Below are positions 1-64,000 of a stretch of 64,000 bases of DNA, piece after piece. This stretch comes from Rhodopseudomonas palustris (GTDB lineage Bacteria; Pseudomonadota; Alphaproteobacteria; Rhizobiales; Xanthobacteraceae). A model generated the notes under the pieces. It made no database searches, was not told where the DNA came from, and worked only from the letters and a program-made list of their open reading frames with translations. Each line of letters begins with the position of its first letter. Position 1 is the stretch's first letter. The stretch covers positions 248,001 through 312,000 of the forward strand of contig NZ_QYYD01000002.1 in NCBI RefSeq assembly GCF_003591005.1, read 5' to 3'. Made by a program: the position numbers and the translations under genes.

Positions 1-704
1 AAGCCGGCCGTGTAGTACAGCTTCTTGGCGGCGATGCGCACCCGGTGGCGTTGTTCGTCGCTCAGCTCATCCAGCCGGTCGAGCTTGCCGATCAGCCGTT
101 TGGCGCGGCGCTTCAGCGTGCGCTTGGCGAAGGTCTTGGCCTTCGCCGGAACATCCTGCGCGGTCTGTGCCCGTTCGCCGGCATCGGCCCAGCGCTGCAA
201 ATCGGCCAGCAGCTTGTCGAACCGCTCGTCGGCGACGGCGCGGCCGGCGGTCGTGAACGCGCTGGCGCGATCGGTTGCGACGCGCTTGCGGAAGGCGTTC
301 GAACTGGCGCTGCTGGTCTCCTGCAGCTTGAGGTCCATCAGATGCAGGTCGCGCGCCGGGCCGAGCCGGCCGGTCAGCCATTTCAGCTCGCGCTTCAACC
401 GCTCGGTCTCGGGGCCGTGCACCAATGCGGCGAAGATCGTGATCATCACCCGGGTGCGCCGCAGCGCGATCCGCATCTGGTGCACGCCGGTCGGGTCGCG
501 CTGCTCGACGGCGGGGCGTAGCGATGCGATCCGCGCGATCAGTGCGGCCGCAATCGACTTGAACGCGTCGGTTGTGGTGCTCGCGGCAGGAAGAACAATC
601 GCCTCGGAGACCGCCCGGCGTGCCGATGATCGGGCGCTTTTCACAGCCGTCCTGCGCTCCGCGCTGCGTGGAGCGACCACAGCTTTCTTGACAACTCGAC
701 GCAT
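1..704 (-). CDS. CHAD domain protein (C-terminus outside window)
   Basis: The ATG at 704 opens a reading frame that runs off the left edge, so about 234 residues are visible. A basic, low-complexity N-terminus (about residues 1-45) precedes a CHAD domain that begins near the HQMRIALRRTRV motif (about residues 69-80). The helical region that follows is rich in Arg and Lys, for example RTLKRRAKRLIGKLDRLDELSDEQRH. CHAD domains bind inorganic polyphosphate through conserved His, Arg and Lys side chains, and this protein has no CYTH triphosphatase part in the visible segment. A polyphosphate-associated role is therefore a family-based inference. The reverse strand carries a long shadow frame that I regard as non-coding. 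Confidence 0.8.
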   Translation of the reverse strand, partial: MRRVVKKAVVAPRSAERRTAVKSARSSARRAVSEAIVLPAASTTTDAFKSIAAALIARIASLRPAVEQRDPTGVHQMRIALRRTRVMITIFAALVHGPETERLKRELKWLTGRLGPARDLHLMDLKLQETSSASSNAFRKRVATDRASAFTTAGRAVADERFDKLLADLQRWADAGERAQTAQDVPAKAKTFAKRTLKRRAKRLIGKLDRLDELSDEQRHRVRIAAKKLYYTAG

Positions 705-816
705 CTCAACCTGCAGCGGCACCCATCCGCGGGGACAATGTAGCAGCTTTGGAGCCGAATTGTGTGTCACGCAGGAACGCCGCGGCGCGAAAAATCGTCG
801 CGCGCGCGACGGAGCG

Positions 817-1083
817 CTAGGCGCGCTGCAGAACCTGCAGCGGATAGCCGATCAGCTTCGCCGCTGCGTAAGCGATGGCCATGCCGATCAGCGCCGCGAC
901 CGCCTGCCCGCCGTAGAACCAGACCAGCGAATCCGGATCGGGATTGAGGCGCACCGCGAGGTCGAGGCACCACAGGATCGCCGCGACACCCACCACCAGC
1001 ACAATGAAGAGTTGCACGCGCTGCACGGCGGCTTCGATCCGGGCCATGCGGGCTTCGACGTGTTTGTCGGGGACCGTCGTCAT
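817..1083 (-). CDS. Small two-helix membrane protein, hypothetical
   Basis: This 88-residue protein has a charged, probably coiled N-terminus (about residues 1-25) and two hydrophobic segments, LFIVLVVGVAAILWCLDLAV and AVAALIGMAIAYAAAKLIGY, joined by a short loop. It should be an inner-membrane protein. I chose the ATG at 1083 because GAGGACGC lies just upstream of it; a TTG seven codons earlier (1104) is the alternative. The function is unknown. It lies on the same strand as the CHAD gene, but more than 100 bases separate them. Confidence 0.6.
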   Translation of the reverse strand: MTTVPDKHVEARMARIEAAVQRVQLFIVLVVGVAAILWCLDLAVRLNPDPDSLVWFYGGQAVAALIGMAIAYAAAKLIGYPLQVLQRA

Positions 1084-1245
1084 TGCGTCCTCACTACCAA
1101 CCAAAGTTCAACCAGCGATCGCCTTGCGATCGATTCCTGATTAGCACGGAGCTGCGCTGCAAGTGCACTGCTGATACTCCAGCACAAATCATCGTGGACG
1201 ACGATTAGTCCGTGGTCGTAGTGATCATCATGATCGCCGCGGCCG

Positions 1246-1259
1246 TTGACTTAGCGCAA
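1246..1259 (+). promoter_or_regulatory. Candidate FixK/Fnr box upstream of iorA
   Basis: TTGACTTAGCGCAA fits the alphaproteobacterial FixK2 pattern TTG(A/C)-N6-(T/G)CAA. It lies 85 bases upstream of the iorA start, a workable distance for a class II activator site at about -41. Binding is inferred from sequence only. Confidence 0.55.
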
Positions 1260-1344
1260 ATACGACGGAAGGTAAATTTGGGAAACAGGGCCCCTTTACA
1301 GCAGTTCTAATCGCCGCGATGGCGTTCGCTGGGGGGAGCTCTCG

Positions 1345-3165
1345 ATGCATACACCTTGGCAAGCCGCGACGGCGCTGGAGGGCGGGCCGAAGGAGCTGCG
1401 CCCCCTGACCGGCAACGAGGCGATCGCCCGTGCGGCGTGGGAAGCCGGCGTCCGCGTCGCCGCCGCTTATCCCGGCACGCCCAGCACCGAGATCCTCGAA
1501 AGCCTCGGCAGTTATCCGGCCGAAGATCTGCACGCGCAATGGTCGACCAACGAGAAGGTCGCGCTCGATGTGGCGATCGGCGCATCGTTCGCCGGCAGCC
1601 GCGCGCTGTGCGCGATGAAGCATGTCGGTCTCAACGTCGCCGCCGACGCGCTGATGTCGTTCGCCTATATCGGCGTCAATGGCGGGCTGGTGCTGATCGT
1701 CTGCGACGATCCCGGCATCCACTCGTCGCAGAACGAGCAGGACAGCCGGATCTACGGCCTGCTCGGCACGCTGCCGATCCTCGAGCCGTCCGACGCGCAG
1801 GAGGCGTACGAGTTCACCAAGCTGGCTTTCGATATTTCCGAACAGTTCGACACGCCGGTGATCGTGCGCAGCACCACGCGGCTGTCGCACACCCGCAGCA
1901 CCGTCTCGGTCGGGCTGCGCTGCGAGGTGTCGGCGCGGGTGTTCCTGGAGCAGCCTTCGAAGAACGTGATGATTCCGGCGCATGCGCGCGGCCGTCACGT
2001 CGCGGTGCTGGAGCGCGAGGCCAGGCTGAAAGATTACTTCGCGGTCTCGGGTCTCACGCAGTGGGAAAAGGGTGATCCCGCCTTCGGCATCGTCACCGCC
2101 GGCACCTGCTATCCGTATGTGCGCGAGGTGCTGCCGAATGCCACCGTGCTGAAGCTCGGCGCGTCCTGGCCGCTGCCGGAACAGTTATTGCGCGACTTCT
2201 GCGGCTCGGTCGAGCGCGTGTTCGTGGTCGAGGAACTGGAGCCGGTCATCGAAAAGGAGATCGCGGCGCTCGGTATCAAAGTCGAGGGCAAGCGCTTGTT
2301 TCCGCGCGCCGGCGAATTCTCGCCCGAGGTGGTGCGCGCCGGGCTGGTGCAGGCCGGCATTCTGCCGGCGCCGCCATCGCTCAACGTCTGGGTGCCGGAG
2401 CCGGTGGTGCGGCCGCCGGTGCTGTGCGCCGGCTGTCCGCATACCTCGAGCTTCATGGCGGTGCGCGCCTCGGGCGCCCGCGTCGCCGGCGACATCGGCT
2501 GCTACACGCTGGCGGTGCTCGATCCCTTGCGCGGCATCGACACCTGCGTGGCGATGGGCTCGTCGATCGGCAACGCGATCGGCATGGCCAAGGCCGGCGA
2601 GACCAAGCCCATCGTCGCCACCATCGGAGACAGCACCTTCCTGCATGCCGGCATCCCGGCGCTGATCGATGCGGTCTATAACCAGGCCAACATCGCCGTG
2701 ATGCTGCTCGACAACCACATCACCGCAATGACCGGCGGCCAGCAGCATCCCGGCACGGGCAAGACCCTGCGCGGCGATCCGGCGCCGCAGATCGACTACG
2801 AAGTGCTGATCCGCGCCTGCGGCGTGCAATGGGTCAAGACGGTCGACAGCTACGATCTCGCCGCGACGCATCAGGCGCTGCGCGAGGCGATCGCGTATCG
2901 CGGCGTCGCGGTGCTGATCTCCAATCGGCCCTGCGTGCTCGACCCGATCAAGATCAAGGGCCCGCCGCTGGAAGTCGTCACCAGCCAGTGCACAGCGTGT
3001 CAGTCCTGCATGAATCTCGGCTGCCCGGCGCTGACCTGGAGCGACGAATGGTTCGAGGGCCGGCACCGGGTCAAGATCGATCCGGCGCTGTGCATCGGCT
3101 GCACGCTGTGCGCCCAGGTCTGCACTATCGACTGCATCAAGATCGCAACGCCGGTGACGCCATGA
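1345..3165 (+). CDS. iorA: Indolepyruvate ferredoxin oxidoreductase, alpha subunit
   Basis: This 606-residue, thiamine-diphosphate-dependent subunit oxidatively decarboxylates aryl-2-oxoacids (indolepyruvate, phenylpyruvate) to arylacetyl-CoA while reducing ferredoxin. The N-terminal pyrimidine-binding region carries AAYPGTPSTEILES. The central TPP region has IGDSTFLHAGIPALIDAVYN (about residues 427-446) and MLLDNHITAMTGG. The C-terminus holds two [4Fe-4S] ferredoxin motifs, CTACQSCMNLGC (from about 550) and CIGCTLCAQVCTIDC. The ATG at 1345 follows a GGGGGGAG ribosome-binding site. The stop overlaps the iorB start by four bases (ATGA), so translation is probably coupled. A FixK-type box lies upstream, in keeping with an oxygen-sensitive enzyme. 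Confidence 0.93.
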   Translation: MHTPWQAATALEGGPKELRPLTGNEAIARAAWEAGVRVAAAYPGTPSTEILESLGSYPAEDLHAQWSTNEKVALDVAIGASFAGSRALCAMKHVGLNVAADALMSFAYIGVNGGLVLIVCDDPGIHSSQNEQDSRIYGLLGTLPILEPSDAQEAYEFTKLAFDISEQFDTPVIVRSTTRLSHTRSTVSVGLRCEVSARVFLEQPSKNVMIPAHARGRHVAVLEREARLKDYFAVSGLTQWEKGDPAFGIVTAGTCYPYVREVLPNATVLKLGASWPLPEQLLRDFCGSVERVFVVEELEPVIEKEIAALGIKVEGKRLFPRAGEFSPEVVRAGLVQAGILPAPPSLNVWVPEPVVRPPVLCAGCPHTSSFMAVRASGARVAGDIGCYTLAVLDPLRGIDTCVAMGSSIGNAIGMAKAGETKPIVATIGDSTFLHAGIPALIDAVYNQANIAVMLLDNHITAMTGGQQHPGTGKTLRGDPAPQIDYEVLIRACGVQWVKTVDSYDLAATHQALREAIAYRGVAVLISNRPCVLDPIKIKGPPLEVVTSQCTACQSCMNLGCPALTWSDEWFEGRHRVKIDPALCIGCTLCAQVCTIDCIKIATPVTP

Positions 3166-4106
3166 ACGAGCAAAGCAACATCGCGGTGAATGCGGACAGC
3201 GAGCCGGTCGCCTTCAACGCGGCGCTGGCCGAGCCGTTCAACGTGCTGATCGTCGGCGTCGGCGGGCAGGGCGTCATCATGGTGTCGAAGGTGCTGGCGT
3301 CGCTGGCGCAGGCGCACGGCTTCGAGGTCAAGCAGAGCGAAGTCCACGGCATGGCCAAGCGCGGCGGCATCGTGTTCAGCCACGTCCGGTTCGGGCCGAA
3401 AGTGTGGTCGCCGACCATTCCCAAGGGCGAGGCCGACGTGCTGATCGCGCTGGAATGGGCCGAGGGTCTGCGCTGGCTGCCGCATCTGAAGCGCGACACC
3501 GGCGTGTTCATCTGCGACACCAAGCGCATCGTGCCGCCGTTCGCCTGCCGCAGCCGCAAGCCTGGCGCAGTGATGCGCTATGCGACCGAGACCGCCGAGC
3601 AGGTCTCGGCCTACGTCTCCGAAGCCTACGCGATCGATGCGACCCGGATGGCCGAAGAACTCGGCAACGACCGCGCCGCCAACGTGGTGCTACTTGGCGC
3701 GCTGTCGACGGTGCTGGAATTCTCGCTGCCGGAATGGGAGCGGACGGTCACCAGCTTCGTGCCGAAGAAGACCATCGCGGTGAACAGTGCGGCGTTCGAG
3801 CTCGGCCGCGCCTGGATCGCGGAGGCGAAGACTTCGTCGCCCACCGGCGACGTCGCGGCGACGCCGGCGCCGACTCATACGCCCTATACGGCGCGGCTGG
3901 AGATCACCGAGGCCTGGTGCAAAAGCTGCGAGATTTGCGTGAAGCTGTGCCCCGAGCGCTGCCTGACGCTCGACGCCGATCGCATCGCCAAGCTGATCGC
4001 GCCGGAGAAATGCACTGGCTGCCGGCTCTGCGAGTGGCTGTGTCCCGACTTCGCGATCCGCGCCCATCTCGACACCGAAGCCGCGGTGATGGAGGCCGCG
4101 CGATGA
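3162..4106 (+). CDS. iorB: Indolepyruvate oxidoreductase beta subunit fused to a 2[4Fe-4S] ferredoxin
   Basis: The first ~210 of 314 residues are the beta (gamma-type) subunit of a 2-oxoacid:ferredoxin oxidoreductase, with VLIVGVGGQGVIMVSKVL near the N-terminus and SEVHGMAKRGG. After a Pro/Thr linker (about residues 225-245) a ferredoxin domain follows, with CKSCEICVKLCPERC and CTGCRLCEWLCPDF. IorB proteins are usually about 200 residues and lack this domain, so this is a fusion. The domain resembles the separate delta (ferredoxin) subunit of KorABCD-type enzymes, which is missing as its own gene downstream. It may therefore serve the next three gene products. The frame overlaps iorA and korA by four bases at each end. 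Confidence 0.9.
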   Translation: MNEQSNIAVNADSEPVAFNAALAEPFNVLIVGVGGQGVIMVSKVLASLAQAHGFEVKQSEVHGMAKRGGIVFSHVRFGPKVWSPTIPKGEADVLIALEWAEGLRWLPHLKRDTGVFICDTKRIVPPFACRSRKPGAVMRYATETAEQVSAYVSEAYAIDATRMAEELGNDRAANVVLLGALSTVLEFSLPEWERTVTSFVPKKTIAVNSAAFELGRAWIAEAKTSSPTGDVAATPAPTHTPYTARLEITEAWCKSCEICVKLCPERCLTLDADRIAKLIAPEKCTGCRLCEWLCPDFAIRAHLDTEAAVMEAAR

Positions 4107-5266
4107 ACGCGCCCGATCGTTCGCACGCCAAGCCCGCCGCCGCCAAGCTGCTATCCGGCAACGCCGCCTGCGCCCAGGGCGCGATCGACGCCGGCTGCAC
4201 ATTTTTCGCCGGCTATCCGATCACGCCGTCCTCGGAGATCGCCGAGCGGCTGTCGGTGCTGCTGCCGAAGGCCGGTGGCGTGTTCATCCAGATGGAAGAC
4301 GAAATCGCCGCGATGGCCGCCGTGGTCGGCGCCTCGATGGGCGGCGTCAAAGCACTGACCGCCACCTCCGGCCCGGGCTTCTCGCTGAAGCAGGAGAATA
4401 TCGGCTACGCCGCCGGCGCGGAAATTCCCTGCGTCGTCGTCAATGTGATGCGGGGCGGCCCGTCGACCGGCATGCCGACGCGGCCTTCGCAGGCCGACAT
4501 CTATCAGACGCGCTATGGCAGCCACGGCGACTATCCGATCATCGTGCTGGCCCCGGCCTCGGCGCGAGAAATCTATAGCGAGACCATCCGCGCCTTCGAT
4601 CTCGCCGAGACCTGCCGCACGCCAGTCGTGCTGCTTTATGACCAAGTCATCGCACAGTCGTCCGAGACGGTCACGCTCGGCGGCCGGCCGCTGGTGCATG
4701 CCACCCGCAAATGGGCGAGCGGCCCGCGCGACAGCTACAAGCCCTATGCGGCAGACGCCGACGGCGTGCCGCCGATGCCGCGGCCCGGCGATGGCTATCG
4801 CACCCACACCACCGGTCTGACGCACAGCGAGAGCGGTTTCCCGTCGCAGGATCCGGAAACGGTCACGCGCAATCTCGGCCGGCTCTACGCCAAGCTGGAT
4901 CACTTCCGCGATCTGATCGACAGCTTTGAGGCGGTGCGCTGCGAGGACGCCGAAGTGGTGATCGTCGCCATCGGCATCAGCGCCCGCGCCGCGCGACGCG
5001 CCGTCGATGCCTGCCGCGCCGAGGGCCACAAGGTCGGCTTGTTCAGGCCGATCACGCTGTGGCCGTTCCCGGAGATCGCGCTGCGCGAGGCGACAAAGCA
5101 CGCCCGTGCGATCCTGGTGCCCGAGCTCAACATCGGCCAGCTGCGGCTCGAGATCGAGCGATTACTCCGCGATCGCCGCGTCGAGGGGCTGCATCTGATC
5201 AGCGGCGAGCCGATCACGCCGGCGCAGATCGCCGCCGCCGCGTCCAAGCTCGCCACGGAGGCCTGA
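4103..5266 (+). CDS. korA: 2-oxoacid:ferredoxin oxidoreductase, alpha subunit
   Basis: This 387-residue protein is the pyrimidine-domain subunit of a 2-oxoacid:acceptor oxidoreductase. Recognisable parts are GCTFFAGYPITPSSEIAERL, QMEDEIAAMAAVVGASMGG, TATSGPGFSLKQENIGYA and NVMRGGPSTGMPTRPSQAD. The gamma domain that some KorA proteins carry at the N-terminus is absent and is encoded separately at 6112-6669. The start codon overlaps the iorB stop. The substrate cannot be fixed from sequence: 2-oxoglutarate is the default family assignment, but phenylglyoxylate or another aromatic 2-oxoacid fits the neighbourhood (iorAB, phenylacetate-CoA ligase) at least as well. Confidence 0.88.
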   Translation: MNAPDRSHAKPAAAKLLSGNAACAQGAIDAGCTFFAGYPITPSSEIAERLSVLLPKAGGVFIQMEDEIAAMAAVVGASMGGVKALTATSGPGFSLKQENIGYAAGAEIPCVVVNVMRGGPSTGMPTRPSQADIYQTRYGSHGDYPIIVLAPASAREIYSETIRAFDLAETCRTPVVLLYDQVIAQSSETVTLGGRPLVHATRKWASGPRDSYKPYAADADGVPPMPRPGDGYRTHTTGLTHSESGFPSQDPETVTRNLGRLYAKLDHFRDLIDSFEAVRCEDAEVVIVAIGISARAARRAVDACRAEGHKVGLFRPITLWPFPEIALREATKHARAILVPELNIGQLRLEIERLLRDRRVEGLHLISGEPITPAQIAAAASKLATEA

Positions 5267-5267
5267 G

Positions 5268-6098
5268 ATGTTTCGCGACGCGCCGCATTTCGACGTCCGC
5301 GATTATCTCCGCAAGGAGATGATGCCGCATTTTCTCTGCCCCGGCTGTGGCCACGGCATGGCGCTGCGCGCGCTGCTGTGGGCGCTGCATGAACTCAAGA
5401 TCGACCGCGACAAGCTCGCCGTCGTGTCGGGCATCGGCTGCGCCGGCCGGCTGTCGGCCTATATCGACGCCAACACCTTTCATACGACGCACGGCCGGCC
5501 GCTGGCCTATGCGACCGGGCTCGCTTTGGCGCGGCCGGACCTGCATGTCGTGGTGATCACCGGGGACGGTGATTGCCTGGCGATCGGCGGCAATCATCTG
5601 ATCCACGCCTGCCGGCGCAATCTCAAGCTGACCTGCCTGATGCTCAACAACGAGATCTACGGCATGACCGGCGGCCAGGTGTCGCCGACCACTTCCGAGA
5701 CGCGGCTGACCACTACGACGCCGCACGGCAACACCGAGCCGAACTTCGACGCCTGCGCGCTGGCGATCGCCGCCGGCGCCGGCTTCGTCGGCCGCGAGGT
5801 GACGCGCCACGTGCCGAAGATGAAGGAGCTGATCAAGGACGCCCTGCAGCATCCCGGCTTTGCCTTCGTCGAGGTGCTGTCGGACTGCACCGAGGTGTAC
5901 GGCCGCAAGAACGACATGGGCTCGTCATCCGAGATGGTGCTGCGGCAGAAGAGCGAAATGCGCCCCTCGGCCTATCGCGACAGCGTCGACGAGCCGTTCC
6001 GCTCCACAGACTTGCCGACGGGCATTCTGGCTCGCAACACACGGCCCGAATACGGCGCGGCACTGCGCGCCGCGGCGGCCGCGCGCGCCGCCAAGTAA
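5268..6098 (+). CDS. korB: 2-oxoacid:ferredoxin oxidoreductase, beta (TPP-binding) subunit
   Basis: This 276-residue protein carries the cluster and TPP-binding features of the family's beta subunit: FLCPGCGHGMALRALLWAL, VSGIGCAGRLSAYID, then ITGDGDCLAIGGNHLIHACRRN and LMLNNEIYGMTGGQVSPTT, which is the GDGD...NN thiamine-diphosphate motif. Residues 175-195 contain DACALAIAAGAGFVGREV. The ATG lies two bases after the korA stop, so the two should be co-translated. It works as the catalytic partner of KorA with electrons leaving through ferredoxin, here probably the ferredoxin domain fused to IorB. Confidence 0.9.
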   Translation: MFRDAPHFDVRDYLRKEMMPHFLCPGCGHGMALRALLWALHELKIDRDKLAVVSGIGCAGRLSAYIDANTFHTTHGRPLAYATGLALARPDLHVVVITGDGDCLAIGGNHLIHACRRNLKLTCLMLNNEIYGMTGGQVSPTTSETRLTTTTPHGNTEPNFDACALAIAAGAGFVGREVTRHVPKMKELIKDALQHPGFAFVEVLSDCTEVYGRKNDMGSSSEMVLRQKSEMRPSAYRDSVDEPFRSTDLPTGILARNTRPEYGAALRAAAAARAAK

Positions 6099-6111
6099 CA
6101 GGAGCGAGACG

Positions 6112-6669
6112 ATGCCGAAATCCCGGATCGAATTGCGCTTCGGCGGCACCGGCGGGCAGGGGCTGGTGCTCAGCGCCAAGCTGCTCGCCGACGCGCTGGC
6201 GCTGGAAGGCCGCCACGTCGCGCAGTCGCAGACCTACGAGCCGACCTCGCGCGGCGGCTTCTGCAACGCCGATCTGGTGGTGGCGAGCGGCGAGGTCGAC
6301 TACCCGCTGCCGGTGGCGTTCGACTATCTGGTGCTGCTCGACACCATCGCGATGAAGCCGTCCTGGCCGAAGCTGAAAACCGGCGCGCTGGTGATCGCGG
6401 ATTCGCGGCTGTGCCCGGAGCTGCCGGACGGCGCCGGCAAAACATTGTCGCTGCCACTCAGCCGCACCGCGATCGAACTCGGCAGCGAACGCGTCACCAA
6501 CATCGTCGCGCTCGGCGCACTGCTGGAGACGACGGCGCTGTGCAAGCGCAAGTCGGTCGAGCAGGTGATCCGCGCCAACTCGCCGCGCGGATTCCTCGAC
6601 CTCAACCTGGACGCGCTCGCCGCCGGCGCCGAGCTCGCCAAAGCGCCCGTCGCCGCGGCAGCGTCGTGA
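6112..6669 (+). CDS. korC: 2-oxoacid:ferredoxin oxidoreductase, gamma subunit
   Basis: This 185-residue gamma subunit has the diagnostic RFGGTGGQGLVLSAKLLADAL at residues 8-28 and SQTYEPTSRGGFCNADLVV. It is preceded by a good ribosome-binding site (CAGGAGCGAGACG) 13 bases after korB. It is the third part of the KorABC-type enzyme and is homologous to the N-terminal part of IorB encoded upstream, so the operon contains two gamma-type and two alpha/beta-type modules. The operon is followed by palindromic elements that may limit read-through into paaK. Confidence 0.88.
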   Translation: MPKSRIELRFGGTGGQGLVLSAKLLADALALEGRHVAQSQTYEPTSRGGFCNADLVVASGEVDYPLPVAFDYLVLLDTIAMKPSWPKLKTGALVIADSRLCPELPDGAGKTLSLPLSRTAIELGSERVTNIVALGALLETTALCKRKSVEQVIRANSPRGFLDLNLDALAAGAELAKAPVAAAAS

Positions 6670-6689
6670 CATCGGCTTTTCACCAGGCA

Positions 6690-6850
6690 CAGCGCCAACC
6701 TCTCCCCGCGCGCGGGGAGAGGTCGGTCCGCATCGCTAGATGCGGGCCGGGTGAGGGGGCGTCTCCGCGAGGCCGAGCCTCAGTGCCTGGGGCGCCCTCA
6801 TCCCAACCCTCTCCCGCAAGCGGGAGAGGGAGCTCGCCGCATGCGGGGCG
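6690..6850. repeat. Two intergenic palindromes between korC and paaK
   Basis: CCTCTCCCCGCG followed by its exact complement (6699-6722) and CCCTCTCCCGC-AA-GCGGGAGAGGG (6807-6830) are perfect inverted repeats. The second is the same core as the palindromes near 14.2, 15.1 and 15.3 kb. In RNA these form strong hairpins. They fit Rhizobiales-type intergenic palindromic elements. No gene is visible in the 226-base gap. Confidence 0.8.
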
Positions 6851-6895
6851 ACTGCATCGTTTTGCATCGACGGATACTGACAAAGGATTGTTTCG

Positions 6896-8230
6896 ATGAG
6901 CGCCCAGCCCGCCTTGCGTGAACCCGTCGTCGCCATGCACGACCGCGCCGTCGAGACGATGCCGCGGCCGCAGCTCGCGGCATTGCAGTTCGACCGGCTG
7001 CGCAGGATGCTGGAGCGGGCCTATCGCGACGTGCCGCATTATCGCCGCAGCTTCGACGAAGCCGGCGTCAAGCCGAGCGACCTCGCCTCGCTCGCCGATC
7101 TCGCGCGGTTTCCCTTCACCAAGAAGACCGACCTGCGCGACAACTATCCGTTCGGGATGTTCGCGGTACCGCGCACCCAGCTGCCGCGCATCCACGCCTC
7201 GTCCGGCACCACCGGCAAGCCGACCGTGGTCGGCTATACGCGCAACGATCTCGACGTCTGGGCCGATCTGATGGCGCGCTCGATGGTGAGTGCCGGCATC
7301 TCGCCCGACGACATTGTGCACAACGCCTATGGTTACGGCCTGTTTACCGGCGGTCTCGGCGCGCATTACGGCGCCGAGCGGCTCGGCTGCACCGTGGTGC
7401 CGGCGTCGGGCGGAGGGACCGAGCGGCAGGTGCAGCTGATCGCCGATTTCGGCGCCCACGCGCTGTGCTGCACGCCGAGCTACGCGCTGAACATCGCCGA
7501 GGTCGCGGAGCAGATGGGCGTGAACCTGCGCGACGCGCCGCTGCGCGTCGGCCTGTTCGGCGCCGAGCCGTGGTCTGATGCGATGCGCCGCGACCTCGAG
7601 GCGCGGCTCGGCATCAAGGCGGTCGACGTCTACGGCCTGTCGGAGATCATGGGCCCCGGCGTCGCCTGCGAATGCGCGGTGGCGCAGAACGGCCTGCACG
7701 GCTGGGAGGATCACTTCCTGTTCGAGACCATCGATCCGGAGACGCTGCAGGTGCTGCCGATGGGCTCGGTCGGCGAGCTGGTGATCACCACGCTGACCAA
7801 GGAAGCGCTGCCGATGATCCGGTATCGCACCCGCGATATCACCAGCCTCTGCACCGAGCCGTGCGCCTGCGGCCGCAGCCACGTCCGCATCATGCGCGTC
7901 ACCGGCCGCGACGACGACATGCTGATCATCCGCGGCGTCAACGTCTACCCGTCGCAGGTCGAGTCGGTGCTGATCGGTTTCCCCGGCATCGCGCCGCACT
8001 ACCAGATCGTGCTGACGCGCGACAAGGCGCTCGACGCCATGACGGTGGAGGTCGAGATCGCCCCGGACACGCCGCGCGACGAGGCGGCGCTGGCGAAGAA
8101 GGCCGCCGAAGTCACCCACCACATCAAGTCGCTGATCGGCGTCACCTGCAAGGTGGTGGTGAAGTCCCCGGGCGACGTGCCGCGCTCGCAGGGCAAGGCC
8201 GTGCGAGTCAAGGATCAGCGGAGTATCTGA
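6896..8230 (+). CDS. paaK: Phenylacetate-CoA ligase (aryl-CoA ligase)
   Basis: This 444-residue adenylate-forming ligase should activate phenylacetate (or a related arylacetate) to its CoA thioester with ATP. The P-loop motif IHASSGTTGKPTVVGYT is at about residues 100-116. The family's middle motifs follow (VYGLSEIMGPGVACEC, MGSVGELVITTLTKEALPMIRYRTRDITSL, then CACGRSHVRIMRVTGRDDDMLIIRGVNVYP). The length is typical of PaaK. ATG 6896 follows AAAGGA. Downstream of iorAB/korABC it suggests arylacetyl-CoA metabolism, either making the thioester from free acid or, with IorAB in reverse, exchanging arylacetyl-CoA and aryl-2-oxoacids. Confidence 0.9.
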   Translation: MSAQPALREPVVAMHDRAVETMPRPQLAALQFDRLRRMLERAYRDVPHYRRSFDEAGVKPSDLASLADLARFPFTKKTDLRDNYPFGMFAVPRTQLPRIHASSGTTGKPTVVGYTRNDLDVWADLMARSMVSAGISPDDIVHNAYGYGLFTGGLGAHYGAERLGCTVVPASGGGTERQVQLIADFGAHALCCTPSYALNIAEVAEQMGVNLRDAPLRVGLFGAEPWSDAMRRDLEARLGIKAVDVYGLSEIMGPGVACECAVAQNGLHGWEDHFLFETIDPETLQVLPMGSVGELVITTLTKEALPMIRYRTRDITSLCTEPCACGRSHVRIMRVTGRDDDMLIIRGVNVYPSQVESVLIGFPGIAPHYQIVLTRDKALDAMTVEVEIAPDTPRDEAALAKKAAEVTHHIKSLIGVTCKVVVKSPGDVPRSQGKAVRVKDQRSI

Positions 8231-8242
8231 CGGCCCGCTCCC

Positions 8243-8323
8243 CGTCATTGCGAGCGAAGCGAAGCAATCCAGCGCCGCGCGCGGGACGTGGATTGCTTCG
8301 TCGCTGCGCTCCTCGCAATGACG
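8243..8323. repeat. Intergenic inverted repeat between convergent paaK and acyl-CoA dehydrogenase
   Basis: The left arm begins CGTCATTGCGAGCGAAGCGA and the right arm ends GCGCTCCTCGCAATGACG, with GCAATCCA/TGGATTGC also paired inside. The long stem lies between two converging genes and could act as a bidirectional transcription barrier. It is an REP-like element of a different family from the CCCTCTCCCGC palindromes. Confidence 0.8.
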
Positions 8324-8330
8324 GGAAAGC

Positions 8331-9527
8331 CTACAACCCCAGCACCAGCTTGCTGATGATGTCGCGCTGAATCTCCGAAGTGCCGCCGAAGATGGTGTAG
8401 GCGCGGCCGTTGAGATGCGTCGGCATCACGGCGAGTTCGTCTTCGGGAATCGCCGGCGGGGCGTTGAGGCGGTGCAGCGGGCGGGTCGGTTCGACATAGA
8501 GGCCGTCATTGCCGATGACGTCGACGCCGAGCCGGCTCACCGCCTGGTAGATCTCGCTGGTGCGCAGCTTCAGGATCGACGACACCGCCCCGGGGTTCTG
8601 GCCGTTCTGCAGCGCCGACAGCACCCGCAACTCGGTCATTTCCAGCGCGTCGATATCGACCTCGGCCTCCGACATCCGGATCGCGATCTCCGGATCCTCG
8701 ATCGCCCGGCCGGTCGCTTCCGACTCGGCGAACGCCGCCGTCCGGTTCAGCGCCTTGCGCAGCTTGGCCGAGGCGATGCCGGAGCCGCGCTCGAATTCCA
8801 ACAAGTACTTGCCGTAGGTCCAGCCCTTGCCTTCCTCGCCGACCAGGTTAGACGCCGGAATCCGGACGTCGTCGAAGAACACCTGGTTGACCTCGTGGTC
8901 GCCGCCGATCGTCAGGATCGGCCGGATGGTGATGCCGGGGCTCTTCATGTCGATCAGCACGAAGCTGATGCCGTCCTGCTGCCGCGGCTCGTCGCTGGTG
9001 CGCACCAGCGCGAACATCATGTTGGCGTTGTGCGCGTGGGTGGTCCAGATCTTGGTGCCGTTGATGACGTAGTCGTCGCCGTCGCGCACCGCGCGGGTCT
9101 TGAGCGACGACAGGTCCGAGCCCGACCCCGGCTCGGAATAGCCCTGGCACCAATAATCCTCGCAGGACAGGATCCGCGGCAGGAAGTAGTTCTTCTGCTC
9201 CTTTGAGCCGAAGCCGATGATCACCGGCCCGACCATCTTGACGCCCATCGGCGTCGGCGTCGGCACGCCGGCGTGGGCGCATTCGGTCTCGAAGATCCAG
9301 CGCTGCGCTGGCGTCCAGCCGGTGCCGCCATATTCGACCGGCCAGCCCGGCGCGCCCCAGCCCTTGGCGTTGAGGGCGCGCTGCCACGGCACGCCGGTCT
9401 CCGGCTCGGAGAACACCGACGGGTTGAGCGACTCCGCCCGCTTCATGTCGGGCGTCAGATTGGCCGCGATGAAGTCGCGGACTTCCTGCTGGAAGGCGAG
9501 CTCGGCTTCGCCGAAGGTCATGTCCAT
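8331..9527 (-). CDS. Acyl-CoA dehydrogenase, large-subunit type
   Basis: This 398-residue FAD enzyme oxidises an acyl-CoA to the 2-enoyl-CoA. Visible family features are WCQGYSEPGSGSDLSSLKTRAV (FAD/substrate region, about residues 125-146), DYVINGTKIWTTHAHNANMMF, and the C-terminal GRAYTIFGGTSEIQRDIISKL. It forms a divergent-sequence pair with the next acyl-CoA dehydrogenase (18 bases away), the arrangement of heteromeric dehydrogenases such as PimC/PimD or steroid side-chain enzymes. A crotonase gene lies upstream on the same strand. The substrate is not evident: a dicarboxylic, branched or aryl acyl-CoA is possible. The gene is convergent with paaK. Confidence 0.85.
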   Translation of the reverse strand: MDMTFGEAELAFQQEVRDFIAANLTPDMKRAESLNPSVFSEPETGVPWQRALNAKGWGAPGWPVEYGGTGWTPAQRWIFETECAHAGVPTPTPMGVKMVGPVIIGFGSKEQKNYFLPRILSCEDYWCQGYSEPGSGSDLSSLKTRAVRDGDDYVINGTKIWTTHAHNANMMFALVRTSDEPRQQDGISFVLIDMKSPGITIRPILTIGGDHEVNQVFFDDVRIPASNLVGEEGKGWTYGKYLLEFERGSGIASAKLRKALNRTAAFAESEATGRAIEDPEIAIRMSEAEVDIDALEMTELRVLSALQNGQNPGAVSSILKLRTSEIYQAVSRLGVDVIGNDGLYVEPTRPLHRLNAPPAIPEDELAVMPTHLNGRAYTIFGGTSEIQRDIISKLVLGL

Positions 9528-9545
9528 GTCGATGCCTCGCTTGGG

Positions 9546-10682
9546 TTAGACAGGCCGGCCGCTGAGCGCGGCGTGGCGGCGATAGTGATGCGTGCTGCCG
9601 CCGAACAGCGTCTCGAACGCCAGCAGGCGCTTGAAATACGCGCCGACGTCGAGCTCTTCGGTGACGCCCATGCCGCCGTGCAGCTGCACGGACTGCTCGG
9701 CGACGAAGCGGGCGCCCTTGCCGATCTTGGCCTTGGCGCCGGAGGCGGCGCGGCCGCGCTCGGCAGCGTCCGCGTCGGCCTTCAGCGCCGCCCGCAGCGC
9801 CATCGAGCGGGCTTCATCGACCTGCACCGACATGTCGGTGAGCCGATGCCGCACCACCTGATTGGCGGCGAGGGGCCGGCCGAACTGCTTGCGCACCTTG
9901 GTGTAGTCCAGCGTCTTGTCGGTCAGCGTCTGCATCATGCCGACCGCTTCGGCCGACATCGCCGCCAGTGCGCGATCCACAACGGCCTCGACCGCCGGAT
10001 ATGCATCGGCATCTGCCCCGAGCATCGCGTCGGCCGGCACCCGCACGTCTTCCAGCGTCAGATTGCAGGCGCGGCCGCCGCCGAGCCGCGGATAGTCCGC
10101 GAGCGTCAGCCCGGCCGCATCGCGCGGCACCAGGAACAGCCGCAGCGAGCCGCTGCCATTGTTCGCCAGCCGCGCCGAGACGATCAGCTGATCGGCCGAC
10201 GCGCCGTCCAGCACTGCGACCTTGGCGCCATTCAGCACGTAGCTGTCGCCGTCCTTGCGCGCCGTGGTATCGACGCGGGACAGATCCGCCCGCGCCGCGC
10301 GTTCGGCATGCGCGAAGGCGAGCCGCAGCGTGCCCTCGGCGATCTGCGGCAGCAGCACTGCCTGCTGCTCGTCGCGGCCGTGTTCGGCGACAAGGCCGGC
10401 GCCGAGCACCACGGTCGACAGATACGGCTCGCTGACCAGGCCGCGGCCGAACGCTTCCATCAGGATGCCGACCTCGATCGCGCCGCCGCCGATCCCGCCA
10501 TGCGCTTCCGGCAGCGGCAGCGCCAGCCAGCCGAGCTCGGCGAACTGCTTCCAGATCGCCTCGCTGAAGCCGAACGGCTCCCTGCCGTTGTGCTCGCGCA
10601 GCTTGGCCGTGTAGGTCTCGTTGATGAAGCGGTCGGCGCTTTCGCGCAGCAGCCGCTGTTCGTCACTCGGCGTCAGATCCAT
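9546..10682 (-). CDS. Acyl-CoA dehydrogenase, small-subunit type
   Basis: This 378-residue acyl-CoA dehydrogenase homologue starts LTPSDEQRLLRESADRFINE. It has the C-terminal features of the fold (QSVQLHGGMGVTEELDVGAYFKRLLAFETLFGG). It differs strongly from its neighbour at 8331-9527 and has a shortened middle region, as the PimD-like partner in alpha-beta dehydrogenases does. It starts three bases after the stop of the upstream enoyl-CoA hydratase, so the three genes form one operon read from 11534 down to 8331. Confidence 0.85.
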   Translation of the reverse strand: MDLTPSDEQRLLRESADRFINETYTAKLREHNGREPFGFSEAIWKQFAELGWLALPLPEAHGGIGGGAIEVGILMEAFGRGLVSEPYLSTVVLGAGLVAEHGRDEQQAVLLPQIAEGTLRLAFAHAERAARADLSRVDTTARKDGDSYVLNGAKVAVLDGASADQLIVSARLANNGSGSLRLFLVPRDAAGLTLADYPRLGGGRACNLTLEDVRVPADAMLGADADAYPAVEAVVDRALAAMSAEAVGMMQTLTDKTLDYTKVRKQFGRPLAANQVVRHRLTDMSVQVDEARSMALRAALKADADAAERGRAASGAKAKIGKGARFVAEQSVQLHGGMGVTEELDVGAYFKRLLAFETLFGGSTHHYRRHAALSGRPV

Positions 10683-10685
10683 CGC

Positions 10686-11534
10686 CTACACCTTCACCTG
10701 CTTGCGCACCGACGGATGCAGTCCCGACGGATCGACGATCATTCCAAACTCCTGCAGATTGTGAGCGTGACACAGCTGATGCAGCGCGAACGCCTGGTCG
10801 ATCGCGGCCGGCTGCCCCATGATATCAACCGAGCGGTTGACCGCCTCTTTGGTCATCTTCAGCGCGAAAGCCGGCTTGGCGGCAATGCGCTGCGCCAGCG
10901 CCATCGTGAAAGTCGTTAGTTCAGCGGCCGGCACCACGTGATTGACCATGCCGAGCCGGTACGCGTCTTGCGCGCTCCAGCTGTCGGCGGTGAACAGCAG
11001 CTCCTTGGCCTTGCGCGGGCCGAGCTCCCACGGATGCACGAACCATTCGACGCCGCACACGCCCATCGTCACCACCGGGTCGCAGAACTCGGCGGTATCG
11101 GCGGCGACGATCAGGTCGCAGGCCCAGGCCAGCATCAGCCCGCCGGCGATGCACTTGCCGTGCACTTCGGCAATGGTCGGCTTGGCAAGATTGCGCCAGC
11201 GCCGCGTGATCTGCAGATAGATCTCCTGCTCGCGCGCCATGCGGCCGTGCGCGCCCGGCTCGCGAAACCCGCCCCAGGCGCCGACCGGTGGAAAATCGAT
11301 GCCGGCTTCGTTTTTGCTGGTGGCGCGCAGATCGTGGCCGGCGGAGAAATGCGGGCCGTTGCCCGCCAGGATGATCACCTTGACCGCATCGTCCTGCACC
11401 GCGTCGTCGAACGCGGCGTTGAGGTCGTAAGTCATCTGCAGATTTTGCGCGTTGCGCGCCTCCGGCCGGTTCATCACGATCCGGGCGACCGCCGGATCGG
11501 GACGTTCGACCACGAGCGTCTCATAGCCGCCCAT
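10686..11534 (-). CDS. Enoyl-CoA hydratase/isomerase family (crotonase)
   Basis: This 282-residue crotonase-fold protein hydrates (or otherwise transforms) enoyl-CoA esters. ARIVMNRPEARNAQNLQMTYDL (from about residue 17) and GNGPHFSAGHDL form the first oxyanion-hole segment. AEVHGKCIAGGLMLAWACDLIVAAD forms the second. The ATG at 11534 is preceded by GGGAGGATGC, a strong ribosome-binding site, so I reject the longer frame that begins at 11723. It is the first gene of a three-gene beta-oxidation operon with the two acyl-CoA dehydrogenases. The exact substrate is unknown. Confidence 0.87.
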   Translation of the reverse strand: MGGYETLVVERPDPAVARIVMNRPEARNAQNLQMTYDLNAAFDDAVQDDAVKVIILAGNGPHFSAGHDLRATSKNEAGIDFPPVGAWGGFREPGAHGRMAREQEIYLQITRRWRNLAKPTIAEVHGKCIAGGLMLAWACDLIVAADTAEFCDPVVTMGVCGVEWFVHPWELGPRKAKELLFTADSWSAQDAYRLGMVNHVVPAAELTTFTMALAQRIAAKPAFALKMTKEAVNRSVDIMGQPAAIDQAFALHQLCHAHNLQEFGMIVDPSGLHPSVRKQVKV

Positions 11535-11692
11535 GCATCCTCCCGTTTCTTGTTGTCCGGCATGCGCCGGGTGTTGTTCCGGATAGTCTGGCAGGTCGCC
11601 GCCGCGACCGCAAATCCGATCTGCGGCGCTAATTCCGCACGGCGGCGCGGCGGCGCCGACATTCGAAACTTTCACCGTTCGCTCACAACCTC

Positions 11693-11782
11693 CGTCATGG
11701 CCGGGCTTGTCCCGGCCATCCACGCCTTTGGTACATTTCCGTCAGCAAGGCGTGGATGCCCGGCACGAGGCCGGGCATGACG
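11693..11782. repeat. Palindromic element, copy A
   Basis: The element begins CGTCATGGCCGGGCTTGTCC and ends CCGGCACGAGGCCGGGCATG ACG. The CCACGCCTT and AAGGCGTGG arms pair inside. It is almost identical to the element at 41937-42040 except for the loop. The stretch from 11535 to 12035 otherwise contains no convincing gene. Confidence 0.8.
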
Positions 11783-12035
11783 CGTGGGGACGAAAGTGCC
11801 TGACTTGAGAGGCTGCATTTTCGGTCAGGCCCGCAGGGTGAGAACAGCGCCTTTGGGCGCCGCATCGTCCGATCCACGATCACCCGACCCCGCTTTGAGG
11901 CAGAACAATCCGTGCGCCGCGCGATTGTGCAACAGGCATCGGTCTAAGCGGCCAAGCGCCGGCCAGAATTGATTTTTTCGACGCGCCGATCCGTGCGATA
12001 GGTCGCGGCCCTGTCGTTTGTACCGAAAGTGGAAG

Positions 12036-12830
12036 ATGCCGCAGCTCCGAGTTCCCTCGATGATCCGCAGCGCTGCCACGCTCGGCCTGATGGCCGCGGC
12101 GCTGCTGCTGATCGGGCCGGGCGCGCAGGCGGCGGCCACGCTGGCGACGCTGCCGCGCGATCTGTCGCCGTGGGGCATGTTCACCGCCGCCGATATCGTC
12201 GTGAAGGCCGTGATGGTCGGCCTCGCGCTCGCCTCGCTGGCGACCTGGACGGTGTGGCTGTCGAAGACCATTGAGCTCAGCCGCGAGACCGCGCGCGCCC
12301 GCGCCGCGCTGGCGCAGCTCGAGGCCGATACCACGCTGGCCGAGCTGCGCGGCGCCGAGGCGCAGGACGGCGTCGGCCAATTGATCCAGACCGCGGCGCG
12401 CGAAGCGCAGCTATCCGGCTGGACGTTCGACGACTATTTCAAGGAGCGCGTCGCGCTGCGGCTGGAGCGCGCTGAAGCCGCGATGGCGCGCAAGATCGCG
12501 CGCGGCACCGGCATCCTCGCCACCATCGGCGCCGTCGCCCCGTTCGTCGGCCTGTTCGGCACGGTGTGGGGCATCATGAACGCCTTCATCGGCATCTCCG
12601 AGGCGCACACCACGAATCTGGCCGTGGTGGCGCCGGGCATCGCCGAAGCGCTGCTCGCCACCGCGCTCGGCCTCGTCGCCGCGGTGCCGGCGGTGGTGAT
12701 CTACAACTACCTGGTCCGGCAGATCGCCAATTATCGCGCGCTGCTCGGCGACGCCTCGGCGCAGGTGCTGCTCTTGGTCAGCCGCGATCGCGGCCGCTCG
12801 GCGCGGCTGATGGCGCGGGCCGCGGAGTAG
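12036..12830 (+). CDS. exbB: TonB-system energiser ExbB
   Basis: This 264-residue MotA/TolQ/ExbB-family inner-membrane proton channel powers TonB-dependent outer-membrane uptake. An N-terminal hydrophobic segment (LGLMAAALLLIGPGAQAAA, residues ~14-32) looks like a cleavable signal sequence, which many alphaproteobacterial ExbBs have. Three membrane helices follow: ADIVVKAVMVGLALASLATW, ILATIGAVAPFVGLFGTVWGIM and a segment around ALLATALGLVAAVPAVVIYNYLV. The last two carry the conserved proton-channel residues of the family. I prefer ATG 12036 over an upstream TTG (12018) and a later ATG (12060). The gene is followed three bases later by exbD. Confidence 0.9.
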   Translation: MPQLRVPSMIRSAATLGLMAAALLLIGPGAQAAATLATLPRDLSPWGMFTAADIVVKAVMVGLALASLATWTVWLSKTIELSRETARARAALAQLEADTTLAELRGAEAQDGVGQLIQTAAREAQLSGWTFDDYFKERVALRLERAEAAMARKIARGTGILATIGAVAPFVGLFGTVWGIMNAFIGISEAHTTNLAVVAPGIAEALLATALGLVAAVPAVVIYNYLVRQIANYRALLGDASAQVLLLVSRDRGRSARLMARAAE

Positions 12831-12833
12831 GGC

Positions 12834-13264
<431 letters not shown>

Positions 13265-13268
<4 letters not shown>

Positions 13269-14173
13269 ACGAGCCGGCCAATGCCTACGCGCTGCACGAT
13301 GCGCCCGGCCATAGCCGCGCCTCGCAATGGCTGGCGTCGGCGATCGCCATCGTCGCGGCGCATCTGGCGCTGATCGCCGCCGCGCTCGCCTGGTATCAGC
13401 AAGCTCCGCCGCCCGGCGTCGAGATGCCGACCATCCTGGTCGATCTGTCGCCGGCGCCCGCCGCGCCGGCGGTGCAGCCGCAGGATCTGGCGCCCGGGCC
13501 GACGATGCAGCAGGCGCCGGAGCCGGCCGAGCGGGAGAAACTCACTGACGAGCCGGAGCGGCGGCAGGCCGAGGTGCAGCCACAGCTGCAGCCACAAGTT
13601 CAGCCAGAGCCGCAGCCTGTGCCAGTCGCGCCGGCGCCTGAGGTCGCGCTGCCGCCGCCAGCCAAACCGGTCGAGCACGCCAAGCCAGCCGAGCCGACGA
13701 AGTCGGTTTCCAAACCCAAGCCGGAACCGAAGCGCGTCGCCCGCGACGAGCCAAAGCGCAAGCGCGCGGAGGCGAAGCCGGACTCGCGCGAGCCGCCGGC
13801 GCCGCGCACCACTGCCGCGCCGCGCGCCGAGCGCCAGGCCTCGCTGCAGTCCGCCGCGCAGGCCGGCCGTGCCGCGGCCGCCGCCGCGCTGCCATCCTAC
13901 CGCGATCGCCTTGCCGCACATCTCGCGCGCTACAAGCAATACCCCTCCGCCTCGAAATCCGCCGGGGAGCAGGGCACCGCGCTGCTCAGCTTCACCGTCG
14001 GCCGCAGCGGCCAGGTCCTCGCCAGCCGCCTCGCCCGCTCCTCCGGCCACCCCGCGCTCGACGCCGAAACCCTGGCGATGATCCGCCGCGCCCAGCCGCT
14101 GCCGTCGTTCCCGCCGGAGATGACCCAAGCCTCGCTGAGCTTCACCGTCCCGGTCAACTTCTCACTGCGCTGA
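13265..14173 (+). CDS. tonB: TonB energy-transducing protein
   Basis: This 302-residue protein has one N-terminal membrane helix (about residues 20-42, WLASAIAIVAAHLALIAAAL), a long Pro/Glu/Lys-rich periplasmic spacer (about 55-205) and a C-terminal TonB domain (YRDRLAAHLARYKQYPSAS ... GTALLSFTVGRSGQVLASRL ... ALDAETLAMIRRAQPLPSFP). It transmits ExbBD energy to outer-membrane receptors. Repeated Gln/Pro/Glu codons in the spacer are typical for the family. I could not identify an Irr, RirA or Fur site in the 500 bases upstream of exbB, so iron control is not shown. Confidence 0.9.
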
Positions 14174-14216
14174 CAATGTCTGCAAGCCGAAGCCGACGCC
14201 TCGCGCCCAGCGCGCT

Positions 14217-14240
14217 CCCTCTCCCGCTTGCGGGAGAGGG
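14217..14240. repeat. CCCTCTCCCGC-type palindrome after tonB
   Basis: CCCTCTCCCGCTTGCGGGAGAGGG is a perfect inverted repeat followed by CTGGGGTGAGGGCGACG, as at 15286-15309. It lies between the tonB stop and the convergent toxin pseudogene and could end transcription on both sides. Confidence 0.8.
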
Positions 14241-14273
14241 CTGGGGTGAGGGCGACGCGGGCAGGGAGTCCGC

Positions 14274-14694
14274 TCAGATCCAAGGATCGACAACCGCGGC
14301 GCCGGCCCGCTTGAACTCGCTGGTGTCGCGCGTCACGACTGTCAGCCCATGATGCAGCGCGGTGGCGGCGATCAGCAGGTCCGGCTGCGAGAACGTGTGG
14401 CGCGCCTTGCGCCCCTGCGACGAGCAATCGCCACTTCAGCATCACGTCCTCTGACACCTCAAGCACCCGCTGATCGAACATTGGGCGCACGCGGTGGGTA
14501 AGCCAATCGTTCAAGTCAGCACGGCGGGACGCGTCCCCGACCTGCTCGATGCCGAAACGCAGCTCGGCTAGCGTGACGACGCTGACATAGAGCAAGTCGA
14601 GCGGCTGTGCCGAGACGAAGGCGACCACCTTGCGCTCCGGCTTCGGCCGGCGAAGCTCGGACAACACGTTGGTGTCAAGCAGCCACCCGGCCAC
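14274..14694 (-). pseudogene. vapC: PIN-domain (VapC-type) toxin, frameshifted
   Basis: From a GTG at 14694 the frame reads a PIN domain beginning WLLDTNVLSELRRPKPE, with acidic Asp and Glu positions, to about 14413 (MLKWRLLVA). The expected remainder (GRKARHTFSQPDLLIAATAL, then LTVVTRDTSEFKRAGAAVVD) lies in another frame and stops at 14274. The sequence GTCGCAGGGGCGC at the junction looks like GTCGCAGAGGGGCGC with two bases lost. The shift removes the C-terminal catalytic acidic residues, so the nuclease should be inactive. The GTG lies nine bases after the antitoxin stop, the usual arrangement. A sequencing error is the alternative explanation. Confidence 0.8.
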
Positions 14695-14703
14695 GACCCG
14701 CGG

Positions 14704-14994
14704 CTACAGATCGACGTCGCGAACCGGCATCCGCGCACGCTTCGGGGCCAGTTCAAGCTTGCGGTGCGGCGAAGCCTGCATCGCTTCGACCAGCGCCGCG
14801 CCGCTACGGCTGCCGCTCAGCCGGCGATAATGGTCCGCCGCGATGATCACGACCTCGTCGTGGCCATGCACCGTCACGATCTGCGGCCCCTCATCGCGCG
14901 CCGACCGAACCACCTCACTGAACCGCGCTTTGGCATCCTGGAGCTGCCAGCGGCCGGTTCGATCAGGAAACTGAGGTGGGGTCGATCTGGTCAT
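14704..14994 (-). CDS. Phd/YefM-family antitoxin
   Basis: This 96-residue antitoxin has the N-terminal DNA-binding fold typical of Phd/YefM proteins (WQLQDAKARFSEVVRSARDEGPQIVTVHGHDEVVIIAADHYRRL) and a C-terminal tail that would wrap the toxin. It is intact, although the toxin gene immediately downstream is frameshifted. It should bind its own promoter and repress the operon. The ATG at 14994 was chosen because the homology begins just after it; the longer upstream frame has no similarity I can recognise. Confidence 0.82.
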   Translation of the reverse strand: MTRSTPPQFPDRTGRWQLQDAKARFSEVVRSARDEGPQIVTVHGHDEVVIIAADHYRRLSGSRSGAALVEAMQASPHRKLELAPKRARMPVRDVDL

Positions 14995-15093
14995 GCTGAC
15001 CAGATTAGGCCGGCGCCGCCGTTTGGCAAGGGGAGGCCATCGCGTCGCCCGATCGCCAAGTGGGGAACGCGAGCATCCCCGAGCCGCAGCGCC

Positions 15094-15117
15094 CCCTCTG
15101 CCGCTTGCGGGAGAGGG
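15094..15117. repeat. CCCTCTGCCGC-type palindrome
   Basis: CCCTCTGCCGCTTGCGGGAGAGGG is an imperfect copy (one mismatch) of the palindrome at 15286-15309. It is followed by the same CTGGGGTGA tail. Confidence 0.75.
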
Positions 15118-15285
15118 CTGGGGTGACGGCGACGGGGGCAGTGAGTCTAACACGGAGCACATCGTTGGGCGGGTTAGCCGAAGGCGTAACCTGCCGATAC
15201 GCGCCGTCAATGAAGGCGGCGGATTACGCTGCGCTAATCTGTCCTACGAGCTAATCATCGCCCACGCCCCGCGCCGCAGCGCGCT

Positions 15286-15309
15286 CCCTCTCCCGCTTGC
15301 GGGAGAGGG
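15286..15309. repeat. CCCTCTCCCGC-type palindrome
   Basis: CCCTCTCCCGCTTGCGGGAGAGGG plus CTGGGGTGAGGGCGACG, the same element as at 14217. The surrounding 15000-15490 gap contains only repeats. Confidence 0.8.
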
Positions 15310-15390
15310 CTGGGGTGAGGGCGACGCGAGCAGTGAGGTTCGTTCGGACTAACTCATCAGCGGGTTAGCCGAATGCAGGCCGCGGAGATC

Positions 15391-15471
15391 GGCGGGTTAC
15401 GCCTTCGGCTAACCCGCCCTACGTGCTACATGCTTTAAGATTAGCGGCGGATTACGCTGTGCTAATCCGCC
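15391..15471. repeat. Two adjacent hairpins, GGCGGGTTA and GGCGGATTA types
   Basis: GGCGGGTTA ... TAACCCGCC (15391-15418) and GGCGGATTA ... TAATCCGCC (15447-15471) are inverted repeats. Related sequence (GGGCGGGTTAGCCGAAGGCG) occurs around 15168-15187 and GGCGGATTACGCTGCGCTAA near 15218-15237. They look like a third family of short mobile palindromes just before a foreign-looking gene. Confidence 0.75.
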
Positions 15472-15510
15472 CTCCGGGCCTGGGCAGCGATGGGTAAAAG
15501 AGGATTCTTC

Positions 15511-16260
15511 ATGTTAGTCGAACCGCAAGAGGGCCGCATTGCTGTCGCTTTAGAAGGGCAGGAATTTGATCTTGAAGATGCCTGCGATGCTTTTCCGTTG
15601 GGTGGGGGAGCAGTTCAAGTTTGTCGAATCGTCATCTCACCGAGCGAAAAGTATGTGTTGTTGTCCGAGGTGCTTAACGAGCTTAAGGACGAGTCTGAGT
15701 TAGCTCGAATGTCACAGCGGCTAATTGACCTCGTGAACGGCGTGCTCTTTATCGATAACCCGGTACGACAGCCAATACGGCACCAAGGCATACATCACCG
15801 CCAATCTGCGAACGGCAATTGGGGCGTTACGATCAACGTGCCTACGGCCTTCGCTCGTGGGAGAGCTGGAAAGATAAGCTTCGCGCAAAAGACCGCTCCC
15901 ACGGAGCAACAATCTCAAATTTGTCTAGCGCTCTCTGATGAAGTCGTCATGGAGGTGCTTACCTATTTACGCGACACGCCTGATTGGCTTGATCTCTATA
16001 AGGCCCACGAGACAATGCAGGCGGACTTATCAGTCCGCTTTGGCCCAGAAGGAAAGAAGATCGTCGGGTGGCCTTCAAAGAAGATCAAGATCTTTACCGA
16101 GGTCGCGAACGGTGCGCGCCATGGCGAGAAGAGCGAGAGAGTTCGAGAAAAGCGCCAGCGGAAGGGTGAGTCGGTTATGTCGCTGTCGGAGGCACGGCAG
16201 TTCGTCCGAGAGCTGTGCCAGCTTTGGCTTAAGAGCATCGGCGTCCAAAATGGCGGTTGA
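15511..16260 (+). CDS. Hypothetical protein, atypical base composition
   Basis: I do not recognise a named family for this 249-residue soluble protein. The C-terminal third, with DWLDLYKAHETM, then EVANGARHGE, and MSLSEARQFVRELCQLWL at the end, resembles the tail of HEPN-like hypothetical proteins found in rhizobial accessory DNA; this is a weak impression. Base composition is clearly poorer in G+C than the surroundings, codon use differs, and palindromes flank it, all suggesting horizontal acquisition. I chose ATG 15511 because AGAGGA lies six bases upstream. ATG 15490 (seven codons longer) is the alternative. The stop overlaps the -35 element of the structured-RNA promoter. Confidence 0.7.
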   Translation: MLVEPQEGRIAVALEGQEFDLEDACDAFPLGGGAVQVCRIVISPSEKYVLLSEVLNELKDESELARMSQRLIDLVNGVLFIDNPVRQPIRHQGIHHRQSANGNWGVTINVPTAFARGRAGKISFAQKTAPTEQQSQICLALSDEVVMEVLTYLRDTPDWLDLYKAHETMQADLSVRFGPEGKKIVGWPSKKIKIFTEVANGARHGEKSERVREKRQRKGESVMSLSEARQFVRELCQLWLKSIGVQNGG

Positions 16261-16286
16261 CATTCTGGTAGAATCTAGATTATATT
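16257..16286 (+). promoter_or_regulatory. Near-consensus sigma70 promoter
   Basis: TTGACA (16257-16262) and TATATT (16281-16286) are separated by 18 bases, a 6/6 and 5/6 match to the sigma70 consensus. Transcription would start near 16293, directly before the first hairpin of the structured element. Such a strong AT-rich promoter stands out in this GC-rich sequence. Confidence 0.6.
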
Positions 16287-16291
16287 CCTAA

Positions 16292-16700
16292 CCACTCCGC
16301 CCCATCGAGGGGCGCGTTGCCGGGACGCTGGTCGTCGCGGGGCGGGGTGTGGCGCCTGCGGGTGTGGGGTGGACGTCGCCCTGTACCTCCGGGAGGCTGA
16401 GGGTCGCCGTCCGCCGCTACTACGAGCGGCCGCCGCGACAGAGGCTGGACGGGTACGGTAGAGGCCGGGGAAAGCCCGCAAGCTCGCTGTGTCCCGGAAG
16501 CACGGTCCTTCAGCCAAAAGTCGCCACGGTGGAGCGTCGAAAGACGTTTCCGCGGCGCTCGCGCTTCGGCGATCCGAAGCCTGAGACCGCGGCACTACCA
16601 AAGGCGCGTCTTTCGGCGCTCCGCCTCCCTCGGCCCGATGGCCGACCGGAGGCCCCCTGAACCCACCACTCACGCAAGGCTTTTGCGGGCAACGCCGCCG
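16292..16700 (+). ncRNA. Candidate large structured RNA, class unknown
   Basis: Nested helices span the element. A hairpin CGCCCC-atcga-GGGGCG lies at 16298-16314. A long-range closing helix pairs GCGTTGCC (16314-16321) with GGCAACGC (16688-16695). CCGTCC (16407-16412) pairs with GGACGG (16447-16452) and encloses GCCGC/GCGGC. A 19-bp helix pairs 16528-16546 with 16607-16625 and encloses CCGCGG/CCGCGG and the hairpin GCTTCGG-cgat-CCGAAGC (16563-16580). The two non-Watson-Crick pairs of the 19-bp helix are U-G in the plus-strand RNA but would be A-C in the minus strand, which sets the orientation. I see neither the RNase P P4 signature nor a tmRNA T-loop. It may be an independent RNA or a long leader of the gene at 16742. 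Confidence 0.6.
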
Positions 16701-16741
16701 CACGCGCGCACGCCCGCTGGTATCAGCATCAGGAGGGAGCG

Positions 16742-17116
16742 ATGCGGATTGTACCCACCACAGCGGTCGATTGGGACCAGGCGCGGCTCACCGCGCTCGA
16801 TCTCCACGCCGAGGCGGAGCGGCTGGCGACGCGGGCCGAGATGGACAACATCGCGGCGCGTCGAACGCTGCAGCGCGCGATCGCTGATGTCGTGCAGGCG
16901 CACAAGCGCTGCCCGGTGAAGGAGTGTCGCCGCGCCCGCGCCTGTTGCACGCCGCAGATCTGCGCCGCGCAGCCGATGGAGCGGCCGACCGAGCGGCAGT
17001 GGCAGATCATCGACGCGCTCTACGCCGACATCCAGCGCCGCCGCCGCGACGCGGCGCTGGCGTTGTGCGGCGGTGGCGATCAGGCGGGACCGCGGGCGTC
17101 GGGGAAGGTGAGATGA
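16742..17116 (+). CDS. Small cysteine-containing hypothetical protein
   Basis: This 124-residue protein starts at ATG 16742 behind AGGAGGGAGCG, an excellent ribosome-binding site. It is helical and charged, with a cysteine cluster CPVKECRRARACCTPQIC (about residues 59-76) that could bind a metal, followed by a second helical region around RPTERQWQIIDALYADIQRRRRD. I do not recognise the family. It lies directly downstream of the structured RNA and may share its promoter. Confidence 0.65.
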   Translation: MRIVPTTAVDWDQARLTALDLHAEAERLATRAEMDNIAARRTLQRAIADVVQAHKRCPVKECRRARACCTPQICAAQPMERPTERQWQIIDALYADIQRRRRDAALALCGGGDQAGPRASGKVR

Positions 17117-17188
17117 GTGTGCGGAGGGCGCCGCAGGCGGCACGTGGCGATGCGCAAGCGTTGGCGCAGCGGCGTCGGGGTGCGCGGC

Positions 17189-17297
17189 GATGGGTTTCGC
17201 TGCGCTCAACCCATCCTACGAGCTGCGAACGAGGTGCGCCCCTGGTCTCCAGCGCGGCGCCTGCGCTCCCTCGCCCCGCTCTTGGCGGGGAGAGGGG
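17189..17297. repeat. Palindromic repeats downstream of the small gene
   Basis: GATGGGTT ... AACCCATC (17189-17215) is followed by a CCCTCGCCCCGC ... GCGGGGAGAGGG palindrome (17268-17297). Both are intergenic hairpin elements, and no gene is seen in 17117-17529. Confidence 0.7.
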
Positions 17298-17410
17298 TGG
17301 GGTGAGGGGCATGGCACGGCAATGGTCCGCGCCGCGGGCCGTCGGAGGAAACGATGTGGGAAGAGCTGTGCAGCCGGAGAGGCTGCCGATGGTGAGAGCC
17401 TGTGCCGGGC

Positions 17411-17464
17411 CCCTCACCCGGATTGCTGCGCAATCCGACCTCTCCCCGCTATGCGGGGGAGAGG
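17411..17464. repeat. Double hairpin element before trcR-like gene
   Basis: GGATTGC-TGC-GCAATCC is followed immediately by CCTCTCCCCGC ... GCGGGGGAGAGG. It sits past the 3' end of the minus-strand gene at 17530 and may work as its terminator or mRNA stabiliser. Confidence 0.7.
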
Positions 17465-17529
17465 TTAGGCTGCGGCTTGCCGCAATCGATCGTGTTGAGC
17501 TCCAGGCGCGGCGCGCCGGCCGGGCTTCC

Positions 17530-18237
17530 TCAGAGGCCGTCTTCGTCCTCGTCGTCGTGCTTCTTGCCGCCGATGGTCTTGAGCTTGGCGAACACGGCGT
17601 CGACGTTGAGGTCGTCTTCGCTCTTGCCCGACGACGGCTCGTACTCGTCCTTGCGGGTGGTCTCGGAGGCCGGCAGCAGCGTGGCGCCGCCGTATTGCTG
17701 GTCGGCGGGCTTCTCCTTGGCGGCGCGCTGCACCTCGAAGTCGAGGTCGAGCTGCGAGCACAGGCCGAGCGTCACCGGGTCCATCGGGGTCAGCGTCGCG
17801 GCGTTCCAGTGGGTGCGGTCGCGCACCGAGGCGATGGTGGTCTTGGTGGTGCCGACCAGGCGCATGATCTGCGCGTCCTTGAGTTCCGGATGGTTGCGCA
17901 CCAGCCACAGGATCGCGCTCGGGCGCTCGTGGCGGCGCGACACCGGGGTGTAGCGCGGGCCCTTCTTCTTGCTGGCCTGCGGCAGAACGACCTTGCTCTC
18001 GGCGAGCTTGAGGCGGTGCTCGGGGTCCTTCTCGCCCTTCTCGATCTCGTCGCGGGTCAATTGACCGGACGAAATCGGGTCCATGCCCTTGATGCCTTGG
18101 GCGCTATCGCCGTCGGCGATCGCCTGGATCTCGAGCGGGTGCATCTTGGTGAAGTCGGCGACCTGGTCGAACGACAACGCCGTGTTGTCGAGCAGCCAGA
18201 CGGCGGTGGCCTTCGGCATCAGCGGTGCGTTGCTCAT
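17530..18237 (-). CDS. trcR: DUF1013 protein, TrcR-type cell-cycle transcriptional regulator
   Basis: This 235-residue protein matches the alphaproteobacterial DUF1013 family, some members of which are named TrcR and act as transcription factors associated with cell-cycle control. The N-terminus (MPKATAVWLLDNTALSFDQVADFTKMHPLEIQAIADG) and the middle (PSAILWLVRNHPELKDAQIMRLVGTTKTTIASVRDRTHWN) each look like helix-turn-helix segments. The C-terminus is acidic and low in complexity (KKHDDEDEDGL). It is a single gene, divergent from ispH across a 270-base gap in which I see no other feature. The family assignment is confident; the symbol less so. Confidence 0.8.
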   Translation of the reverse strand: MSNAPLMPKATAVWLLDNTALSFDQVADFTKMHPLEIQAIADGDSAQGIKGMDPISSGQLTRDEIEKGEKDPEHRLKLAESKVVLPQASKKKGPRYTPVSRRHERPSAILWLVRNHPELKDAQIMRLVGTTKTTIASVRDRTHWNAATLTPMDPVTLGLCSQLDLDFEVQRAAKEKPADQQYGGATLLPASETTRKDEYEPSSGKSEDDLNVDAVFAKLKTIGGKKHDDEDEDGL

Positions 18238-18507
18238 GGCAAATCTCCTTTATCCCTTGCCCCTGGGACTTCTGAGGCAAGGCGGGTCATCGGTGATGAC
18301 GGGAATTGGCGCTTATATATGCCGTTCGGGCCCTGCGGCGCAATGGTGCTGCGAAAGTGCAGCGGCGATCGGCCTTGACAGAGCCGCATTGCCGTCCCAA
18401 TTCCTTGGATCAGGACGAACCACTCGTAAGGTCCCCAGGGGCCGCCAGGTTATCGTTCGTCGCCGCCGTTTTTCGGCCTGTGGGCAAGCTTCCCGGAACG
18501 CGCAAAT

Positions 18508-19473
18508 ATGCTGGCCAAACCGCCTCTGAAGATCGTCCTGTGCTCGCCGCGCGGCTTCTGTGCCGGCGTGGTGCGGGCGATCGACACCGTCGAGCGCGCG
18601 CTGGCGCTGTACGGCGCCCCGGTCTATGTCCGCCACGAGATCGTGCACAACAAATATGTGGTGGACAGCCTGCGCGCCAAGGGCGCGATCTTCGTCGAGG
18701 AACTCGAGGAGATCCCGGAGACCTCGGCGCCTGTCGTGTTCTCCGCCCACGGCGTGCCGAAGTCGGTGCCGGAAGATGCCATCAAGCGGAATTTCTTCTC
18801 GGTCGACGCCACCTGTCCGCTGGTCACCAAGGTGCACCGCGAGGCGGCGATTCACTTCAAGCGCGGCCGCGAGATCCTGCTGATCGGCCATTCGCATCAC
18901 CCCGAGGTGGTCGGCACCGTCGGCCAGCTGCCGGCCGGCGCCGTGACGCTGATCGAGACCGCCGCGGACGCCGCGACCTTCACGCCGAAGGACCCGAACA
19001 ATCTCGCCTTCGTGACGCAGACCACGCTGTCGATCGACGACACAGCCGGCATCGTGGCGATCCTGCGCGAGCGCTTCCCGAACATCTCCGGGCCGCACAA
19101 GGAAGACATCTGCTACGCCACCACCAACCGCCAGGCGGCGGTGAAGAAGGTGGCGCCGGTGGTCGACGCCATGATCGTGGTCGGCGCGCCGAATTCGTCG
19201 AACTCGCAGCGGCTGCGCGAAGTCGCCGAGCGCGAGGGCTGCCGGGTCTCGGTGCTGGCGCAGCGCGCCTCGGATATCGACTGGGCGCAGTTCGAGGGCA
19301 TCACCAGCCTCGGCCTCACCGCCGGCGCTTCGGCCCCCGAGGTGATCGTCGAGGAGATCATGGGCGCCTTCGCCGAGCGTTTCGAGCTCAGCGTCGAGAC
19401 GGTGTCGGCCGCCGAGGAGAACGAGTTCTTCCCGCTGCCGCGCGTGCTGCGCCCGGACGCCGCCGCCGAGTAG
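18508..19473 (+). CDS. ispH: 4-hydroxy-3-methylbut-2-enyl diphosphate reductase
   Basis: IspH (LytB) carries out the last step of the MEP pathway, reducing HMBPP to IPP and DMAPP with a [4Fe-4S] cluster. The protein is 321 residues. The three cluster cysteines lie in [14 protein letters not shown] (C18), [11 protein letters not shown] and [11 protein letters not shown]. The catalytic EXHG-type histidine motif appears as GHSHHPEV. It is the first gene of the ispH-thrB-rnhA operon common in Rhizobiales. In a phototroph it also supplies carotenoid, bacteriochlorophyll and hopanoid precursors. Confidence 0.96.
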
Positions 19474-19568
19474 CGCGGCGAGGGGCCTGGCTCCGGCGGC
19501 CCGGCCTTTCAAAGCCGGCCGCATTGGTCTACCAAACCGCCACGATTCCTCGCGCACCGGGACACGCC

Positions 19569-20549
19569 ATGGCGGTCTACACCGACGTCGCCGCCGACGA
19601 CCTCGCCGCATTTCTGGCGCCCTACGATCTCGGCGACCTGCTGTCCTACAAGGGCATCGCCGAAGGCGTCGAGAATACCAACTTCCTGCTGCACACCACG
19701 CGCGGCAGCTTCATCCTGACGCTGTACGAAAAGCGCGTCGCCGAGGACGATCTGCCGTACTTCCTGGCGCTGATGGCGCATCTGGCGGCGCGCGGCGTCA
19801 GCTGCCCGCAGCCGGCCAAGACTCGCGACGGCACGATCTGCGGCACGCTGTCGGGCAGGCCGGCTGTCATCATCAATTTCCTCGAAGGCGTCTGGCCGCG
19901 CCGCCCCGGCGTCGTGCACTGCGCCGGCGTCGGCGAAGCGCTGGCCCGGATGCACCTCGCCGGTCTCGATTTTCCGCATTACCGCAGAAACCCGCTGTCG
20001 GTCTCCGGCTGGCGGCCGCTGTTCAACATGGCCGCGCCGCGCGCCGACGAGATCCAGCCCGGCCTGCGCGATTTCATCGCCGCCGAACTGGACTATCTGG
20101 AAGCCTCCTGGCCGCAGCAACTGCCGACCGGTGTGATCCACGCCGATCTGTTTCCCGACAACGTGTTCTTCATCGGCGACAAGCTGTCGGGACTGATCGA
20201 CTTTCCGTTCTCCTGCAACGACATCCTGGCCTACGACGTGGCGATCTGCCTGAACGCCTGGTGCTTCGAGCCGGACCTGGCGTTCAACGCCACCAAGGCG
20301 CGGGCGCTGCTCAGCGCGTATCAGCGCGCCCGGCCGCTGAGCGAGGCCGAGCAGGCCGCGCTGCCGCTGCTGGCGCGCGGCGCCGCGCTGCGCTTTCTGC
20401 TGACCCGGCTGGTGGATTTCCTCGACGTGCCTGAGGGTGCGCTGGTCAAGCCGAAGGATCCGATGGAATACGTCCGCAAGCTGCGCTTCCAGCAAACTGT
20501 TGCCACCATCCGCGATTACGGTGTCGAAGCTGCGGGAGCGGTGGCATGA
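19569..20549 (+). CDS. thrB: Homoserine kinase, aminoglycoside-phosphotransferase type
   Basis: This 326-residue kinase is of the APH-fold ThrB type found in alphaproteobacteria, not the GHMP type of E. coli. It phosphorylates homoserine for threonine synthesis. Visible landmarks are the N-terminal [24 protein letters not shown] (ATP-binding lobe, residues ~33-56), the Brenner motif [14 protein letters not shown] and the metal-binding [18 protein letters not shown]. Its stop overlaps the rnhA start by four bases. Confidence 0.93.
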
Positions 20550-21010
20550 GCGACGAGGCGAAGCCCGTCATCATCCACACCGACGGCGCCTGCTCCGCCA
20601 ACCCCGGCCCCGGGGGGTGGGGGGCCATCCTGAAATTCGGCGACGTCGAAAAAGAGCTCAAGGGCGGCGAACCGCAAACGACAAACAATCGCATGGAGCT
20701 GCTCGCGGCGATTTCGGCGCTGGAAGCGCTGAAGAAGCCGTGCTCGGTGGATCTTTATACCGACAGCCAATACGTCAAGAACGGTATCGGCAGCTGGATC
20801 CACAACTGGAAGCGCAACGGCTGGAAAACCGCCGACAAGAAGCCGGTCAAAAACGTCGACCTCTGGCAACGCCTCGACGCCGCGCTGAAGAGCCACAGCA
20901 TTCGCTGGCACTGGGTCAAAGGCCATGCCGGCCACGCGGAAAACGAGCGAGCCGATCAGCTGGCGCGCGACGGCTTGGCGGAGAATCGGTTGAAGGCGCG
21001 GATTAGTTAG
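20546..21010 (+). CDS. rnhA: Ribonuclease HI
   Basis: This 154-residue enzyme cleaves the RNA strand of RNA-DNA hybrids. The four active-site acids are in [10 protein letters not shown] (Asp), NNRMELLA (Glu), YTDSQYVK (Asp) and ENERADQLA (Asp), with the conserved His in [10 protein letters not shown]. The length is normal. It is the last gene of the ispH-thrB-rnhA operon and is followed by a palindromic element. Confidence 0.96.
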
Positions 21011-21034
21011 CCGCGCTTACTACGCACTGCGCGT

Positions 21035-21137
21035 CGTCATCCTGAGGAGCGAGCGTAGCGAGCCTCGAAGGATGCGGCTACGAATGCGTGCGGCTCATCC
21101 TTCGAGGCGCGCGTTGCGCGCGCACCTCAGGATGACG
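21035..21137. repeat. Inverted repeat between convergent rnhA and peroxiredoxin
   Basis: The arms CGTCATCCTGAGGAGCGAGC and CACCTCAGGATGACG, with CCTCGAAGGATG/CATCCTTCGAGG inside, form a long stem with a small loop. The element fills the convergent gap and is a fourth palindrome family in the window. Confidence 0.8.
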
Positions 21138-21159
21138 TTTACCGCGTCGTTAGTTCAGC

Positions 21160-21645
21160 TCACAGCTGCCCGAGCAGCGTGTCGCCGCCGGAGACTTCGA
21201 CCTTGCCGGGGTTCGGCTCGAGGTTGAACGTTTTCACCACGCCGTCCTCCACCAGCATCGAATAGCGTTTCGAGCGGATGCCGAGGCCGAAACCGGAACC
21301 GTCCATTTCCATGCCGATCGCCTTGGTGAAGTCGGCATTGCCGTCGGCCAGGAAGATCGCCTCGTCGCGCTGGTCAGTGTCGCGCTTCCAGGCGTTCATC
21401 ACGAAGGCGTCGTTGACCGAGATGATCGCAACGGTGTCGATGCCCTTGTCCTTCATCGCGTAGGCGTTGAGGAAGATGCTCGGCAGATGCATCTTGTGGC
21501 AGGTTCCGGTGTAAGCGCCGGGCACGGCGAACAGCGCGACCTTCTTGCCCTTGAAGATGTCGTCGGTGGTCTTGGTCTGAACGCCGTCCTCGGTCATGAC
21601 GCGGAACGTCGCGCCGGGCAAACTGTCGCCTACCTTGATGGTCAT
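21160..21645 (-). CDS. Peroxiredoxin, Prx5 type
   Basis: This 161-residue thiol peroxidase reduces hydroperoxides. The peroxidatic cysteine is C49 in VPGAYTGTCHKMHLPS, where most family members read PGAFTPTCS. The rest (AYAMKDKGIDTVAIISVNDAFVMNAW) is typical of the Prx5/PMP20 subgroup. There is no fused glutaredoxin domain. It is a single gene with palindromes on both sides. Confidence 0.9.
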   Translation of the reverse strand: MTIKVGDSLPGATFRVMTEDGVQTKTTDDIFKGKKVALFAVPGAYTGTCHKMHLPSIFLNAYAMKDKGIDTVAIISVNDAFVMNAWKRDTDQRDEAIFLADGNADFTKAIGMEMDGSGFGLGIRSKRYSMLVEDGVVKTFNLEPNPGKVEVSGGDTLLGQL

Positions 21646-21783
21646 CTGCGGTCTCTCCCTGAAAAGGTGCGACCGGTTCTAACCTGCGGGAATGGTACTG
21701 ACAACAATCGGACGGCGGCGGGCGTCGCGAAGCTTGCTTGCTCCGCGCCTTCGTCATCGTGGGTGGAGCACAGCCTCAAAGTT

Positions 21784-21905
21784 CGTCATTCCGGGGCGCT
21801 CGCCCTTTGGCGAGCGAACCCGGAATCTCGGCCTCTCGGAGAGGCATCATCGCAGAACGCTTCTGGATTCCGGGTTCGCGCGAAGACGCGCGCCCCGGAA
21901 TGACG
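21784..21905. repeat. Intergenic inverted repeat
   Basis: CGTCATTCCGGGGCGC ... GCGCCCCGGAATGACG with GGATTCCGGGTTCGC paired to GCGAACCCGGAATC inside. A palindromic element between fadD and the peroxiredoxin. Confidence 0.8.
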
Positions 21906-21914
21906 TGCTTGGGG

Positions 21915-23603
21915 CTAAGCCGCCGCCTGATCCTTCTTCTCGTCGCGCAGTTCGCGGCGCAGGATCTTGCCGACATTGGTCTTCGGCAGCGTGGTGCGGA
22001 ATTCGATCTTGCGTGGCACCTTGTAGTTCGTCAGCTCGGTGTGACAGAACTTGATGATGTCTTCCGCGGTGACGTCCGGATCCTTCTTCACCACGAAGGC
22101 TTTGACGGACTCGCCGGTGCGCTCGTCCGGAACGCCGATCACCGCGCATTCCAGCACGCCGGGATGGCTGGCGATCACTTCCTCGACTTCGTTGGGATAG
22201 ACGTTGAAGCCCGAGACCAGGATCATATCCTTCTTGCGGTCAACGATCTTGGTGAAGCCGTCCGGGTTCATGATGCCGACATCGCCGGTGCGGAAATATC
22301 CGTCGGCGGTCATCACCAGCGCGGTCTCATCCGGGCGATTCCAATAGCCCGACATCACCTGCGGGCCCTTGGCGCAGATTTCGCCGGCCGTTCCGAACGG
22401 CACTTCGTTGCCCTCGTCGTCGCGGATCGACAGATAGGTCGACGGCACCGGAATTCCGATCGTGCCATTGAACTCGGTGACGGTCGCCGGATTGCAGGTC
22501 AGCACCGGCGCGGTCTCGGACAGGCCATAGCCTTCGGCGATCGGGCAGCCGGTCATCTTCAGCCACGCTTCGGCGACCGGACGTTGCACCGCCATGCCGC
22601 CGCCGTTGGAGATCTTGAGCTTGGAGAAGTCGAGCTTGTCGAAGCCCGGGGCGTGCAGCAGGCCGTTGTACAGCGTGTTGACGGCGGGGAAGCTGTTGAC
22701 CTGATATTTCGACAGCTCCTTGATAAAGCCCGGAATGTCGCGCGGGTTGGGGATCAACAGGTTGACGCCGCCGGCGCGCAGGCCGAGCAGGTAGCAGGCC
22801 GTCAGCGCGAAGATGTGATACAGCGGCAGCGCGCAGACGATGAACAGCTGGTCGACATGCGGCGGCTTGGCGAGCGCGGGCTGCAGCCAGGCGTCGTTCT
22901 GCAGCACGTTGGCGACGACGTTGCTGTGCAGCAGCGTCGCACCCTTGGAGACGCCCGTTGTGCCGCCGGTGTATTGCAGGAAGGCGACGTCGTTCGGCCC
23001 GATCACCGGCTTGGTGAACTTCTGTCCGCGTCCGGCCGCGACGGCGTCGTTGTAGCTGACCGCGCCGGGCAGCGAGAACGCCGGCACCATCTTCTTGATC
23101 CTGCGCACCACGAGATTGACGATGATGCCCTTGAGGCCGAGCAGGTCGCCCATCGTGGCGACGACGACGTGCTTGACGGCGGTCCTGCTGATCACCTGTT
23201 CGACGGTGTGGGCGAAGTTCTCCAGCACGATGATGGCCTCGGCGCCGGAATCCTTCAGCTGATGCTCGAGTTCGCGCGGCGTATACAGCGGGTTGACGTT
23301 GACGACGGCGAAACCGGCGCGCAGCACGGCGGCGATCGCCACCGGATATTGCAGCACGTTGGGCATCATCAGCGCGACGCGCGCGCCCTTCTTCAGCCCC
23401 TTGCCCTGCAGATAGGCGCCGAGCGCGACCGACATCTCGTCGAGCTCACGGTAGGTGATGGCCTTGTCCATGCAGATGAAGGCTTTGCGGTCGCCGAAGC
23501 TCTTGAAGCTCTCCTCGAACAGCTCGACCAGCGACGGATAGCGCGTGACGTCGATGTCGGCCGGAATGCCCGGCGGATAATGCTTGAGCCAGACCCGCTC
23601 CAT
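21915..23603 (-). CDS. fadD: Long-chain fatty acid-CoA ligase
   Basis: This 562-residue adenylate-forming enzyme activates long-chain fatty acids with ATP and CoA. LQYTGGTTGVSKGATLLHSN is the P-loop, EGYGLSETAPVLTCNP the second motif, and GYFRTGDVGIMNPDGFTKIVDRKKDMILVSGFNVYPNEVEEV the C-terminal hinge and FACS region. The length and end-to-end similarity fit FadD. It is monocistronic. No gene is visible in the 223 bases upstream. Confidence 0.92.
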   Translation of the reverse strand: MERVWLKHYPPGIPADIDVTRYPSLVELFEESFKSFGDRKAFICMDKAITYRELDEMSVALGAYLQGKGLKKGARVALMMPNVLQYPVAIAAVLRAGFAVVNVNPLYTPRELEHQLKDSGAEAIIVLENFAHTVEQVISRTAVKHVVVATMGDLLGLKGIIVNLVVRRIKKMVPAFSLPGAVSYNDAVAAGRGQKFTKPVIGPNDVAFLQYTGGTTGVSKGATLLHSNVVANVLQNDAWLQPALAKPPHVDQLFIVCALPLYHIFALTACYLLGLRAGGVNLLIPNPRDIPGFIKELSKYQVNSFPAVNTLYNGLLHAPGFDKLDFSKLKISNGGGMAVQRPVAEAWLKMTGCPIAEGYGLSETAPVLTCNPATVTEFNGTIGIPVPSTYLSIRDDEGNEVPFGTAGEICAKGPQVMSGYWNRPDETALVMTADGYFRTGDVGIMNPDGFTKIVDRKKDMILVSGFNVYPNEVEEVIASHPGVLECAVIGVPDERTGESVKAFVVKKDPDVTAEDIIKFCHTELTNYKVPRKIEFRTTLPKTNVGKILRRELRDEKKDQAAA

Positions 23604-23826
23604 GGTGTTTTCCTCACATCGCCGGGGAGCGTGCAGCTCCGCCTTGTTGATTGTCGCACACCGCTTCGCCGCAGCGAATTCGCCGAAAGGCGCGGCAGGT
23701 CAAGCGTGGCGATGACGCGGGGAGTATTGAGGGAAGCGGCGCCCGAACGCAAGCTGACCGGCCGCCGCAGATCGGCGGGTGCAAAGCTCAGTTAACACCG
23801 CAGCGGCAAGGCGGATCGGCGGACGG

Positions 23827-25383
23827 TCAGGTGCCGGGCTTGGCAGGCTTGCTGTCGCTCGCGGCGTTAGCTGCGGGCTTGGCGGCGGGCTTCGGTTTCG
23901 GCTTCGCCGTCGTCGGCTTGTCGGCCGCGTCGGGCTTTGCAGCGTCCGACTTGGCGGCAGCATGCCTGGGTGCTGCGGGTTTGGCCGCGGATGGCTTGGC
24001 GGCGCTCTTGGCCTTGGGCTTGGCCGAGGTGTCGATCGTCACCGAGGTGCGGCCGTTGGATTTCTCGGTTGCGACGGCCTCCTTGGCGTCGTCCTTGGAC
24101 TTGGGGCCCTTCTTCTTCGCAACGGTCTTTTTCTTGTGGCTTTCGGCCGTCTGCTGATCGGCGTCCTGCGCCGCCGTGGCGATCAGCGCTGCGCCGGTTC
24201 GGGTCGGGCCGGTGTAGACGATCACGGGTTCGGTCGGCGCCGGCGCGGCGGCGATCATATCGACCGGGCGCAGCACCGGCGGCGAGAACATCGACAGCGC
24301 GGTCTCGCCATTGGCAATCACGCTGGCGACCTGCTCGTCTTCGTCGCTGGCCGGGCGCTTGCGCTTCGGCCCGCACATCTCGTCGCGCAAATTGGGGGGC
24401 GTCGCGTCGATCGGCGCCAGGTTGTCCACGGTGCCGAGCGACGGCGTCAGCCACGCCAGCGTGTTGGCCGAAAAGCCGCGCTCGAGCAGCTGCGCGGCCT
24501 TGACGGCGCGATCCTGGCCCGAATTGGCGCCGAGCACCACGGCGATCAGCCGGCGGCCGTTGCGGGTGGCGCTGGCGACCAGATTGTAGCCCGAGGCGCA
24601 GATGAAGCCGGTCTTGAAACCGTCGGCGCCCGGATAGCGACCGATCAGCTTGTTGAAATTGTGGGTGACGCGCTTGCCGAAGCGGATTGCCGGAATGTGG
24701 ACGAAGTACTCGTATTCGGGCAGGTCGCGGATCATCGCGCGGGCCAGAATCGCGAGGTCGCGCGCCGAGGTCACTTGCTCTTCGGCCGGCAGCCCGTTCG
24801 GATTGACGTAGTGGGTCTGCGTCATGCCGAGCCGCTGCGCGGTTGCGTTCATCTGCTCGGAGAAGCCGTCGATCGAGCCGCCGACGCCTTCGGCCAGCAC
24901 GACCGCCATGTCGTTGGCCGACTTCACCATCATCATCTTCAACGCGTTATCGACGGTGAGCTGCGTGCCAGGGCGAAAGCCCATCTTCGACGGTGACTGC
25001 GCGGCTGCGGTCGGCGACACCGTCAGCAGGGTGTCGAGCGTCAGCTTGCCTTCCTTCACCGCCTTCAGCGTGACGTAGGCGGTCATGATCTTGGTGACCG
25101 AGGCCGGATGCCAGGGATACGTCGCGTTCTCCGCCTGCAGCACCTTGCCGCTATCGGCTTCGACCAGCAGCAGCGCCTCAGCGGCGGCGAGCCGCGGCAA
25201 CGCCGTCAGCGCGATCAAGGCGGCGAGGAAAGTCCAGACGACCGGCGATTTGCGAGGCTGCGCGGTGAAGAAGTGCACTATCCGATTCCGGTCCTTGAGA
25301 TCCGTCCGGAGGACGAGGTCTTTACGGGTTGACGTTCGGGTTTCAGGCGTTGGCCCAGCAGACCCGACCCTATACCGGCTCAT
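23827..25383 (-). CDS. D-alanyl-D-alanine carboxypeptidase (peptidase S11) with long basic tail
   Basis: The 518-residue frame holds a DacA/DacC-type serine peptidase that trims peptidoglycan pentapeptides. SVTK gives the nucleophile and base (S95, K98 in the long frame), SAN and KTG complete the active site. A hydrophobic export segment (about residues 48-68) precedes the domain. The final ~200 residues are Ala/Lys/Pro-rich and of low complexity, typical of rhizobial homologues and possibly cell-wall binding. The true start may be further in, for example a GTG near 25278, which would place the signal peptide closer to the N-terminus. Confidence 0.85.
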   Translation of the reverse strand: MSRYRVGSAGPTPETRTSTRKDLVLRTDLKDRNRIVHFFTAQPRKSPVVWTFLAALIALTALPRLAAAEALLLVEADSGKVLQAENATYPWHPASVTKIMTAYVTLKAVKEGKLTLDTLLTVSPTAAAQSPSKMGFRPGTQLTVDNALKMMMVKSANDMAVVLAEGVGGSIDGFSEQMNATAQRLGMTQTHYVNPNGLPAEEQVTSARDLAILARAMIRDLPEYEYFVHIPAIRFGKRVTHNFNKLIGRYPGADGFKTGFICASGYNLVASATRNGRRLIAVVLGANSGQDRAVKAAQLLERGFSANTLAWLTPSLGTVDNLAPIDATPPNLRDEMCGPKRKRPASDEDEQVASVIANGETALSMFSPPVLRPVDMIAAAPAPTEPVIVYTGPTRTGAALIATAAQDADQQTAESHKKKTVAKKKGPKSKDDAKEAVATEKSNGRTSVTIDTSAKPKAKSAAKPSAAKPAAPRHAAAKSDAAKPDAADKPTTAKPKPKPAAKPAANAASDSKPAKPGT

Positions 25384-25446
25384 GCTCGTCGAACAGAGTG
25401 AGGCTGCGGTTAATCGGGGATGAAAGGGGCCGAAATTCGGCGGTGC

Positions 25447-27255
25447 TCAGGTCTGCGCGGCTGTGTCGCCGGCCGCTGTCGCGACGGCGGCGCGCGCGTC
25501 GTCCTGGATCATGAATTGCGCCCGCGCCAGCTCGGCGAAATGGCCGCGCTGAGCGACGAGTTCATCAAAGGTTCCGCTTTCGATCACCTTTCCGTTCTCG
25601 AACACCAGGATGCGGGTGGCGTGGCGGATGGTCGACAGCCTGTGCGCGATCACGAAGGTAGTGCGGCCCTTCATCAGCTCGTCGAGCGCCAGATTGACCT
25701 TGGCCTCGGTGACGGCGTCGAGCGCCGAGGTCGCCTCGTCGAGGATCAGGATCGGCGGATCCTTGAGCAGCGCGCGGGCGATCGACAGCCGCTGGCGTTC
25801 GCCGCCGGACAGCATCCGGCCGCGTTCGCCCGCGTTGGTGTCGAAGCCGCGCTCGCTGCGCTCGATGAACTGCAGCGCCTGCGCGCGCTCGGCAGCCCGG
25901 CGCAGCTCCTCGTCGGTGGCGTCGGGTTTGCCGACCCGCAGATTGTCGGCAATCGAGCGGTCGAACAGCAGCGCCTCCTGAAACACCACACCGATGTTGC
26001 GGCGAAGCCCGGCCAGCGTCAGGCCGCGCACGTCCATGCCGTCGACTTTCACCGTGCCGGACTGTGGATCGAACGCGCGATGCAGCAGCGCGATCGCGGT
26101 GGACTTGCCGGCGCCGGTGGCGCCGACCAGCGCGATGGTCTGGCCCGGCAGCGCGGTCAGCGTCAGGTCTTCGACCGCCGGCCGCTTGCCGTCGTAGGAG
26201 AACGAGACGTCGTCGAACTCCACCAGGCCCGCGACTCGGCCAGGGTCGATCGCATCGGGCCGATCGCGCACCGCCGGCACGGCGTCGAACACCGTGATGA
26301 ATTCCTGCAGCCGTGGCGCTTCCATCATCAGGGTGTTGATGAAGCTCACCACCTGTTCGAGCCGCTGGATCAGCAGCGTCGCGAACGACACGAACATCAC
26401 GATCTCGCCGACGCTGGTGAGGCCCTGCTGATTGAGCCAGATGCCGAGCGCGAAGATCGCCAGCACCGTGATGGTGGTGGAGGCTTTGGTGATCACGGTC
26501 ACCAGCGCCCACCATGACAGCACCGGCATCTGCGCGGCGAGCAGCTTGTCGGCGACGAAGCGCAGTCCCTGCACCTCGGCGTCGATCCGCACGAAGCTCT
26601 GCACCAGCGCGACGTTGCCGACCGCGTCGGAGGCGCGGGCGGAGAGGTCGCTGTACTGCTGCTCAACCTCGTTCTGCATGCCGTAGGTCTTGCGCACCAC
26701 CAGCGTGGTCAGCACCGTGAAGACGCCGCACAGGACGAACAGCAGCAACGCCAGCCGCCAGTTGATGGTCAGCGACAGCGGCAACAGCACGAGCAGCGAC
26801 AGCACCGCGGCGAAATGCTCGCGGAAGAAGCCGAGCCACACGCGCCACAGCGCATCTGTCCCCTGCAGCATCACCTTCATCAGCCGGCCCGAATGCGTGC
26901 CGGTGTGGAAGGTCAGCGGCAACTGCAGGATGTGTTCGAAATAGCTGGTGAGGATCACCTGGCGCTGGCGATGCGCCAGCCGGTCGGCGTGCAGCGAGAC
27001 GGCGGCGGAGCAGACGATGGTGAACAGCCCGAACAACGCCCAGGCGGCGAGCAGCGGCCAGGGCGAGCGGCTCTCCGGCACCAGCGCGCCGGTGGCGAGA
27101 TTGCCGCTCATGACGTCGACGATCCGGCCGAACAGCACCGGCTCGGCGAATTGCGCGACCGCCAGCAGCAGGTTGGCGACGGCCAGCGCCCAGCCGAGTC
27201 GCGCCTCCTTGCCGAGCAGCCCGAGCACACGGGTGTAGAGACGTAGCAGCGACAT
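25447..27255 (-). CDS. ndvA: Cyclic beta-1,2-glucan ABC exporter
   Basis: This 602-residue fused permease-ATPase should export cyclic beta-glucan to the periplasm. About 320 residues of six-helix membrane domain are followed by an ATPase domain with Walker [10 protein letters not shown], signature [15 protein letters not shown] and Walker [13 protein letters not shown]. The N-terminus ([20 protein letters not shown]) is characteristic of NdvA/ChvA. It works as a homodimer. No glucan synthase (ndvB) is in the window. A 402-base gap separates it from the divergent nuo operon. Confidence 0.9.
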
Positions 27256-27543
27256 CGACCGCCCCCGAACGATGAAGCCGTAGGATTAGATGATTTGCCG
27301 CCGCAGCGGAATGTACGTGGCGAACGAAGCTGTGCAGGGACGCGGCGACGCCCGGCGGAGAAGCGGCAGGTCGATCGAACCGGGCGGCATGGTGCCGCAG
27401 TCTGCGCGCGATTCGATCCAAGCGCCGCCGGCTCCGAGGCTGCCGCGCTCAGAAAGCACTGCGCGGCAGCCTTTTCGACGAATTTTACCGCTCGCCAAGC
27501 TTTGGAAATCGAACCGGGATTTCTCAACCGCGCGGGTCGGACC

Positions 27544-27557
27544 TTGATCGGCGTCAA
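27544..27557 (+). promoter_or_regulatory. Candidate FixK/Fnr box upstream of nuoA
   Basis: TTGATCGGCGTCAA matches TTGA-N6-TCAA exactly and lies 100 bases before the nuoA GTG. The rest of the 27256-27657 gap contains no gene that I trust. FixK or AadR control of the whole operon is inferred. Confidence 0.65.
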
Positions 27558-27657
27558 CAGTCATTGACGCTCCGGATGACATGGTGACGATGCATCGCGG
27601 CCCAGGCCCTGCGCCTGGAGTCCGCCTGCGTCCCTGCCGTTCAAAAAGGAGCCAGCG

Positions 27658-28047
27658 GTGAGCGAGCTGATCTTCCCGATCGATCCGGGCGCCGCGCTCG
27701 CCATCCACGTGGCGTTGTCGGCCGGGATCGTCGCCGCGATCATGCTGGTTGCCGCCTGGCTGCGCGAGAAACGCTCGGGCGCCCGCGCTGACGTTCCTTA
27801 TGAGGGCGGCGTTCTGCCAGCGGCGCCGCAGCAGGGGCCCGTTAACGCGCCGTACTTCCTGATCGCGGCGCTGTTCGTGATTTTCGACATGGAAGCCGCC
27901 ATCCTGTTCGCTTGGGCGGTTGCGGCGCGCGACACCGGCTGGTTCGGGCTGATCGAGGCTGCGGTGTTCATCGGCGTGCTGCTGCTGGCGCTGGTGTATC
28001 TGTGGGCCGACGGCGCGCTCGACTGGCACAAGGAGCGCAAGCGATGA
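27658..28047 (+). CDS. nuoA: NADH-quinone oxidoreductase subunit A
   Basis: This 129-residue membrane subunit of complex I starts at GTG 27658 behind AAAAAGGAG. Three membrane helices are visible; the conserved loop reads RADVPYEGG and the second helix [25 protein letters not shown] contains the FD.E segment typical of NuoA. First gene of a 13-gene operon; the stop overlaps nuoB by four bases. Confidence 0.94.
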
Positions 28048-28667
28048 CGCTCACGCCGAATCCGCTCTCGCCCGCCGAGCCGGTCTCGGTCGAAGAGCAT
28101 ATGGCGCTATCGAGCCTGTTCACCACGCTCGAGGACCTCACCGCGTGGTCGCGCAAGCACAGCCTGTGGCCGTTCAATTTCGGGCTGTCGTGCTGCTACG
28201 TCGAACAGGTGACGGTGCTGACGCCGGTCTATGATCAGGCGCGCTTCGGCGCCGAAGTGATCCGCGCTTCGCCGCGGCAGGCCGACCTGCTGGTCGTGTC
28301 CGGCACCGTGTTTCACAAGATGGCAGCACCGCTGCTGCGGCTCTACGAGCAGATGCGCGCGCCGCGATGGGTGATCGCGATGGGCGCCTGCGCCTGTTCG
28401 GGCGGCATGTACGACATCTATTCGGTGGTGCAGGGCGTCGACCGCTTCATTCCGGTCGACGTCTACATCCCCGGCTGTCCGCCGCGGCCGGAGGCGATGC
28501 TCGATGCGCTGATCATGCTGCAGCAGCAGATCGGCAGCGAACGACGCCCGCTCGGCGTCACCATCGGCAACACCGCCGGCCTCGGATTCGATGCGCCGCG
28601 TCGGCGCGACCAGCGCCACGACGAACGCATGGCGCAGACCCTTCTCGATCCTCCGGAGCGATTGTGA
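28044..28667 (+). CDS. nuoB: NADH-quinone oxidoreductase subunit B
   Basis: This 207-residue peripheral subunit ligates the terminal cluster N2 next to the quinone site. The tandem cysteines are in [10 protein letters not shown], with further ligands in [12 protein letters not shown] and [12 protein letters not shown]. The overlapping start and stop with nuoA and nuoCD suggest translational coupling. Confidence 0.95.
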
Positions 28668-30409
28668 GCACGTCGAAACTCGTCGGCGAGCTCAGTGCGC
28701 GGTTTGGAGACGCGGTGCTGGGCGAGCAGATCACGCGCGATCATTTCCCGACGGTGTGGATCCGTCCGGAAGCGACGATCGCCGTGCATCGTTATTTGAA
28801 GGACGAGATCGAACAGCCATTCAAAATGTTGGTCGATCTCTGGGCGATCGACGAAACCGCGCGAAAGCACCGCGAGGGGCAGCCGCCGAGCGGTATCACC
28901 ATCGCCAGCCATCTGCTGTCGCACGACCGCAACGCCGACATCCGGATCAAGACCCCACTCGACGCAGAGTATCCGCGCGCCAAGTCGATCGGCACCGTGT
29001 TTCCCAACGCGCTGTGGTACGAGCGCGAAGCCTACGACATGTTCGGCGTCGAGTTCGAGCTGCAGCCGCATTCGCTGCGCATTCTGCTGCCGCCCGGCTG
29101 GGAAGGCCATCCGATGCGCAAGACCCAGCCGGGTCGCGCCACCGAGCGGCCGTTGTTCAACATGACGGCGGCGCTGTTCGACGCCAAGGAGCACGCGCTC
29201 GCGGCCGACCCGGAGAAATTCGGCCTGCCGACGCATCGCGACGGCGTCGAACTGATGATCCTCAACTACGGCCCGCATTCGATGGCGACCCACGGCGTGT
29301 TTCGCATCGTGCTGGCGCTCGACGGCGAGGAGATCGTTGCAGCGCGCCCCGACATCGGCTTTCACCATCGCGGCGCCGAGAAGATGGCCGAGCGCCAGAC
29401 CTGGCACAACTTCCTGCCCTACACCGACCGCGTCGATTACCTCGGCGGCGTAATGGGCGAGATGCCGTATCTACAGGCGGTGGAGAAGGCCTGCGGCATC
29501 ACGGTGCCGGATCGCGCGCTGACGGTGCGGATCATGCTGTCGGAAATGTTCCGCATCATGAACCACCTCTTGTTCTACGGCACCATGGCGCAGGACACCG
29601 GTGCGATGTCGCCGGTGTTCTACATGTTCACCGACCGCGAGCGCGGCTATCGCGTCATCGAGTCGATCACCGGCGCGCGAATGCATCCCGGTTACTTCCG
29701 CATCGGCGGCCTGTCGATGGATCTGCCGGACGGCTGGGACAAGCTTGTCCGCGAATTTCTCGATTGGATGCCGTCGCGGCTCGACGACTACGAAGGCATG
29801 GTGCTGCGCAACGAAATCTTCCGCGCCCGCACCAAGGGCGTGGCGGCTTACGACACCGCGATGGCGCATGATTGGGGCGTCACCGGGCCGGGGCTGCGCG
29901 CGACCGGTCAGGCTTGGGACGTGCGCAAGGCGCGGCCTTACGCCGGCTTCGAGCATTTCGAGTTCGAGATTCCGACGGGCGTCAACGGCGATTGCTTCGA
30001 TCGCACGGTGGTCCGCGTCGAGGAGATCCGGCAGTCGCTGAAGATTATCCGCCAATGCGTCGACAACATGCCGCCCGGCCCGATCAAGGCCGATCATCCG
30101 CTGACCACGCCGCCGCCGCGCGAGCGCATGCTGCACGACATCGAGACCATGATCCATCACTTCGTCGGCGCGAGCTGGGGACCGGTGCTGCCGCCCGGCG
30201 AAACCACCGGTCAGGTCGAGACCGTGCGCGGGTTGACGCAGTTTGCGCTGATCTCCGACGGCGAGCCGTCGAGCTATCGCACCCGCATCCGCACGCCGTC
30301 GTTCCCGCATCTGCAGATGATCTCCGCGGTGGCGCCCGGCATGATGGTGGCCGATCTCGTCGCTTACCTCGGCAGCATCGACTACGTGATGTCGGACGTC
30401 GACCGATGA
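28664..30409 (+). CDS. nuoCD: NADH-quinone oxidoreductase fused subunits C and D
   Basis: The GTG at 28664 opens a 581-residue fusion. About residues 1-180 are NuoC (30-kDa type; [24 protein letters not shown]). After a linker the rest is NuoD (49-kDa type; [30 protein letters not shown] and the C-terminal [33 protein letters not shown]). The fusion is the E. coli arrangement and differs from the separate nuoC and nuoD of the common alphaproteobacterial operon. This supports a second, horizontally derived complex I. NuoD holds the quinone site. Confidence 0.95.
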
Positions 30410-30876
30410 GCCTCAGCCCCCCGATCAAGACCGCGATCGCGCAGGCCGCCGCTGCCCACGGCGGCAAGGCCGCGATGCTCGACGCGCTGAAGCTGGTGCA
30501 GGAAGCCGAAGGCTGGGTGTCGGACAAGCATCTGGCGGAGGCCGCGCGCACGCTCGGCGTCACCACCGCCGAGATCGAGAGTCTCGCCACGTTCTACAGC
30601 CAGATCTTCCGCCGCCCAGTCGGCGACACCGTGATCCTGCTGTGCGACGGGTTGAGTTGCTATCTGTGCGGCGGCGACGCGGTGCGCGATGCGGTGATGC
30701 AGAAGCTCGGCATCGGCTTCGGCGAAACTACGCCCGACGGCAAATTCACGCTGATCAACATTTGCTGCGTCGGCGGCTGCGACCGTGCGCCGGTGGCGCT
30801 GGTCGGGCCTGAGCGCAAATTAGTTGGACCGCTGACGCCGGATGCTATCGACGCGCTAATCGGAGGTGCGCGATGA
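30406..30876 (+). CDS. nuoE: NADH-quinone oxidoreductase subunit E
   Basis: This 156-residue protein carries the [2Fe-2S] cluster N1a. The four cysteines are in [12 protein letters not shown] and [13 protein letters not shown]. It belongs to the NADH-oxidising module with NuoF and NuoG. Both ends overlap the neighbouring genes by four bases. Confidence 0.93.
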
Positions 30877-32159
30877 GCGACAAGCCGCTCACCGGCCGCG
30901 CCCGCGCCGATCGTCAGCCACACAGCCTCGCCGCCTGGCGTGGGCTCGGTGGTTACGCGGCGGCATCGCAGGCGCTGAAGCGCCACAGTCCCGAGGCGAT
31001 CATCGCGATGGTCGAGGCCGCCGGCCTGCGCGGCCGCGGCGGCGCGGGTTTTCCGACCGCGAATAAATGGCGCTTCATGCGTAGCGGCGCCGAGAAGGCA
31101 GGACCCGGGCCGCGCTATCTGTGCGTCAATGGCGACGAGACCGAGCCGGGCTCATTCAAGGATCGCCTGCTGATGGAGGCGCTGCCGCATCAGCTGGTCG
31201 AAGGCGCGCTGATCGCCGCCTACGCGATCGGCGCGAGCGAAGTGATCATCCTGGTGCGCGACGAATATCGCGCGGCGGCAGCGGCGCTGACGCGGGCGAT
31301 CGCCGAGGCCGAAGGCGCTGGGCTGCTCGGCCGCGATATCCTCGGCTCGGGCTTCGATCTGGCGATGCGGGTGCACGCGTCGGCGGGCCGCTACATCGTT
31401 GGTGAAGAAACCGCGCTGATCGCGGCGCTCGAAGGCGAGCGCCCGGTGCCGCGGCATCGGCCGCCTTATCCGGCGGTGAGTGGGCTGTGGGGACGGCCGA
31501 CCACGGTCAACAATGTCGAGACGCTGTCGGCGATGCCGTCGATTATCGCGAACGGCGCCGACTGGTATCGCTCGCTCGCGCGCAGTGAGGAGGGCGGCAC
31601 CAAACTGTACGGCATCTCCGGCTGCGTGACGCGGCCGCAACTCATCGAAGCGCCGATGGGGACGACCGCGCGCGAATTGCTCGAGTTGTGCGGCGGCATT
31701 CGCCAGGGGCGCTCGCTGCTGGCCTTCCAGCCCGGCGGCGGCGCTACGGCGTTTCTCGAAGCCGCCGATCTCGACGTGCCGCTCGACTTCGCCCACACCA
31801 AGAAAGCTGGCTCTTCGCTCGGTACCGGCGCGCTGATCGTGCTCGACGACCACGCCTGTCCCGTCGCCGCGATCGGGCGGCATCTGCGCTTCTACGCGCG
31901 CGAGAGCTGCGGGCTATGCACGCCGTGCCGCGACGGCCTGCCGTGGGTGGCGAAGCTGCTCGACGCGCTCGAGGCCGGCAAGGGTACGCGCGCCGACATC
32001 GACGTGCTGCATCAGCACGTCGCGCTGTCGGGTCCATCCGGCCGCAGCTACTGCGATCTCAACACCGGCGCGCTGACGCCGTTGCGCAGCGGCCTCGAAC
32101 GCTTCGGCGATATTTTCACTGCCCACCTTGCGGGACATTGTCCGGTGGGCCGCGCATGA
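30873..32159 (+). CDS. nuoF: NADH-quinone oxidoreductase subunit F
   Basis: This 428-residue flavoprotein binds NADH, FMN and cluster N3. GLRGRGGAGFPTANKW is the NADH/FMN glycine-rich motif, YLCVNGDETEPGSFKDR follows, and ESCGLCTPCRDG with the later SYCDL supplies the four cluster ligands. It is the electron entry point in forward mode and would reduce NAD in reverse mode. Confidence 0.95.
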   Translation: MSDKPLTGRARADRQPHSLAAWRGLGGYAAASQALKRHSPEAIIAMVEAAGLRGRGGAGFPTANKWRFMRSGAEKAGPGPRYLCVNGDETEPGSFKDRLLMEALPHQLVEGALIAAYAIGASEVIILVRDEYRAAAAALTRAIAEAEGAGLLGRDILGSGFDLAMRVHASAGRYIVGEETALIAALEGERPVPRHRPPYPAVSGLWGRPTTVNNVETLSAMPSIIANGADWYRSLARSEEGGTKLYGISGCVTRPQLIEAPMGTTARELLELCGGIRQGRSLLAFQPGGGATAFLEAADLDVPLDFAHTKKAGSSLGTGALIVLDDHACPVAAIGRHLRFYARESCGLCTPCRDGLPWVAKLLDALEAGKGTRADIDVLHQHVALSGPSGRSYCDLNTGALTPLRSGLERFGDIFTAHLAGHCPVGRA

Positions 32160-34774
32160 CCAGGAAGCTCGACATCGACGGCCGCATCATCGAAGCCAAG
32201 GACGGCGACGACCTGCTGTCGGCGTGCCTGGCGCACGGCATCGACGTGCCGTATTTCTGCTGGCACGGCGCGCTCGGCTCGGTCGGCGCTTGCCGGCAGT
32301 GCGCCGTGAAGGTGTATGCCGGGCCGGAAGACAAAGACGGCCGCATCGTGATGAGCTGCATGACGCCGGTGGCCGATGTCGAGCGCGTCTCAATCAGCGA
32401 TCCCGAAGCGGTGGCATTCCGCGCGCAGGTGATCGAGTGGCTGATGGTCAACCATCCGCACGATTGCCCGGTGTGCGAAGAGGCCGGCTCCTGCCATCTG
32501 CAGGACATGACGATCGCCACCGGCCACAATGTCCGCCGCTATCGCTTCGACAAACGCACGCACCGAAATCAGGATCTCGGCCCGCTGCTGACGCACGAGA
32601 TGAACCGCTGCATCGCCTGCTATCGCTGCACGCGGTTTTATCGCGATTATGCTGGCGGGCGCGATCTCGACGCTTTCGGCGCGCACGATAACGTGTATTT
32701 CGGCCGCGCCGAGGACGGCGCGCTGCAGAGCCCGTTCGCCGGCAATCTCGCCGAAGTCTGTCCGACCGGCGTGTTCAACGACAAGGGCTGGTCGCAGGAC
32801 TATGCGCGCAAATGGGACATGCGGGCCACGCCGTCCGTCTGCCCGCATTGTTCGCTCGGCTGCAACATCCTGGTCGACCAGCGCGGCGGGCGGGTGCGCC
32901 GGGTGCAGAACCGTTATCACGGCGCACTCAACGGCTATTTCATCTGCGACCGCGGCCGCTACGGCCCGCTGCACGTCGTGTCGAAGCAGCGGCTGCGCGA
33001 GCCACTGCTGAACGGCGAGCCGGCGAGCATGCATGACGCCTGCGCGGCGGCGCATGCGGCAGTGGCTGAGGGCGCCATCGGCATCGGCTCGCCGCGCGCG
33101 TCGCTGGAAGCCAACTACGCGCTGCAGCGGCTGGTGGGGCCGGAGCGTTTCTTCGCTGGCGTCTCGGATGCCGAAGCGCGGCTGGTGCGGCGCATCGTCG
33201 AGATTGTCCGCGCCGGGCCCGCCAAGGTGGCGTCGCTGGCCGAGGTCGAACGCGCCGATGCGGTGCTGGTGCTCGGCGAGGATCTCACCAACGCGTCGCC
33301 GCGTCTGGCGCTGGCGCTGCGCCAGGCCGCGCGCGGCGCCGAGCGTGAGCTCGCTGCACAGAAGGGCGTGCCGCCATGGCTCGATCCGGCCGTGCGCACC
33401 GCAGGCGAAGGCCGCCGGTCGCCGATCATGCTGGTTACGCCGCTCGCTGATGACCTCGACGACATCGCGACGCTGGCCCTACGCCGCGATCCGCTGGCGA
33501 TCGCGACATTCGGAGCCGCTGTGGCCGATGCGTTCGGCGGCAAGCCAGCGAGCGGCACGGACGCGCACCGTGTGGCCGAAATCCTCGCGGTCGCGCAGCG
33601 CCCGCTGATCATCGCCGGCTGCTCGCTGATGTCCCCCGAGATCGTCGAAGCTGCAGCTACCATTGCCGCAGCGATCGGCGACAAGGTGCATATTGCGTTG
33701 CTGCCGCCGGAGGCCAACAGTATCGGTCTGGCGCTGCTCGGTGGCGACGGCATCGAGAGCGCCGCGGCGTTGCTCGAGCGCGGCGCGGCCAAGACCGCGA
33801 TCGTGCTCGAAGCCGACCTGTTCGACCGCGCCCTGCGCGCCAGCGTCGAGCGGCTGTTGGTGGCCGCCAAAGCCGTGGTCGCGCTGGATGCGATGGCGAG
33901 CGAGACGACCGCGCGGGCGTCGGTCGCGCTGCCGGTCGCCGCCTTCACCGAATGCACCGGCACCTACGTCAACTACGAAGGTCGCGCTCAGCGCTTCATC
34001 GCCGCGCTGCCGCCATCGGAAACGGCGCCGTCGTCGTGGCGACGACTGGATGCGTTCGGGGCCGGCGATTGGCATAGCCTGGATGCGCTGATCGGCGACC
34101 TGATTGTCGAGCGGCCCGATCTGGTCGGCGTCGCCGATGCCGCGCCGGATGCCGACTTCATGATGGCCTACGGGCAGGTGACGCGTGCGCCGCGGCCCTA
34201 TTCAGGCCGGACCGCGGACGACCGCGCCGGGCAGTTCGCCGATGCGGCGCCGCCGCTCGATCCGGATTCGCCGCTGACCTTCGGCATCAAGGGCGCGCGC
34301 GGCACCGCCGTGCCGCCGCCGCTGATTACCAGCTACAAGACCGCGGGCCAGCACTCGGCCAACAACGTCACGCGGTTCGTCGAGGAGATCGGCGGCCCGC
34401 TGCGCGGCGGCGACCCCGGCGCGATGCTGCTGAAAGCGGGCGAAGCATCCTTGCCGAATGCGGCAGCGCCCGCGCCAGTTGAAGGCGACGGGCTGCTGCT
34501 GATCCCGCTGCACAATGCCTTCACCGGCTTCGATCTCAGCCGCGCTGGCCCGCTGTTGACGGCGCGGCGGCCGCAGCCGCGCTTGCTGTTGCATCCCGAT
34601 GACGCCGCAACACTCCGCCTCGCAGACGGCGCAGCTGTACTGATCGACGGCCAGCCCTGTGCCGTGCCTGTCTCGCTCGACGCCTCGCTGCCGCGCGGCT
34701 GCGTCGCGATCAGCGCGGGCCTCGTCGTGCCGCGCGGGCCGCTGCACCGGTTGCGGGTGGAGGCGGCGCCATGA
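32156..34774 (+). CDS. nuoG: NADH-quinone oxidoreductase subunit G
   Basis: This 872-residue subunit carries several Fe-S clusters. The N-terminal [2Fe-2S] site is CWHGALGSVGACRQCAVKV plus a downstream Cys. Then come HPHDCPVCEEAGSC (His/Cys [4Fe-4S]), CIACYRCTRFYRD and the extra E. coli-type cluster CPHCSLGC with Cys in GYFICDRGRYG. A degenerate molybdopterin-oxidoreductase domain follows (from about residue 240). The extra cluster is a property of E. coli-like complex I. The long C-terminal tail is normal for this group. Confidence 0.94.
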   Translation: MTRKLDIDGRIIEAKDGDDLLSACLAHGIDVPYFCWHGALGSVGACRQCAVKVYAGPEDKDGRIVMSCMTPVADVERVSISDPEAVAFRAQVIEWLMVNHPHDCPVCEEAGSCHLQDMTIATGHNVRRYRFDKRTHRNQDLGPLLTHEMNRCIACYRCTRFYRDYAGGRDLDAFGAHDNVYFGRAEDGALQSPFAGNLAEVCPTGVFNDKGWSQDYARKWDMRATPSVCPHCSLGCNILVDQRGGRVRRVQNRYHGALNGYFICDRGRYGPLHVVSKQRLREPLLNGEPASMHDACAAAHAAVAEGAIGIGSPRASLEANYALQRLVGPERFFAGVSDAEARLVRRIVEIVRAGPAKVASLAEVERADAVLVLGEDLTNASPRLALALRQAARGAERELAAQKGVPPWLDPAVRTAGEGRRSPIMLVTPLADDLDDIATLALRRDPLAIATFGAAVADAFGGKPASGTDAHRVAEILAVAQRPLIIAGCSLMSPEIVEAAATIAAAIGDKVHIALLPPEANSIGLALLGGDGIESAAALLERGAAKTAIVLEADLFDRALRASVERLLVAAKAVVALDAMASETTARASVALPVAAFTECTGTYVNYEGRAQRFIAALPPSETAPSSWRRLDAFGAGDWHSLDALIGDLIVERPDLVGVADAAPDADFMMAYGQVTRAPRPYSGRTADDRAGQFADAAPPLDPDSPLTFGIKGARGTAVPPPLITSYKTAGQHSANNVTRFVEEIGGPLRGGDPGAMLLKAGEASLPNAAAPAPVEGDGLLLIPLHNAFTGFDLSRAGPLLTARRPQPRLLLHPDDAATLRLADGAAVLIDGQPCAVPVSLDASLPRGCVAISAGLVVPRGPLHRLRVEAAP

Positions 34775-35730
34775 TCGGGACGATGCTCACCGCGGCCATC
34801 TCGGTGGCGCTGATCATGGCGCTGCTGGTGATCGCCGGCACCTTCACCTGGGTCGAGCGGCGGCTGCTCGGCTTCGTGCAGGAGCGCTACGGTCCGAACC
34901 GTGTCGGGCCGTTCGGCTCGCTGCAATGGGTTGCCGACACGGTGAAGATCCTCACCAAGGAAGACGTTCCGCCGCCCGGCGCTGACAAATTCACCTACAT
35001 TTTGGCGCCGGCCGTCGCTGCGACGCCGGTACTGATCGGCTTTGGTGTGGTGGCGATCGGCGACGGGCTGGCGTTGGCGCCGGTCGATGTCGGCGTGCTG
35101 TTTCTGCTCGGCATGCTGGGGCTCACCGCCTATGCGGTGCTGCTCGGCGCCTGGGGTTCGCACAACCGTTTTTCGCTGATGGGCGGCATGCGCGCTGCCG
35201 CGCAGATGCTGGCCTACGAAGTGTTCCTCGGCCTGTCGCTGATGGGCGTCGTGATGATCGCTGGCTCGCTGTCGCTGAGCGAGATTGTCGAGGCGCAGCG
35301 CGGTGTCTGGTTCGTCGCCCTGCAGCCGCTCGGCGCGGCGCTGTTCACCATCGCGGGCGTCGCCGCCGCGCACCGGCTGCCGTTCGATCTGCCGGAATCG
35401 GAAAACGACCTCGTCGCCGGATTTATCACCGAATACACCGGCATGTCGTTCGGCCTGTTTTTCCTCGGCGAGTATCTCGCGGTGCTGCTGGTGTCGGCTT
35501 TCGCGGTCACGCTGTTCTTCGGCGGCTGGCTCGGGCCGTGGCTGCCGGGCCCGGTGTGGTTCGGCATCAAGACCGGGGTGATCGCGGTCGTGTTCGTCTG
35601 GCTGCGCGCGACACTGCCGCGGCCGCGCTACGATCAGTTGCTCGGCTTCGCCTGGAAGATCGCGCTGCCGTTGTCGCTGCTCAATCTGCTGCTCACCGGC
35701 ATCGTCGTGGTGGCGAGGAGCGCGTCATGA
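34771..35730 (+). CDS. nuoH: NADH-quinone oxidoreductase subunit H
   Basis: This 319-residue membrane subunit has eight predicted helices and the conserved [28 protein letters not shown] segment, with [19 protein letters not shown] in the quinone-channel loop. It joins the peripheral arm to the proton pumps. The start overlaps the nuoG stop (ATGA). Confidence 0.95.
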
Positions 35731-36242
35731 TCGGATGGCTGGAAGCCCTGCTGCGGGTCGGCCGCAAGCTGTTCGTCAAACCGGAGACGCAGCTCTATCC
35801 GGAGGAGAAGCCGAAGCTGTATCCGCGCAGCCGCGGCCGCATCGTGCTGACCCGCGATCCGGACGGGCAGGAGCGCTGCGTCGCCTGCAATCTCTGCGCG
35901 GCGGTGTGCCCGGTCGGCTGCATCGATCTTTCCAAGGCGGTGGCCGAGGACGGTCGTTGGTACCCCGAACATTTCCGCATCAATTTCGCGCGCTGCATCT
36001 TCTGCGGTTTCTGCGAGGAAGCGTGCCCGACGTCGGCGATCCAGCTGACGCCGGATTTCGAGCTCGGCGAATGGCGGCGCGATGCGCTGGTGTACGAGAA
36101 GCACGATCTCCTGATTGCCGGCGAGGGCAAGGTGCGCGGCACTCGCTACTGGTCGGTGGCCGGCAAGGCGATCGCCGGCAAGGACAAGGGCGAGGCGGAG
36201 CACGAAGCGCCGCCTGTGGACCTGAAAGGGCTGCTGCCATGA
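35727..36242 (+). CDS. nuoI: NADH-quinone oxidoreductase subunit I
   Basis: This 171-residue ferredoxin-like subunit carries clusters N6a and N6b. The two motifs are [15 protein letters not shown] and [15 protein letters not shown]. It transfers electrons from NuoG to NuoB. Overlaps both neighbours by four bases. Confidence 0.95.
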
Positions 36243-36745
36243 GTCTCGTGCTCGTGCTCTATGCCGGTGCCTTCGCGCTCGTCTCCGCCGGGCTCGCGGT
36301 GACGCGGCCCAATGCGGTGCATGCGCTGCTGTATCTGGTGGTGACGCTGCTGGCGCTGGCCGTGTGCTTCTTTGCGCTCGGCGCGGCGTTCGCGGCCGTG
36401 CTGCTGATCATGATCTATGCGGGCGCCATCGTCGTGCTGTTCGTGTTCGTAGTGATGACGCTGCCGACCTCGCCGCAAGCGAGTGCGCGCGAGCGGCTGG
36501 CGCTGCGCGGCGCCTGGCCGGTGCCGCTGGCGATGTCGGTGTTGGTGATCGCGCCGTTCCTGTTCGGCCAGTTCGGCATCGCCGCGAACACGGCCGCGGC
36601 GCCGGTGTCGGCGCAGCAGGTCGGCCGATTGCTGTTCGGGCCATGGGCGGTCGCGATCGAACTCGCCTCGCTGCTGCTGCTCGCCGGCCTGATCGGCGTC
36701 CGCCATATCGGCCGCAGCGATCGCAGCCCGAGGAGCGGATCATGA
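36239..36745 (+). CDS. nuoJ: NADH-quinone oxidoreductase subunit J
   Basis: This 168-residue protein has five membrane helices, with the third containing [19 protein letters not shown], the pi-bulge helix of the family. It is part of the antiporter-linking membrane section. Confidence 0.92.
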
Positions 36746-37050
36746 CCGGCTCCGATCTGATCGGCCTGATGATCCTCGCCGCCGGCCTGTTCGCCACCGG
36801 CGTGTTCGGCGTGCTGGCAAGGCGCGGCATCATGTTTCAGCTCGTCGCGCTGGAAGTCGCGCTCAGCGGCCCGGCGCTCGCCTTCGTGGCCGCCGGCGCG
36901 TATCACGCCGATCCGCAGGGGCAGGGCATGTTCATCCTCGTGCTGACGCTCGCCGCCGCCGAGGTCGCGGTCGGCCTCGCGCTGCTGCTGCGCATCCGCC
37001 GTGTCGCGGGCAGCGACGACAGCGATCTGATCAGCGGCATGAAGGGGTGA
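36742..37050 (+). CDS. nuoK: NADH-quinone oxidoreductase subunit K
   Basis: This 102-residue membrane protein has three helices with the buried glutamates of the family in MFQLVALEVALSGPALAF and LAAAEVAVGLALLL. It is small but typical in length. The stop lies a few bases before nuoL. Confidence 0.92.
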   Translation: MTGSDLIGLMILAAGLFATGVFGVLARRGIMFQLVALEVALSGPALAFVAAGAYHADPQGQGMFILVLTLAAAEVAVGLALLLRIRRVAGSDDSDLISGMKG

Positions 37051-37052
37051 GC

Positions 37053-39116
37053 ATGGCGCATCTGCTTCCCTTCGTCCCGGCTCCGGCGCTGCTCGGCTTC
37101 ATCGTGTTGTCGCTGCTGCCGATCGGGCTGTCGCGTGCGGCGGTGATCGCGCTCGGCGTCGGCGCCGCAGTGCTGCCGGCGTTGCTGTTCGTGCCGGTGG
37201 CGCTGAGCTGCCTCGACGGCGGCTGCGTGGCAGGCGCGGTCGTGCCGATCCTGTCGATCGACACCGGCGTGTTCGTCGCGCAGATCGCGATGTCGATGGA
37301 CCCGCTCAGCATGGTGACCGGCGGCACCGTGGTGCTGGTCGGCGCGCTGGTGCTGATTTACTCAGGCGCCTACATGGCGTCCGAGCCGGTGCCGGATTTG
37401 CGCCGCTTCTTCGCGGTGATGAACCTGTTTCTCGCCGGCATGCTGGCGGTGGTGTTCGCCGGGGATGTGATCCTGTTGTTCCTCGGCTGGGAAACCATCG
37501 GGCTGTGCAGCTTCATGCTGATCGCATTCTACGATCAGTTGCCCAAAGCCGTCGCGGCCGGCCGCAAGGCGCTGATCACCACGCGCATCGCCGACAGCCT
37601 GCTGCTCGCCGGCCTGATGCTGCTATTTCTGCCCGCCGGCACCACGCGGCTCGACGGCATGCTGGCTGTGGTCCCGACGATGGACTCGTGGCGGTTGGCG
37701 GCCGTTGCCGGCCTGATCGCGCTCGGAGCGCTCGGCAAATCGGCGCAGTTTCCGTTTCACACCTGGCTGCCGAGCGCGATGGCCGGCCCGACGCCGGTGT
37801 CGGCCCTGCTGCATTCCGCCACCATGGTGGCGGCCGGCGTGATCCTGCTGGCGCGACTCGCCCCGCTTTTCGCGGCTGCGCCAGAAATCTCCGCGATGGT
37901 GGCGATGCTCGGCATCGTCACCGCGGCGGGCGGCGCGCTGATCGCGGTGATCCAGACTGATGTGAAGAAGCTGCTGGCGTTCTCGACGATGAGCCAGATC
38001 GGCTTCATGGTGTTGGCGCTCGGGCTCGGCGCGCCGGCGGTGGCGCTGGCGCATTTCGCCATCCATGCGGCGTTCAAGTCGCTGCTGTTTCTCAGTGCTG
38101 GCGTGATGAGTCACGCCTCCGGCGGCTCGACCGCGATCGAAGCGCTGCGCGGGGCGCGCTATCGCCAGCCCTGGGCGTTCTGGACCTTCGCGATCGGCGC
38201 TGCTTCTCTCGCCGGCCTGCCGGTGATCACTGCCGGCTGGTACTCGAAAGAAGCGGTGCTCGCCGCGGTGTGGAGCAGCGGGCCGTGGGGCGTGCCGCTG
38301 TGGTTGCTCGCCGCGACCGCCGCGATGCTGACCGGCGCCTACGCGTTTCGTGTTGTGTTCGTCGCCGGCAGTCAGTCCGCCGATCTCGCCGCGCCGCCTT
38401 GGGGTGGAGCGGCGGTGATGATTCCGCTGGTCGTGCTCACCGCCGTCGCGGTGGTCGGCGGCCTGTCGGTCGGCGCGCTGATCGGCTTCACGGGTGGCAC
38501 GCCGGATCATCTTCCGCTGCTGCCGACACTGCTCGGTGCCGCGGCGCCGATCCTCGGCGTGGGGCTGGCGCGGCAATTGGTGCGGCATCCGCGCGAACTC
38601 GAACGCGTCGCGCATCGGCTGCGCCACGTCCGCATCTTCCGCGTCGACGTGTTGTACTACTACTACATCGTCCGTCGCTTCCGCCGCGTCGCCAGCGTGC
38701 TCGGCAATGCTGAGGGCACCGAAGCCTTCGCGCGCGCCGCGGAGCTACGCCGCGAGGGCGTCGAGGTGCCCGGCCTGCCGGCGGACGATCTGTTGGCAAG
38801 AGACAGAGCGCCAGCGGTGCCGAGCGATTTTCTGACGCGGGCGACCGAAGGCCAAACGCCGGTGGTGCGGCTGGTGTCGGGCGATCCGGTCGGCCGATTC
38901 GTCGTCGCCGCGGCGCGGCTGTTCGTCAGCGGCTTCGTCGCGCGGTTTCGACCCGATGCGATCGACCGCGCCTGGATGGGCTTTGCGGGCAGCTTCGAGC
39001 TCGCCTGGGCGCAGGCGCGCCGGGTGCAGACCGGCCGCGTCCGCGATCATTCACTGTGGATAGCGCTCGGCTGCGCCGCGCTATTGTTATTTGCCTGGGG
39101 GACATCATGGCGCTGA
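37053..39116 (+). CDS. nuoL: NADH-quinone oxidoreductase subunit L
   Basis: This 687-residue antiporter-like proton pump has about 16 helices and a long C-terminal lateral helix. Landmarks are FLGWETIGLCSFMLIAFYD, KSAQFPFHTWLPSAMAGPTPVSALLHSATMVAAG and IAVIQTDVKKLLAFSTMSQIGFM, which contain the conserved Glu, Lys and His residues. ATG 37053 follows GAAGGGG and is preferred to GTG 37047. Confidence 0.94.
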   Translation: MAHLLPFVPAPALLGFIVLSLLPIGLSRAAVIALGVGAAVLPALLFVPVALSCLDGGCVAGAVVPILSIDTGVFVAQIAMSMDPLSMVTGGTVVLVGALVLIYSGAYMASEPVPDLRRFFAVMNLFLAGMLAVVFAGDVILLFLGWETIGLCSFMLIAFYDQLPKAVAAGRKALITTRIADSLLLAGLMLLFLPAGTTRLDGMLAVVPTMDSWRLAAVAGLIALGALGKSAQFPFHTWLPSAMAGPTPVSALLHSATMVAAGVILLARLAPLFAAAPEISAMVAMLGIVTAAGGALIAVIQTDVKKLLAFSTMSQIGFMVLALGLGAPAVALAHFAIHAAFKSLLFLSAGVMSHASGGSTAIEALRGARYRQPWAFWTFAIGAASLAGLPVITAGWYSKEAVLAAVWSSGPWGVPLWLLAATAAMLTGAYAFRVVFVAGSQSADLAAPPWGGAAVMIPLVVLTAVAVVGGLSVGALIGFTGGTPDHLPLLPTLLGAAAPILGVGLARQLVRHPRELERVAHRLRHVRIFRVDVLYYYYIVRRFRRVASVLGNAEGTEAFARAAELRREGVEVPGLPADDLLARDRAPAVPSDFLTRATEGQTPVVRLVSGDPVGRFVVAAARLFVSGFVARFRPDAIDRAWMGFAGSFELAWAQARRVQTGRVRDHSLWIALGCAALLLFAWGTSWR

Positions 39117-40549
39117 TTGCGCTCATCCTGCTGCCGGCCTTTGGTGGCCTCGTCGCATTCCTGGTCGCCGGCAAAAGCGAACGCGAACGCTGGGTGTCGA
39201 TCGCGACCTTCGCGCTGATGCTGGTGCTGCTGGTCGCGATCGTCGCCGCTGCGCCGGAGGGGCGTTGGTATGCCAAGGTCAGCTATCCGTGGGTGCCGTC
39301 GTTCGGCATCGCGCTCGACTTTGCGTTGGACGGGCTGTCGGCGGCACTGATCGCCATCGCGGCCGGGCTCGGCATCATCTCGGTGATGGCATCGTGGTCG
39401 GAGATCCGGACGCAATCCGGCCTGTTTCACGCCAGCCTGTGCTGGACCGTGGCGGCGACCGTCGGCGTCTTCATCTCGTTCGACCTTCTGATCTTCGCGT
39501 TCTTCTGGGAGGCGATGCTGGTGCCGGCTTTCATGCTGATCGCCGTATGGGGCCATGGCGACAAGGAAGGCGCGGCGCTGAAATTCCTGATCTTCAACGC
39601 GGTCGCCGGCTTTGGCCTCTTGGCGGCGTCATTCGCGCTTGCGGCGATGGCCGATCACATGACCTTCAGCGCCTTCGAACTCGCCGAGATGAAGCTCTCC
39701 ACCTCCGCGCAGGTGTGGATGCTGCTCGGCTTCTCGCTCGCCTTCATGGTCAAGCTGTCGGTGCCGCCGTTCCACGCCTGGCTGCCGGAGGCGCACACGC
39801 TGGCGCCGACCGCCGGCTCGATCCTGCTCGCCGGCATTCTGCTGAAGACCGGTGCTTATGGCCTATTCCGTTTCGCCCCGATGCTGTTTCCGGACGGCCT
39901 CGCCGCCGTCGCGCCCTACGGCATCGCGCTCGGCGCGGCCGGTGCGCTGTATGGTGGCCTCGTCGCCTGCGGCCAGAACGACGCCAAGCGGCTGGTCGCC
40001 TACACGTCGATCGCCCACATGGCGATCGTGCTGATGGGTATCTCGGCCGGCGTACACTACGCGATGGCCGGTGCCGCCGTGGAGATGATCGCGCATTCGT
40101 TCTCCGCTTCAGCGCTGTTTCTGCTGATCGGCGCGCTGTACGAGCGCACGCATACGCGCGACCTGCGCCAGCTCGGGGGCCTGCAGCAGGTCGCGCCGAA
40201 ATTCGCCGCGGCGTTCGCGCTGTTCTGCTCGGCGCTGCTGGCGCTGCCCGGCACGGCGAATTTCGTCGGCGAGGCGCTGGTGGTGGTCGGCATCTTCCAG
40301 GTCAACTGGGTGTTCGCGCTGCTGGCGCTGTCGACGCTGATCGTCTCGGTGATCTACGCGACGCGGCTGCTGAAGGGACTGGTGTTCGGTCTGCCGAAGC
40401 CGGCCGGGCCGCTCGCCGATCTGAGCTGGCGCGAGTACGCGCCTGTGGTGGTGATGGGTCTCGCCACGTTGGTGATTGGCCTCTACCCGCAGAGCCTGCT
40501 GGCGCTGCTCGAGCCGGCCATCAAGGCCGCGCTGCCGCACACGCCGTGA
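39107..40549 (+). CDS. nuoM: NADH-quinone oxidoreductase subunit M
   Basis: This 480-residue antiporter-like subunit has AFFWEAMLVPAFMLIAVWG with the key Glu, KLSVPPFHAWLPEAHTLAPTAGS and QNDAKRLVAYTSIAHMAIVLMG. ATG 39107 lies behind GGGGG and overlaps nuoL by ten bases. The longer frame from 39056 is rejected because it lacks homology at its start. Confidence 0.93.
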   Translation: MALIALILLPAFGGLVAFLVAGKSERERWVSIATFALMLVLLVAIVAAAPEGRWYAKVSYPWVPSFGIALDFALDGLSAALIAIAAGLGIISVMASWSEIRTQSGLFHASLCWTVAATVGVFISFDLLIFAFFWEAMLVPAFMLIAVWGHGDKEGAALKFLIFNAVAGFGLLAASFALAAMADHMTFSAFELAEMKLSTSAQVWMLLGFSLAFMVKLSVPPFHAWLPEAHTLAPTAGSILLAGILLKTGAYGLFRFAPMLFPDGLAAVAPYGIALGAAGALYGGLVACGQNDAKRLVAYTSIAHMAIVLMGISAGVHYAMAGAAVEMIAHSFSASALFLLIGALYERTHTRDLRQLGGLQQVAPKFAAAFALFCSALLALPGTANFVGEALVVVGIFQVNWVFALLALSTLIVSVIYATRLLKGLVFGLPKPAGPLADLSWREYAPVVVMGLATLVIGLYPQSLLALLEPAIKAALPHTP

Positions 40550-40559
40550 TCGCCGCACC

Positions 40560-41921
40560 ATGACCGCAGCCCAGTTCGCCGCGCTTTTGCCGCTCATCGT
40601 GCTGGCCGTCGCCGCCATCGCGGCGATGATGCTGGTGCCATTGGCGCGCATCGAAGCCGCGCAGGCCGCCGCCGCCGCGGGACTTGCTGCGGCCGGGGCG
40701 CTGGTGCTGGTCCGCATCGGCGCGCCGGCGGCGCCCACGGGCGCGCTGTTCACCGACGATGCGATCGCGCGATTCGGCATCGTCTACATCTGCCTGGCTT
40801 CGCTCGGTGCACTGGTGTTTCTGCGCACCGGCCATCCGGCCAAGGAAGCGCCGTCGCTGCTGGTGCTGGTGGCGATCGGCGCGGTGACGCTTGCGGGCGC
40901 TGGCCATGCCGCGACGCTGTTTCTCGGCATCGAGATCGTCAGCCTGTCGCTGATCGCGCTGTTCGCCTATCGGCTGTCACGGCAGGGGCTGGAGGCCGCC
41001 TACAAGTTTCTGGTGATGAGCGGGCTGGCGTCATCGGCGCTGCTGCTCGGCGTCGCGCTGATCTACGCGGAGACCGGCGCGCTCGATTTCGCCGGCTGGA
41101 CCGGCCACGGCGCGCTGGCGGCGCTCGGCACCGCGCTGCTGCTCGCCGGGCTCGGCTTCAAGTTTTCGCTGGTGCCGTTCCATATGTGGACGCCTGATGC
41201 GTTCGAGGCATCGCCGGCCAGCGCCGCGGTGCTGGCCGGCGTTGTGTCGAAAGCCGCGATGACCATCGTCATCCTGCGCTTGGTGCTCACCGCGCATCTG
41301 CCGGAGCCGGTGTGGAGCAGCGGGCTTGCGGCACTTGGCGCCGCATCCGTGATTGTCGGCAATCTGCTGGCGCTGCGGCAGAAGCAATTGCAGCGCATGC
41401 TCGGCTATTCGACTATCGCACACTCAGGCTATGTCGCGCTGATCCTGGCATCGGGGCAGCCGCTCGCCGGCGAGGCGGCGCTGTTCTATCTCGGCGCCTA
41501 TGCGCCGGCGATGCTGGCTGCGTTGTGTGTCGCCGGGCTGCTCGGCCACGCGCCGACGCTGCCCGATCTGCACGGGCTGGTGAAGCGGCGGCCGCTGCAA
41601 GCGATCGCGCTGTCGCTGTCGATGCTATCACTCGCCGGTCTACCCGTCGCCGGCGGATTCATCGCGAAGCTGTATCTGCTGCGCGTACTGGTCGACGGCG
41701 GCTTGTGGACGCTGCTGGCTATCGTCGTCGCCGGCTCGTCGCTGGGCTTCTTCTACTACGCGCGATTCTTTACGGCGCCACTGGTCGGCAAGTGCCCTCA
41801 GGAAGCCGAGCCGCTACCTGCACTCGACCGTGGTCTACTGGTCATCTGTTGCGCGCTAATCCTGTTGTTCGGCGTTGCGCCGATGATGTTGATCGGATTA
41901 CTGCCGGGGATCACCCCGTGA
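40560..41921 (+). CDS. nuoN: NADH-quinone oxidoreductase subunit N
   Basis: This 453-residue antiporter-like subunit closes the operon. Landmarks are TLFLGIEIVSLSLIALFAYR, KFSLVPFHMWTPDAFEASPASAAV and LRQKQLQRMLGYSTIAHSGYV. It starts ten bases after the nuoM stop. A palindromic element follows its stop. Confidence 0.93.
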   Translation: MTAAQFAALLPLIVLAVAAIAAMMLVPLARIEAAQAAAAAGLAAAGALVLVRIGAPAAPTGALFTDDAIARFGIVYICLASLGALVFLRTGHPAKEAPSLLVLVAIGAVTLAGAGHAATLFLGIEIVSLSLIALFAYRLSRQGLEAAYKFLVMSGLASSALLLGVALIYAETGALDFAGWTGHGALAALGTALLLAGLGFKFSLVPFHMWTPDAFEASPASAAVLAGVVSKAAMTIVILRLVLTAHLPEPVWSSGLAALGAASVIVGNLLALRQKQLQRMLGYSTIAHSGYVALILASGQPLAGEAALFYLGAYAPAMLAALCVAGLLGHAPTLPDLHGLVKRRPLQAIALSLSMLSLAGLPVAGGFIAKLYLLRVLVDGGLWTLLAIVVAGSSLGFFYYARFFTAPLVGKCPQEAEPLPALDRGLLVICCALILLFGVAPMMLIGLLPGITP

Positions 41922-41936
41922 CGGCTGCTGCTTCTT

Positions 41937-42040
41937 CGTCATGGCCGGGCTTGTCCCGGCCATCCACGCCTTCTCTCCCACGCCTTTTCTTGATTTCCGT
42001 CAGCAAGGCGTGGATGCCCGGCACAAGGCCGGGCATGACG
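41937..42040. repeat. Palindromic element, copy B
   Basis: CGTCATGGCCGGGCTTGTCC ... GCACAAGGCCGGGCATGACG, with CCACGCCTT/AAGGCGTGG inside, is nearly identical to the copy at 11693-11782; they share the AAGGCGTGGATGCCCGGCAC segment. It ends the nuo operon. Confidence 0.82.
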
Positions 42041-42101
42041 TGTGGAGACGAAAAATGCCTTCAGCGAGTGTCGGATTGGTTCAATGGCATCATGAACGGC
42101 T

Positions 42102-42392
42102 TCAGCTCACCGAACTCGCGCCGGCATCCTTCATCGCGGCTTTGATCACGCTGGCATCGCCGCCGGAGACCGAGACTTCGATCACGTCGTTCAATTCCGG
42201 ATCGCCGTGCTTCTCCTCGCCCGGGTGGCCGCTCTCGCGGTCCGCGCCGGCGGGTTTGGTGCCGGCGCTGTTGTCCTGGCCGCGGGCCTGCACGACGACC
42301 TGCTTGCGGTCGACACCGTGTTCCTGCACCAAACGCTCGACCGCAAGTTCGGCGGCCCGTCTGGTGGAAAATTCGCCCGTGATCTTCTGCAT
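42102..42392 (-). CDS. Small hypothetical protein
   Basis: This 96-residue acidic protein starts QKITGEFSTRRAAELAVERLVQEHGVDRKQV, resembling the start of small general-stress-like domains with one alpha/beta repeat. A disordered middle (about residues 38-65) and a final segment VIEVSVSGGDASVIKAAMKDAGA follow. I cannot assign a function. The ribosome-binding site GGAGGCGAC is very good but lies in the 3' arm of a 9-bp inverted repeat. metY is upstream on the same strand. Confidence 0.75.
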   Translation of the reverse strand: MQKITGEFSTRRAAELAVERLVQEHGVDRKQVVVQARGQDNSAGTKPAGADRESGHPGEEKHGDPELNDVIEVSVSGGDASVIKAAMKDAGASSVS

Positions 42393-42395
42393 GTC

Positions 42396-42439
42396 GCCTC
42401 CGGTCAGTCATCGAACACTGTTCGGCGACAACCGGAGGC
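42396..42439 (-). promoter_or_regulatory. Hairpin that covers the ribosome-binding site of the gene at 42102-42392
   Basis: In the minus-strand RNA GCCTCCGGT (42431-42439) is upstream of, and perfectly complementary to, ACCGGAGGC (42396-42404), which contains the Shine-Dalgarno sequence. CGAACAGTGTTCG forms a smaller hairpin in the loop. There is no U tract, so it is unlikely to be a terminator. Thermometer-like or antisense-type translational control is possible. Confidence 0.5.
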
Positions 42440-42454
42440 AGGCAGCGAGGTTCC

Positions 42455-43762
42455 TTAGGCGGCGCGGGCGAGGCGTCCTGCCGCAAGGCCGCGTTCAAGA
42501 TCGACGATGATGTCGTCGATGTGCTCAAGGCCGATCGAGAGCCGCACATAGCCGTCCGAGACGCCGGTCGCGAGCTGGTCTTCGGTCGACAGCTGGGAGT
42601 GTGTGGTGGTCGCCGGGTGAATCGCCAGGCTGCGGGCGTCGCCGATATTGGCGACGTGGTAGAGCAGCTGCAGCGCGTCGATGAACTTGCGCCCGGCCTC
42701 GAGGCCACCGGCGAGTTCGAAGCCGACCAGGCCGCCGAACTTGCCTTTCAGATATTTGTCGGCTCGTTCACGGGCGATGCCGCTCTGTTTCGAGGGGTGG
42801 ATCACCTTGGTGACTTCCGGGCGGGTCGAAAGATAGTCGGCGACCGCCTGGGCGTTCTGCACGTGTCGTTCAATCCGCAGCGGCAGCGTCTCCAGTCCTT
42901 GCAGGATCTGGAACGCGTTGAACGGCGACAGCGCGGCGCCGAGATCGCGCAACAGCGTCGTGCGAGCCTTGATGATGTAGGCGATTGGTCCGAGCGGCTT
43001 CACGGCCTCGACCCAAACCGCGCCGTGATAGCTGGCGTCGGGTGTGTTCAGGGCCGGCTGCCGCTGCGGAAACTTCTCCCAGTCGAAATTGCCGCCGTCG
43101 ACGATCAGGCCGCCGATCGAGGTGCCGTGGCCGCCGAGATATTTGGTCGCCGAATACACGACGATGGCGGCGCCGTGTTCAAGCGGCTTCACCAGCAGCG
43201 GCGCCGCGGTGTTGTCGACGATCAGCGGGATGCCGAACTTGCGGCCGATTGCGGCGACTTCGGCGATCGGGAACACCGCAAGCTTGGGATTCGGCAGCGT
43301 CTCGGCGTAGTAGGCGCGGGTGCGATCGTCGGTGGCGCGCTCGAACGCGTCCGGATCGGACGGATCGACAAAGCGGACTTCGATGCCCTGGTCCTTCAGC
43401 GTGTTGGCGAACAGATTCCAGGTGCCGCCATAGAGGTCGGTCGAGCTGACGACGTTGTCGCCGGCGCGCGCGAGATTTTGCAGCGCGAACGCCGAGGCGG
43501 CCTGACCTGAAGCAACGGCGAGCGCAGCGACGCCGCCTTCCAGCGCCGCGACGCGCTTCTCCAGCACGTCGGTGGTCGGGTTACCGATGCGGGTGTAGAT
43601 GTTGCCGAGCTCCTTCAGCGCAAACAGATTCGCAGCGTGCTCGGTGTTGTTGAACTGGTACGACGTGGTTTGAAAGATCGGCACGGCGACCGAGCCGGTC
43701 GACGGATCGGCGCGCCAGCCGGCATGCAGCGCGAGGGTCTCGGGGTGAAGCTTCTCGGTCAT
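42455..43762 (-). CDS. metY: O-acetylhomoserine aminocarboxypropyltransferase
   Basis: This 435-residue PLP enzyme makes homocysteine from O-acetylhomoserine and sulfide. YTRIGNPTTDVLEKRVAALEGG, VSSTDLYGGTWNLFANTL and the PLP lysine in AIVVYSATKYLGGHGTSIGG are all visible, as is LAIHPATTTHSQLS. The ATG at 43762 overlaps the stop of a 24-codon upstream frame (CCATGA). I looked for the SAM-II riboswitch that precedes many alphaproteobacterial met genes and did not find its conserved segments. Confidence 0.92.
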   Translation of the reverse strand: MTEKLHPETLALHAGWRADPSTGSVAVPIFQTTSYQFNNTEHAANLFALKELGNIYTRIGNPTTDVLEKRVAALEGGVAALAVASGQAASAFALQNLARAGDNVVSSTDLYGGTWNLFANTLKDQGIEVRFVDPSDPDAFERATDDRTRAYYAETLPNPKLAVFPIAEVAAIGRKFGIPLIVDNTAAPLLVKPLEHGAAIVVYSATKYLGGHGTSIGGLIVDGGNFDWEKFPQRQPALNTPDASYHGAVWVEAVKPLGPIAYIIKARTTLLRDLGAALSPFNAFQILQGLETLPLRIERHVQNAQAVADYLSTRPEVTKVIHPSKQSGIARERADKYLKGKFGGLVGFELAGGLEAGRKFIDALQLLYHVANIGDARSLAIHPATTTHSQLSTEDQLATGVSDGYVRLSIGLEHIDDIIVDLERGLAAGRLARAA

Positions 43763-43833
43763 GGCAAAATCCCTGCGACGATGAGGGCGAACCGCCGCTG
43801 CGTGTCCGCGCAGAGGTTCACCGGGACGTCCAT
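43759..43833 (-). CDS. Possible 24-residue leader peptide of metY
   Basis: The frame begins ATGGACGTCCCGGTG, encodes a peptide starting MDVPVNLCADTQRRF and ending VAGILP, and stops at a TGA overlapping the metY ATG. The reading frame is open and directly coupled, but I see no strong ribosome-binding site. The RNA can also fold: GGUGAACC pairs with GGUUCGCC, enclosing CUGCG/CGCAG. CCCTGC further upstream is complementary to the GCAGGG that precedes metY. Confidence 0.35.
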   Translation of the reverse strand: MDVPVNLCADTQRRFALIVAGILP

Positions 43834-44020
43834 CAGGTCGGGCAGGGGCCGCCAAGTCAATCAAGTATGGGAAATAAAAATCTGCGAACTGGCGAAACGC
43901 ACGTGGGCGACGCGTTCGTTCTCCCATGAAATGAGTTCGTGAGAGAAAAATCTTCTGAGCTTACTCCTCTTTCGCGCAGTCCACCCCGCGAACTCGGCCC
44001 GCTCTTCTGACCTCTCCTCA

Positions 44021-44053
44021 AACGAAAAGTGCCGACCCGCGAGGGCCGGCACT
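44021..44053 (-). terminator. Rho-independent terminator of fixK
   Basis: On the minus strand AGTGCCG ... CGGCACT forms a GC-rich stem followed by TTTTCGTTTG. It begins 30 bases after the fixK stop. Confidence 0.75.
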
Positions 44054-44082
44054 CTCGATCCGATCCGAACAAGGTGAGCGCG

Positions 44083-44772
44083 TTACGCGTCCAGATTGCG
44101 AAGTTGTTGGCGGTTGCGCAGTTCGATCTGGCGGGCGCCGGAAAAGCCGAGGATGCCCTGGCTCTGCAGCTGCGACAGCGCGCGCGACACGGTTTCGAGA
44201 GTGAGGCCGAGATAGTCGCCGATGTCGCGGCGGCACATCGGCAGAGCCATCATGCCGGCGACCGCGAGGCGGCGATCCATCTCCAGCAGGAAGTTGGCCA
44301 CTCGCTCCATTGCGTTCTTGCGACCGAGCAACAGCATGTGGTCTTCGGCGTGGCGCAGCTCGCCGGCGGTCATCGACCACAGGCTGCGGGCGACGTGGAC
44401 GTCGGTGGCGGCGGCCTGTTCGAGGCTGCGACGCTTCAGCAGGCGGACGGTGGTGTCGACGATCGCTTCGGCGGTGAGGCGGTGGGTCGGTCCCGACTCC
44501 AGCCCGAACACGTCACCCGGAAGATAGAAGGCGCCGATCTGGCGGCGGCCATCGGAGAGGAGCTTGTAGCTGCGGACGGCGCCGGACACGACCTGGTAGA
44601 CGTACTCGGATGGCTCATCCTCGCCGTAGATTTCCTCTTCTTTCTTATAGGTGAATTCGGAGGCGATCAGTCCGGCGTGACCGGTGGTTGCAAAGAACTG
44701 ATCAGCCGGTGAACGGGAAGGGTCCACCGGAGCCTTAGCGACGGTCGGGGCCCTAAGCGACTGGTTCAGCAT
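44083..44772 (-). CDS. fixK: FixK, Crp/Fnr-family regulator without Fe-S cysteines
   Basis: This 229-residue activator has a cyclic-nucleotide-like sensor domain (about residues 35-150) and a helix-turn-helix CRRDIGDYLGLTLETVSRALSQLQ (about 180-203), whose E and R residues recognise the TTGA half-site. It lacks the N-terminal cysteines of Fnr. Cys180 sits at the start of the recognition region and matches the redox-sensitive cysteine of Bradyrhizobium FixK2, so oxidants may inactivate it. FixLJ should control it. Two perfect dyads lie in its upstream region and a clear terminator follows. Confidence 0.93.
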   Translation of the reverse strand: MLNQSLRAPTVAKAPVDPSRSPADQFFATTGHAGLIASEFTYKKEEEIYGEDEPSEYVYQVVSGAVRSYKLLSDGRRQIGAFYLPGDVFGLESGPTHRLTAEAIVDTTVRLLKRRSLEQAAATDVHVARSLWSMTAGELRHAEDHMLLLGRKNAMERVANFLLEMDRRLAVAGMMALPMCRRDIGDYLGLTLETVSRALSQLQSQGILGFSGARQIELRNRQQLRNLDA

Positions 44773-44829
44773 TTTGCCATCTCCTGCGGGTATCTGGATC
44801 GGATGGCGTTGTTGTAGTGAAGAACTCAG

Positions 44830-44848
44830 GGGGCGAATATTTCGCCCC
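44830..44848 (-). promoter_or_regulatory. Inverted repeat in the fixK leader
   Basis: GGGGCGAA-TAT-TTCGCCCC is a perfect 8-bp dyad with a 3-base spacer, 58 bases before the fixK start. It could be an operator or a leader hairpin. It is not a FixK box. Confidence 0.5.
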
Positions 44849-44852
44849 TTAT

Positions 44853-44872
44853 CTTAGGGTGGGTTCCCTAAG
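44853..44872 (-). promoter_or_regulatory. Palindromic site upstream of fixK, possible FixJ target
   Basis: CTTAGGGTGGGTTCCCTAAG is a perfect 7-bp inverted repeat with a 6-base spacer, 81 bases before fixK. FixJ is the expected activator here, and the adjacent CTAAGTGGTTTTACGG has a loose likeness to FixJ sites, but I cannot confirm the match. Confidence 0.45.
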
Positions 44873-44947
44873 TGGTTTTACGGAGCTGGGCCGCCGATCC
44901 GCGCCGGTCGTCCGGGGGGCAATCAATCGAATCAGTGGCTTAGGAGC

Positions 44948-45355
44948 TTAGGCTGTGGGGGTATAAGCCGGTGCTGCGGCATTCTGAAGGGCGTCGCGGA
45001 TGTGGAACGCGAGGCTTTCTTCCAGATGCGGCTTCAACACGACATGGCGGACGCCTACGGCGGCAGCACGGCTGGAGATGGTTTCGTCCGGGTAGCCGGT
45101 GATCATCAGCACCGGGGTTTCGACCTTCAGGTCACGCAACCGCTGCGCGAGATCGACGCCGTTCATTCCCGGCATCTTGTAATCGATCACGATGCAGTCT
45201 GCGCGGCCGTCGCCCAGCGAGTCGAGCAGCGCCGGTCCGCTGCGAAAGGTACGAACCTCGAAACCGTCTGTTTCCAGCAGGAACCGCAGCGATCCGAGCA
45301 CGCCCTGATCGTCGTCGACAACGTAAACAACAATTTTTGCGGGCGCGCAGCTCAT
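44948..45355 (-). CDS. Receiver-only response regulator
   Basis: This 135-residue protein is a lone receiver domain. The phospho-acceptor Asp is in ADCIVIDYKMPGMNG (about residue 59), with the acidic pocket at YVVDDDQG and the conserved Lys in HVVLKPHLEE. There is no output domain. It lies between fixK and fixJ with a FixK box upstream, the arrangement of the FixK-regulated receiver next to fixK2 in Bradyrhizobium. It may divert phosphate from FixL. ATG 45355 follows TAGGAGC. Confidence 0.85.
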   Translation of the reverse strand: MSCAPAKIVVYVVDDDQGVLGSLRFLLETDGFEVRTFRSGPALLDSLGDGRADCIVIDYKMPGMNGVDLAQRLRDLKVETPVLMITGYPDETISSRAAAVGVRHVVLKPHLEESLAFHIRDALQNAAAPAYTPTA

Positions 45356-45431
45356 CACTTGCTCCTACGCACCCAGCCCGGCTGTAGTAAACTTCATGCG
45401 CGGAAAGATAGCTGCGATCACCAGTGGCAGA

Positions 45432-45445
45432 TTGATCTGCCTCAA
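45432..45445 (-). promoter_or_regulatory. Candidate FixK box upstream of the receiver-only gene
   Basis: TTGATCTGCCTCAA matches TTGA-N6-TCAA. It lies 76 bases before the ATG and just after the fixJ stop, so the receiver gene probably has its own FixK-dependent promoter. Confidence 0.6.
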
Positions 45446-45450
45446 ACGCT

Positions 45451-46068
45451 TCAATCCTTGATGACGCCGCCGCGCATCGCCATCCGGACGAGTTCCGACA
45501 AGCTGGACGCCTGCATCTTGGTCATGACGTTGGCGCGATACACCTCGATGGTGCGCGGACTGATGTCGAATTCGCGGGCGATCACCTTGTTGGACATGCC
45601 GGCGATCAGTCCGTCCATCACCTGGCGTTCGCGCGGACTGAGCGACTGGATCCGTGCGACAATATCCTGCGACAGCGCCTCGGTGCGGGCTTCATCGACG
45701 GCCTGCTTCAACGCGGTCTCGATCAGGCCGATCAGTCGGTCGTCGTCGAACGGCTTCTCGATGAAGTCGATCGCACCGAGCTTCATCGCCTCGACCGCCA
45801 GTGGTACGTCGCCGTGGCCGGTCATGATCACCACCGGCAGCCGGCTGCGCCCGGCCTTCAGCCGCTTCAACAAATCGAGCCCGTCGATGCCCGGCATCCG
45901 GACGTCGGATAGCACGCAGCCGAACGCGATTTCGCTCAGCGAGTCCAGAAACGCGGCGGCGGATTCGAACAAGCGGACGTCGTAGTCGGCGGCGGCGAGA
46001 AGAAAGTCGATCGACTCCCGCATCGCCTGGTCGTCGTCGATCACATAGACAATGCCTTTACGCGCCAT
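45451..46068 (-). CDS. fixJ: FixJ response regulator
   Basis: This 205-residue activator has a receiver domain (Asp in FGCVLSDVRMPGIDG, about residue 54) and a LuxR-type helix-turn-helix (LSPRERQVMDGLIAGMSNKVIAREFDISPRTIEVYRANVMTKMQ). Phosphorylated by FixL at low oxygen, it activates fixK. It overlaps the fixL stop by 11 bases. Confidence 0.94.
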   Translation of the reverse strand: MARKGIVYVIDDDQAMRESIDFLLAAADYDVRLFESAAAFLDSLSEIAFGCVLSDVRMPGIDGLDLLKRLKAGRSRLPVVIMTGHGDVPLAVEAMKLGAIDFIEKPFDDDRLIGLIETALKQAVDEARTEALSQDIVARIQSLSPRERQVMDGLIAGMSNKVIAREFDISPRTIEVYRANVMTKMQASSLSELVRMAMRGGVIKD

Positions 46069-47584
46069 CGTTCAGGTCCTCGCCCGGTGCGATCGGCAGC
46101 GTAAAACGAAAAGTTGCGCCGCCCGCGCTGTTGGTCTCCGCCCACATCCGCCCGCCATGGGCTTCGATGATCGAGCGACTGATCGACAGTCCAACGCCCA
46201 TTCCGGTGTCCTTGGTGGTGAAAAAGGTTTGAAACAACTTCGCCTTGATGTCGTCCGGGATGCCGGCACCGGTGTCCGAGACGGTGACCTCGATCATGTC
46301 GTCGGCGACCCGCGTGTTCGAGATCGACAGCTCCTTGCGCGGCGCATTCGACATCGCCTCCAGCGCGTTGCGGAACAGATTGACCATTACCTGCTGGATC
46401 TGCACGCGATCGACCAGTACCGAATCGTTCGAGGGGTCCATCCGGAATCGCAACACCACGCCCTGCTCGCGGGCACCGGTGAGGCCCAGGGCGCCGGCTT
46501 CCTCCACCAGTTTGGCGAGGCTCTCGACGCGCTTTTCGGATTCGCCGCGGGCGACGAAGTCGCGCAGCCGGCGGATGATCTGGCCGGCACGCAACGCCTG
46601 CTCGGCGGCGCGCTCCATCGCATTTTCGATCTTCGACGTATTGGGATCGCGGCTGCCGGCGAGCAGGCGGCGCGAGCCCTTCATGTAGTTGCTGATCGCT
46701 GACAGCGGCTGGTTGAGCTCGTGCGCCAGCGCCGACGCCATCTCGCCCATCGCAGTCAGCCGCGAGACGTGCACCAGCTCGGCCTGCAATTCATGCAGCC
46801 GCGCCTGGGTCTGCTGATACTCGGTGAGGTCACGAATGAAGCCGGTGAAGTAGCGCTCGCCGCCGGATTCCATTTCGCCGATCGACAAGTGGATCGGGAA
46901 CGTCGAACCGTTCTTGCGCTGGCCGGTAACGATGCGCCCGATGCCGATGATGTGTCGCTCGCCGGTGGAGTTGTAGCGGCTGATGTAGTTGTCGTGGCGG
47001 GTGGCGTCCGGTCGCGGCATCAGGATGCTGATGTTCTGGCCGATCGCTTCCTTTTCCGTCAGTCCGAACATCCGCTCGGCGGCGCTCGAGAAGAAACGCA
47101 TGATGCCGCGGCCATCGATCAGGATCATCGCGTCCGGCACGGTGTCGAGAATCGAGCGAAGCTGGCTCTGCTGCAGCCGTAATTCCTGTTCGAGCACCTT
47201 CTGTTGATCGACGTCAAGCACGATGCCGCACAGATAGCCGGCACCGCCGTCTTCCTTGACCAGGCCGCCACGCGAGCGCAGCCAGTGGCTCGGCTGGCGG
47301 TCCGCGACCCGATACATCAAGTCGAGGTTGTCACCATGATCGATCGCGCGCTGGATTGCCTGCGCGACGCGCTCACGGTCCTCCAGATCGATCAGCGACA
47401 GAAACGTATCGAAATTCACCGGCGCATCCGGGGCAACCCCGAACAGGCGCCGAGCCGTCACCGACCACGATAATTCCCGGGTGGCGAGATTGAGCTCCCA
47501 GCTCCCCACACCGTATTGATCGATGCCCTGCTGCAGCCGGCGGTCGCGCGCAAGGGCCTCCGATGATTGAGCTTGATCGGTCAC
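46058..47584 (-). CDS. fixL: FixL oxygen-sensing histidine kinase
   Basis: This 508-residue soluble sensor has two PAS domains. The second (about residues 140-255) is the heme PAS: the proximal ligand is H197 in ATRHDNYISRY, and GERHIIGIGRIVTG carries the His and Arg that line the oxygen pocket. The kinase core follows, with the phospho-acceptor H288 in ALAHELNQPLSA, the N box NLFRNALEAM and G boxes DTGAGIPDD and GMGVGLSI. No membrane segment is seen, as in Bradyrhizobium. The start is GTG. Confidence 0.95.
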   Translation of the reverse strand: MTDQAQSSEALARDRRLQQGIDQYGVGSWELNLATRELSWSVTARRLFGVAPDAPVNFDTFLSLIDLEDRERVAQAIQRAIDHGDNLDLMYRVADRQPSHWLRSRGGLVKEDGGAGYLCGIVLDVDQQKVLEQELRLQQSQLRSILDTVPDAMILIDGRGIMRFFSSAAERMFGLTEKEAIGQNISILMPRPDATRHDNYISRYNSTGERHIIGIGRIVTGQRKNGSTFPIHLSIGEMESGGERYFTGFIRDLTEYQQTQARLHELQAELVHVSRLTAMGEMASALAHELNQPLSAISNYMKGSRRLLAGSRDPNTSKIENAMERAAEQALRAGQIIRRLRDFVARGESEKRVESLAKLVEEAGALGLTGAREQGVVLRFRMDPSNDSVLVDRVQIQQVMVNLFRNALEAMSNAPRKELSISNTRVADDMIEVTVSDTGAGIPDDIKAKLFQTFFTTKDTGMGVGLSISRSIIEAHGGRMWAETNSAGGATFRFTLPIAPGEDLNDGA

Positions 47585-47658
47585 GCAGTACCTTCGGAAC
47601 TTATAGGATTGGTCTTATCATACAGGTGTTCTGATCCGCAACGGACGCTATGGCGCAG

Positions 47659-47701
47659 CAAAAAACCGATGGGCAAACGCCTTTGGTTTGCCGCATCGGT
47701 T
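47659..47701 (-). terminator. Rho-independent terminator of the usp-CBS operon
   Basis: On the minus strand AACCGATG/CATCGGTT with GGCAAAC/GTTTGCC inside forms a long stem followed by TTTTTTGC. It lies 39 bases after the stop of the CBS-BON gene, and the fixL start lies a further 75 bases on. Confidence 0.8.
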
Positions 47702-47739
47702 GAGGGTGTCAAGTCCCGGAGCGCGGAGACGCGTGGCTC

Positions 47740-48471
47740 TCAAGCCGTCTTCTTGGCGGAACGGTCGTCCTCGGGCGAATTGAGATAGAAGCCCGACATT
47801 GTATCAACCCAGCACAAATGATCGTGCACCTCTTTGACCCCGCAGACATTCTCGGCGACGACGATCACCGCCTGCCGCGAACTCTCCTCGGTGATCACGC
47901 CGTTGAGATGGACCACGCCGTCGCGCACTACGACGCTGAGCCCAAACGGGCGCCAGTCGTTGCGTTCGATTTCCGCGATGATCCTGTCCCGGATCTTGTC
48001 GTCAGCGGTCGATGGGTCCGGAATTTCGCGGGCGAGCTGGGCGACCGCGCGCAGCAGGTTCTTGCGGGTGACGATGCCGACCAGCCTGTCGCCTCGCATC
48101 ACGGGCAATCGTTTGACGTGATGCTTTTCCATTGTGCGCACGATTGTCTCGACCGGCGTATCTTCGGTGATCGTGTGCGGGTGGTGGGTCATGACTTCGC
48201 CGACCTTGCGGCCGTGCTCGTGGACGAAATCATCAGCGCAGGTGCTCGGACCGAGCAGCATCCGCAGCCAGCGGCCGCGCTTGTGCTGGGTGCCGAGTTC
48301 GGCGCGGCGGATGAAGTCGCCTTCCGAGATGATCCCGACCAGCCGGTCGTATCCGTCCAGGACCGGCAGGCCGCTGACGTGGTGGTCGAGCATCGCATTC
48401 GCCGCCTCGACGATCGAGGCTTCCGGACTGATCGTCACCACCGGTGACGTCATGATCTGACTTGCACGCAT
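47740..48471 (-). CDS. Tandem CBS domain protein with C-terminal BON domain
   Basis: This 243-residue protein has two CBS motifs, IMTSPVVTISPEASIVEAANAML...GLPVLDGYDRLVGIISEGDF (about residues 6-52) and VMTHHPHTITEDTPVETIVRTM...RLPVMRGDRLVGIVTRKNLL (about 93-140). A BON domain follows (about 155-215; GLSVVVRDGVVHLNGVITEE). CBS pairs bind adenine nucleotides and may sense energy state. It is downstream of a universal stress protein gene on the same strand. Confidence 0.88.
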   Translation of the reverse strand: MRASQIMTSPVVTISPEASIVEAANAMLDHHVSGLPVLDGYDRLVGIISEGDFIRRAELGTQHKRGRWLRMLLGPSTCADDFVHEHGRKVGEVMTHHPHTITEDTPVETIVRTMEKHHVKRLPVMRGDRLVGIVTRKNLLRAVAQLAREIPDPSTADDKIRDRIIAEIERNDWRPFGLSVVVRDGVVHLNGVITEESSRQAVIVVAENVCGVKEVHDHLCWVDTMSGFYLNSPEDDRSAKKTA

Positions 48472-48539
48472 GTCGCAATCCCCTCCGGCACATCGGTGCC
48501 GCCTTCGAAGAATGCCGCCCGCGATGCGGACGGCGGTGT

Positions 48540-49373
48540 TCAGTGCGAGATCAGGGCCGGCAGCGTCAGCGACTTGAAGATGCCGCGGGTAACACCGCCG
48601 AGAATGAATTCGCGCAGTCGTGAATGGCCATAGCCGCCCATCACCAGCAGGTCGGCGCCGCTGTCTGCGGCCATCGACAGGATCGTGTTGTGAACGTTGC
48701 CGGGCGGGGCCGTGAAGTGGTGCGCGGCGGCAGCGAGGTCGTGGCGCAGCAGATGCGCCACCAGCGCGGCGGTGGTGGCCTGGCCGATGTCCTGGGCGTC
48801 TTCGTTCACTGCCAGGATGTCGATAGTTTTGGCGCGGCGCAGGAACGGCATGGCGTCCTGCACGGCGCGTGCGGCGGGCCGGCTACCGTCCCAGCAGATC
48901 GGCACGCGGTCCAGACACAGCGGTCCCTTGTGGATGTAAGGCACCATCAGCATCGGCTTGCCGGAGTTGAACAAGATGCTCTCCGGCAGCGGATCCTGGT
49001 GGCCCGGCTTGGCGCGATCCGGCTGCGGCACGATGCTGAGATCGTATAGCCGAGAGATTTCCGACAGCGATTCGTTCGCCAGCACCGGCGTATCGCAGAC
49101 GCTGCGAGCGCCGTGAGTGATGCCCGCGCCGCGTGCCGTGATCTCGAACTGGTCGAGCCGGGCCGCGGCTTCGTCATTGTCGGTGTTGTACTGGTTGACG
49201 GCCGCATAGTACGCGGTCGAAGCCCCGACCACGATGGCCGGATTGATCGGCTGATAGGTGCAGACGAAGCCGTCCAGATGCGCCTCGAACGTCTGGGCGA
49301 CCGAGACCGCGCAGTCGACGAGCCCGTCTGCCGGCCGGTCGGCTGGAATGTGCACGACGACATCGTTCAGCAT
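48540..49373 (-). CDS. Universal stress protein, tandem domains
   Basis: This 277-residue protein has two UspA-like folds. The C-terminal one ends with GADLLVMGGYGHSRLREFILGGVTRGIFKSL, the ATP-binding G-2x-G-9x-G(S/T) motif. The N-terminal one is degenerate. It is first in an operon with the CBS-BON gene and divergent from another Usp gene. A weak FixK box lies in the shared 175-base promoter region. A role in survival under energy limitation or low oxygen is a family-based inference. Confidence 0.88.
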   Translation of the reverse strand: MLNDVVVHIPADRPADGLVDCAVSVAQTFEAHLDGFVCTYQPINPAIVVGASTAYYAAVNQYNTDNDEAAARLDQFEITARGAGITHGARSVCDTPVLANESLSEISRLYDLSIVPQPDRAKPGHQDPLPESILFNSGKPMLMVPYIHKGPLCLDRVPICWDGSRPAARAVQDAMPFLRRAKTIDILAVNEDAQDIGQATTAALVAHLLRHDLAAAAHHFTAPPGNVHNTILSMAADSGADLLVMGGYGHSRLREFILGGVTRGIFKSLTLPALISH

Positions 49374-49436
49374 GGAAAAGCCCCGATCACGTATGGTGCG
49401 TTGTCGCGAACTTTATCCGGCTTGGGCGGTGATACC

Positions 49437-49450
49437 TTGATCTAGCTCAT
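49437..49450. promoter_or_regulatory. Weak FixK/Fnr-like box between two usp genes
   Basis: TTGATCTAGCTCAT differs from TTGA-N6-TCAA at one base. It lies 64 bases from one start and 98 from the other. Confidence 0.35.
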
Positions 49451-49548
49451 CGTGTCGCACCGTCGTGTCGGACAAACATCGCTCAACTGCAGCAACAAGG
49501 GTGTCCGGTCTGGCGTCACATCAGGGCGCCGGAACAGGGGAGGTGGCG

Positions 49549-50379
49549 ATGCCGTATTCGACCGTGATGGTCGCTCTGTCGTGCGATCAGCCGAATGCGG
49601 GTCCCTTGGGAATCGCGCGGGAACTGGCCGAGCGGTTCGAGGCTCGGCTGATCGGAGTCGCCGCGTCCGATCTCACCCCACCGCTTTACTATACGTCGGG
49701 TGACGTCGCCGAGCGGTTGCTGGAGCAGGGCAGGGCGGCGGTCCGACGCCGGCTTGCGGAGCTTGAAACCGAGTTTCGAGACGCGATGCGTGGTCACGCC
49801 CGCGAATTGCATTGGCGGTGCTCGATCGCTCAGCCGGCGAGATACATCGTGCAGCAGGCCCGCGCGGCCGACGTCGTGGTGATGGGTAGCGGCGGTGCCG
49901 GGCAGCTCACGGATCCTTTCACGGAAGCCGATCCAGCCGACCTGGTGATGCGCGTCGGCCGTCCGTTGCTGGTCGTACCGGCAGGCATTTCGCGGGTCGA
50001 TCTGTCGAGCGTGATGGTGGCATGGAAAGACAATCCCGAAGCCCGCCGCGTGGTGGTCGACGCGCTGCCGCTGCTGCGTCAGGCGAGTTGCGTAACCGTC
50101 GTCGAGATCGTCGAGGAAGACGGCGATCGGAGCGAGGCGTTGGCGGGGGTGCATGACGTCGCCGACTGGTTGTCGCGACATCACATCCATGCCGTCGCCG
50201 AAGTCCCGGCCGAAGTCGGCGACGTGTCCGCGCAGCTCGAGCGGGTGGCCCACCACGCAGGAGCAGGTGTCATCATTGCTGGCGCATATGGTCATTCACG
50301 ATTTAGGGAATGGATTCTCGGCGGCGTCACTCAGCACCTGCTGGAGCAGACGGAGCGTTGTGCCTTCCTGGCGCGATGA
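49549..50379 (+). CDS. Universal stress protein, tandem domains
   Basis: This 276-residue Usp has a first domain with VMGSGGAGQLTD and a second with VIIAGAYGHSRFREWILGGVTQHLL, the nucleotide-binding signature. ATG 49549 lies behind AGGGGAGG, so I reject the longer frame from 49465. Divergent from the usp at 48540-49373 and upstream of the PHA synthase gene, with no gene visible in the 250 bases between. Confidence 0.87.
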   Translation: MPYSTVMVALSCDQPNAGPLGIARELAERFEARLIGVAASDLTPPLYYTSGDVAERLLEQGRAAVRRRLAELETEFRDAMRGHARELHWRCSIAQPARYIVQQARAADVVVMGSGGAGQLTDPFTEADPADLVMRVGRPLLVVPAGISRVDLSSVMVAWKDNPEARRVVVDALPLLRQASCVTVVEIVEEDGDRSEALAGVHDVADWLSRHHIHAVAEVPAEVGDVSAQLERVAHHAGAGVIIAGAYGHSRFREWILGGVTQHLLEQTERCAFLAR

Positions 50380-50632
50380 AGTCGTCGGGCGGCGGCAACA
50401 AGATGGCCTCTTAGAATACCGGATTGAGAGCGGCGGACGCGACCGGCACATGCCATGGAAGGTCGTACATACCTTTGGTCCACCTGCTTTAACCGTCGAG
50501 CAAGGCCGTCTGCACGTCACTGGCGCATGACAATGCGATGACGCTGCCATCATCCTATTTGTCGACGGCGGAGCGCCGCCAGCGCCAGTACGACTTTCAC
50601 GTCGAATCGACGTGCAATCAGATGAGGCGAAG

Positions 50633-52399
50633 ATGCTGCAAAAACAGGTCCAAGGAAGCTCCATCGAGCCTCCTTCGTCGCAGCCGGTCACGACATCCCG
50701 TGCGCGTGACAGTGATCGCGCCTTGCACGCGACCCTGGCACCGCTGACGGGTGGGCTGTCGCCGACCGCCTTGTTGCTTTCCTACGCCGACTGGTGGTCG
50801 CATCTGTTCTGGTCGCCGGCACGCCGGCTCGAGCTCGCGCATGACGCGCTGGGACGCGCATCGCGGTTGACGGAAGCAGCGCTGTTTCCTGCGGCACCGT
50901 GGTCACTGATCGCCCCACAGCCGCAGGATCGCCGCTTCAGCGCGCCTGAATGGCGGCAGGCTCCCTTCAACCTGATGGCGCAGAGTTTTTTGCTGGCCGA
51001 GGAGTGGTGGCACGGCGCCACCACCGGCAACCGCGGCGTGTCGCGGCAGAACGAAAAGATTGTCGAATTCGCCACGCGTCAAATGCTCGACGTGTTCGCC
51101 CCGTCGAACTTCGCCGCCACCAATCCGGAGGTCATCCAACAGACGCTGGCCACTGCAGGCCGCAATGTTTCGGCCGGACTACATAATTGGTGGGAAGATC
51201 TGCTGCACACCGTCTCCAACGAGGTCGAGCCGAACGCGGACTTTCAGGTCGGGCGCGACGTCGCGGTGACGCCCGGCAAGGTGGTGTACAGCAATGATCT
51301 GATCGAGTTGATCCAGTACGCGCCGGCGACCAGCGAAGTCCGCCCGGAGCCGATCCTGATCGTGCCGGCCTGGATCATGAAATACTATATCCTCGATCTG
51401 TCGCCCCACAATTCGCTGGTCAAGTACCTGACCGAGCAGGGCTTCACCGTTTTCATGGTGTCGTGGCGAAATCCGACCGCGAAGGAGCGCGATGTCTCTC
51501 TGGACGACTATCGGCGACTTGGAGTCATGGCTGCGCTCGATACGGTCGGGGCGATCGTGCCGGGCCAGCGGGTTCATGCGGCCGGCTATTGCCTTGGCGG
51601 CACGTTGCTGTCGATCGCCGCGGCCGCGATGTCGCGCGACGGCGACGACCGCCTGAAGTCGATCACGCTGTTCGCGGCGCAGACGGACTTCACCGAAGCC
51701 GGCGAGCTTACGCTGTTCATCAATGAGAGCCAGGTGGCGTTCCTGGAAGACGTGATGTGGAAGCGGGGCGTGCTTGACACCACGCAGATGGCCGGTGCGT
51801 TTCAGATTCTGCGGTCGAACGACCTTGTGTGGTCGCGGATGGTCCGGGAATATCTGATGGGCGAGCGTTCCACGTCCAACGATTTGATGGCGTGGAACGC
51901 AGACGCGACCCGGATGCCTTACCGGATGCATTCCGAGTATTTGCGCAAGCTGTTCCTTAACAACGACCTTGCCGAAGGCCGCTATATCGTCGAAGGCAAG
52001 GCGATTGCCCTGTCCGACATTCACACCCCGATCTTCGTGGTCGGCACCGTGCGTGACCATGTCGCGCCGTGGCGCTCGACCTACAAGATCCATTTGCTGG
52101 CAGACGCTGAAATCACCTTTTGCCTCACCGGTGGCGGCCATAATGCCGGTATCGTTTCGCCTCCGTCACCGACAGCACGGGGTTATCAGGTGATGGTGAA
52201 GGAGGCCGATGGTCCGTATGTCGGGCCCGATGTCTGGCTCGCGGAGGCACCGCACGCCGAGGGCTCGTGGTGGACCGAGTGGGTGCATTGGCTCGCGGCA
52301 CGGTCCGGTGATGCGGCGCTCCCGCCGCGCATGGGACTGCCCGACGCCAACCCTGCAGCGCTACCGGATGCGCCAGGGGACTACGTGCTTCAGCGCTGA
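50633..52399 (+). CDS. phaC: Poly(3-hydroxyalkanoate) synthase
   Basis: This 588-residue alpha/beta-hydrolase-fold enzyme polymerises hydroxyacyl-CoA. The lipase-like box is GYCLGGTLLSIAAAAM with the catalytic Cys; the Asp is probably in VRDHVAPW and the His in LTGGGHNAGIVSPP. The length suits class I. The N-terminal PhaC domain (PFNLMAQSFLLAEEWW) is present. ATG 50633 follows GAGGCGAAG and is preferred to GTG 50612. It stands alone, without phaA, phaB or phasin genes, next to stress and low-oxygen genes, so it may be an extra copy. Confidence 0.88.
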   Translation: MLQKQVQGSSIEPPSSQPVTTSRARDSDRALHATLAPLTGGLSPTALLLSYADWWSHLFWSPARRLELAHDALGRASRLTEAALFPAAPWSLIAPQPQDRRFSAPEWRQAPFNLMAQSFLLAEEWWHGATTGNRGVSRQNEKIVEFATRQMLDVFAPSNFAATNPEVIQQTLATAGRNVSAGLHNWWEDLLHTVSNEVEPNADFQVGRDVAVTPGKVVYSNDLIELIQYAPATSEVRPEPILIVPAWIMKYYILDLSPHNSLVKYLTEQGFTVFMVSWRNPTAKERDVSLDDYRRLGVMAALDTVGAIVPGQRVHAAGYCLGGTLLSIAAAAMSRDGDDRLKSITLFAAQTDFTEAGELTLFINESQVAFLEDVMWKRGVLDTTQMAGAFQILRSNDLVWSRMVREYLMGERSTSNDLMAWNADATRMPYRMHSEYLRKLFLNNDLAEGRYIVEGKAIALSDIHTPIFVVGTVRDHVAPWRSTYKIHLLADAEITFCLTGGGHNAGIVSPPSPTARGYQVMVKEADGPYVGPDVWLAEAPHAEGSWWTEWVHWLAARSGDAALPPRMGLPDANPAALPDAPGDYVLQR

Positions 52400-53946
52400 T
52401 CGCGGAGCTTCAACGCCGAAACGGCGCGGTTGAACGTCTGTTCGGGCGATCCCGAGGCGTCGATCGTGATCCACTCGATCGTGCCCGTATCGTACGCCTG
52501 CTGCTGGCGGACAATCTCCGGCGTGGCGTCGGAGGCGTCGTCGACGCGGGTCGCGACCCGGGCAATCCGGGTTTGCAGATCTGCGACCAGATAAAGTCCG
52601 GCGATGTCGACGCTCGTCACGCGAGCCGCGGCAGCGATTGCGGCGCGCTCGTCGGCCTTTGCAAACACCGCGTCGACGATCGCCGAATGCCCCTGTGCCA
52701 ACACGCGGGCGGCGCGCTCGCCGAGGCGACGATAGACTTCGGCGGTCGCTTCCGGAGCATAGGCCTTGACGGGCAGCCGCTCGGTTTCGGCGGCATTGAA
52801 CAGCTGCTTGCGGATCACGTCGGAGCGTAGGACCACGGCGCCTGGTAGGGGCGGCACGCGCCCCGCGAGCGCCCGCGCAAGCATCGATTTGCCGGTCCCG
52901 GACAAGCCGCCGACTGCGATCAGGCGCGCCGGCGGCGGCGCGATGAGCCGCCCGGCAAGTGCAAAATAGGACTCCGCGGTGCATCGATGGCGCCGCGCCG
53001 CTTCGCTGTCATTGCTGACCCGCGACAGTGTCACCTTGGCACGGACAGCGGCGCGTAGCGACATCAGCAAAGGAAGCGTGCCGAGAGCATCGAGATGGGC
53101 ATCCTCGCCGGTGACGAGATAGCGGTTCAGCAATTCCGCCGCAGCCTCGCTGCGGCCATGATGGAGCAGGTCCATCATCGGAAAAGTGAGATCGTACAGC
53201 ACATCGACAGAGGCGAACGCCGGATCGAATTCGATCGCGTCGAACAGCACGGGGCGGTCATCGATCAGCACGATGTTGGCGAGGTGCAGATCGCCGTGAC
53301 ACCAGCGCACGAAGCCCTGCGCGCCGCGTTGCTCGAGCAAGGGACGGGCGTGTTCGAAGGCGGATCTGGTGGCGCCGTCGAGCGCAGCAACCGCGTCGGC
53401 CGGGAAGTTCGCGGCTTTGAAGGCTGACGTGTTGTCGTCGATGATCGGCAACAGCGATGCGATCCAGGTCGCGGTGTCGGCTTTCGGGGCGGCGGCATGA
53501 GACGCAGTGATGGCGTCCGCAATCGCGTCGACCAGATCGGAGGCGAGCGGCCGCTCGCTCGCCAGGTGGTCGACGGTGCGGCTTTCGTCGAAGCGTTGCA
53601 TTTCGACCGCCCACTCGAGCGGTTTCCCTGCGCCGCCGATCTCGAGCTTTCCCTCGGCAGAGCGCGTGATCGGCACGACACGGTGATAGATTTGCGGCGC
53701 GAAGCGGCGATTGACTTCGAGTTCCTGATCGCAGGCCGCCTTGCGACGCGCCAGGGTCGAATAGTCGAGAAAGGGAAACCGGACGGCCCGCTTGATCTTC
53801 AATGCGCGGTCACCCACCAGAAATACGGCGGCGCCGTGCGTATCGATCCGCTTGACCGGGGCGCCGCCATGGCTCGCAGAGGCCGCGATGAAACGAAAGA
53901 CCTCTTCCTGGCGAGCGCGCTCGGAAACGAAGATTGGATCATTCAT
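52390..53946 (-). CDS. Aminoglycoside-phosphotransferase-like/P-loop kinase fusion
   Basis: This 518-residue protein joins an APH-fold N-terminal half (about residues 1-320; RWCHGDLHLANIVLIDDRPVLFDAIEFD carries the Brenner motif) to an AAA-type P-loop kinase (AVGGLSGTGKSMLARALAGR, about residue 353). The combination is known in many proteobacteria but its substrate is not. I use ATG 53946; an in-frame ATG at 54000 would add 18 residues. A FixK box lies 53-107 bases upstream. It is convergent with phaC and overlaps its end by ten bases. Confidence 0.82.
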   Translation of the reverse strand: MNDPIFVSERARQEEVFRFIAASASHGGAPVKRIDTHGAAVFLVGDRALKIKRAVRFPFLDYSTLARRKAACDQELEVNRRFAPQIYHRVVPITRSAEGKLEIGGAGKPLEWAVEMQRFDESRTVDHLASERPLASDLVDAIADAITASHAAAPKADTATWIASLLPIIDDNTSAFKAANFPADAVAALDGATRSAFEHARPLLEQRGAQGFVRWCHGDLHLANIVLIDDRPVLFDAIEFDPAFASVDVLYDLTFPMMDLLHHGRSEAAAELLNRYLVTGEDAHLDALGTLPLLMSLRAAVRAKVTLSRVSNDSEAARRHRCTAESYFALAGRLIAPPPARLIAVGGLSGTGKSMLARALAGRVPPLPGAVVLRSDVIRKQLFNAAETERLPVKAYAPEATAEVYRRLGERAARVLAQGHSAIVDAVFAKADERAAIAAAARVTSVDIAGLYLVADLQTRIARVATRVDDASDATPEIVRQQQAYDTGTIEWITIDASGSPEQTFNRAVSALKLRDQR

Positions 53947-54052
53947 GGCGGAACCAGACAACAGCGGACCGTCGAATGACGGATCAGGATCGCATCGCAT
54001 TTTGCGCGCTTTTTAACCTGGGTCACAAGTCGTCCGGGAAAACCGCAGCCGA

Positions 54053-54066
54053 TTGACCTTGATCAA
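54053..54066. promoter_or_regulatory. Candidate FixK/Fnr box between divergent genes
   Basis: TTGACCTTGATCAA fits TTG(A/C)-N6-(T/G)CAA and the Fnr dyad in nine of ten positions. It can serve the kinase-like gene (minus strand) and the CBS gene at 54171 (plus strand). Confidence 0.6.
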
Positions 54067-54170
54067 TTTAATTCCGCAAAGCTGCGGTCAATTTGCCCGA
54101 AAGGGCGAGTAGCAGGTGTGTGTGTATATTTGTTCGCCCGACGTGACGCGCAGGCGATTGGAATCTGCTC

Positions 54171-54602
54171 TTGTATAAATTTCTCGAGGCAACCGTTGCC
54201 GACCACATGACCCGCTCGGTGAAATCCGTGTCGCGGGACATGACGATGCGCGAGCTTGAAGACCAATTCGAACGCGACGACTACAATGCCTATCCGGTGG
54301 TCGAAAATGCTCGCGCGATCGGCTTGGTGACCAAATACGACTTCCTGCGATGCTTCGCGTTCCATCCGACGCAGATGCTGCCGCATTACGACGATCTGAT
54401 GAACCGCACCATCGGTGACATCATGACGCCCGACTTCATCTATGTTCGTGCCGACACCAAACTGACTCGCGTGCTGCAATTGATGGTCGAGCACCAAACG
54501 CGCAGCATTCCGGTGTTGGAAGACGACCGGAAGCTCGACGGCATCATCTCTCGCGAGGACGTCATCAAGGCGCTGGCCAGTTTCACCAAGGCGGCGCGAT
54601 AG
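54171..54602 (+). CDS. Two-CBS-domain protein
   Basis: This 143-residue protein consists of a CBS pair: VADHMTRSVKSVSRDMTMRELEDQF...AYPVVENARAIGLVTKYDFL and IGDIMTPDFIYVRADTKLTRVLQLM...SIPVLEDDRKLDGIISREDVIKAL. It probably binds an adenine nucleotide. The start is a TTG at 54171; an ATG at 54207 would cut into the first repeat. The next gene is about 150 bases downstream on the same strand. Confidence 0.83.
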   Translation: MYKFLEATVADHMTRSVKSVSRDMTMRELEDQFERDDYNAYPVVENARAIGLVTKYDFLRCFAFHPTQMLPHYDDLMNRTIGDIMTPDFIYVRADTKLTRVLQLMVEHQTRSIPVLEDDRKLDGIISREDVIKALASFTKAAR

Positions 54603-54756
54603 TCGCAGCGCCAGCATCCTCGCAGCGCCAGCATCGTCGCGGCGCTCAGTCGCGGCGAGGAGAATTGGAAACCCACGCGTATCTGTACTACATAGTTTGC
54701 GGGCGTCGGGATTCCAACCGCAGATGCAGGCCTCCGGCGCCCGGTGCCGAGGTCAG

Positions 54757-57480
54757 ATGTCGACTTACCGATTGAGCAGTCTGTTGGCGCCTGCTGCAGT
54801 GGCGGTGGTCGGCGCCAGCCCGCGTCCGGCATCGCTCGGTCGCGCCGTCCTCGAAAATCTACGCAGCGCCGGCTTCAAGGGCGAGATCGGCGTGGTCAAT
54901 CCACGCTATGCAGAAATCGGCGGGTTCACGACCGTCCGCACGCTTGCGGATCTGCCGTTCGTGCCGGACTTGATTGTCATCACCGCGCCGTCGCGCTTCG
55001 TGGCCAGAATCGTCGCCGACGCCGGCGAACGAGGGGTGGCCGGCGCGATCATCATCAGCGCCGAAATGGGCCGGGGCAAAGGCTCCTACGCGGAGGCGGC
55101 GAACGCGGCCGCGCGCAAATCGGGCATTCGGCTGATCGGCCCGAATTGTCTCGGTCTGATGGTGCCATCCTCAAACCTCAACGCCAGCTTTGCGGCCCAT
55201 ATGCCGCGCCGGGGGCACCTGGCGCTGATCTCGCAATCGGGAGCCATCGCGGCCGGCATGGTGGACTGGGCGGCCGTCAAGGACATCGGCTTCTCGGGCA
55301 TCGTATCGATCGGCGATCAGCTCGACGTCGACATCGCCGACATGCTCGACTACTACGCGGCCGATCTCGAGACCCGTGCGATCCTGCTCTACATCGAGGC
55401 GATCACCGACGCCCGCAAGTTCATGTCAGCGGCCCGCGCCGCGGCGCGCGTCAAGCCGGTGGTCGTGGTGAAGTCGGGACGCCTGGCTCACGGCGCCCAG
55501 GCCGCGGAGACCCACACCGGCGCGTTTGCCGGGGCGGATGCGGTGTATGACGCCGCGTTCCGCCGCGCCGGCATGCTGCGGGTGTTCGATCTGCGCGAAT
55601 TGTTCGATTGCGCCGAGACGCTCGGCCGCGTCAGCGCCCCACGCGGCAAGCGCGTCGCGATCCTCACCAATGGAGGTGGCATCGGCGTGCTGGCCGTCGA
55701 TCGGCTCGCCGAACTCGGCGGCATCCCGGCGACGCTGTCGAAGGAGGTTTGCGACAAGCTCAACGCCACGATGCCGCCGAGCTGGTCGGGCTCCAACCCC
55801 GTCGATATCACCGGCGACGCCGACGCCGAGCGCTACGCGACGGCGTTGTCGATACTGCTTGCCGACCCGGACAATGACGCAGTGCTGGTGATGAACGTCC
55901 AGACCGCGATGGCGTCACCCAGCGAGATCGCCAAGGCGGTGATCCGGCTGGCTGGAGAAGAGCGCGCGCGCCGAACCTTCTTCAAGCCGGTGTTCGCCGT
56001 TTGGGTCGGTGCCGAAGAATCTATCGCCCACGCGTTCGACGCCGCTGGAATTCCGAACTACCCCACCGAGGACGACGCCGTCCGCAGCATCATGAATTTG
56101 GTGCGCTACCGTGAGGCGGCGCAGCTTCTCACCGAAGTGCCGCCGAGCCTGCCAAAGGAGTTCGATCCGGACACCGAGGCGGCCCGACTGGTGATCGAGA
56201 AGGCGCTTCGGGAAGGACGGTCGTGGCTCGATCCGATCGAGGTCGGCGCGCTGCTCGCGGCCTATCAGATCCCGATGGTGCCGACACTCGCGGCGCCGAA
56301 TGCCGACGCCGCGGTGGCGTGGGCCGAGCCGTTTCTGGCTCAGGGCGTCACCGTGGTGGTCAAGGTGATGTCGCGCGACATCACGCACAAATCCGACGTC
56401 GGCGGTGTCGTTCTGAACCTCACCAGCGCAGAGGCGGTGCGTTCGGCGGTTGTCGAGATACTTGGCCGGGCAGCGAAACTGCGCCCGACCGCGCGGATCG
56501 ACGGCGTCATTGTGCAGCCGATGATCATCCGCCCGAAGGCGCGGGAGCTCACCGTCGGCATCGCGGACGATCCCACCTTCGGACCGGTGATCGCCTTCGG
56601 TCACGGCGGCACTGGCGTCGAGATCATCGACGACCGCTCGCTGGCCCTGCCGCCGCTCGACCTGCCGCTCGCCAATTCGCTGATCGCCCGCACCCGCGTC
56701 TCGAAGCTGCTGCAAGCCTATCGTGACGTGCCAGCCGTCAAGGAAGGGGTGGTGGCGCTGACGCTGGTCAAGCTGTCGCAGATGGCGGCGGACTTTCCCG
56801 AAATCCACGAGCTCGACATCAATCCTCTGCTGGCCGATGAGAGCGGCGTGGTGGTGATCGATGCACGGGTCATGGTTCGCCCGGCGCAGCGCAAATTCGC
56901 CGGTCTTGGCAACACCACCTTTGCGGTGAAGCCGTATCCGTCGCAATGGGAGCGTCATCTGCAGTTAAAGGACGGCTGGCGCGTGCTGGCGCGACCGCTA
57001 CGGCCCGACGACGAGCCGGCGATTCACGCCTTTCTCAAGCACGTCACGCCGGAGGATCTGCGGCTGCGGTTCTTCGCGGCAATGAAGGAGTTCAGCCACG
57101 CCTTCATCGCCCGCCTCACCCAGATCGACTATGCCCGTGCCATGGCGTTTATCGCGATCGACGAGGCCACCGGCGAGACGCTCGGCGTGGTGCGCATTCA
57201 CTCGGACTCGATCTACGAGAGCGGCGAATACGCAATTCTGCTGCGCTCCGATCTCAAGGGCAAGGGTCTGGGATGGGCGCTGATGAAGCTGATCATCGAG
57301 TATGCGCGTGCCGAAGGGCTGAAATACGTCTGCGGCCAGGTGCTGCGCGAGAACATGGCGATGCTGCGGATGTGCCGCCACCTCGGCTTCGACGTCAAGG
57401 CGGATCCCTCCGAGCCGGACATCCTGAACGTGACGCTGGCGCTGACCGACGAAACGGCTCGCGCCGCGGCGCAGGCCTGA
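54757..57480 (+). CDS. Pat-like protein: NDP-forming acyl-CoA ligase domains plus GNAT acetyltransferase
   Basis: This 907-residue protein has a CoA-binding and ligase region (residues ~5-460; VAVVGASPRPASLGRAVLENL), an ATP-grasp region (~480-700; VVVKVMSRDITHKSDVGGVVLNL) and a C-terminal GNAT domain (~740-890; LRSDLKGKGLGWALMKLIIEYA is the acetyl-CoA pyrophosphate loop). This is the order of protein lysine acetyltransferase Pat, which silences AMP-forming acyl-CoA synthetases. The phospho-histidine position of ADP-forming CoA ligases is kept (H253 in AAETHTGAFAGAD), so ligase activity cannot be excluded. ATG 54757 follows GAGGTCAG; the upstream TTG frame is rejected. Confidence 0.85.
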   Translation: MSTYRLSSLLAPAAVAVVGASPRPASLGRAVLENLRSAGFKGEIGVVNPRYAEIGGFTTVRTLADLPFVPDLIVITAPSRFVARIVADAGERGVAGAIIISAEMGRGKGSYAEAANAAARKSGIRLIGPNCLGLMVPSSNLNASFAAHMPRRGHLALISQSGAIAAGMVDWAAVKDIGFSGIVSIGDQLDVDIADMLDYYAADLETRAILLYIEAITDARKFMSAARAAARVKPVVVVKSGRLAHGAQAAETHTGAFAGADAVYDAAFRRAGMLRVFDLRELFDCAETLGRVSAPRGKRVAILTNGGGIGVLAVDRLAELGGIPATLSKEVCDKLNATMPPSWSGSNPVDITGDADAERYATALSILLADPDNDAVLVMNVQTAMASPSEIAKAVIRLAGEERARRTFFKPVFAVWVGAEESIAHAFDAAGIPNYPTEDDAVRSIMNLVRYREAAQLLTEVPPSLPKEFDPDTEAARLVIEKALREGRSWLDPIEVGALLAAYQIPMVPTLAAPNADAAVAWAEPFLAQGVTVVVKVMSRDITHKSDVGGVVLNLTSAEAVRSAVVEILGRAAKLRPTARIDGVIVQPMIIRPKARELTVGIADDPTFGPVIAFGHGGTGVEIIDDRSLALPPLDLPLANSLIARTRVSKLLQAYRDVPAVKEGVVALTLVKLSQMAADFPEIHELDINPLLADESGVVVIDARVMVRPAQRKFAGLGNTTFAVKPYPSQWERHLQLKDGWRVLARPLRPDDEPAIHAFLKHVTPEDLRLRFFAAMKEFSHAFIARLTQIDYARAMAFIAIDEATGETLGVVRIHSDSIYESGEYAILLRSDLKGKGLGWALMKLIIEYARAEGLKYVCGQVLRENMAMLRMCRHLGFDVKADPSEPDILNVTLALTDETARAAAQA

Positions 57481-57518
57481 CCGGGCAAACGTCTGGCGTG
57501 GAAGCCGACGGGAAGCTG

Positions 57519-57929
57519 CTACAGCCGGCTGACCGACACGACGCGGAACGTATGCATGTCGCCTTCTTCGCGGATCGACACGTATTCGCCCTGCACGAAA
57601 CGCTCGTCGCCAAAATGATACCCGGTCTCATCCGGTATCGCCGCATCGGCGTCGTACTGAAACGCCCACGAACCGCCGGGGCGATGGACCAGATGACCAA
57701 GGCTGTCGGCCTGCTGCGGCCGTTGCCGCGCGACGCGGCAGGCCTCGCGATGGCTGCGCCAGGTCTCCGCGTCGATGTGGTCGTTCTCGTCCAGCGGCGC
57801 GACAATCACATAGGCGATCTGCGACGCGCCTTCCGGGTGCCCGGGCTCGCGCGCAAGTTCGAGCCGAATCTGGCGGAAGCGAGCGGGCAGCGATGTGTTG
57901 AGAATAGCGGACGGAGAGCCCTTGGTCAT
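57519..57929 (-). CDS. Hypothetical protein next to the Mla operon
   Basis: This 136-residue soluble protein has a central part ARFRQIRLELAREPGHPEGASQIAYVIVAPLD, then RPGGSWAFQYDADAAIPDETGYHFGDERFVQGEYVSIRE and a terminal TFRVVSV strand. It looks like a compact beta-rich domain, but I do not recognise the family. ATG 57929 was chosen; a TTG at 57959 is possible. A perfect FixK box 58 bases upstream suggests low-oxygen expression, shared with the divergent transporter operon. Confidence 0.7.
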   Translation of the reverse strand: MTKGSPSAILNTSLPARFRQIRLELAREPGHPEGASQIAYVIVAPLDENDHIDAETWRSHREACRVARQRPQQADSLGHLVHRPGGSWAFQYDADAAIPDETGYHFGDERFVQGEYVSIREEGDMHTFRVVSVSRL

Positions 57930-57986
57930 CGGATCGATCCTGTCGTCCTCGTTGCGCAAAGCTTACGCAGCGGTCCGATGCCATAA

Positions 57987-58000
57987 TTGATTTGCATCAA
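57987..58000. promoter_or_regulatory. Perfect FixK/Fnr box between the hypothetical gene and the Mla operon
   Basis: TTGATTTGCATCAA is the full TTGAT-N4-ATCAA consensus. It is 97 bases from the permease ATG and 57 from the minus-strand ATG. Confidence 0.75.
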
Positions 58001-58097
58001 TCGCTGGTCGCGACGCAAGCTGTCGTCTCGAGAGACCGCGCGGCTGCGGTCGATTCGTATCGGAGCAGGACATGACGGCGTTGGAGATCGGGGCAGA

Positions 58098-59240
58098 ATG
58101 GCCGTGAGTCCTGCGCCCGTATTGAACACCGCGACTGATGGCGACGTGCTCGAATTGCATCCGGGCGGTGCGTGGATTGCAACTCATTCGGCCGCGCTGG
58201 AGCGGCTGTTCGCCGGGATCGCCTCACAGGTTGCCGCCGCAAGGTCGCTCAAGATCGACTTGAGCGACGTTGCCGAGATCGACACGGTCGGAGCGTGGCT
58301 GCTCGAGAAGGTCTCGCGCGAGGCCGCGCAGGCGGGGCGTACCGCTTTGTTCGTCGGCGTCGGCGATCGCTATGCGGGGTTGATCGAGGAAGTACGTCAG
58401 GTCAACCGCCGCGAACCGACGCCGCGGCCCGCGGTCAATCCGATCATCGCGCGGCTCGATCAGCTCGGCCGTTCCGCCTACAGCGCCACCCAGGACCTCT
58501 CGGTGTTCCTCGACATGCTGGGCGCGCTGGCAATGGCGCTGCTCGGGGTGCTGCGGCGGCCGCGGTCGCTACGCCTGACGTCACTGACCTACCAGGTCTA
58601 CCGGGTCGGCTGGCAGGCGATCCCGATCGTGGTGCTGATCACCTTCCTGATCGGCGCCATCATCGCCCAACAGGGCATCTTCCACTTCCGCAAGTTCGGC
58701 GCCGAATCGTATGTCGTCGACATGGTCGGCATTCTGGTGCTGCGCGAGATCGGCGTGCTGATCGTCGCCATCATGGTGGCGGGCCGTTCCGGCAGCGCCT
58801 ACACGGCCGAGCTCGGCTCGATGAAAATGCGCGAGGAGATCGACGCGCTGTCCACCATGGGGCTCGACCCGGTGGAGGTGCTGATCCTGCCGCGGATCAT
58901 CGCGCTGGTGATCGCGCTGCCGATCCTGACCTTCATCGGTTCGATGGCGGCGCTGTATGGCGGCCTGCTGACGGCGTGGTTCTACGGCGGCATGCTGCCG
59001 GCCGTGTATATCGCCCGGCTGCACGAGGCGGTGTCGCTCAACAGCTTCGAAGTCGGGATGTGGAAGGCGCCGTTCATGGCGCTGGTGATCGGCATCGTCG
59101 CCTGCAGCGAGGGCCTGCGGGTTCAGGGCAGCGCCGAGTCGCTCGGCTTGCAGACCACCACCTCGGTGGTGAAGTCGATCTTTCTGGTGATCGTGCTCGA
59201 CGGTCTGTTCGCCGTGTTCTTCGCATCGATCGGGATGTGA
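58098..59240 (+). CDS. mlaE: MlaE-type ABC permease with N-terminal STAS domain
   Basis: This 380-residue protein begins with a STAS-like domain (about residues 15-105; LKIDLSDVAEIDTVGAWLLEK). The MlaE permease domain follows, with YQVYRVGWQAIPIVVLITFLIGAIIAQQG and GSMKMREEIDALSTMGLDPVEVLILPRI. In enterobacteria the STAS protein is a separate gene (mlaB), so this is a fusion of the two functions. It moves phospholipid or another lipid between membranes with the next two gene products. ATG 58098 is preferred because the upstream extension is not conserved in character. Confidence 0.88.
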   Translation: MAVSPAPVLNTATDGDVLELHPGGAWIATHSAALERLFAGIASQVAAARSLKIDLSDVAEIDTVGAWLLEKVSREAAQAGRTALFVGVGDRYAGLIEEVRQVNRREPTPRPAVNPIIARLDQLGRSAYSATQDLSVFLDMLGALAMALLGVLRRPRSLRLTSLTYQVYRVGWQAIPIVVLITFLIGAIIAQQGIFHFRKFGAESYVVDMVGILVLREIGVLIVAIMVAGRSGSAYTAELGSMKMREEIDALSTMGLDPVEVLILPRIIALVIALPILTFIGSMAALYGGLLTAWFYGGMLPAVYIARLHEAVSLNSFEVGMWKAPFMALVIGIVACSEGLRVQGSAESLGLQTTTSVVKSIFLVIVLDGLFAVFFASIGM

Positions 59241-59242
59241 CG

Positions 59243-60022
59243 ATGGACGCGCTCGCCGAACTTTACGCCATCCGCGTCTCCGACCTCGTGGTCGGCTTCG
59301 GCCGTCAGATTGTGCTCGATCATCTATCGCTCGACGTGCGCCGCGGTGAGATTCTGGGTCTCGTTGGTGCCTCCGGCGGTGGCAAGTCGGTGCTGATGCG
59401 CACCATCATCGGGCTGATCCCCAGGCAAAGCGGCCATATCGAAGTGATGGGGCGAACGACCGATCGCGGATTTGGACAGGCTGGCGCGTCCGTGGCGGCG
59501 ACCTGGGGCATTCTGTTTCAGCAGGGCGCGCTGTTCTCGTCGCTGACGGCACGGCAGAATGTGCAGTTTCCCCTGCGTGAGATCCTCACCATGTCGGAAA
59601 AGCTGCAGGATGAGATCGCCACCGCCAAGCTCGAGATGGTGGGCCTCGGCCCCGACGACTGGGACAAATACCCGGCGCAGCTGTCCGGCGGCATGACCAA
59701 GCGTGTCGCGCTGGCCCGCGCGCTGGCGCTCGATCCCGGCATCGTGTTTCTCGATGAGCCGACCTCCGGCCTCGATCCGATCGCGGCCGGCGACTTCGAC
59801 CAACTGATCAAGACGCTGCAGACCACGCTGGGGCTCACCGTATTCATGGTGACGCACGATCTCGCCAGTCTCAACGTGGTCTGCGACCGCGTCGCGGCGC
59901 TGGCCGACGGCAAGATCGTCGCGATCGGCCCGATGCACGATTTGCTGCAATCCGAGCATCCATGGGTGCGCGCCTATTGCCATGGCAAGCGCTCGGCGAT
60001 GCTGCAGCCTAAGCAGGACTAG
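59243..60022 (+). CDS. mlaF: Mla-type ABC transporter ATPase
   Basis: This 259-residue ATPase has Walker A GASGGGKSVLMRTI, Q-loop ILFQQGALFSSL, signature LSGGMTKRVALARAL and Walker B GIVFLDEPTSGLDP. It begins two bases after the permease stop. It energises the transporter together with the MlaE and MlaD homologues. Confidence 0.9.
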   Translation: MDALAELYAIRVSDLVVGFGRQIVLDHLSLDVRRGEILGLVGASGGGKSVLMRTIIGLIPRQSGHIEVMGRTTDRGFGQAGASVAATWGILFQQGALFSSLTARQNVQFPLREILTMSEKLQDEIATAKLEMVGLGPDDWDKYPAQLSGGMTKRVALARALALDPGIVFLDEPTSGLDPIAAGDFDQLIKTLQTTLGLTVFMVTHDLASLNVVCDRVAALADGKIVAIGPMHDLLQSEHPWVRAYCHGKRSAMLQPKQD

Positions 60023-60029
60023 GACGCCC

Positions 60030-61199
60030 ATGGAAACCCGAGCTCCCTTTGTCGTCGTCGGTGCGTTCGTGCTCGCAGCCATCCTGGCGGTGTTCGGCTT
60101 TGTGTTCTGGCTGCACAACACCAGCGGCATCGGGGCGCGCACCAGCTATCACATCCAGTTCCGCGATCCGGTCCCCGGGCTGCTGGTCGGCGCCGCGGTG
60201 CTGTTCAACGGCATTCGCGTCGGCGAGGTCACGGCGCTGAGTCTGGCGACCGACGATCCGCGCCGCGTGAATGCGACTATCGCCGTCGCCACGGATACGC
60301 CGGTGCGGCCGGACACCAAGGTCGGGCTCGACTTCCAGGGGCTGACCGGCGTGCCGGTGGTGGCGCTGGAAGGCGGCAAGGATCTCACCGGCTCCGCCAT
60401 CGCCACCACGCTGGTCGCCGAGCCGGGGGCTGGCCTCAGCATGACCCAGGCCGCGCGCGAGGCGCTACGCAAGGTCGACACCGTGCTCGGCGAAAATGCT
60501 CAGCCACTCAAGGACACCATCGGCAATCTGAAGACCTTCTCGGAATGGCTCTCCAGCAAAACCGGGGCACTTGATGGCATTCTCGGAGGCGTCGAACGGA
60601 TGACCGGCGCCAACGAGCCGGTGGTCAAGAAGGTCGTGTACGACCTGCAGCCTGCGTCCGGGTTCTCAGCCCCGACCGGCGCACCCCGGGGTCAACTCAC
60701 CATTCCGGAGCCGACCACGGTGGTGCTGTTCGACAGCCAGAAGATGCTGGTCGCGCCCAACCTGGATCTGCCGGCCTTCGCTGGTGCGCAGTGGAGCGAC
60801 AGCATCCCCAAAATGGTGCAGGAGAAGCTGATCCAGAGCTTCGAGAACTACGACATCGCTCATCCGCCGCTGCGGCCCAACGATGCGGTGACCCCGGACT
60901 ACCAGCTGCTGATCGATATTCGAAACTTTCAGGTGACGGGAGAAGCGGATCCTGTGGCCGACGTGAGCTTCGGCGCAAAGATCATCGACAAGGCCGGCAA
61001 GATAGTCGCGGCGCGGTTGTTTCAGCATGCCGTGAAGCTCGAGAAGCCCGAGCCGGCGGCGGCCGTCAAGGCGTTCGATGCATCGTTCGACACGGTCGCC
61101 AAGGAGCTAATTCCATGGACCGTGAATACCTTGGCGGGAAGTTCGGGCGACGCGAAGCCGCTCAGTCCAGTGTCTTCAGGTACGACAAAAGGTCGTTGA
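60030..61199 (+). CDS. mlaD: MlaD-type MCE protein fused to an ABC auxiliary (PqiC-like) domain
   Basis: This 389-residue protein has an N-terminal anchor (FVVVGAFVLAAILAVFGFVFW), one MCE domain (about residues 38-120; VPGLLVGAAVLFNGIRVGEV) and an amphipathic linker. Residues ~225-370 (PTTVVLFDSQKMLVAPNLDL, VTPDYQLLIDIRNFQVTGEA, ADVSFGAKIIDKAGKIVAAR) match the ABC-type transport auxiliary family (PqiC), usually a separate outer-membrane lipoprotein. The fusion would tie the inner-membrane MCE ring to its partner. The last 38 bases overlap the convergent cytochrome c gene. Confidence 0.83.
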   Translation: METRAPFVVVGAFVLAAILAVFGFVFWLHNTSGIGARTSYHIQFRDPVPGLLVGAAVLFNGIRVGEVTALSLATDDPRRVNATIAVATDTPVRPDTKVGLDFQGLTGVPVVALEGGKDLTGSAIATTLVAEPGAGLSMTQAAREALRKVDTVLGENAQPLKDTIGNLKTFSEWLSSKTGALDGILGGVERMTGANEPVVKKVVYDLQPASGFSAPTGAPRGQLTIPEPTTVVLFDSQKMLVAPNLDLPAFAGAQWSDSIPKMVQEKLIQSFENYDIAHPPLRPNDAVTPDYQLLIDIRNFQVTGEADPVADVSFGAKIIDKAGKIVAARLFQHAVKLEKPEPAAAVKAFDASFDTVAKELIPWTVNTLAGSSGDAKPLSPVSSGTTKGR

Positions 61200-61476
61200 T
61201 CTGGTCCGGATCGAGTTCGAACTCCGGCATTTTCGAATGGCCGGTGTAGATGCCTTCCGCGAAGGCCTCCGCCAGGGTCTCGACCGGATAGCGGGTGTGC
61301 AGAGTACGAAATGGCGGCGCCGGCTTCAGCCGACTGGTATCGCTGCGGCCGATCGCATGGCACTTGGCGCAGTGGGCCTTCGCAAATGCGAAGCCACGAT
61401 GCTCCGCACGAGTCATCGCCGACGCCGAACTCACCGTCAGGAGCGTTGCGGACATCCAAGCGGCAATGATTCGCAT
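61162..61476 (-). CDS. Small c-type cytochrome
   Basis: This 104-residue protein has a signal peptide (MRIIAAWMSATLLTVSSASA), one heme site AHCAKCHAIG and a probable axial Met in GHSKMPEFELDPDQINDLLSYLK, typical of class I cytochrome c. The protein should be periplasmic. ATG 61476 is used because the signal peptide starts there; a GTG at 61491 is possible. A FixK box 64 bases upstream suggests microaerobic induction. The 3' end overlaps mlaD. Confidence 0.85.
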   Translation of the reverse strand: MRIIAAWMSATLLTVSSASAMTRAEHRGFAFAKAHCAKCHAIGRSDTSRLKPAPPFRTLHTRYPVETLAEAFAEGIYTGHSKMPEFELDPDQINDLLSYLKTLD

Positions 61477-61539
61477 CAGACGCTCGATCACAGGAGGCGA
61501 CCTCTTCGAGGACCTTTCGCTGTGCAGCGCAGCGCGGCC

Positions 61540-61553
61540 TTGATCTGTGTCAA
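61540..61553. promoter_or_regulatory. Candidate FixK/AadR box between cytochrome c and aadR
   Basis: TTGATCTGTGTCAA matches TTGA-N6-TCAA. It is 63 bases from the cytochrome start and 119 from the aadR start, so cytochrome activation with possible aadR autoregulation is the simplest reading. Confidence 0.65.
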
Positions 61554-61672
61554 GCAGTCTTGACGATTTGGCGACATATTCGCTTTCCGGCATCGTGCGC
61601 GATGAATCGACGGCAGTGCGCGGCCCTTGAGTTTGACCCGACGTGTAGACCTGACGACGTATGGAGTGATGG

Positions 61673-62392
61673 ATGCCGCACCTCGCTTTTCCGAACTCGA
61701 CCTGCGACGGTTTTCGCTGCGCGACGCATTGTTCGGTCCGTCCGCTCGCGATTTGCGGCGAACTGGAGCAACTCGAGCACGAGGAATTTGAACGCCTCGC
61801 TCAGCACGTTCGCTACGGACCGAAAGAGGCGCTGTTCTCCGAAGACGAAGTCGCCGACGCGGTCTACAGCTTGGTCGAAGGCATCGCTCGACTGTACAAG
61901 CTGTTGCCCGACGGTCGCCGACAGATCATCGGCTTCGCGCTGCCGGGAGATTTCCTCGGCATGGCGCCATCGCCCCGCTACTCGTTCTCGGCGGACTCGA
62001 TCGGCGGCGTGACCGTCTGTAAGTTCTTCCGCGGTCCTTTCCTGCGCTTCATTGAGAACCGCCCGCAAATGCTGCTGCGCATGAACGAGTTCGCGACTCG
62101 CGAACTCAGTTTGGCGCAGGATCAGATGCTGCTGCTCGGCCGCCGCTCTGCTGAAGAAAAGGTCGCGGCCTTCCTGGTCGGCTGGCGCGACCGCCTGGCG
62201 CGGCTGGAAGGCGTCACCAAAACGGTCAGCCTACCGATGGGGCGGCAGGACATCGCTGATTTCCTGGGCCTGACCATCGAAACCGTGAGCCGCACCTTCA
62301 CCAAGCTGGAGCGGGAAAAATTGATCGTGATCGTTCCCGACGGAGTACGCGTTCTGGATCCGAAGCGATTCGACGCACTCGCCGCGGCTTAA
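61673..62392 (+). CDS. aadR: AadR, Fnr-type anaerobic regulator
   Basis: This 239-residue protein closely fits R. palustris AadR, needed for anaerobic growth on benzoate and 4-hydroxybenzoate. C16-x3-C20-x7-C28 in the N-terminus and C116 in GGVTVCKFF are the ligand pattern of FnrN/Anr-type [4Fe-4S] sensors; C11 is an additional cysteine. The helix-turn-helix MGRQDIADFLGLTIETVSRTFTKLE (about residues 192-216) has the E..SR residues that read TTGA half-sites. It directly senses oxygen, in contrast to FixK in the same window. Confidence 0.92.
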   Translation: MPHLAFPNSTCDGFRCATHCSVRPLAICGELEQLEHEEFERLAQHVRYGPKEALFSEDEVADAVYSLVEGIARLYKLLPDGRRQIIGFALPGDFLGMAPSPRYSFSADSIGGVTVCKFFRGPFLRFIENRPQMLLRMNEFATRELSLAQDQMLLLGRRSAEEKVAAFLVGWRDRLARLEGVTKTVSLPMGRQDIADFLGLTIETVSRTFTKLEREKLIVIVPDGVRVLDPKRFDALAAA

Positions 62393-62457
62393 TTCAAAGT
62401 CTGTGACCCCGGTTGTCCAGAATCCTGCCGGTCTTTCCAGCTCACACCACCGGCCTT

Positions 62458-62490
62458 CTCAGCATGCCCTTTCGTTCAAGGCCTGCTGAG
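62458..62490. repeat. Inverted repeat downstream of aadR
   Basis: CTCAGCA ... TGCTGAG is a perfect 7-bp dyad with GCC/GGC possible inside. There is no U tract, so a terminator role is uncertain. Confidence 0.4.
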
Positions 62491-62545
62491 TGAACCGCAC
62501 CGCAAGGTCTGGCGTCTTGTCACCCCTCGCGCCTTCGATCAAAAG

Positions 62546-62854
62546 TCAGGCCCGATCTGTCTTCGAGCTGCCTTTGCTTTTCGGCTTCATTGGGAACCCG
62601 CCGGGCGAGGCTAGCCTCTTCTGCACTGCGATGTCTTCCAGCAGGCGAGCCGCCAGATCCGCGTAAGAACTGCCCGCGGGCAGCCCGAAGTCGCCGTGCA
62701 AATTATCCGGTAGCACTGCCGTCTCGTCCCGGAGTGCCAGCGCCGTGCTCCACCACCACGCCGCAGCCGGCGCTCGGTCGTCCTCGGAAACTGCACGCCA
62801 AGCGGCGTATTCCTTCGCCAGCCGCTCGATTTCGAAGAGTTTGGCCGAATTCAC
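62546..62854 (-). CDS. Small hypothetical protein
   Basis: This 102-residue protein is helical with a Trp-rich stretch (APAAAWWWSTALALRDE), then GLPAGSSYADLAARLLEDIAVQKRL and a basic tail. I do not recognise it. It lies between aadR and a divergent oxidoreductase gene, and coding potential rests on base-composition pattern and protein-like composition only. Confidence 0.55.
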   Translation of the reverse strand: MNSAKLFEIERLAKEYAAWRAVSEDDRAPAAAWWWSTALALRDETAVLPDNLHGDFGLPAGSSYADLAARLLEDIAVQKRLASPGGFPMKPKSKGSSKTDRA

Positions 62855-63000
62855 ATGCTGCCCGATCTGTGGTCAGCGGGCTCAACTGCGCAGCCGCTGA
62901 GAAGTTGCAAGCGGCGAACGAATTCGGTCGAACGAACAGCATGGGGGTTGCGGCAGGGCAGGCGTTCTCAAAGGTGGTGTTACGTGATAATAGCTCGCAA

Positions 63001-64000
63001 ATGACCTCGCTCGCGAAGATCGCTATTCATCACTCGACGTGCCCGCATGATTGTCCCTCGGCCTGCGCCCTCGATGTCGAAGTGATCGACGGGTCGACCA
63101 TCGGTCGGCTGCGCGGCTCAAAGCAGCAGACCTACACGGCGGGGGTCATTTGCGCCAAGGTCGCGCGCTACGCCGAGCGGATCCACCATCCGGATCGCCT
63201 CACTCATCCCCTGCGCCGGTCCGGTCCGAAGGGCTCGGGCCAGTTTGTCCGCATCGGTTGGGACGAGGCGCTGGATGAGATCGCGGCCCGTTTCAACGCG
63301 GCCGAAGCTGAATTCGGCGCGGAAGCCGTTTGGCCGTATTACTACGCCGGCACCATGGGGCTGGTGATGCGGGACGGCATCAACCGGCTCGCCAACGCCA
63401 AGAAGTACTCCCGCTTCTATTCGACGATCTGCTCCAACATCGCCTGGTCGGGCTATGCGGCCGGTACAGGCAAGGTTGCCGGCGTCGATCCGCGGGAGAT
63501 GGCAAAATCCGATCTGATCGTGATCTGGGGTACCAACCCGGTGTCGACCCAGGTCAACGTGATGACGCATGCCGCCCGAGCCCGCAAGGAGCGCGGCGCG
63601 CGGATCGCGGCCGTCGACATCTACGACAACGAAACGATGAAGCAGGCTGATATCCGGATCATCCTGCGGCCGGGCACCGACGGCGCCTTCGCCTGCGGCG
63701 TCATGCACGTGTTGTTTCGCGACGGCTACGCCGATCGCGCTTATCTCGATCGTTACACCGACTGCCCGGCCGAGCTCGAGGCGCACCTTGCGACCCGCAC
63801 GCCGCAGTGGGCGTCCGACATCTGCGGTGTGCCGGTGCCGGAGATCGAAGCCTTCGCGCGCGCCGTCGGCGAGACCCAGCGCAGCTTCTTTCGGCTCGGC
63901 TATGGCTTCACCCGCAGTCGCAACGGCGCGGCTCAGATGCACGCGGCATTGTGTATCCCCGCAGTGACGGGCGCCTGGCAGCACGAGGGCGGCGGCGCTT
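63001..64000 (+). CDS. Molybdopterin oxidoreductase, N-terminal part (continues past window)
   Basis: The frame is open to the right edge and shows the first 333 residues of a DMSO-reductase-family enzyme. The N-terminal [4Fe-4S] motif is CPHDCPSAC with the fourth Cys in AGVICAKVAR (about residue 49). HPDRLTHPLRRSGPKGSGQFVRIGWDEALDEIAARF and SDLIVIWGTNPVSTQVNVM (molybdopterin guanine dinucleotide contacts) follow. No twin-arginine signal is seen, so it is probably cytoplasmic. The substrate cannot be told from this part. ATG 63001 was chosen; an in-frame ATG at 62941 is possible. Confidence 0.88.
   Translation, partial: MTSLAKIAIHHSTCPHDCPSACALDVEVIDGSTIGRLRGSKQQTYTAGVICAKVARYAERIHHPDRLTHPLRRSGPKGSGQFVRIGWDEALDEIAARFNAAEAEFGAEAVWPYYYAGTMGLVMRDGINRLANAKKYSRFYSTICSNIAWSGYAAGTGKVAGVDPREMAKSDLIVIWGTNPVSTQVNVMTHAARARKERGARIAAVDIYDNETMKQADIRIILRPGTDGAFACGVMHVLFRDGYADRAYLDRYTDCPAELEAHLATRTPQWASDICGVPVPEIEAFARAVGETQRSFFRLGYGFTRSRNGAAQMHAALCIPAVTGAWQHEGGGA

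Follow-up and report, generated by a model that had tools for sequence, protein, structure and literature searches.

The window analysed herein is a stretch of 64,000 nucleotides from Rhodopseudomonas palustris (contig NZ_QYYD01000002.1, positions 248,001 to 312,000). A segment of some 400 nt lies between a 256-aa ORF and a 124-aa ORF of this window, and an earlier note, made from the sequence, had proposed that it is a structured element with a strong promoter. Three options were named for it: an independent RNA, a leader of the 124-residue gene, or part of a mobile element. The question is which of these applies. As described below, the segment is very probably the gene for a large folded RNA that is present in several copies per genome in a single group of soil and water bacteria, and its 5' edge is a boundary beyond which related strains differ in their genes, some of them for defence against viruses.

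Layout of the element

The features of the element and its neighbours are collected in Table 1. The proposed promoter could be read directly in the sequence, with TTGACA at 16257-16262, an 18-nt spacer and TATATT at 16281-16286, and the 19-bp helix now called P8 was present with exactly two U-G pairs. The 256-aa and the 124-aa ORFs on the two sides had no match in Pfam or PADLOC. The 256-aa ORF terminates within the -35 hexamer (stop codon overlap at 16257-16260), and the same overlap, with other ORFs, was seen in L018, L066, and L189.

Table 1 Features of the RNA element and its neighbours in the window.
Feature	Position	Strand	Basis or remark
Sigma-70-type promoter, TTGACA-18-TATATT	16257..16286	+	Sequence; predicted start near 16293
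Structured RNA core, about 340 nt	16293..16632	+	Profile matches and structure; ends inferred
P1, 5' strand; partner 16627-16632, closes the RNA	16306..16311	+	Covariation count
P1, 3' strand	16627..16632	+	Covariation count
P2, 5' strand (GYGGCG); partner 16522-16527	16349..16354	+	Covariation count
P2, 3' strand (CGCCRC)	16522..16527	+	Covariation count
P3, 5' strand; partner 16502-16515	16395..16410	+	14 pairs, 10 changed on both sides
P3, 3' strand	16502..16515	+	Covariation count
P4 hairpin, 16413-16418/16425-16430, loop about ACTAC	16413..16430	+	96.9% paired
P5 hairpin, 16432-16435/16442-16445	16432..16445	+	87.2% paired; 2 of 4 pairs changed on both sides
P6, 16453-16459/16487-16494; encloses a hairpin (GAAA-type loop)	16453..16494	+	Two counted helices; inner hairpin by eye
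P8, 5' strand of the 19-bp helix; partner 16607-16625	16528..16546	+	Sequence, covariation
P8, 3' strand	16607..16625	+	Sequence, covariation
3' extension to the start codon of the 124-aa ORF	16633..16741	+	Conserved in the window's clade
256-aa ORF, upstream slot	15490..16260	+	Replaced by unrelated DNA in sister strains
124-aa ORF of the window's clade	16742..17116	+	ORF list, clade comparison
TrcR family gene (PF06242, E 5.4e-66), conserved right-hand neighbour of the locus	17530..18237	-	

Covariation of the fold

The core was aligned from 59 of 68 copies, dereplicated at about 85% with the longest ones left out, and the core pairs were chosen on the same alignment, partly from RNAalifold and partly by eye. 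Within the five core helices (32 pairs), 87.1% of 1860 cells were paired, and 24 pairs, amounting to 297 cells, were changed on both sides and still paired. None of 500 shuffles, which do not remove shared ancestry, reached 297 (mean 105.1 doubly changed cells, sd 9.0), and slid controls, which keep shared ancestry, gave at most 98. The clearest helix is P4: pairs 2 and 3 each had both bases changed in 28 of 59 copies, and neither had a broken cell. Helix 5, in P6, had all 6 pairs changed on both sides, with 74.9% of its cells paired.

Three further helices, P1, P2, and P8, are supported. P1 was paired in 84.7% of 391 cells and had 42 doubly changed cells versus 16.7 in shuffles; its outermost pair was unpaired in 33 of 64 copies. 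P2 was paired in 99.0% of 401 cells, and a C-G pair was replaced by U-A in 15 of 68 copies. For P8, 16 pairs were counted in 68 copies; 97.4% of 1086 cells were paired, and 55 doubly changed cells were found, against a mean of 13.7 and a maximum of 25 across 300 shuffles; slid versions gave no more than 10. The 19-bp helix noticed in one copy is thus supported across the copies. The two further helices inside it were present in the predicted fold of the window's copy.

Two smaller helices of the earlier note fared less well. The start hairpin (16299-16303/16309-16313) is present, its middle three pairs in 27 of 27 copies, the outer in 21 and the inner in 23; its changes were one-sided only, so that the hairpin fits the data and is unproven. 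Some of its bases also belong to the closing helix P1. The 8-bp helix joining the two ends (16314-16321/16688-16695) is also present in the window. Overall, 152 of 216 cells were paired in the 27 copies, and the helix was intact in 10 of them, all from the window's locus; it therefore characterises this locus at best, not the family, and it would also cross the better supported P1.

The strand was then considered. The plus strand had a folding energy at z -2.88, with none of 100 shuffles as good, and the minus strand at z -2.80, with 1 of 100 as good. Energy alone cannot pick the strand, because the minus strand folds nearly as well. The wobble pairs can: G-U exceeded A-C by 68 to 9 in P8 plus P2, and by 150 to 59 in the core, which identifies the plus strand as the RNA. 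The argument that the earlier note drew from two U-G pairs therefore holds across the family.

GC-rich ORFs overlap the element on both strands, as would be the case for a protein-coding gene or pseudogene family. However, at most 37 of 159 copies leave any given frame open across the RNA, length differences in the core fall into all three phases, Pfam gave no match for the two longest of these ORFs, and the core covaries. The ORFs look like the shadows they had been taken for, and the coding explanation is scarcely credible.

Distribution of the RNA family

Homologues were searched at several levels. The DNA search matched 33 of 101 genomes, the window's own included, some of the matches being short; one match of 28 nt fell in another family of the order. 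In many loci the matches ended at 16272-16300 and at 16629-16631, and these recurrent ends suggest a discrete unit. A profile was built from 19 full-length copies, and in many of the retrieved loci it matched the unit over its whole length or nearly so. The scan of named genomes with a core pattern returned at least 117 stretches, and the 80 matches listed came from Rhodopseudomonas, Afipia, Tardiphaga, Bradyrhizobium sp. NFR13, and Rhodoplanes, and from records labelled Hyphomicrobiales or Xanthobacteraceae; a few had coarser or unexpected labels, for example Rhizobium sp. Q54 or Proteobacteria bacterium.

A covariance model of the core was then searched in 61 genomes with strict filters, which lose weak matches. 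It matched 24 genomes, all among the 37 of the window's family; the 24 genomes from other families of the order had none under these filters. In the genus Rhodopseudomonas, 14 of 16 genomes matched, with 6-20 copies each, and the window's own genome holds 11 copies. Under the same strict filters, a class-wide draw of 115 genomes gave one match, the window's own genome, and none in the 114 others. As far as searched, the RNA family is confined to one family of Hyphomicrobiales.

The comparison with Rfam 15 proposed earlier gave no match at gathering score in the whole window, and near the element below-threshold matches only, so no known class could be assigned. Among the divergent copies L028, L035, L036, and L002, the sole match above threshold was a TPP riboswitch outside the element, all others scoring far lower than their thresholds. 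This riboswitch lies at 2211-2323 of L036, about 400 nt downstream of the element copy. The RNA family is new to Rfam 15.

Two observations on the Afipia copies are added. In L103, L118, and L160, two copies face each other within about 5-7 kb, which may be chance given the copy density. Afipia contigs often end inside the element at similar model positions, as a near-identical repeat would cause, or a halt of assembly at strong hairpins.

Promoter and downstream genes

Promoter-like hexamers (at least 9 of 12 positions, spacer 16-19) were found in 66% of 182 distinct copies versus 2.4% of shuffles. TTGAC occurred near the start in 128 of 215 copies, a count that includes degenerate or missing starts. 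In the seven closest orthologues the spacer is free to change and the hexamers are mostly kept. The L013 orthologue has a changed -10 hexamer and an intact RNA, and is a possible silent copy.

The downstream side bears on the explanation that the RNA serves as the 5' leader of a downstream gene, the 124-aa gene or any other, in the manner of a riboswitch or by binding a protein. In the window's clade the conserved stretch runs through 16741 to the start codon of the 124-aa ORF, preceded by the Shine-Dalgarno-like AGGAGGGAG; L019 has a codirectional 127-aa ORF 46 nt downstream; and the nearest gene is codirectional at 54 of 187 loci. All three would suit a leader. The nearest called downstream gene was antisense at 106 of these loci, however, that is, at 106 of the 160 with a gene called, and none was called at 27, in a count where some of the 187 loci are the same place fetched twice and genes were called by a crude G+C rule. 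This prevalence of antisense neighbours argues against a leader role in general. The 117 downstream proteins are spread over many unrelated families (99 Pfam families, each matched by 2 of them at most), with no constant codirectional gene family of the kind expected for a cis-acting leader or riboswitch, and the 124-aa ORF evolves faster than the RNA. As a role of the family, the leader proposed for the 124-residue gene is therefore not supported, and the leader explanation as a whole is judged improbable; within the window's clade, the RNA may have an extra role at the 124-aa gene.

The option of an independent RNA, on the other hand, gained strong support from the covarying fold, the conserved promoter, the multi-copy family, and the lack of a constant downstream gene. 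A fold that covaries on one strand, behind a putative promoter recognised by its match to the consensus, has the properties of a stand-alone structured ncRNA.

Conservation at orthologous places

At the window's locus, six sister species had 96-100% identity over 16300-16549 and 88-90% over 16550-16599, while their upstream DNA was unrelated and the 124-aa ORF fell to 56% in places. Further downstream, L013-L018, the six closest orthologues, had 98-100% identity in 16650-16699 and 88-92% in 16700-16749. Values were weaker in L019-L021, distant copies located there or elsewhere, with identities of 56-92%. That 16300-16549 is kept while the flanks diverge is read as purifying selection on the RNA.

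Copies at the same place occur in three GTDB genera (14 genomes). Copies at orthologous places had a mean identity of 95.3% and a lowest of 69.3% (55 pairs in six hand-picked groups), whereas copies of the same genome had a mean of 68.5% and a highest of 99.1% (101 pairs in four genomes). This difference indicates that the places predate the divergence of these species, and that the copies are not homogenised as a rule.

The 5' edge as a breakpoint

The edges of the element were counted in 119 unique copies flanked on either side by 1.3 kb or more, out of 128 usable and 215 in total. The downstream flank was shared beyond 150 nt by 205 copy pairs, and 25 of these also had the upstream flank in common. 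Conversely, 32 pairs shared the upstream flank, and 25 of the 32 also shared the downstream flank. An earlier cut with other thresholds had given 171 pairs, 20 of them also upstream.

Loci were then defined by single linkage of downstream homology. The 15 loci comprised 68 copies, among which 56 upstream types were distinguished; 12 loci had two or more types and 3 had a single one. The window's locus alone had 14 copies from 14 genomes with 14 upstream types. For 153 of 176 pairs, the start of homology lay between -10 and +45 of the element (median +25). In control windows of 1 kb located 6-12 kb leftwards, the homologue was absent in 10 of 204. At three loci (B, D, and E), the left flank reappears at a distance of 0.9-4.6 kb upstream. 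At locus A, which is the window's locus, it resumes about 4-6 kb upstream in five sister strains, with mosaic pieces between; within the window's own 16 kb no resumption was found. The 5' edge of the element is a fixed boundary of exchange slots. The earlier remark that the element lies in an accessory patch thus turned out to describe a recurrent property of the RNA family.

Some places depart from this pattern. At the L009 place, the RNA is missing from five sister genomes in which the left flank is conserved as far as the -35 hexamer. Four of the five have TTGACA there, and G003 has a changed hexamer. RNA copies are thus also lost, and one of the five, G015, has a decayed place (L236, G015:C3) with TTGACA followed by a remnant of the 3' part of the RNA. 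At L005, a block of neighbouring DNA that precedes the RNA in the window's genome follows it in sister genomes. L007 and L211 have a common upstream side and different downstream sides. Rearrangement between copies was considered as the cause of the variable edge; it may apply to L007 and L211, and was rejected for loci A, B, D, and E, where the left flank resumes within a few kb.

The third option of the earlier note, a mobile element, can be weighed at this point, in the form of a MITE-like element or an attC-like folded site of single-strand recombination, whose fold would matter as DNA and not as RNA. The many copies per genome, their varying places and orientations, the breakpoint at the 5' edge beside strain-specific DNA, the Afipia contigs ending inside the element, and one pair within a genome at 99% identity would all suit such an element. 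The orthologous copies, however, remain in place at 95% mean identity and look vertically inherited, the breaks are one-sided, the promoter hexamers are kept while the spacer changes, and the large excess of G-U over A-C fits a plus-strand RNA. No match was found by blastn in plasmids and phages, nor in viral contigs with one exact core pattern, an insensitive pattern that finds 35 and misses 45 of 80 loci. We consider a mobile DNA element improbable.

Inverted repeats and partial copies were also looked for. No inverted repeat bounding the element was found among the 16 pairs listed for 14500-17600, with empty places viewed at one locus, and no partial copies of the element were found at a useful score inside the slots of 15 longer loci.

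Content of the slots

The nearest upstream proteins, 123 after dereplication, matched 152 PADLOC families, versus 3 for the 117 downstream proteins (E <=1e-4), where family numbers are not protein numbers. A one-by-one scan covered the first 30 of the 123, and 4 of these matched PADLOC, two weakly; the defence signal stems from a minority of slots. The numbers of Pfam families were 121 upstream and 99 downstream. The L016 slot, at the window's locus in a sister species, holds a PDC-S34 candidate, and by eye other slots hold toxin-antitoxin-like, GIY-YIG-like, and glutathione-transferase-like genes.

Repeats were also seen in slot DNA. A 36-nt inverted repeat of the GGGTTAGCCGAAGGCG type (15163-15198/15388-15423, 94% complementary) lies in the window, and a repeat of this type recurs in the slot of one sister strain. 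Repeats of about 80 bp in one slot (L222) were examined as attC-like cassette sites and judged by eye not to be attC; we take them to be a common rhizobial palindromic repeat.

A further explanation is that the element might be an ordinary structured sRNA gene, the upstream variability reflecting tolerance of insertions next to a strong promoter and having no relation to the RNA. It would be consistent with the slot DNA, where visual inspection of three slots (two at locus E, one at locus B) revealed no shared end motif, and with the absence of recombinases among the matches listed (25 of 121 upstream Pfam families). The L009 place, where the RNA is lost with the left side kept, points the same way, and tRNA and sRNA genes commonly edge islands. 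The one-sided bias with a sharp edge nevertheless recurs at 12 of the 15 loci, and variability is rare (10 of 204) in windows taken from these flanks at a distance of 6-12 kb. We regard this explanation as a realistic possibility, somewhat on the unlikely side.

Discussion

Taken together, we think it probable that 16257-16632 is a stand-alone RNA gene that acts in trans and also forms the fixed right edge of exchange slots. Transcription would proceed rightwards from the element's own promoter and yield a structured RNA of a predicted 340 nt or so, perhaps longer in the window's clade. The copies of this RNA stay at fixed places between species. The molecular role of the folded RNA is most likely one in trans, presumably with a protein or RNA partner. 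The gene, taken from its promoter rightwards, is the fixed right edge of a slot with about 1-6 kb of accessory DNA that differs between strains and includes some anti-phage genes. The conserved, multi-copy promoter-plus-RNA segment may serve as the anchor, either a homology arm or a preferred insertion point, for DNA joined upstream; this role is suggested because joins at the promoter leave the RNA intact and transcribed. A stronger version, in which the RNA or its transcribed gene actively organises the capture of small anti-phage or accessory cassettes at its promoter, appears unlikely. If true, it would amount to an integron-like system marked by RNA and dispersed across the chromosome, with the many copies of a clade-specific family as landing points.

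OLE, GOLLD, ROOL, and HEARO are large structured bacterial RNAs whose roles are unknown or were recently found. The present RNA resembles them in its length of several hundred nt, its complex covarying fold, a probable transcript of its own, and a limited host range. It differs from them in having no Rfam 15 match, in its 6-20 copies per genome in most of a genus, and in that no constant protein neighbour was seen among the matches listed. HEARO has an Rfam family model, and neither the window nor the divergent copies matched an RNA family model for HEARO or OMEGA RNA in Rfam. No IscB/TnpB-type nuclease was found among the matches listed (25 of 121 and 25 of 99 Pfam families).

As conserved RNA genes at the edge of variable DNA, the copies are also comparable to the tRNA and sRNA genes that commonly form the edges of genomic islands and defence hotspots. 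Here, however, the 5' (promoter) side is variable, the measured slots are small, at about 1-6 kb, and many slots in a genome are marked by a single RNA family.

Published repeats were compared as well. The GC-IGR survey (PMC11109978) describes a mobile or repeat candidate with a single long stem, some instances of which lie near a transposase gene. The present element resembles the survey's candidates in its many copies per genome and inconsistent orientation to neighbouring genes. It differs from that example in being a multi-helix RNA with a probable promoter, fixed orthologous places, and RNA-fitting wobble pairs. Br-REP1 and Br-REP2 of Bradyrhizobium are repeats of the same bacterial group, and are described in PMC5082802 as short palindromes in 3' untranslated regions, partly in transcripts. 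Identity with Br-REP1 or Br-REP2 was rejected, the element having a different sequence. No description of the RNA was found in the literature searched, which included passages of PMC5082802, PMC11109978, and PMC4842269.

An RNA with about 95% mean identity between close species, found at one and the same place in three GTDB genera and in 6-20 copies in most genomes of its genus, presumably does something valuable for its hosts. The genus is tractable, which makes the family readily accessible to RNA biochemistry. An RNA that marks the exact edges of slots would be a new handle on the gain and swap of defence genes, and the family could serve as a search key for undescribed defence systems.
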